DNA of 12,979 nucleotides from Desulfobacteraceae bacterium (lineage in GTDB: Bacteria; Desulfobacterota; DSM-4660; Desulfatiglandales; Desulfatiglandaceae): NCBI GenBank assembly GCA_030589225.1, contig JAUUWD010000011.1:1-12979 (forward strand), given 5' to 3'. Positions 1 through 12,979 of this stretch are shown here, piece after piece. Positions within the stretch are counted from its first letter, which is position 1. The number at the start of each line of letters is the position of its first letter. The position numbers were made by a program, and so were the translations under genes. A model generated the notes under the pieces. The model was given only the letters and a program-made list of their open reading frames with translations. It had not been told where the DNA came from and ran no database searches.

Positions 1-1
1 G

Positions 2-1384
2 GTAGAAAATGTCCTTGAAAACAGGAACACCCGTACTGTTGTAGAGGCCAACAAGGCCAGCTATGAATGGGCCCTGGACCCGAAATACAAGGACATCATG
101 ACATGCTACTCGCCGCTCATTGACGATGTGGTTAACCGATACACTCATGTAAGTGCCAGCACCGAGGACCTGGAAAAAAAGGCTGAAGCAGGCACCTTCA
201 CCGCAGAAATGTTAGGCACCTGTATATACCGGTGTGTGGGATATGATGCATTTCACTCTTTAGCCGCCACTACCTGGGAGATGGACAGGGATTTAGGCAC
301 AGAATACAATCCGCGATTTATTGAATACCTGAAGACGGTTCAGACAAAGGACCTTTCTGTGGCCGGTGCCCTGACCGAACCGAGGGGGAGCCGAAGCAAA
401 AAGACCCTTGACTGGCCTGACCCCTATCTCTCCTTGAAGATCGTTGACAAGAACGATGACGGTATTGTGGTTCGAGGGGCCAAGATAAACATCAGCGGCG
501 CCTTTGCTAGCCACGAATTGGTGGTTTTGCCCCAGGCTGCCCACTTCAAGGGTGAAGAAGACTACGCAGTGGCATTTGCAACGCCCACCGATGCAAAAGG
601 CATCATCTATGTATGCCAGTATTCGCCCTATTCCGCAGAAAGAGATCTGGCTGATGATCTTGAGGAATTAGGCAATCCTCTTTATGGCCAGCGCGAGACC
701 TCCATGGTGATATTTAATGATGTCTTTGTCCCCTGGGACAGGGTATTTCACTGCGGTGAATACAAATATTCCATAAAGTTTGTGACCCGCTTTGCCAAGA
801 CCCACCGCATGACATGCGGAGGCACTTGCAAGGTCGGTTTCATGAATCAGATCATTGGGGCATCAAAACTGATCCAGGAATATAAGGGCCTTGAAAAGAC
901 CACCCACATCAATGACCAGTTGATGGAGATGGTTGTATTGAGGGAAACAGGTCGGGCATGTGGTACTGCGGCTGCCACCAAGGGCGCGGAAGAACCCCCT
1001 GGATCGGGCGTATTCTTGCCAGACGAGCTTATGGGTAATGTCTCCAAGTTGAATATCTGCAATGCCTTCTGGCGTGTTATGGCCTTAGCGGGTGACATCG
1101 GGGGAGGTCTCATTGTGACAATGCCCTCCATGAAGGAATTGAAAAACCCCGAAGTCAGCAAGTATGTAGAGGAATTTTATAGCTTTGGGTCTGATGAACC
1201 AACAGAAAATATTATGAAAGTCCATAAACTTCTCCAGCACTGGACGGCCGGACAACATGGCGTGGCCACATGGCATGGTGCAGGACCGGTTATGGCCCAG
1301 AAGATTATGTTACAAAGAGTTATTGACTACGAGCATGACAAAGACATTGTCAAGCAGACATTAAACCTCAAGGAAAAAGAGTAA
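2..1384 (+). CDS. AbfD-like [4Fe-4S]/FAD dehydratase family protein (5' partial)
   Basis: Related to 4-hydroxybutyryl-CoA dehydratase (AbfD) of the 4-hydroxyphenylacetate 3-hydroxylase/acyl-CoA dehydrogenase fold, which uses FAD and a [4Fe-4S] cluster for radical dehydration of a CoA ester. The frame is open from base 2, so the ATG at 98 is internal; 32 further codons precede it (VENVLENRNTR...). Numbered from that ATG, the cluster ligands are visible: C42-x3-C46 (AbfD C99/C103), H236 in THRMTC (H292) and C244 followed by K245 (C299/K300). E200 probably matches E257. These ligands separate it from the flavin monooxygenases of the same fold. By this alignment about 25 N-terminal residues lie outside the window. 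Two AbfD active-site positions differ: Y296 is C240 and E455 is A390, and one residue is inserted between H236 and C244. The substrate may therefore not be 4-hydroxybutyryl-CoA. It ends 88 bases before the first methyltransferase gene with no evident terminator. Family confident; substrate unknown. Confidence 0.85.
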   Translation, partial: VENVLENRNTRTVVEANKASYEWALDPKYKDIMTCYSPLIDDVVNRYTHVSASTEDLEKKAEAGTFTAEMLGTCIYRCVGYDAFHSLAATTWEMDRDLGTEYNPRFIEYLKTVQTKDLSVAGALTEPRGSRSKKTLDWPDPYLSLKIVDKNDDGIVVRGAKINISGAFASHELVVLPQAAHFKGEEDYAVAFATPTDAKGIIYVCQYSPYSAERDLADDLEELGNPLYGQRETSMVIFNDVFVPWDRVFHCGEYKYSIKFVTRFAKTHRMTCGGTCKVGFMNQIIGASKLIQEYKGLEKTTHINDQLMEMVVLRETGRACGTAAATKGAEEPPGSGVFLPDELMGNVSKLNICNAFWRVMALAGDIGGGLIVTMPSMKELKNPEVSKYVEEFYSFGSDEPTENIMKVHKLLQHWTAGQHGVATWHGAGPVMAQKIMLQRVIDYEHDKDIVKQTLNLKEKE

Positions 1385-1458
1385 CGATTGAGAAGGCAAC
1401 CGGATACTGAGCAGGGCAAGAAGAACCTCCCGGGAGCATATGAAAACCCGCAAAGCGG

Positions 1459-1464
1459 AAGGAG
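1459..1464 (+). promoter_or_regulatory. Ribosome binding site of the first UroD-family gene
   Basis: AAGGAG lies 8 bases before the ATG at 1473 and supports that start. The stretch 1385-1472 before it shows no convincing promoter or terminator, only a short perfect palindrome CTCCCGGGAG at 1427-1436, so co-transcription with the AbfD-like gene is possible. Confidence 0.7.
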
Positions 1465-1472
1465 TAACGTAA

Positions 1473-2516
1473 ATGGAAGCATACACAGGGAAACAGCGTG
1501 TCTCTGGAGCCTTTAAAAAAACATTTACTGATAAAGAGGTCCATACGGACAGGGTCCCCGCTTATCCCTTTATGGGCCAGTGTAATGCCCAGCTTATAGG
1601 TGCATCCATCAAGGAGTTCTTGCTGGATCCCAAGGTGTTCGTAAAAGCGCAAGTGGCCGCATATGAACGCTACAGACCGGATATCATCCTCATGCAATGG
1701 GATCTGCTTACGGATGTGGAGGCCTTAGGCAATGAACTCAGGTTCCCCGAAAACGGCATGTGCATCTCCAGCAAAATGGCTCTGGAAGACAAGGGGAAAT
1801 TGAGCAGTCTCCAGCTTGCTGATCCAAAAAAGGACGGGCGTATGCCCGGCTATCTGGAGGCCATGATAGAGGTCAAGAAAATCATTACCGAAAGCCCGGT
1901 CTCCCCGGTTATTGCCGGACCCTGGACCATCGCTATTGGCCTTAGAGGGGCAAGTGAGCTTATCAGAGATGCCATGAAGGATCCCGACTATGTCCATGAG
2001 CTCATGCGCTTTTGTACCCAGCAGTCAATCAGGTCTGGCGAGGCCCTTGTTGATCTGAAAATAGGGCCAAATTATTCCGAGGCCCCTGCATCATGCAGTC
2101 TCATATCCCCTAAGATGTACCGAACACTCGTTTTTCCTTATCAAAAACAGGTAGTGGATCATTTCAAAGAGAAAAAGGTAGGCGTGGGACTCCATATTTG
2201 TGGATACACAGATCCTATCCTTGAAGATATGGTCAACACCGGCGTCACCAATATCAGCATTGACGCACCGTCGGATCTGGCCAAGGCCGTTGAGGCAACC
2301 CGTGGTAAGGCCGTTCTCATCGGTAATGTTAATACCGGCCTTTTCTTTTCCGGAACCAGGGAAGAGATGAAACAGGCCATAAAGGATTGTCTTGATATAT
2401 CTCCCAAGGACAGCGGGTATATTCTGGCCTCGGGCTGCGAGGTGCCGGGCGTTGCTCCTCCGGAAAAGGTGGATTGGTTCATGGAACTGGCAAATGAGTT
2501 AGGCACTTATCATTAG
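1473..2516 (+). CDS. UroD-family zinc methyltransferase (MT1 candidate)
   Basis: A 347-residue TIM-barrel protein of the uroporphyrinogen decarboxylase superfamily, in the branch of cobamide-dependent methyltransferases (MtaA, MtbA, CmuA, MtvB/MtoB) rather than heme synthesis. The zinc motif H-x-C...C of that branch is visible as H241-I-C243 (LHICGYT) and C322 (ASGCEVP). A DVEALG segment at 81-86 matches the EALG element of the family, and GLHICG, GNVNTG and SGCEVPG sit on the expected C-terminal strands. In the family, zinc activates a thiol, or an analogous metal site helps move a methyl group between substrate and corrinoid. With an MtrH-type enzyme nearby to serve the pterin side, this protein is more likely the substrate:corrinoid methyltransferase, but that assignment is inference. 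It is less like MtaA/MtbA than the second UroD protein at 8841. The substrate cannot be read from sequence; methoxy-aromatic compounds, other methyl ethers, thioethers or methylamines are all open. Confidence 0.8.
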   Translation: MEAYTGKQRVSGAFKKTFTDKEVHTDRVPAYPFMGQCNAQLIGASIKEFLLDPKVFVKAQVAAYERYRPDIILMQWDLLTDVEALGNELRFPENGMCISSKMALEDKGKLSSLQLADPKKDGRMPGYLEAMIEVKKIITESPVSPVIAGPWTIAIGLRGASELIRDAMKDPDYVHELMRFCTQQSIRSGEALVDLKIGPNYSEAPASCSLISPKMYRTLVFPYQKQVVDHFKEKKVGVGLHICGYTDPILEDMVNTGVTNISIDAPSDLAKAVEATRGKAVLIGNVNTGLFFSGTREEMKQAIKDCLDISPKDSGYILASGCEVPGVAPPEKVDWFMELANELGTYH

Positions 2517-2571
2517 TCTTCACCAAAAAGAGGATAACCCTCTCAGAATTCCAGTGCCGCATAAAAGCGTG

Positions 2572-2588
2572 GATACATGACATGTATC
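2572..2588. promoter_or_regulatory. 17-bp palindrome, possible operator
   Basis: GATACATG-A-CATGTATC is a perfect 8-bp inverted repeat around one central base, in the 167-base gap between the first UroD gene and the adenosyltransferase-like gene. The form fits a site for a dimeric regulator. A weak -10-like TAATAC follows at 2603-2608, which would place the palindrome centre near -35. No regulator gene is visible in the window, so the role is unproven; it could also be a small RNA hairpin. Confidence 0.3.
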
Positions 2589-2683
2589 TCAATTGTGATT
2601 TTTAATACCCTTTCTCCTATAAGACCTTTCCAGATTACAAAACCGGAGTTGGGACTATTCGCTATCCACATCAAAGATCAGGA

Positions 2684-3211
2684 TTGATTGAGGGCAAGGG
2701 TTTCGGCCTCACTCACATCTATTACGGACAGGGGGTTGGTAAAACTACTAGGGCTGTTGGAATGGCCATAAGGGCGGCTGGAACCGGCCTCAAGGTGGAT
2801 TTTGTTCAGTTCATGAAGTCCGGCAAATCAGGGGAGGTGGCCATATTGGAGAAGATCCCCAACATCCATTATCGGTGCCCTGGTGAGCATCCGTTTATCA
2901 TGTCCCATGGACCGAAGCCTTTACATTATGAACATGCTGAAAAAGCCTTAGGGTATGCCTTTGAGGCTATTCGTAGAGGGACTCATCTGTTAATTTGTGA
3001 TGAGATATTGGATACGCTCATTTTCGAACTGCTCCGAAAAAACCGGCTCCTGGAACTGATAGAAAGGTGTAAAAGAAAGGTTGAACTGGTTATGACGGGC
3101 ATGAGCGCCCCTATGGAGTTCATAGAATTAACCGACTATGCTACCGAGTTTATTCAAATAAAACACGCGTATTACATTGGTGCTAAAGCACGAAAGGGGA
3201 TTGAGTATTAA
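2684..3211 (+). CDS. Divergent corrinoid adenosyltransferase-like P-loop protein (BtuR/CobO family)
   Basis: A 175-residue protein of the BtuR/CobO/CobA family, whose known members transfer adenosyl from ATP to cob(I)alamin. Visible family marks are a P-loop GQGVGKTT (about 19-26), VDFVQFMKSGKSGE (about 45-58), the Walker-B-like LLICDEILD (about 105), VMTGMSAP and the C-terminal signature KARKGIEY. Length is normal. Two positions depart from the family: the canonical P-loop GNGKGKTT has become GQGVGKTT (N to Q, K to V), and the usual TGR is TGM. The start is uncertain. TTG at 2684 is the only usual start codon upstream of the P-loop in this open frame, which extends back to 2606 after a TAA, but AGGA at 2680-2683 touches it, giving poor spacing. 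A GGAG at 2645-2648 is well spaced only for an ATT codon at 2657. Placed among corrinoid methyltransferase genes, it may adenosylate or handle corrinoid for this system. A second, canonical homologue lies at 12537. Confidence 0.8.
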   Translation: MIEGKGFGLTHIYYGQGVGKTTRAVGMAIRAAGTGLKVDFVQFMKSGKSGEVAILEKIPNIHYRCPGEHPFIMSHGPKPLHYEHAEKALGYAFEAIRRGTHLLICDEILDTLIFELLRKNRLLELIERCKRKVELVMTGMSAPMEFIELTDYATEFIQIKHAYYIGAKARKGIEY

Positions 3212-3430
3212 AAGTTAAACTCCACTTATAGCAATGAGTCCAGCAAATTAATAAGGGGCTCTTGGCTTTCGTGCCATATGCCTCCGGTCAGAATTTCCCT
3301 CAATCACCTTTATCCCTTTATTCGTACTTCAACATTAGACCCCCAGCGGGATGGGCCGAAAACGCTGAAGAAGCAGTTGATGTTGTCATTGAATTACTAA
3401 AGGGAGCACAAAATAGATTGCTTAACAACT

Positions 3431-3519
3431 GTCATTGCGAGGAGTGTTAGCGACGAAGCAATCTCTAAAACGAGTTTTACCCTGAGATTGCGTCGCTCCC
3501 TTCAGTCGCTCGCAATGAC
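3431..3519. repeat. 89-bp imperfect palindrome, MITE/REP-like dispersed repeat
   Basis: The left arm (3431-3465) begins GTCATTGCGAG and ends GCGACGAAGCAATCTC. The right arm (3484-3519) begins GAGATTGCGTCGC and ends CTCGCAATGAC. The outer 11 and inner 8 bases of the arms pair exactly, with mismatches and a one-base length difference between; the loop is 18 bases. Elements with GTCATTGCGAG...GAAGCAATCTC ends recur between genes in many bacterial genomes, from memory. Only one copy is in this window, so its dispersed nature cannot be shown here. It can form a long RNA hairpin upstream of the core operon. Confidence 0.75.
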
Positions 3520-3583
3520 CATAGGTGACGCCATTAGATGTAAACCTTTTTTGGCCCTCAGTAGTAATTGATTAAGCAAAGAG

Positions 3584-3590
3584 AAGGGGG
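3584..3590 (+). promoter_or_regulatory. Ribosome binding site of the mtrH-like gene
   Basis: AAGGGGG lies 6 bases before the ATG at 3597, supporting that start for the methyltransferase reading frame. Confidence 0.6.
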
Positions 3591-3596
3591 ATAGAA

Positions 3597-4565
3597 ATGA
3601 CTTTCAAAGAGAGACTGGGCGTGTTTGAGACCGAGCAAAAGGTATGCGAGATTGGAGGTGTGAAATTTGGAGGGCAACCTGGAGAGTACCCGACTGTGGT
3701 CTGTTCTTCTATCTTTCAAAAGGGGGATAGGATCTTCGAAGGGAAGCGCAAAGAGGGGTTTAACGAGAAGCGGGCCGGGGAACTTCTCAAGACCCAGGAT
3801 AAACTCTGGGCAGAGACCGGTGTGCCGGGAATGGCTGACATTGTGGCTAATACCGGCAAAGAATTCAAACTCTATGTTGACTTTGTGACCACTGTAAGCG
3901 ATATGCCCTTTTGCGTGGATGCCTGGAAGATGAAACCCAAATTAGAGGGCGCAGCGTATTGTGCGGAGAAGGGACTGCTGGGCCGTATGTTTTACAACAG
4001 CCTCACGGTCTGGGAAGAGGATCTGGAGACAGAGATCCGCGAGATCTCCCAGATGGGCGTCAAGCATGTGCTCCTTGTGGCCTTTGACATGGCGGATCAG
4101 ATGCCAAGCGGACGAATCACGGGTACTCAAAAACTTCTGGATGCTATTGAGAAGGTTGGGGCAGAATTTGAAAGTATCTTTGTGGACACTTCTGTCATGA
4201 ACGGGCCGGCTACTGCCCTCTGCGGTATTGCAAACCGGATGATCAAGGAGAAGTGGGGTTTTCCGGGAGCCAGTGCGCCAAGCAACGGCTCATATATGTG
4301 GAAGAAGGCCCGGGAGCTGTGGGGTTTTAAGGGTTGGTCAGCTGCTGATGCAGGTTTACAGGCCCTGTCTTCTTTCATGTACCACGACATGATATTCTCC
4401 GGACCCATGGCCGGTGCACCAAGGATCTTTCCGGCTGTGGCTATGGCCGATGCATTTCTCGCCACAGCGGTCTTTGCCGAGACGAAGAAATTGCCCACGG
4501 ATCAAAGTCATCCGCTTTACAAGCTGTTTCCGGAGTTTGTTGAACAGTTAGAGTCGATTGAGTAG
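3597..4565 (+). CDS. MtrH-family methylcorrinoid:tetrahydropterin methyltransferase (MT2 candidate)
   Basis: A 322-residue soluble protein of the MtrH family, named for subunit H of the archaeal methyl-H4MPT:CoM methyltransferase and used more widely in bacterial and archaeal demethylation systems (MtvA, MtoA, MtgA types). The N-terminal family block is clear: EIGGVKFGGQPGEYPTV at about residues 18-34, followed by SSIF, the stretch VDFVTTVSDMPFCVDAW near 94-110, and a GRITGT segment. Other Mtr subunits are absent, so this is a stand-alone methyl carrier enzyme, expected to move the methyl group from the corrinoid protein encoded directly downstream onto H4folate or H4methanopterin. Which pterin is used cannot be told by eye. 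The gene ends with TAG. Reading through would add only 18 codons before TAA, so amber readthrough as pyrrolysine is not supported. It lies 85 bases before the corrinoid protein gene, as expected for a shared operon. Confidence 0.88.
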   Translation: MTFKERLGVFETEQKVCEIGGVKFGGQPGEYPTVVCSSIFQKGDRIFEGKRKEGFNEKRAGELLKTQDKLWAETGVPGMADIVANTGKEFKLYVDFVTTVSDMPFCVDAWKMKPKLEGAAYCAEKGLLGRMFYNSLTVWEEDLETEIREISQMGVKHVLLVAFDMADQMPSGRITGTQKLLDAIEKVGAEFESIFVDTSVMNGPATALCGIANRMIKEKWGFPGASAPSNGSYMWKKARELWGFKGWSAADAGLQALSSFMYHDMIFSGPMAGAPRIFPAVAMADAFLATAVFAETKKLPTDQSHPLYKLFPEFVEQLESIE

Positions 4566-4592
4566 GTTTTAAAATTTCAGATGAGAATGATG

Positions 4593-4608
4593 TTGCCAGA
4601 TTTGGCAA
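4593..4608. repeat. Short inverted repeat TTGCCA-N4-TGGCAA
   Basis: A perfect 6-bp inverted repeat with a four-base loop lies in the 85-base gap between the mtrH-like and corrinoid protein genes. It has no T-run, so it is not an intrinsic terminator. It may be a small mRNA hairpin that sets the ratio of the two products, an operator, or chance. Confidence 0.3.
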
Positions 4609-4636
4609 AGAAGAAGTTATAAACCATGACTAAAAC

Positions 4637-4644
4637 AAAGGAGG
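4637..4644 (+). promoter_or_regulatory. Strong ribosome binding site of the corrinoid protein gene
   Basis: AAAGGAGG, a near-perfect Shine-Dalgarno sequence, lies 6 bases before the ATG at 4651. It suggests high expression of the corrinoid protein relative to its neighbours. Confidence 0.75.
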
Positions 4645-4650
4645 TTTGCA

Positions 4651-5334
4651 ATGGCTTCAGAAGAGAGAACTAAGGAAATTATAAACGAGATTCGTCAGGC
4701 ATTGATAAACTATGATGAGGATGGAGTTGGGGAATGGGCCAAGAAGGCCTTGGATGAAGGCGTAGACCCATTTATCGCGACTATGGAGGGACTGGCTGAC
4801 GGAATGATAGAGGTGGGGGAGCTTTATAATAAAAAGGAGTACTTTGTTCCTGAACTCCTGCTTTGCTCTGATGCACTCTATGCTGGGCTGGACATTCTAA
4901 GGCCAGCTATTAAGGCCTCGGGAAGACAATCTGAGGCAAAAGGCTCGATAGTCTTGGGCGTGGTTGAGGGCGATGTTCATGATATCGGTAAAAACCTGAT
5001 CAAGATGATGTTTGATGTGTCCGGATGGACCGTTTACGACCTGGGAAAGGACGTGCCGCTTGACAAATTTGTGGAAGAACAGTTGAGGACTGATTCTGAA
5101 ATCGTGGGCCTCTCAGCTTTAATGACGACCAGCATGGTAGCTATGCAGGATATCGTAAAGAAATTAAAAGAGAAAAACCCCAACGTTCGCATCATGTTGG
5201 GCGGCGCTCCGATAACCTCGGAAATTGCGGACATGTACGGCGCTGATGGTTACGCTGAAAGCGCAGGGACTGCGGTTGATGAAGCAATTAGAATGATTAA
5301 GATGCTGAAGGAAGAAGAAATGGAAAGGAAATGA
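4651..5334 (+). CDS. Methyltransferase corrinoid protein (MtaC/MtvC/MtoC type)
   Basis: The methyl-carrying cobalamin protein of the system, 227 residues, the usual size. Residues 1-90 form the helical B12-binding cap domain (PF02607 type), with the EYFVPELLL motif at about 63-71. Residues 97-220 form the Rossmann-like B12-binding domain. The base-off/His-on signature DxHxxG is intact as D108-V-H110-D-I-G113 within VEGDVHDIGKN, H110 being the expected lower cobalt ligand. The accompanying SxL (S155-A-L157) and GG (184-185) elements that hold the nucleotide tail are present. In such systems the Co(I) form is methylated by MT1 and demethylated by MT2. It is cytoplasmic with no signal peptide. 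Its TGA stop lies 3 bases before the ATG of the activator gene, which strongly suggests translational coupling with the enzyme that would reactivate it. Confidence 0.95.
   Translation: MASEERTKEIINEIRQALINYDEDGVGEWAKKALDEGVDPFIATMEGLADGMIEVGELYNKKEYFVPELLLCSDALYAGLDILRPAIKASGRQSEAKGSIVLGVVEGDVHDIGKNLIKMMFDVSGWTVYDLGKDVPLDKFVEEQLRTDSEIVGLSALMTTSMVAMQDIVKKLKEKNPNVRIMLGGAPITSEIADMYGADGYAESAGTAVDEAIRMIKMLKEEEMERK
5324..5329 (+). promoter_or_regulatory. Ribosome binding site of the activator gene, inside the corrinoid protein gene
   Basis: AAAGGA lies 8 bases before the ATG at 5338, within the last codons of the corrinoid protein gene. It supports coupled translation of the two. Confidence 0.6.
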
Positions 5335-5337
5335 GTT

Positions 5338-8300
5338 ATGCCAGGGAACGAAGACGAAAAATATTTGGTCATTTTTCAGCCATCCGGGTGCAGAGGCTAT
5401 ATTGAAAAAGCCAAAACCCTTAAAGAGGCCTCTGTAGCTCTGGGTGTAGACATTGAAGGCGTATGCGGAGAAAAGGCCATCTGTGGTACGTGCAAGGTGA
5501 GGATTGAAGAGGGGAACTTCGAGAAATATGGTATCACCTCAACAAGGGACAATCTTTCCCCCATAGGGCCAACGGAAAGAAAATTCTTCAATCTGCAACA
5601 GGAGGAAGAAGGCTACCGTCTTGCCTGTCAAACAAAGATCATGGGTGATGTCGTAATCTTCGTCCCTGAGGAAAGTCGGATGGGGAAACAAGTGGTTCGC
5701 AAAGCGGCCACCGATAGACCCATCGAGGTGAAACCGGCTGTCAAGAAGTACTACGTAGAGCTGAAAAAGGCCACCTTGGAAGACACCCTTGGCGACTGGG
5801 AGCGGCTTAGCAACGAACTTAGTAAAAAGTACGACCTGAGCAACCTGACTATTGATTATCAGGTGCTCATGGAATTACAAAACGCTGTGCGTGATGGTGA
5901 TTGGAAGGTGACCGCATCAATATGGCATGAAAAAGAGGTCATCAAGGTGGAACCAGGGCTTGTGGAAAAGGTTTACGGCCTTGCGGTAGATGTGGGCACA
6001 TCTACGGTTGCCGGCTACCTTTGTGATATGACCGATGGCTCGGTTGTAACAACCGGTTCTATGATGAATCCACAGGTGGTGTATGGCGAAGATGTCATGT
6101 CCCGCATCAGCTTCACCATGACGAATCCAAATGGTCTGGAAATCTTGAACGGAGCAATTCTTGATGGTCTCAATGGAATTGCGGAAGAGGTGGCTGCCGC
6201 GGCAGGTATTAAGCGTCAGGATATTGTAGATATGTCCATCGTAGGCAATACCTGCATGCACCATATTTTCCTCAATACCGATCCAAAATATATCGGCCGA
6301 TCCCCTTTCCCCCCTTCGATCCACCATTCGATAGATCTTAAGGCCCGTGACTGGGGCCTCAAGATAGAGCCAGAGGTTGAAATCGCGGGAAAGGGCACCT
6401 ACCCGCCCTGCCAGGTCAAATGTCCTGCCGGGGTCAATGGACAGGACTTCTCATATCTCATTGCCCAGGGTAAGTTCAAAGAGGCCCTTGAATTAGTGAG
6501 GATGGCCATTCCCTTTGCCGGGGTGCTCGGACGTATCTGTACCCATCCCTGTGAGGCTGAATGTGAAAGGGGAGATGTGGATGAACCTCTTTCCCTACGT
6601 TCTCTCCATCGTTTTATTGCCGATTACGAGCTCAGGGAGGGTAGGGAGAAGACAACCCCTATTGAAAAAACAAAAGAAGAGATGATAGCTATCATAGGGT
6701 CCGGGCCAGGTGGGCTTGCCTGTGCTTATGAACTGGTCAAAAATGGATATCCGGTTACGGTCTTTGAGACTGCTTCCAAGTGCGGCGGAATGATGCGCTA
6801 TGGCATACCTGAATACCGTCTACCCAGAGAGATACTGGATGACGAGATTAACTACATTGAAGAGTTAGGAGTAGAGATAAAAACCAACACCTTAGTGGAG
6901 AGCTTAGAGGAGATCTTCAATCAGGGGTACAAGGCGATCTTCCTGAGTACAGGTGCCTGGACAAGCCAGACGTTGAATATTCCTGATGAAGATGCCAATG
7001 GTGTCATCTATGCCCTTGAGTTCCTGAAAAGGGTAAATTCAGGGGAAAAGGTGGAGCTTGGGGAAAAGGTGGCAGTCATTGGTGCCGGCAGCGTGGCTAT
7101 CGATGCTGCCAGGCTTTCCTTGCGACTTGGAGCCAAAGAAGTAAACCTCATTTGTTTAGAAGCCACCGATCTTACCTGTAAAGACAGGATGCCGGCCCAG
7201 GACATGGAAATTGAACAGGCCGCGGAAGAAGGAGTGATTATCCATCCTTCCCTCGGGGTAGCCAAAATTTTAACTGAACAAGACAAGGTCACAAGCCTGG
7301 AGACGGTTCGTTGTGTCTCAGTAATCGATTCAGAAGGCAGGTTTGCTCCTGAATTTGCCGAAGGTCCTGCCCCTATTATAAAGGCGGACACCGTAATCAT
7401 TGCAATTGGTCAGAAACCAGATGAGAAAGATTTTACCGAAGTGGACAAAGCGCCGTTTGGAACAGTCAAGGTGGAAGAGACTACCCTGGAGACGAACATT
7501 CAAGGCGTCTTTGCGGGTGGTGATGTGGTTTCTGGCCCGGCTGATGTCATTAGCGCCGTTGCTGCCGGAAAACAGGCAGCCATATCCATTGAGCTTTACC
7601 TTGCGGGAATGGACTTAAAGGAATCCAGGCCAGCCCCACTTCAACGAATTGAAGAAGTACCAAAGGAAGGGGTGGAGACAGAGGCAAGGCAGGCTATGCC
7701 TGTACTTGAACCGGAGAAAAGAAAAAAGCTTGCCGAGGTTGAGCTGGGCTATGAGGACCAGATGGCCATGAAGGAATCACAGCGCTGTCTTCACTGTGGA
7801 GTCTTTGCGCAAAAGGAAGCCTCTGAATCGGCTCAGACCCGCGGCATAGGTATCCGGATATCTCCGGGGGCGTATATCCACGTCCTTCCCATCGAGGCCG
7901 GTTTTGTGGGTGCTGATAATATCGGGGTGCTTATCGCTGAAGAACCTTACAAACAGGATAGTATAGAGCTTATTATTGATATCGGAACCAATGGTGAGAT
8001 AATCCTGGGCAATCGCGAAAGGCTTATCTCGGCATCTTGCGCCACCGGACCTGCCTTTGAGGGGGCTGAACTAAAATACGGCATGCGTGCGGCCCCGGGT
8101 GCGATCGAAAAGGTAGAGATAGATCCAGTGACCAAGGATGTCCGCTTCAAGGTTATTGATGAGGAAAGGTGGAATACCGAGATGAAGCCAGAGGAAGTGG
8201 GCGCCAAGGGACTCTGTGGCTCGGGGATCATTGATGCCATACCTCAACTTTTCTTGGCGGGAATTATCGATAAAACGGGACGTTTCAAAAGCGATGAGTC

Positions 8301-8790
8301 CAATCCCCGCTTCCGAAAGGTTGAAGGGCAGTTCGAGTATGTCATTGCCTGGGCAAAAGAGACTTCAATCGGTCAGGACATTGTAGTTTGTCAGGACGAC
8401 ATAAGGGCGATTCAGCTTGGTAAAGGCGCCATGTACGCTGGGAGCAAAATCCTGATGCAAACCCTGGGTGTGGAAGAGGTAGACAAGATCATCTTGGCTG
8501 GTGCCTTTGGAAGTTATATAGACAAACAATCAGCAGCCGTACTGGGGATGTTCCCTGACTGCGAGGAGGACAAGGTGTATTCTGTGGGAAATGCCGCTGG
8601 TGATGGTGCCCGCATGGCCCTCCTTAACGTGGACAAGAGGAAGGAGGCTGATGAGTTCGCCGGGAAGGTGGAATATATAGAACTGACTGTATCTCCTGAG
8701 TTTGAAAGGACTTTTGCTAAGTCAATGTGGATACCTCATATGAAGGATGAATTTCCCCACTTGAGTCACATTCTACCGCAAAAGAAGTGA
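5338..8790 (+). CDS. RACo-type corrinoid reductive activator with a GltD/NfnB-like NAD(P)H oxidoreductase nested in its ASKHA domain
   Basis: A 1150-residue protein of nested domains. Residues 1-112 are a [2Fe-2S] ferredoxin with C43-x5-C49-x2-C52...C97. Residues 113-210 match the linker and middle region of RACo. The ASKHA (DUF4445) ATPase starts at 211 (GLAVDVGTSTVAG) and runs through NPQVVYGEDVMSRI and VGNTCMHH to about 345. It is then interrupted by a complete GltD-like module. This has iron-sulfur cysteines C358, C362 and C401-x3-C405-x3-C409, FAD motif GSGPGG (454-459), NAD(P)H motif GAGSVA (582-587), FAD closure GVFAGGDV (723-730) and ESQRCLHCG (813-821). The ASKHA domain resumes near 836 with LPIEAGFVGAD, DIGTNGEI, GPAFEG, GLCGSG and LAGAFGSYID. 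RACo relatives use ATP to reduce inactive Co(II) corrinoid with ferredoxin-type electrons. Here NAD(P)H could feed FAD, the clusters and the [2Fe-2S] centre in one chain; that route is inferred. Without the insert the length (about 680) matches ordinary RACo. The fusion is in frame throughout. Confidence 0.93.
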   Translation: MPGNEDEKYLVIFQPSGCRGYIEKAKTLKEASVALGVDIEGVCGEKAICGTCKVRIEEGNFEKYGITSTRDNLSPIGPTERKFFNLQQEEEGYRLACQTKIMGDVVIFVPEESRMGKQVVRKAATDRPIEVKPAVKKYYVELKKATLEDTLGDWERLSNELSKKYDLSNLTIDYQVLMELQNAVRDGDWKVTASIWHEKEVIKVEPGLVEKVYGLAVDVGTSTVAGYLCDMTDGSVVTTGSMMNPQVVYGEDVMSRISFTMTNPNGLEILNGAILDGLNGIAEEVAAAAGIKRQDIVDMSIVGNTCMHHIFLNTDPKYIGRSPFPPSIHHSIDLKARDWGLKIEPEVEIAGKGTYPPCQVKCPAGVNGQDFSYLIAQGKFKEALELVRMAIPFAGVLGRICTHPCEAECERGDVDEPLSLRSLHRFIADYELREGREKTTPIEKTKEEMIAIIGSGPGGLACAYELVKNGYPVTVFETASKCGGMMRYGIPEYRLPREILDDEINYIEELGVEIKTNTLVESLEEIFNQGYKAIFLSTGAWTSQTLNIPDEDANGVIYALEFLKRVNSGEKVELGEKVAVIGAGSVAIDAARLSLRLGAKEVNLICLEATDLTCKDRMPAQDMEIEQAAEEGVIIHPSLGVAKILTEQDKVTSLETVRCVSVIDSEGRFAPEFAEGPAPIIKADTVIIAIGQKPDEKDFTEVDKAPFGTVKVEETTLETNIQGVFAGGDVVSGPADVISAVAAGKQAAISIELYLAGMDLKESRPAPLQRIEEVPKEGVETEARQAMPVLEPEKRKKLAEVELGYEDQMAMKESQRCLHCGVFAQKEASESAQTRGIGIRISPGAYIHVLPIEAGFVGADNIGVLIAEEPYKQDSIELIIDIGTNGEIILGNRERLISASCATGPAFEGAELKYGMRAAPGAIEKVEIDPVTKDVRFKVIDEERWNTEMKPEEVGAKGLCGSGIIDAIPQLFLAGIIDKTGRFKSDESNPRFRKVEGQFEYVIAWAKETSIGQDIVVCQDDIRAIQLGKGAMYAGSKILMQTLGVEEVDKIILAGAFGSYIDKQSAAVLGMFPDCEEDKVYSVGNAAGDGARMALLNVDKRKEADEFAGKVEYIELTVSPEFERTFAKSMWIPHMKDEFPHLSHILPQKK

Positions 8791-8824
8791 TTATGTAGCG
8801 TTTTCGAGACATCAAATAACAAAC

Positions 8825-8830
8825 AGGAGG
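8825..8830 (+). promoter_or_regulatory. Ribosome binding site of the second UroD-family gene
   Basis: AGGAGG lies 10 bases before the ATG at 8841, 50 bases after the activator stop. No terminator is seen between the two genes, so they are likely co-transcribed. Confidence 0.6.
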
Positions 8831-8840
8831 ATAAGGAACT

Positions 8841-9878
8841 ATGAACACCGAACTAAGTTCCAGAGAGAGGGTGCTTAAATGTTTCAGAGGGGAGAAGATA
8901 GACCGCTTGCCTGTCTTCAGCGGCTATGGGAATGTCACCGTACACGGACTTGAGAAATATGGCTGGAGATTTGCCGAGATACATGTGGACGCAAAAAAAA
9001 TGGCAAACATGGCTGCATCCACGCACCAGCTCTTCGGCTTTGAGTGTGCAGTGGTCCCCTTTGATATGGGGGTCGAGGCCGAAGCCTTAGGCGCCGGGGT
9101 TAACTTTTACGCCCATCACACTGATGTTGTTTATCCTACAATAGCCAGTAAGGTGGCGGAAAAAGTAATGGATCTGGACCTAAAGATACCATCGGATTTG
9201 GCAAAGGCGGGAAGGATACCATTAGTAGTAGAGGCAATTCGCCTTTTAAAAGAGGAGATAGGCGACCGAGTGGCTATAGGATCTTGGACCCTTGGGCCTT
9301 ACACATTGGCTGGGCAGCTCGTGGATATTGGAGATCTGGCAAAGATGACCTTCAAAAAGAAAGACATGGTAGATAAGGTCCTGGACGCTTTGGGTGAGGT
9401 GATTGTCGAGATATCGAGGATTTATCGGGAAGCAGGGGCCGATTATATGACCATCCGCGAGATGGGAGCGGGACCGGACATATTGAGCCCGCGCATTTTC
9501 AAAACCCTTATACGACCCCATCTGGAGAAAGTATTCGCCGCCATAGAATCGCCGAAAATCCTGCACATTTGCGGAGATACAAATACCATTGTTGAAGAGA
9601 TGGCCCTCTGTGGGGCTGATGCCATCAGCGTAGACCAAAAGAACGACGTGGCTGAATCCCGGAATAAGCTGGGCCCTGATGCGTTCATCTTGGGAAACAT
9701 CGATCCTTATATGGTGATTGTGAAAGGAAAACCGGATGACGTGGATAATGCCGTAAAGGAGGCCGTCGCCAACGGTGTCAATGCCATTTGGCCGGGGTGT
9801 GATATTTTCCCGACGGCCCCTAAGGAGAACATGAAGGCACTAATGGCAGCGGCACAAAAGTATGGTAAGCTCAGTTGA
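8841..9878 (+). CDS. MtaA/MtbA-like UroD-family cobamide methyltransferase
   Basis: A 345-residue protein of the UroD superfamily that looks like the methylcobamide methyltransferases MtaA/MtbA. It opens with the family start SSRERVLKCFRGEKIDRLPV (residues 6-25), carries VVPFDMGVEAEALG at 71-84, and shows the zinc ligands H242-x-C244 (LHICGDT) and C320 (WPGCDIFPTAP). In methanogens such enzymes methylate coenzyme M; a bacterium with an MtrH-type acceptor enzyme would not need that. It may be a second substrate:corrinoid methyltransferase, giving the corrinoid protein two entry points, or a partner of the first UroD protein. It is the last gene of the apparent core operon. The 165 bases after it contain no clear hairpin followed by a T-run. 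Confidence 0.85.
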   Translation: MNTELSSRERVLKCFRGEKIDRLPVFSGYGNVTVHGLEKYGWRFAEIHVDAKKMANMAASTHQLFGFECAVVPFDMGVEAEALGAGVNFYAHHTDVVYPTIASKVAEKVMDLDLKIPSDLAKAGRIPLVVEAIRLLKEEIGDRVAIGSWTLGPYTLAGQLVDIGDLAKMTFKKKDMVDKVLDALGEVIVEISRIYREAGADYMTIREMGAGPDILSPRIFKTLIRPHLEKVFAAIESPKILHICGDTNTIVEEMALCGADAISVDQKNDVAESRNKLGPDAFILGNIDPYMVIVKGKPDDVDNAVKEAVANGVNAIWPGCDIFPTAPKENMKALMAAAQKYGKLS

Positions 9879-10006
9879 GAGATCCTATTGTGTGCTGATG
9901 CTACAGGTGTAACAATTACCTATCCATAAATGGGCCGCTTGATTTGAGGGAGCATTGCTGATATGTGCTTAAGCAACCGGCTATGCCTTTCATTATCATT
10001 TTTTTG

Positions 10007-10035
10007 TTGACTTTCATCTCGTTTTGTACAAATAT
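10007..10035 (+). promoter_or_regulatory. Sigma70-type promoter candidate for the riboswitch transcript
   Basis: TTGACT (10007-10012) is followed after 17 bases by AAATAT (10030-10035). Transcription would then start near 10042, just at the 5' strand of riboswitch helix P1. The -35 box is good and the -10 box is weak; an alternative -10, TACAAA at 10027, has shorter spacing. The fit to the riboswitch start is the main support. Confidence 0.5.
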
Positions 10036-10041
10036 CTTTGC

Positions 10042-10223
10042 TTGTTCAGGTGCTCGTGTAGCTCAATAGGGAACCCCGTTAAAGTCGGGGACGGGCCCGC
10101 CGCTGTAGTCCTGCCCTTTCCAGATGGAAAAGGGAACCCTTTCAGCCTTGTGTGCCACTGTTCCAGACCGGGAATGGGAAGGCCGCTGAAAGGGCGGGAA
10201 AGTCAGAAGACCTGCCTGAACGG
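10042..10223 (+). ncRNA. Cobalamin riboswitch aptamer
   Basis: A B12-sensing RNA upstream of the B12 receptor gene. P1 closes with GTTCAGG (10044-10050) against CCTGAAC (10215-10221). CCCCG (10074-10078) pairs with CGGGG (10086-10090), followed by the conserved-type CCGCCGCTGTA. A hairpin CCCTTTCC/GGAAAAGGG spans 10114-10134. A perfect 10-bp helix joins 10137-10146 to 10185-10194 and encloses the conserved GCCACTG (10154-10160) and GGGAAGGC (10176-10183). The B12 box AGTCAGAAGACCTGCC (10201-10216) is the family hallmark. In known cases cobalamin binding lowers expression of downstream transport genes. Confidence 0.95.
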
Positions 10224-10281
10224 ATGGGCATGACCTTCGCGGACAGAGGGGCAGTCACAGGATCTTGAGGATAAAAAAGGG

Positions 10282-10322
10282 AAATCCCCGGATCGATTCA
10301 TTTCGGTCCGGGGATTTTTTTT
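10282..10322 (+). terminator. Intrinsic terminator, likely riboswitch expression platform
   Basis: AAATCCCCGGA (10282-10292) pairs perfectly with TCCGGGGATTT (10307-10317), and the right arm merges into a T-run (10315-10322). It lies 59 bases after P1 and about 100 bases before the btuB-like start, the position expected for cobalamin-induced transcription termination. I did not find a clear antiterminator partner by eye. Confidence 0.85.
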
Positions 10323-10410
10323 GAACTTAAGCTGACCAGGAGGAACTAAGGTTTTGTGGCTAAAATAGGGCAGAGCGGATTTAGTCGAAGAGTGAATTTA
10401 AAAAAGGCAG

Positions 10411-10416
10411 AGGAGG
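10411..10416 (+). promoter_or_regulatory. Ribosome binding site of the btuB-like gene
   Basis: AGGAGG lies 7 bases before the ATG at 10424, and the protein from that ATG begins with a good signal peptide, which together fix the start. Confidence 0.75.
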
Positions 10417-10423
10417 TCTTAAG

Positions 10424-12406
10424 ATGAAAAAATTGTTTGTTTTATCGGCAGTTTTGGTTATGTTATCAATTTCATGGTTTAGTCAGGCTCAAGAGAAAGA
10501 AAAGGCAATAACAGCGCTGGAAGAGGTAGTGGTAACCGCAACCAGGGTCGAAGAACAGAAAAAAGAGATCACCAGTAATGTAACCATTATTGATGAAGAA
10601 GAGATCAAGAATTCCTCGGCCAAGGATTTAGGGGATTTATTGGCTGAAGAAGGAATTGGACACATCCAGAAATACCCCGGCACCCTAACTACAATTGGTA
10701 TCCGTGGCTTCAGGACCGAAGCCCTCGGTAATGACCTGATGGGCCATGTCCTGATTTTGCTGAACGGACGGAGGGCAGGCACTGGTAATGCGGCCAAGAT
10801 TATGACCAAAAATATAGAGAGAGTGGAAATAATAAGAGGGCCTGCCTCTGTTCAGTATGGTTCAGCCGCTATTGGCGGAGTCGTAAACGTGATTACTAAA
10901 AAGGGAAGGGATAAACCCAGTGCGTTTGTTGAGGGAATGTTGGGAAGTTTTAGCTATACAGAAGGGAGTGTTGGGTTTTCAGGAAAAACCAAGGGATTTG
11001 ATTTCTCTGGAAGTTTTACCACAGAATCGATGGATGACTATGATACTGGCGATGGAGAAAAATATTACAATACAGGCTATGATCGCAAACAAAGCGCTAG
11101 CTTGAATCTCGGTTTTGAGTTTCTGCCTGAAAACCGTATTGGTCTCATCTACAATTATTTTAATGGCGATAAGATAGGTAACCCAAACTACCTTAGTCAA
11201 AACGATCTTGACGATTATTGGGATACAAGCAATAAGTCCATTGATTTCATCTATGAAGGTGGAATCCCAAACGGTCTGTTTTCCTGGAAGGCCAGATATT
11301 TTAGCGGAAAAGACGAAAATAAATGGACTGATCCAATCGCGAGCAACCCTGATTTCTGGGACGATGGTATTCCAAGCACAGTAGAGGTTGACCAAAAAGG
11401 GGCACAGGCACAGGTGTCTTATGATCAGGAATATTTATTGGTTACAGGCGGTTTCGATTGGGTGAATTACAAGACCGAAGATGATACATATAGTCCAAAA
11501 AAAACTGAATACAACAACCCAGCTTATTTTATCTTTGCAAAGGCAAAACTTTTTGATCAGAGGTTTATCATCTCTGGTGGTGTGAGATATGACGATTATA
11601 CGGTTGACATGAAAGATGAAGGGGGAAAAGAGAGAGATAATCACACTTCTCCCCGGGCAGGCGTGGCCTATCTTCTCACGGACTATCTGAAACTGAGAGC
11701 CAACTATGGGGAGGCATTCAAGATGCCTTCTGCCCGGCAATTGGCCGGCAATTATCCAGGTTTTCCAGGAAATTATGTGGGCAACCCCGATCTAAAACCC
11801 GAAACAAGCAATACAGTTGAAGGGGGGCTTGATATATCTTATGCGTCTTTTAATTCTTCCCTTACCTATTTCCATACGAATTTCAGGGACAAGATCCAGA
11901 CTGCTTCTACATCAACCAGTGACATAACATGGGAAAACGTTGGGAAAGCTGAAATAGAAGGCTTTGAGGCTGAGTTCTCCTATGACATAGGGGCGAGTTT
12001 TGCATGGGATTTTGAGTTGAAACCTTACGTAAGTTTTGTTTATCTGACAGAGTATAAAGACAAGGAAACAGGCGAAGATCTCAAGTATACCCCTGACCTT
12101 AACGTATCTTACGGTATTACCTTCTCCGATTTTAATGGCTTTTCCTCTAATTTAAATTTTGCCTACGCTGGAGAACAATGGGTGGATGACTGGGAAAGCG
12201 GGGTGTGGCCGGCGCCTGTCATAAAAAAAGGTAGCTTTACGGTTGCCAATTTCACAATCGCCAAAAGGATACTCGATTTTCAAAAATATGGATCAATGAC
12301 TTTAAAAGGGGAGATTCAAAACCTTTTTAACAAGGATTATTCCTACGTCAAGGGCTATCCAATGCCCGGGAGAAGTTTCTTCCTTGGTCTGAGGTATGCA
12401 TTCTAA
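10424..12406 (+). CDS. btuB: TonB-dependent outer-membrane cobalamin receptor (BtuB-like)
   Basis: A 660-residue TonB-dependent receptor that would import corrinoids through the outer membrane using TonB/ExbBD energy. Residues 1-22 are a Sec signal peptide (MKK, hydrophobic core, cleavage probably after SQA). A TonB box EEVVVTA lies at 33-39. The plug domain spans about 45-160 and includes IGIRGF and the classic end NIERVEIIRGPASVQYGSAA followed by GGVVNVITKK. The rest is a 22-strand-type barrel rich in alternating aromatic and polar residues, with the receptor C-terminal motif ending in FFLGLRYAF, whose final Phe is the usual outer-membrane assembly signal. The cobalamin riboswitch directly upstream is the main reason to assign B12 rather than iron-siderophore transport. 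Length fits BtuB (about 600-660). No BtuFCD genes are visible here. Confidence 0.88.
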   Translation: MKKLFVLSAVLVMLSISWFSQAQEKEKAITALEEVVVTATRVEEQKKEITSNVTIIDEEEIKNSSAKDLGDLLAEEGIGHIQKYPGTLTTIGIRGFRTEALGNDLMGHVLILLNGRRAGTGNAAKIMTKNIERVEIIRGPASVQYGSAAIGGVVNVITKKGRDKPSAFVEGMLGSFSYTEGSVGFSGKTKGFDFSGSFTTESMDDYDTGDGEKYYNTGYDRKQSASLNLGFEFLPENRIGLIYNYFNGDKIGNPNYLSQNDLDDYWDTSNKSIDFIYEGGIPNGLFSWKARYFSGKDENKWTDPIASNPDFWDDGIPSTVEVDQKGAQAQVSYDQEYLLVTGGFDWVNYKTEDDTYSPKKTEYNNPAYFIFAKAKLFDQRFIISGGVRYDDYTVDMKDEGGKERDNHTSPRAGVAYLLTDYLKLRANYGEAFKMPSARQLAGNYPGFPGNYVGNPDLKPETSNTVEGGLDISYASFNSSLTYFHTNFRDKIQTASTSTSDITWENVGKAEIEGFEAEFSYDIGASFAWDFELKPYVSFVYLTEYKDKETGEDLKYTPDLNVSYGITFSDFNGFSSNLNFAYAGEQWVDDWESGVWPAPVIKKGSFTVANFTIAKRILDFQKYGSMTLKGEIQNLFNKDYSYVKGYPMPGRSFFLGLRYAF

Positions 12407-12524
12407 ACCACGAGTGCCTAAACGAAAACCAACAATATTAGCAGGTTGGATTAAGGCCCGCTAACGGCGAGGCAAAACCCAACGAACCGATTTTGGTATT
12501 TTATTCATACACCAGTAGGCTTAT

Positions 12525-12530
12525 GAGGAG
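12525..12530 (+). promoter_or_regulatory. Ribosome binding site of the second adenosyltransferase gene
   Basis: GAGGAG lies 6 bases before the ATG at 12537. The 130-base gap after the receptor gene shows only a weak CCAAC...GTTGG hairpin without a T-run, so read-through from the riboswitch-controlled transcript is likely. Confidence 0.6.
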
Positions 12531-12536
12531 TACAAC

Positions 12537-12979
12537 ATGAAAGGATACATTCAGGTTTATACAGGTAATGGCAAAGGGAAAACGACAGCGGCCCTGGGAC
12601 TTGCCCTCCGTGCCGCCGGTGCTGGTTTTAAGGTCTATATTGCCCAGTTTGTAAAAGGAATGAAATATAGCGAACTGAATATCCTGCCAAGGCTTTCTGA
12701 CTATATTACACTAAAGCAATACGGCCGGGATTGTTTTATCGAAAGAGAACCTACAAAGGAAGATATCCAGGCTGCACAGGAAGGCCTCAAAGAGGTCAAA
12801 GAGATTATGTGTTCAGGCGAATATCAGATGATTATCCTCGATGAAGCCAATATTGCCAACTATTTTAATCTTTTTTCCGTAGACGATTTGCTTGACTTCA
12901 TGCGGGAGAAGCCAAAAGGTGTTGAACTGGTGATAACTGGCAGGAAAGCAGACACCAGGGTTATAGAGGCGGCTGATCT
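12537..12979 (+). CDS. cobO: Corrinoid adenosyltransferase CobO/BtuR (3' partial)
   Basis: The first 147 codons of an ATP:cob(I)alamin (or cobyrinic acid a,c-diamide) adenosyltransferase; the gene runs off the window. Family marks are canonical: P-loop GNGKGKTT at residues 11-18, VYIAQFVKGMKYSE, a Walker-B-like MIILDEANIA and VELVITGRKA. About 25-35 residues, including the KARKGIEF-type end, should lie beyond the window. It follows the riboswitch-controlled receptor gene, as expected for a B12 salvage pair in which imported corrinoid is adenosylated. It keeps the P-loop lysine and TGR arginine that the homologue at 2684 lacks, which makes it the more likely housekeeping enzyme. Confidence 0.9.
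   Translation, partial: MKGYIQVYTGNGKGKTTAALGLALRAAGAGFKVYIAQFVKGMKYSELNILPRLSDYITLKQYGRDCFIEREPTKEDIQAAQEGLKEVKEIMCSGEYQMIILDEANIANYFNLFSVDDLLDFMREKPKGVELVITGRKADTRVIEAAD

Follow-up and report, generated by a model that had tools for sequence, protein, structure and literature searches.

Genes at the locus

The window, by which we mean the whole stretch of 12 979 nucleotides analysed here, carries all the features described below on its forward strand. The gene at 5338–8790 starts with ATG, runs as a single uninterrupted frame and encodes a protein of 1150 amino acids. Pfam matches, a structure match, homologues and a structural model identify the product as a corrinoid activator of the RACo/RACE type, with a GltD/NfnB-like oxidoreductase nested within its ASKHA domain. 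Directly upstream, at 4651–5334, domain profiles place a probable cognate corrinoid protein (B12-binding_2 and B12-binding); a corrinoid-protein gene was the next recognised upstream gene in 11 of the 12 distinct fused loci compared, and is the most constant neighbour of the activator. Its stop codon, TGA at 5332–5334, closely precedes the activator ATG at 5338, which makes the translational coupling proposed in a sequence-only reading of the window plausible; nevertheless, the case is weak because the gap between the two genes is longer in the relatives compared.

Further upstream, at 3597–4565, lies an MtrH-family methyltransferase, the probable methyltransferase II (PF02007; 286.6 bits against NF002142, for which the cut-off is 287). 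Two URO-D/MtaA-CmuA-type methyltransferases (PF01208) are encoded at 1473–2516 and 8841–9878, scoring respectively below and above the TIGR01463 cut-off, and one of them is probably the methyltransferase I of the system. Promoter and terminator scans gave fewer sites than were found in shuffled sequences.

An oxidoreductase interrupts the ASKHA domain

Pfam domains follow one another along the protein in the order Fer2 (residues 26–101), RACo_linker (124–210), Raco_middle (213–349), Fer4_20 (355–434), Pyr_redox_2 (450–744) and RACo_C_ter (876–1142). The first is the N-terminal [2Fe-2S] ferredoxin domain (5413–5640; PF00111, above cut-off), with its cysteines at 43, 49, 52 and 97, and is followed by the RACo linker domain at 5707–5967 (PF17650). 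The Raco_middle match (PF17651) comprises profile positions 1–137 of 163, in two stretches, and because it ends at position 137 we conclude that this domain is interrupted. The first part of the ASKHA domain spans residues 213–345 (5974–6372), as judged from the end of this match and from the fold match to 3zyy_Y, and the second part spans residues 838–1142 (7849–8763; PF14574, structure match and model fold). After residue ∼345 the domain is broken by a complete FAD/NAD(P)H/[4Fe-4S] oxidoreductase, residues 352–825 (6391–7812), delimited by PF14691, PF07992, matches to 9bov and 4ylf, and low-pLDDT linkers. At ∼474 residues, the oxidoreductase proper is close to the ∼470 first estimated. A hexapeptide repeat, recognised by alignment and pattern comparison, flanks the insert, with GLKIEP on the left (residues 340–345; 6355–6372) and GIRISP on the right (residues 838–843; 7849–7866); it was counted in 114 of 135 rows, those matching both patterns.

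The match to the structure of Carboxydothermus hydrogenoformans RACo (3zyy) falls into two pieces, residues 8–327 corresponding to 3–321 and residues 839–1135 to 335–622, and 511 residues of the window protein occupy the place of 13 in 3zyy, which is without the insert. Together with the Pfam order, this confirms the earlier proposal of an activator with an oxidoreductase inside its ATPase domain. In an AlphaFold2 model, both ASKHA halves form one RACo fold (510 of 522 residues of 3zyy_Y, 2.9 Å), and the insert adopts the NfnB fold as a separate lobe (401 residues, 2.1 Å against 4ylf_B); the sequence-only reading thereby withstands a refuting condition of its own. The two are joined by linkers of low pLDDT, 345–351 and 825–836, and the pTM of 0.58 means that the mutual orientation of the lobes is not fixed by the model.

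Among the 120 aligned fused sequences (the window protein and 119 fused homologues), Cys 43, 49 and 52 are present in 119 and Cys97 in all; ASKHA residues D218, G220 and T223, and the DIGTNGE motif at 881–887, are invariant in an 18-row alignment. With an N-terminal [2Fe-2S] domain containing four cysteines, and a single ASKHA-type ATPase fold with RACo linker, middle and C-terminal domains, the protein belongs to the RACo/RACE group. It has the Fer2, linker and ASKHA domains, and the adjoining corrinoid-protein gene, in common with C. hydrogenoformans RACo and with AE of Acetobacterium dehalogenans (RACE family). It does not belong to AcsV, the CoFeSP activator subfamily of RACo, scoring 434 bits against NCBIfam NF040756, whose cut-off is 800.

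Cofactor motifs of the nested cassette

The combination of Fer4_20 and Pyr_redox_2, seven cysteines for two [4Fe-4S] clusters, and FAD and NAD(P) dinucleotide motifs marks the cassette as GltD/NfnB-like. Cys 358, 362, 401, 405, 817 and 820 occur in 120/120 aligned fused sequences and Cys409 in 119/120, which, with the residues described above, bears out the initial impression that the key motifs are intact on both sides of the junctions. The C-terminal CxxC (Cys817 and Cys820; 7786–7797), recognised by conservation and alignment with known structures, is likely to ligate the second [4Fe-4S] cluster, by analogy with Thermotoga maritima NfnB (4ylf_B), whose cassette fold is alike but in which the CxxC precedes the cassette on the N-terminal side.

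StnC of Sporomusa ovata (8oh5) and subunit A of NfnABC (9bov, 9n5u) contain the same GltD-like NAD(P)H/FAD/[4Fe-4S] domain with a C-terminal CxxC; however, both are parts of larger transhydrogenase subunits, are not nested in an ATPase, and have Lys where the window cassette has His. The latter residue, His424 (codon 6607–6609), aligns with StnC Lys170, a ligand of the FAD-proximal [4Fe-4S] cluster. Position 424 is His in 128/128 RACo-nested cassettes, whereas it is Lys in 30/31 related cassettes outside RACo, including 19 of the 20 HdrA-nested cassettes compared; the His was identified with a pattern in 125 of 134 proteins, the other 9 being inspected visually. In these alignments a host-specific His, newly recognised here, stands in RACo-nested cassettes where StnC has the Lys ligand of its FAD-proximal cluster. 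Arg494, which aligns with StnC Arg239, is retained in 127 of the 128.

Alignment and trees place the NAD(P)-binding subdomain at residues ∼576–686 (7063–7395) and show it to be of the ‘CLE’ type; the YRR motif found at this position in 9bov, 9n5u, 8oh5 and 4ylf is absent from the window protein. Position 608 is Arg in 62 and Glu in 66 of the 128 RACo-nested cassettes. Rossmann-fold rules provide the ground for inferring a choice between NADH and NADPH from YRR and CLE.

Recurrence and origin of the nested architecture

The same order of parts was found in 120/120 homologues among the matches listed, and in 7 genomes of a 395-genome sample from the phylum, the genome of the window included; the architecture is thus rare in this sample. 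Because the order recurs in all 120 listed homologues and in the 12 distinct loci, the reading frame is not an assembly join. One of these loci (L024, identical to L104) has an in-frame stop near a contig end. Nor has the insert replaced the other activators of the cell, as unfused paralogues, C21 and C201, persist in the same genome. Their presence, together with loss of the cassette in a relative, L032, indicates that the cassette is dispensable in some settings.

Nesting of such a cassette has a precedent in another host. PMC9012536 already describes HdrA9-11 of ANME-1 with an NfnB-like insertion of 500 residues, and HdrA proteins of Chloroflexi/Dehalococcoidia (L027–L031) contain a related nested cassette, 57–65% identical to that of the window, which in L027 sits at one point of HdrA. 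The host halves of the window protein match RACo, not HdrA. The assertion that no example had been characterised thus stands for RACo, for which a literature search confined to openly licensed PMC papers found no report of a nested oxidoreductase, but not for nesting as such.

Two kinds of NAD(P) subdomain had suggested several independent insertions. For the cassette core this was ruled out, since the 32 RACo-nested rows tested formed one clade with support of 100/100. L032, which lacks the cassette, is nested inside the fused clade, 126 of whose 127 members retain it in a sample assembled by seeking fusions; placement of L032 as an ancestral unfused state was rejected (AU p 0.00019). That tree used LG+G4 with no mixture, gave support of no more than 84/75 for separating fused rows plus L032 from C21, and is uncertain as to the long C21 and L025b branches; change counts alone cannot separate gain from loss. 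The trees speak for a single insertion, with exact loss of the cassette on at least one occasion. They also indicate, as a new observation, that the NAD(P)-binding subdomain was swapped between cassettes independently of the host and of the remaining cassette.

The cassette tree sets held 128 RACo-nested and 31 other cassettes, including duplicate records (L009 = L023, L010 = L020, L021 = L099, L022 = L102 and L024 = L104, of which only the first two pairs have both members in the set); rows below 1080 aa, and P0054, L025 and L042, which the cutting pattern missed, were excluded. HdrA-nested cassettes numbered 15 by motif pattern, and 20 of the 31 by comparison of both HdrA halves. The clade and subdomain-exchange trees used 48 of the 159 rows, with P0020 and P0096 entered manually as CLE on account of their position in the first trees. 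The FastTree drawing was rerooted, which displaced its support labels, and our conclusions rest on the other trees.

A proposed self-contained activator

We consider it likely that the protein is a one-polypeptide, NAD(P)H-driven and ATP-gated reductive activator of a corrinoid methyltransferase. NAD(P)H would be oxidised at the FAD of the nested lobe, and single electrons would then travel by way of both [4Fe-4S] clusters to the [2Fe-2S] cluster of the activator itself. The ASKHA ATPase surrounding the insert would dock on the corrinoid protein of the adjacent gene and use ATP to allow transfer of the [2Fe-2S] electron, which would convert the inactive Co(II) state into active Co(I). Such a protein could do without the outside ferredoxin or flavodoxin on which ordinary RACo/AE proteins are assumed to depend. 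The proposed route fits the potentials published in PMC6739815, and has an analogue in the path from NADPH through FAD to Fe-S clusters described for StnC in PMC10482914. Against this reading counts an observation in PMC7448270, that in estradiol methyltransferase extracts, in which a RACE-like protein, nested or not, is supposed, NAD(P)H together with ATP failed to substitute for Ti(III) citrate. The unfixed orientation of the lobes, the unfused activators of the same genome, the loss in L032, the rarity of the architecture and the in-frame stop in L024 also weigh against it.

The lobe might instead be an NAD(P)H:ferredoxin-type reductase that serves a separate carrier or partner, nesting merely co-localising it with a RACo that still draws its electron from ferredoxin or flavodoxin. 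Relatives of the cassette do feed other proteins or domains in Nfn, Stn and HdrA, and the model does not fix contact between the lobes; we nevertheless think this unlikely, given the single origin of the cassette, the His that occurs without exception at the FAD-proximal cluster in this host, the retention of the cassette almost throughout the fused clade (in a sample that sought fusions) and the constancy of the corrinoid-protein gene as neighbour. An NfnB-like bifurcation of NAD(P)H electrons, with the low-potential electron going to the corrinoid, the high-potential one elsewhere and ATP merely gating, would accord with the conserved Arg494, since StnC Arg239 is equated with the N5 arginine of NfnB in PMC10482914. 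The same paper, however, calls the StnC FAD non-bifurcating despite this arginine and links a Glu cluster ligand of NfnB, here His, to low potential, and the window genes include no evident high-potential acceptor, so that we regard bifurcation as very unlikely.

A role for the insert as a redox sensor, tuning the ATPase to the NAD(P)H/NAD(P)+ ratio rather than donating electrons, seems very improbable. An insertion within an ATPase domain could pass on a conformational change, and electron transfer to the RACo part is itself deduced, but the seven cysteines that would ligate two [4Fe-4S] clusters, each present in at least 119 of the 120 sequences, in our judgement exceed what simple sensing would seem to require. 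An assembly chimera or pseudogene fusion might be feared because the window is one contig from an assembly of 355 pieces with 66% completeness, but recurrence of the part order, and the single open frame in the window, leave it practically no weight.

Implications

The natural donor of RACo/RACE-type activators is an unsettled point; an outside donor, with ferredoxin or flavodoxin as examples, is proposed for AE in PMC6739815, and the donor is called unknown in PMC7448270. The nested reductase suggests where corrinoid activators may get their electrons, a natural fusion that points to NAD(P)H. Because donor, relay and ATPase lie in one chain, the question becomes testable with one purified protein and its corrinoid protein, and a self-contained activator is offered for work on B12 methyltransferases. 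We lean somewhat towards a wider interpretation, in which an NAD(P)H reductase cassette, plugged into two unrelated redox machines, HdrA and RACo, would make RACo self-powered and ferredoxin-independent, the host-specific His would retune the flavin-adjacent cluster, and exchange of the nucleotide subdomain between hosts would switch lineages between NADH and NADPH. The family also offers a case of a redox module lodged within a fold to which it is unrelated, with exchange of the part that binds its cofactor.

A nested RACo-type activator

Positions 5338–8790 are a single open frame of 1150 residues with Pfam matches in the order Fer2, RACo_linker, Raco_middle, Fer4_20, Pyr_redox_2 and RACo_C_ter; the Raco_middle match ends at profile position 137 of 163, ahead of Fer4_20. 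The protein matches the Carboxydothermus hydrogenoformans RACo structure 3zyy in two pieces (residues 8–327 and 839–1135), spaced by 511 residues as against 13 in 3zyy. Its domains and fold make it a RACo/RACE activator, the NCBIfam model does not class it as AcsV, and its insert is a GltD/NfnB-type domain. This confirms the nested architecture; the coordinates, block positions and insert length of the sequence-only reading were correct.

All 120 homologues listed (62–96% identical) have the order RACo N-part, cassette, RACo C-part. Architecture was read in these 120, from a search in which 4952 of 7998 scored proteins were found at E 1e-100. A query spanning the left junction (residues 290–430) gave 125 proteins at E ≤ 1e-35, of 425 candidates. 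Among the best 80 loci on GTDB contigs, fusions occur at least in MAGs titled Desulfobacteraceae, Syntrophaceae and Deltaproteobacteria, and also in Thermodesulfobacteriota (L024, contig-cut), Peptococcaceae (L025) and Dehalococcoidia (L026) MAGs. The fusion was found in four of 61 whole genomes, one of the four being split over two contig pieces, and in seven of 395 genomes (5/246 genera) of a phylum sample, a count that takes in the contig-cut L104, with its in-frame stop; both counts include the genome studied here. The order claimed thus recurs in other genomes, both in the homologues and across the phylum, and the nested architecture is real, scattered over distant bacteria, yet rare. In L104 (the same locus as L024, 430–3189) the in-frame TAA lies close to the contig end, the surrounding sequence is well conserved, and the stop is either a sequencing error or real decay.

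Probable insertion and loss of the cassette

A 49-row tree of the RACo part (IQ-TREE, LG+G4) groups the fused rows with a single unfused protein, L032 from a Syntrophaceae MAG (84/75). L032 sits well within this group, joined to 11 fused rows at 100/100. A group of fused rows without L032 was rejected (AU p 0.00019). A single insertion of the cassette, with one or more losses, explains this most simply. The hexapeptide G[LI]xIxx, which belongs to the host, occurs once in activators without the insert (legible in 18 of 19) and twice in fused ones, with one copy at each insert end (GLKIxP ... GIKI[SA]P; legible in 114 of 135 rows); the L032 sequence resembles a junction across the two copies. 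At the level of protein sequence, the pattern would fit a target-site-like duplication and loss by recombination between short repeats.

L032 (2324–4378, Syntrophaceae UBA2208) is an activator of the fused clade with the cassette exactly lost, and its neighbours (corrinoid protein, MtrH, URO-D) resemble those of the fused locus L021. The genome studied here also carries an unfused paralogue (contig C21, 9–1583; L002/L007), which is truncated by the start of its contig and shares 54% and 63% identity with the respective halves of the window activator; the ORF after it looks like, and is presumably, an isoleucyl-tRNA synthetase.

Related cassettes and their subdomains

HdrA proteins encoded in Chloroflexi and Dehalococcoidia MAGs (L027, 9137–12481, plus L028, L029 and L031) are split by cassettes of the same family. 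In L027, with a cassette 65% identical to the window's, residues 3–290 match residues 4–291 of the HdrA structure 5odc_A and residues 760–1111 match 293–645. Of 31 non-RACo cassettes in the tree set, 20 stand between two HdrA halves, at 48–65% identity to the window's cassette. The interrupted HdrA proteins of L027, L028, L029 and L031 are bacterial counterparts of ANME-1 HdrA9–11, for which a 500-residue NfnB-like insertion has been published (PMC9012536). Nesting as such is therefore not new, and the earlier statement that no characterised example exists holds, as far as the literature searched shows, for RACo as the host.

The NAD(P)-binding subdomain has two forms, CLE (the window's) and YRR; both occur among the four HdrA loci L027, L028, L029 and L031. 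Trees were built from 48 of 159 rows. With the subdomain left out, the cassette tree unites the RACo-nested rows in a single clade (100/100) and rejects CLE as one clade (p 1e-5). On the subdomain, CLE is a single clade spanning hosts (100/100); RACo-nested rows as one clade are rejected (p 5e-5). Two homologues, P0043 and P0044, change position with the part compared: the subdomain groups them with L027 (94/94), the remainder of the cassette with the window's CLE clade (94/99), and the RACo part places them among YRR rows (96/87). Because the latter two placements differ, the tracts exchanged between cassettes may extend beyond the subdomain itself. Another homologue, P0096, carries the short stretch YRRSQAEMPA in a cassette otherwise of CLE type, which looks like a switch confined to the nucleotide-binding loop. 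We infer that CLE corresponds to NADH and YRR to NADPH; StnC, a GltD-like relative from Sporomusa ovata, has the YRR motif and binds NADPH (PMC10482914).

All 128 RACo-nested cassettes have His at residue 424. Among the 31 others, 30 have Lys there, and the HdrA-nested L015 is the one that does not. The position aligns gap-free with Lys170 of StnC (8oh5), which in one state of the enzyme ligates the [4Fe-4S] cluster adjoining FAD; NfnB has Glu at this position (PMC10482914). Because of this alignment, His424 is predicted to be a cluster ligand, with an altered potential.

Gene neighbourhood

Upstream of the fused gene lie genes for a corrinoid protein (4651–5334) and an MtrH-type methyltransferase, and the group is flanked by URO-D-type methyltransferase genes. 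URO-D proteins serve as methyltransferase I. Judged by its gene content, the set has the make-up of a four-component demethylase system, four being the number of components described for systems of this kind (PMC6739815). In 11 of 12 distinct fused loci (duplicates removed), the first recognised gene upstream of the fused one encodes the corrinoid protein; in L026 the corrinoid-protein gene lies 4.6 kb downstream.

A full-length cobalamin riboswitch (10031–10233, + strand; RF00174, 88.8 bits) precedes a TonB-dependent receptor gene (10424–12406, +), with matches that include TonB-B12, below cut-off; this is probably a corrinoid uptake gene adjoining the methyltransferase cluster. Within the cluster is a cob(I)alamin adenosyltransferase-like gene (2684–3211, +; PF02572, TTG start), homologues of which (75% identity) lie near the fused gene, on the opposite strand, in L020 and L023. 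An HpaB-family (4-hydroxyphenylacetate 3-hydroxylase-like) gene at 2–1384 (+) may be cut, as its reading frame runs up to the first bases of the contig.

Proposed electron route and the role of ATP

The potential of NADH is about −320 mV. In the fused protein electrons would pass from FAD through two [4Fe-4S] clusters to the [2Fe-2S] cluster; the homologous flavin of StnC is reported to be non-bifurcating and to pass electrons singly along a chain of Fe-S clusters (PMC10482914). The A. dehalogenans activator has its [2Fe-2S] cluster at −330 mV and, with ATP, shifts the corrinoid potential from −530 to −250 mV; binding of RACo itself lowers the CoFeSP potential (PMC6739815), and therefore ATP may act differently from one system to another. 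In work on an estradiol methyltransferase, NAD(P)H together with ATP failed as a substitute for Ti(III) citrate (PMC7448270), which is compatible with an activator lacking the NAD(P)H module and is no proof of it. Since NADH is nearly isopotential with the [2Fe-2S] cluster of the A. dehalogenans activator, an attached NAD(P)H dehydrogenase could be enough as donor, without ferredoxin. The proposal that the nested protein would act as an NAD(P)H-driven Co(II) reductase is well motivated.
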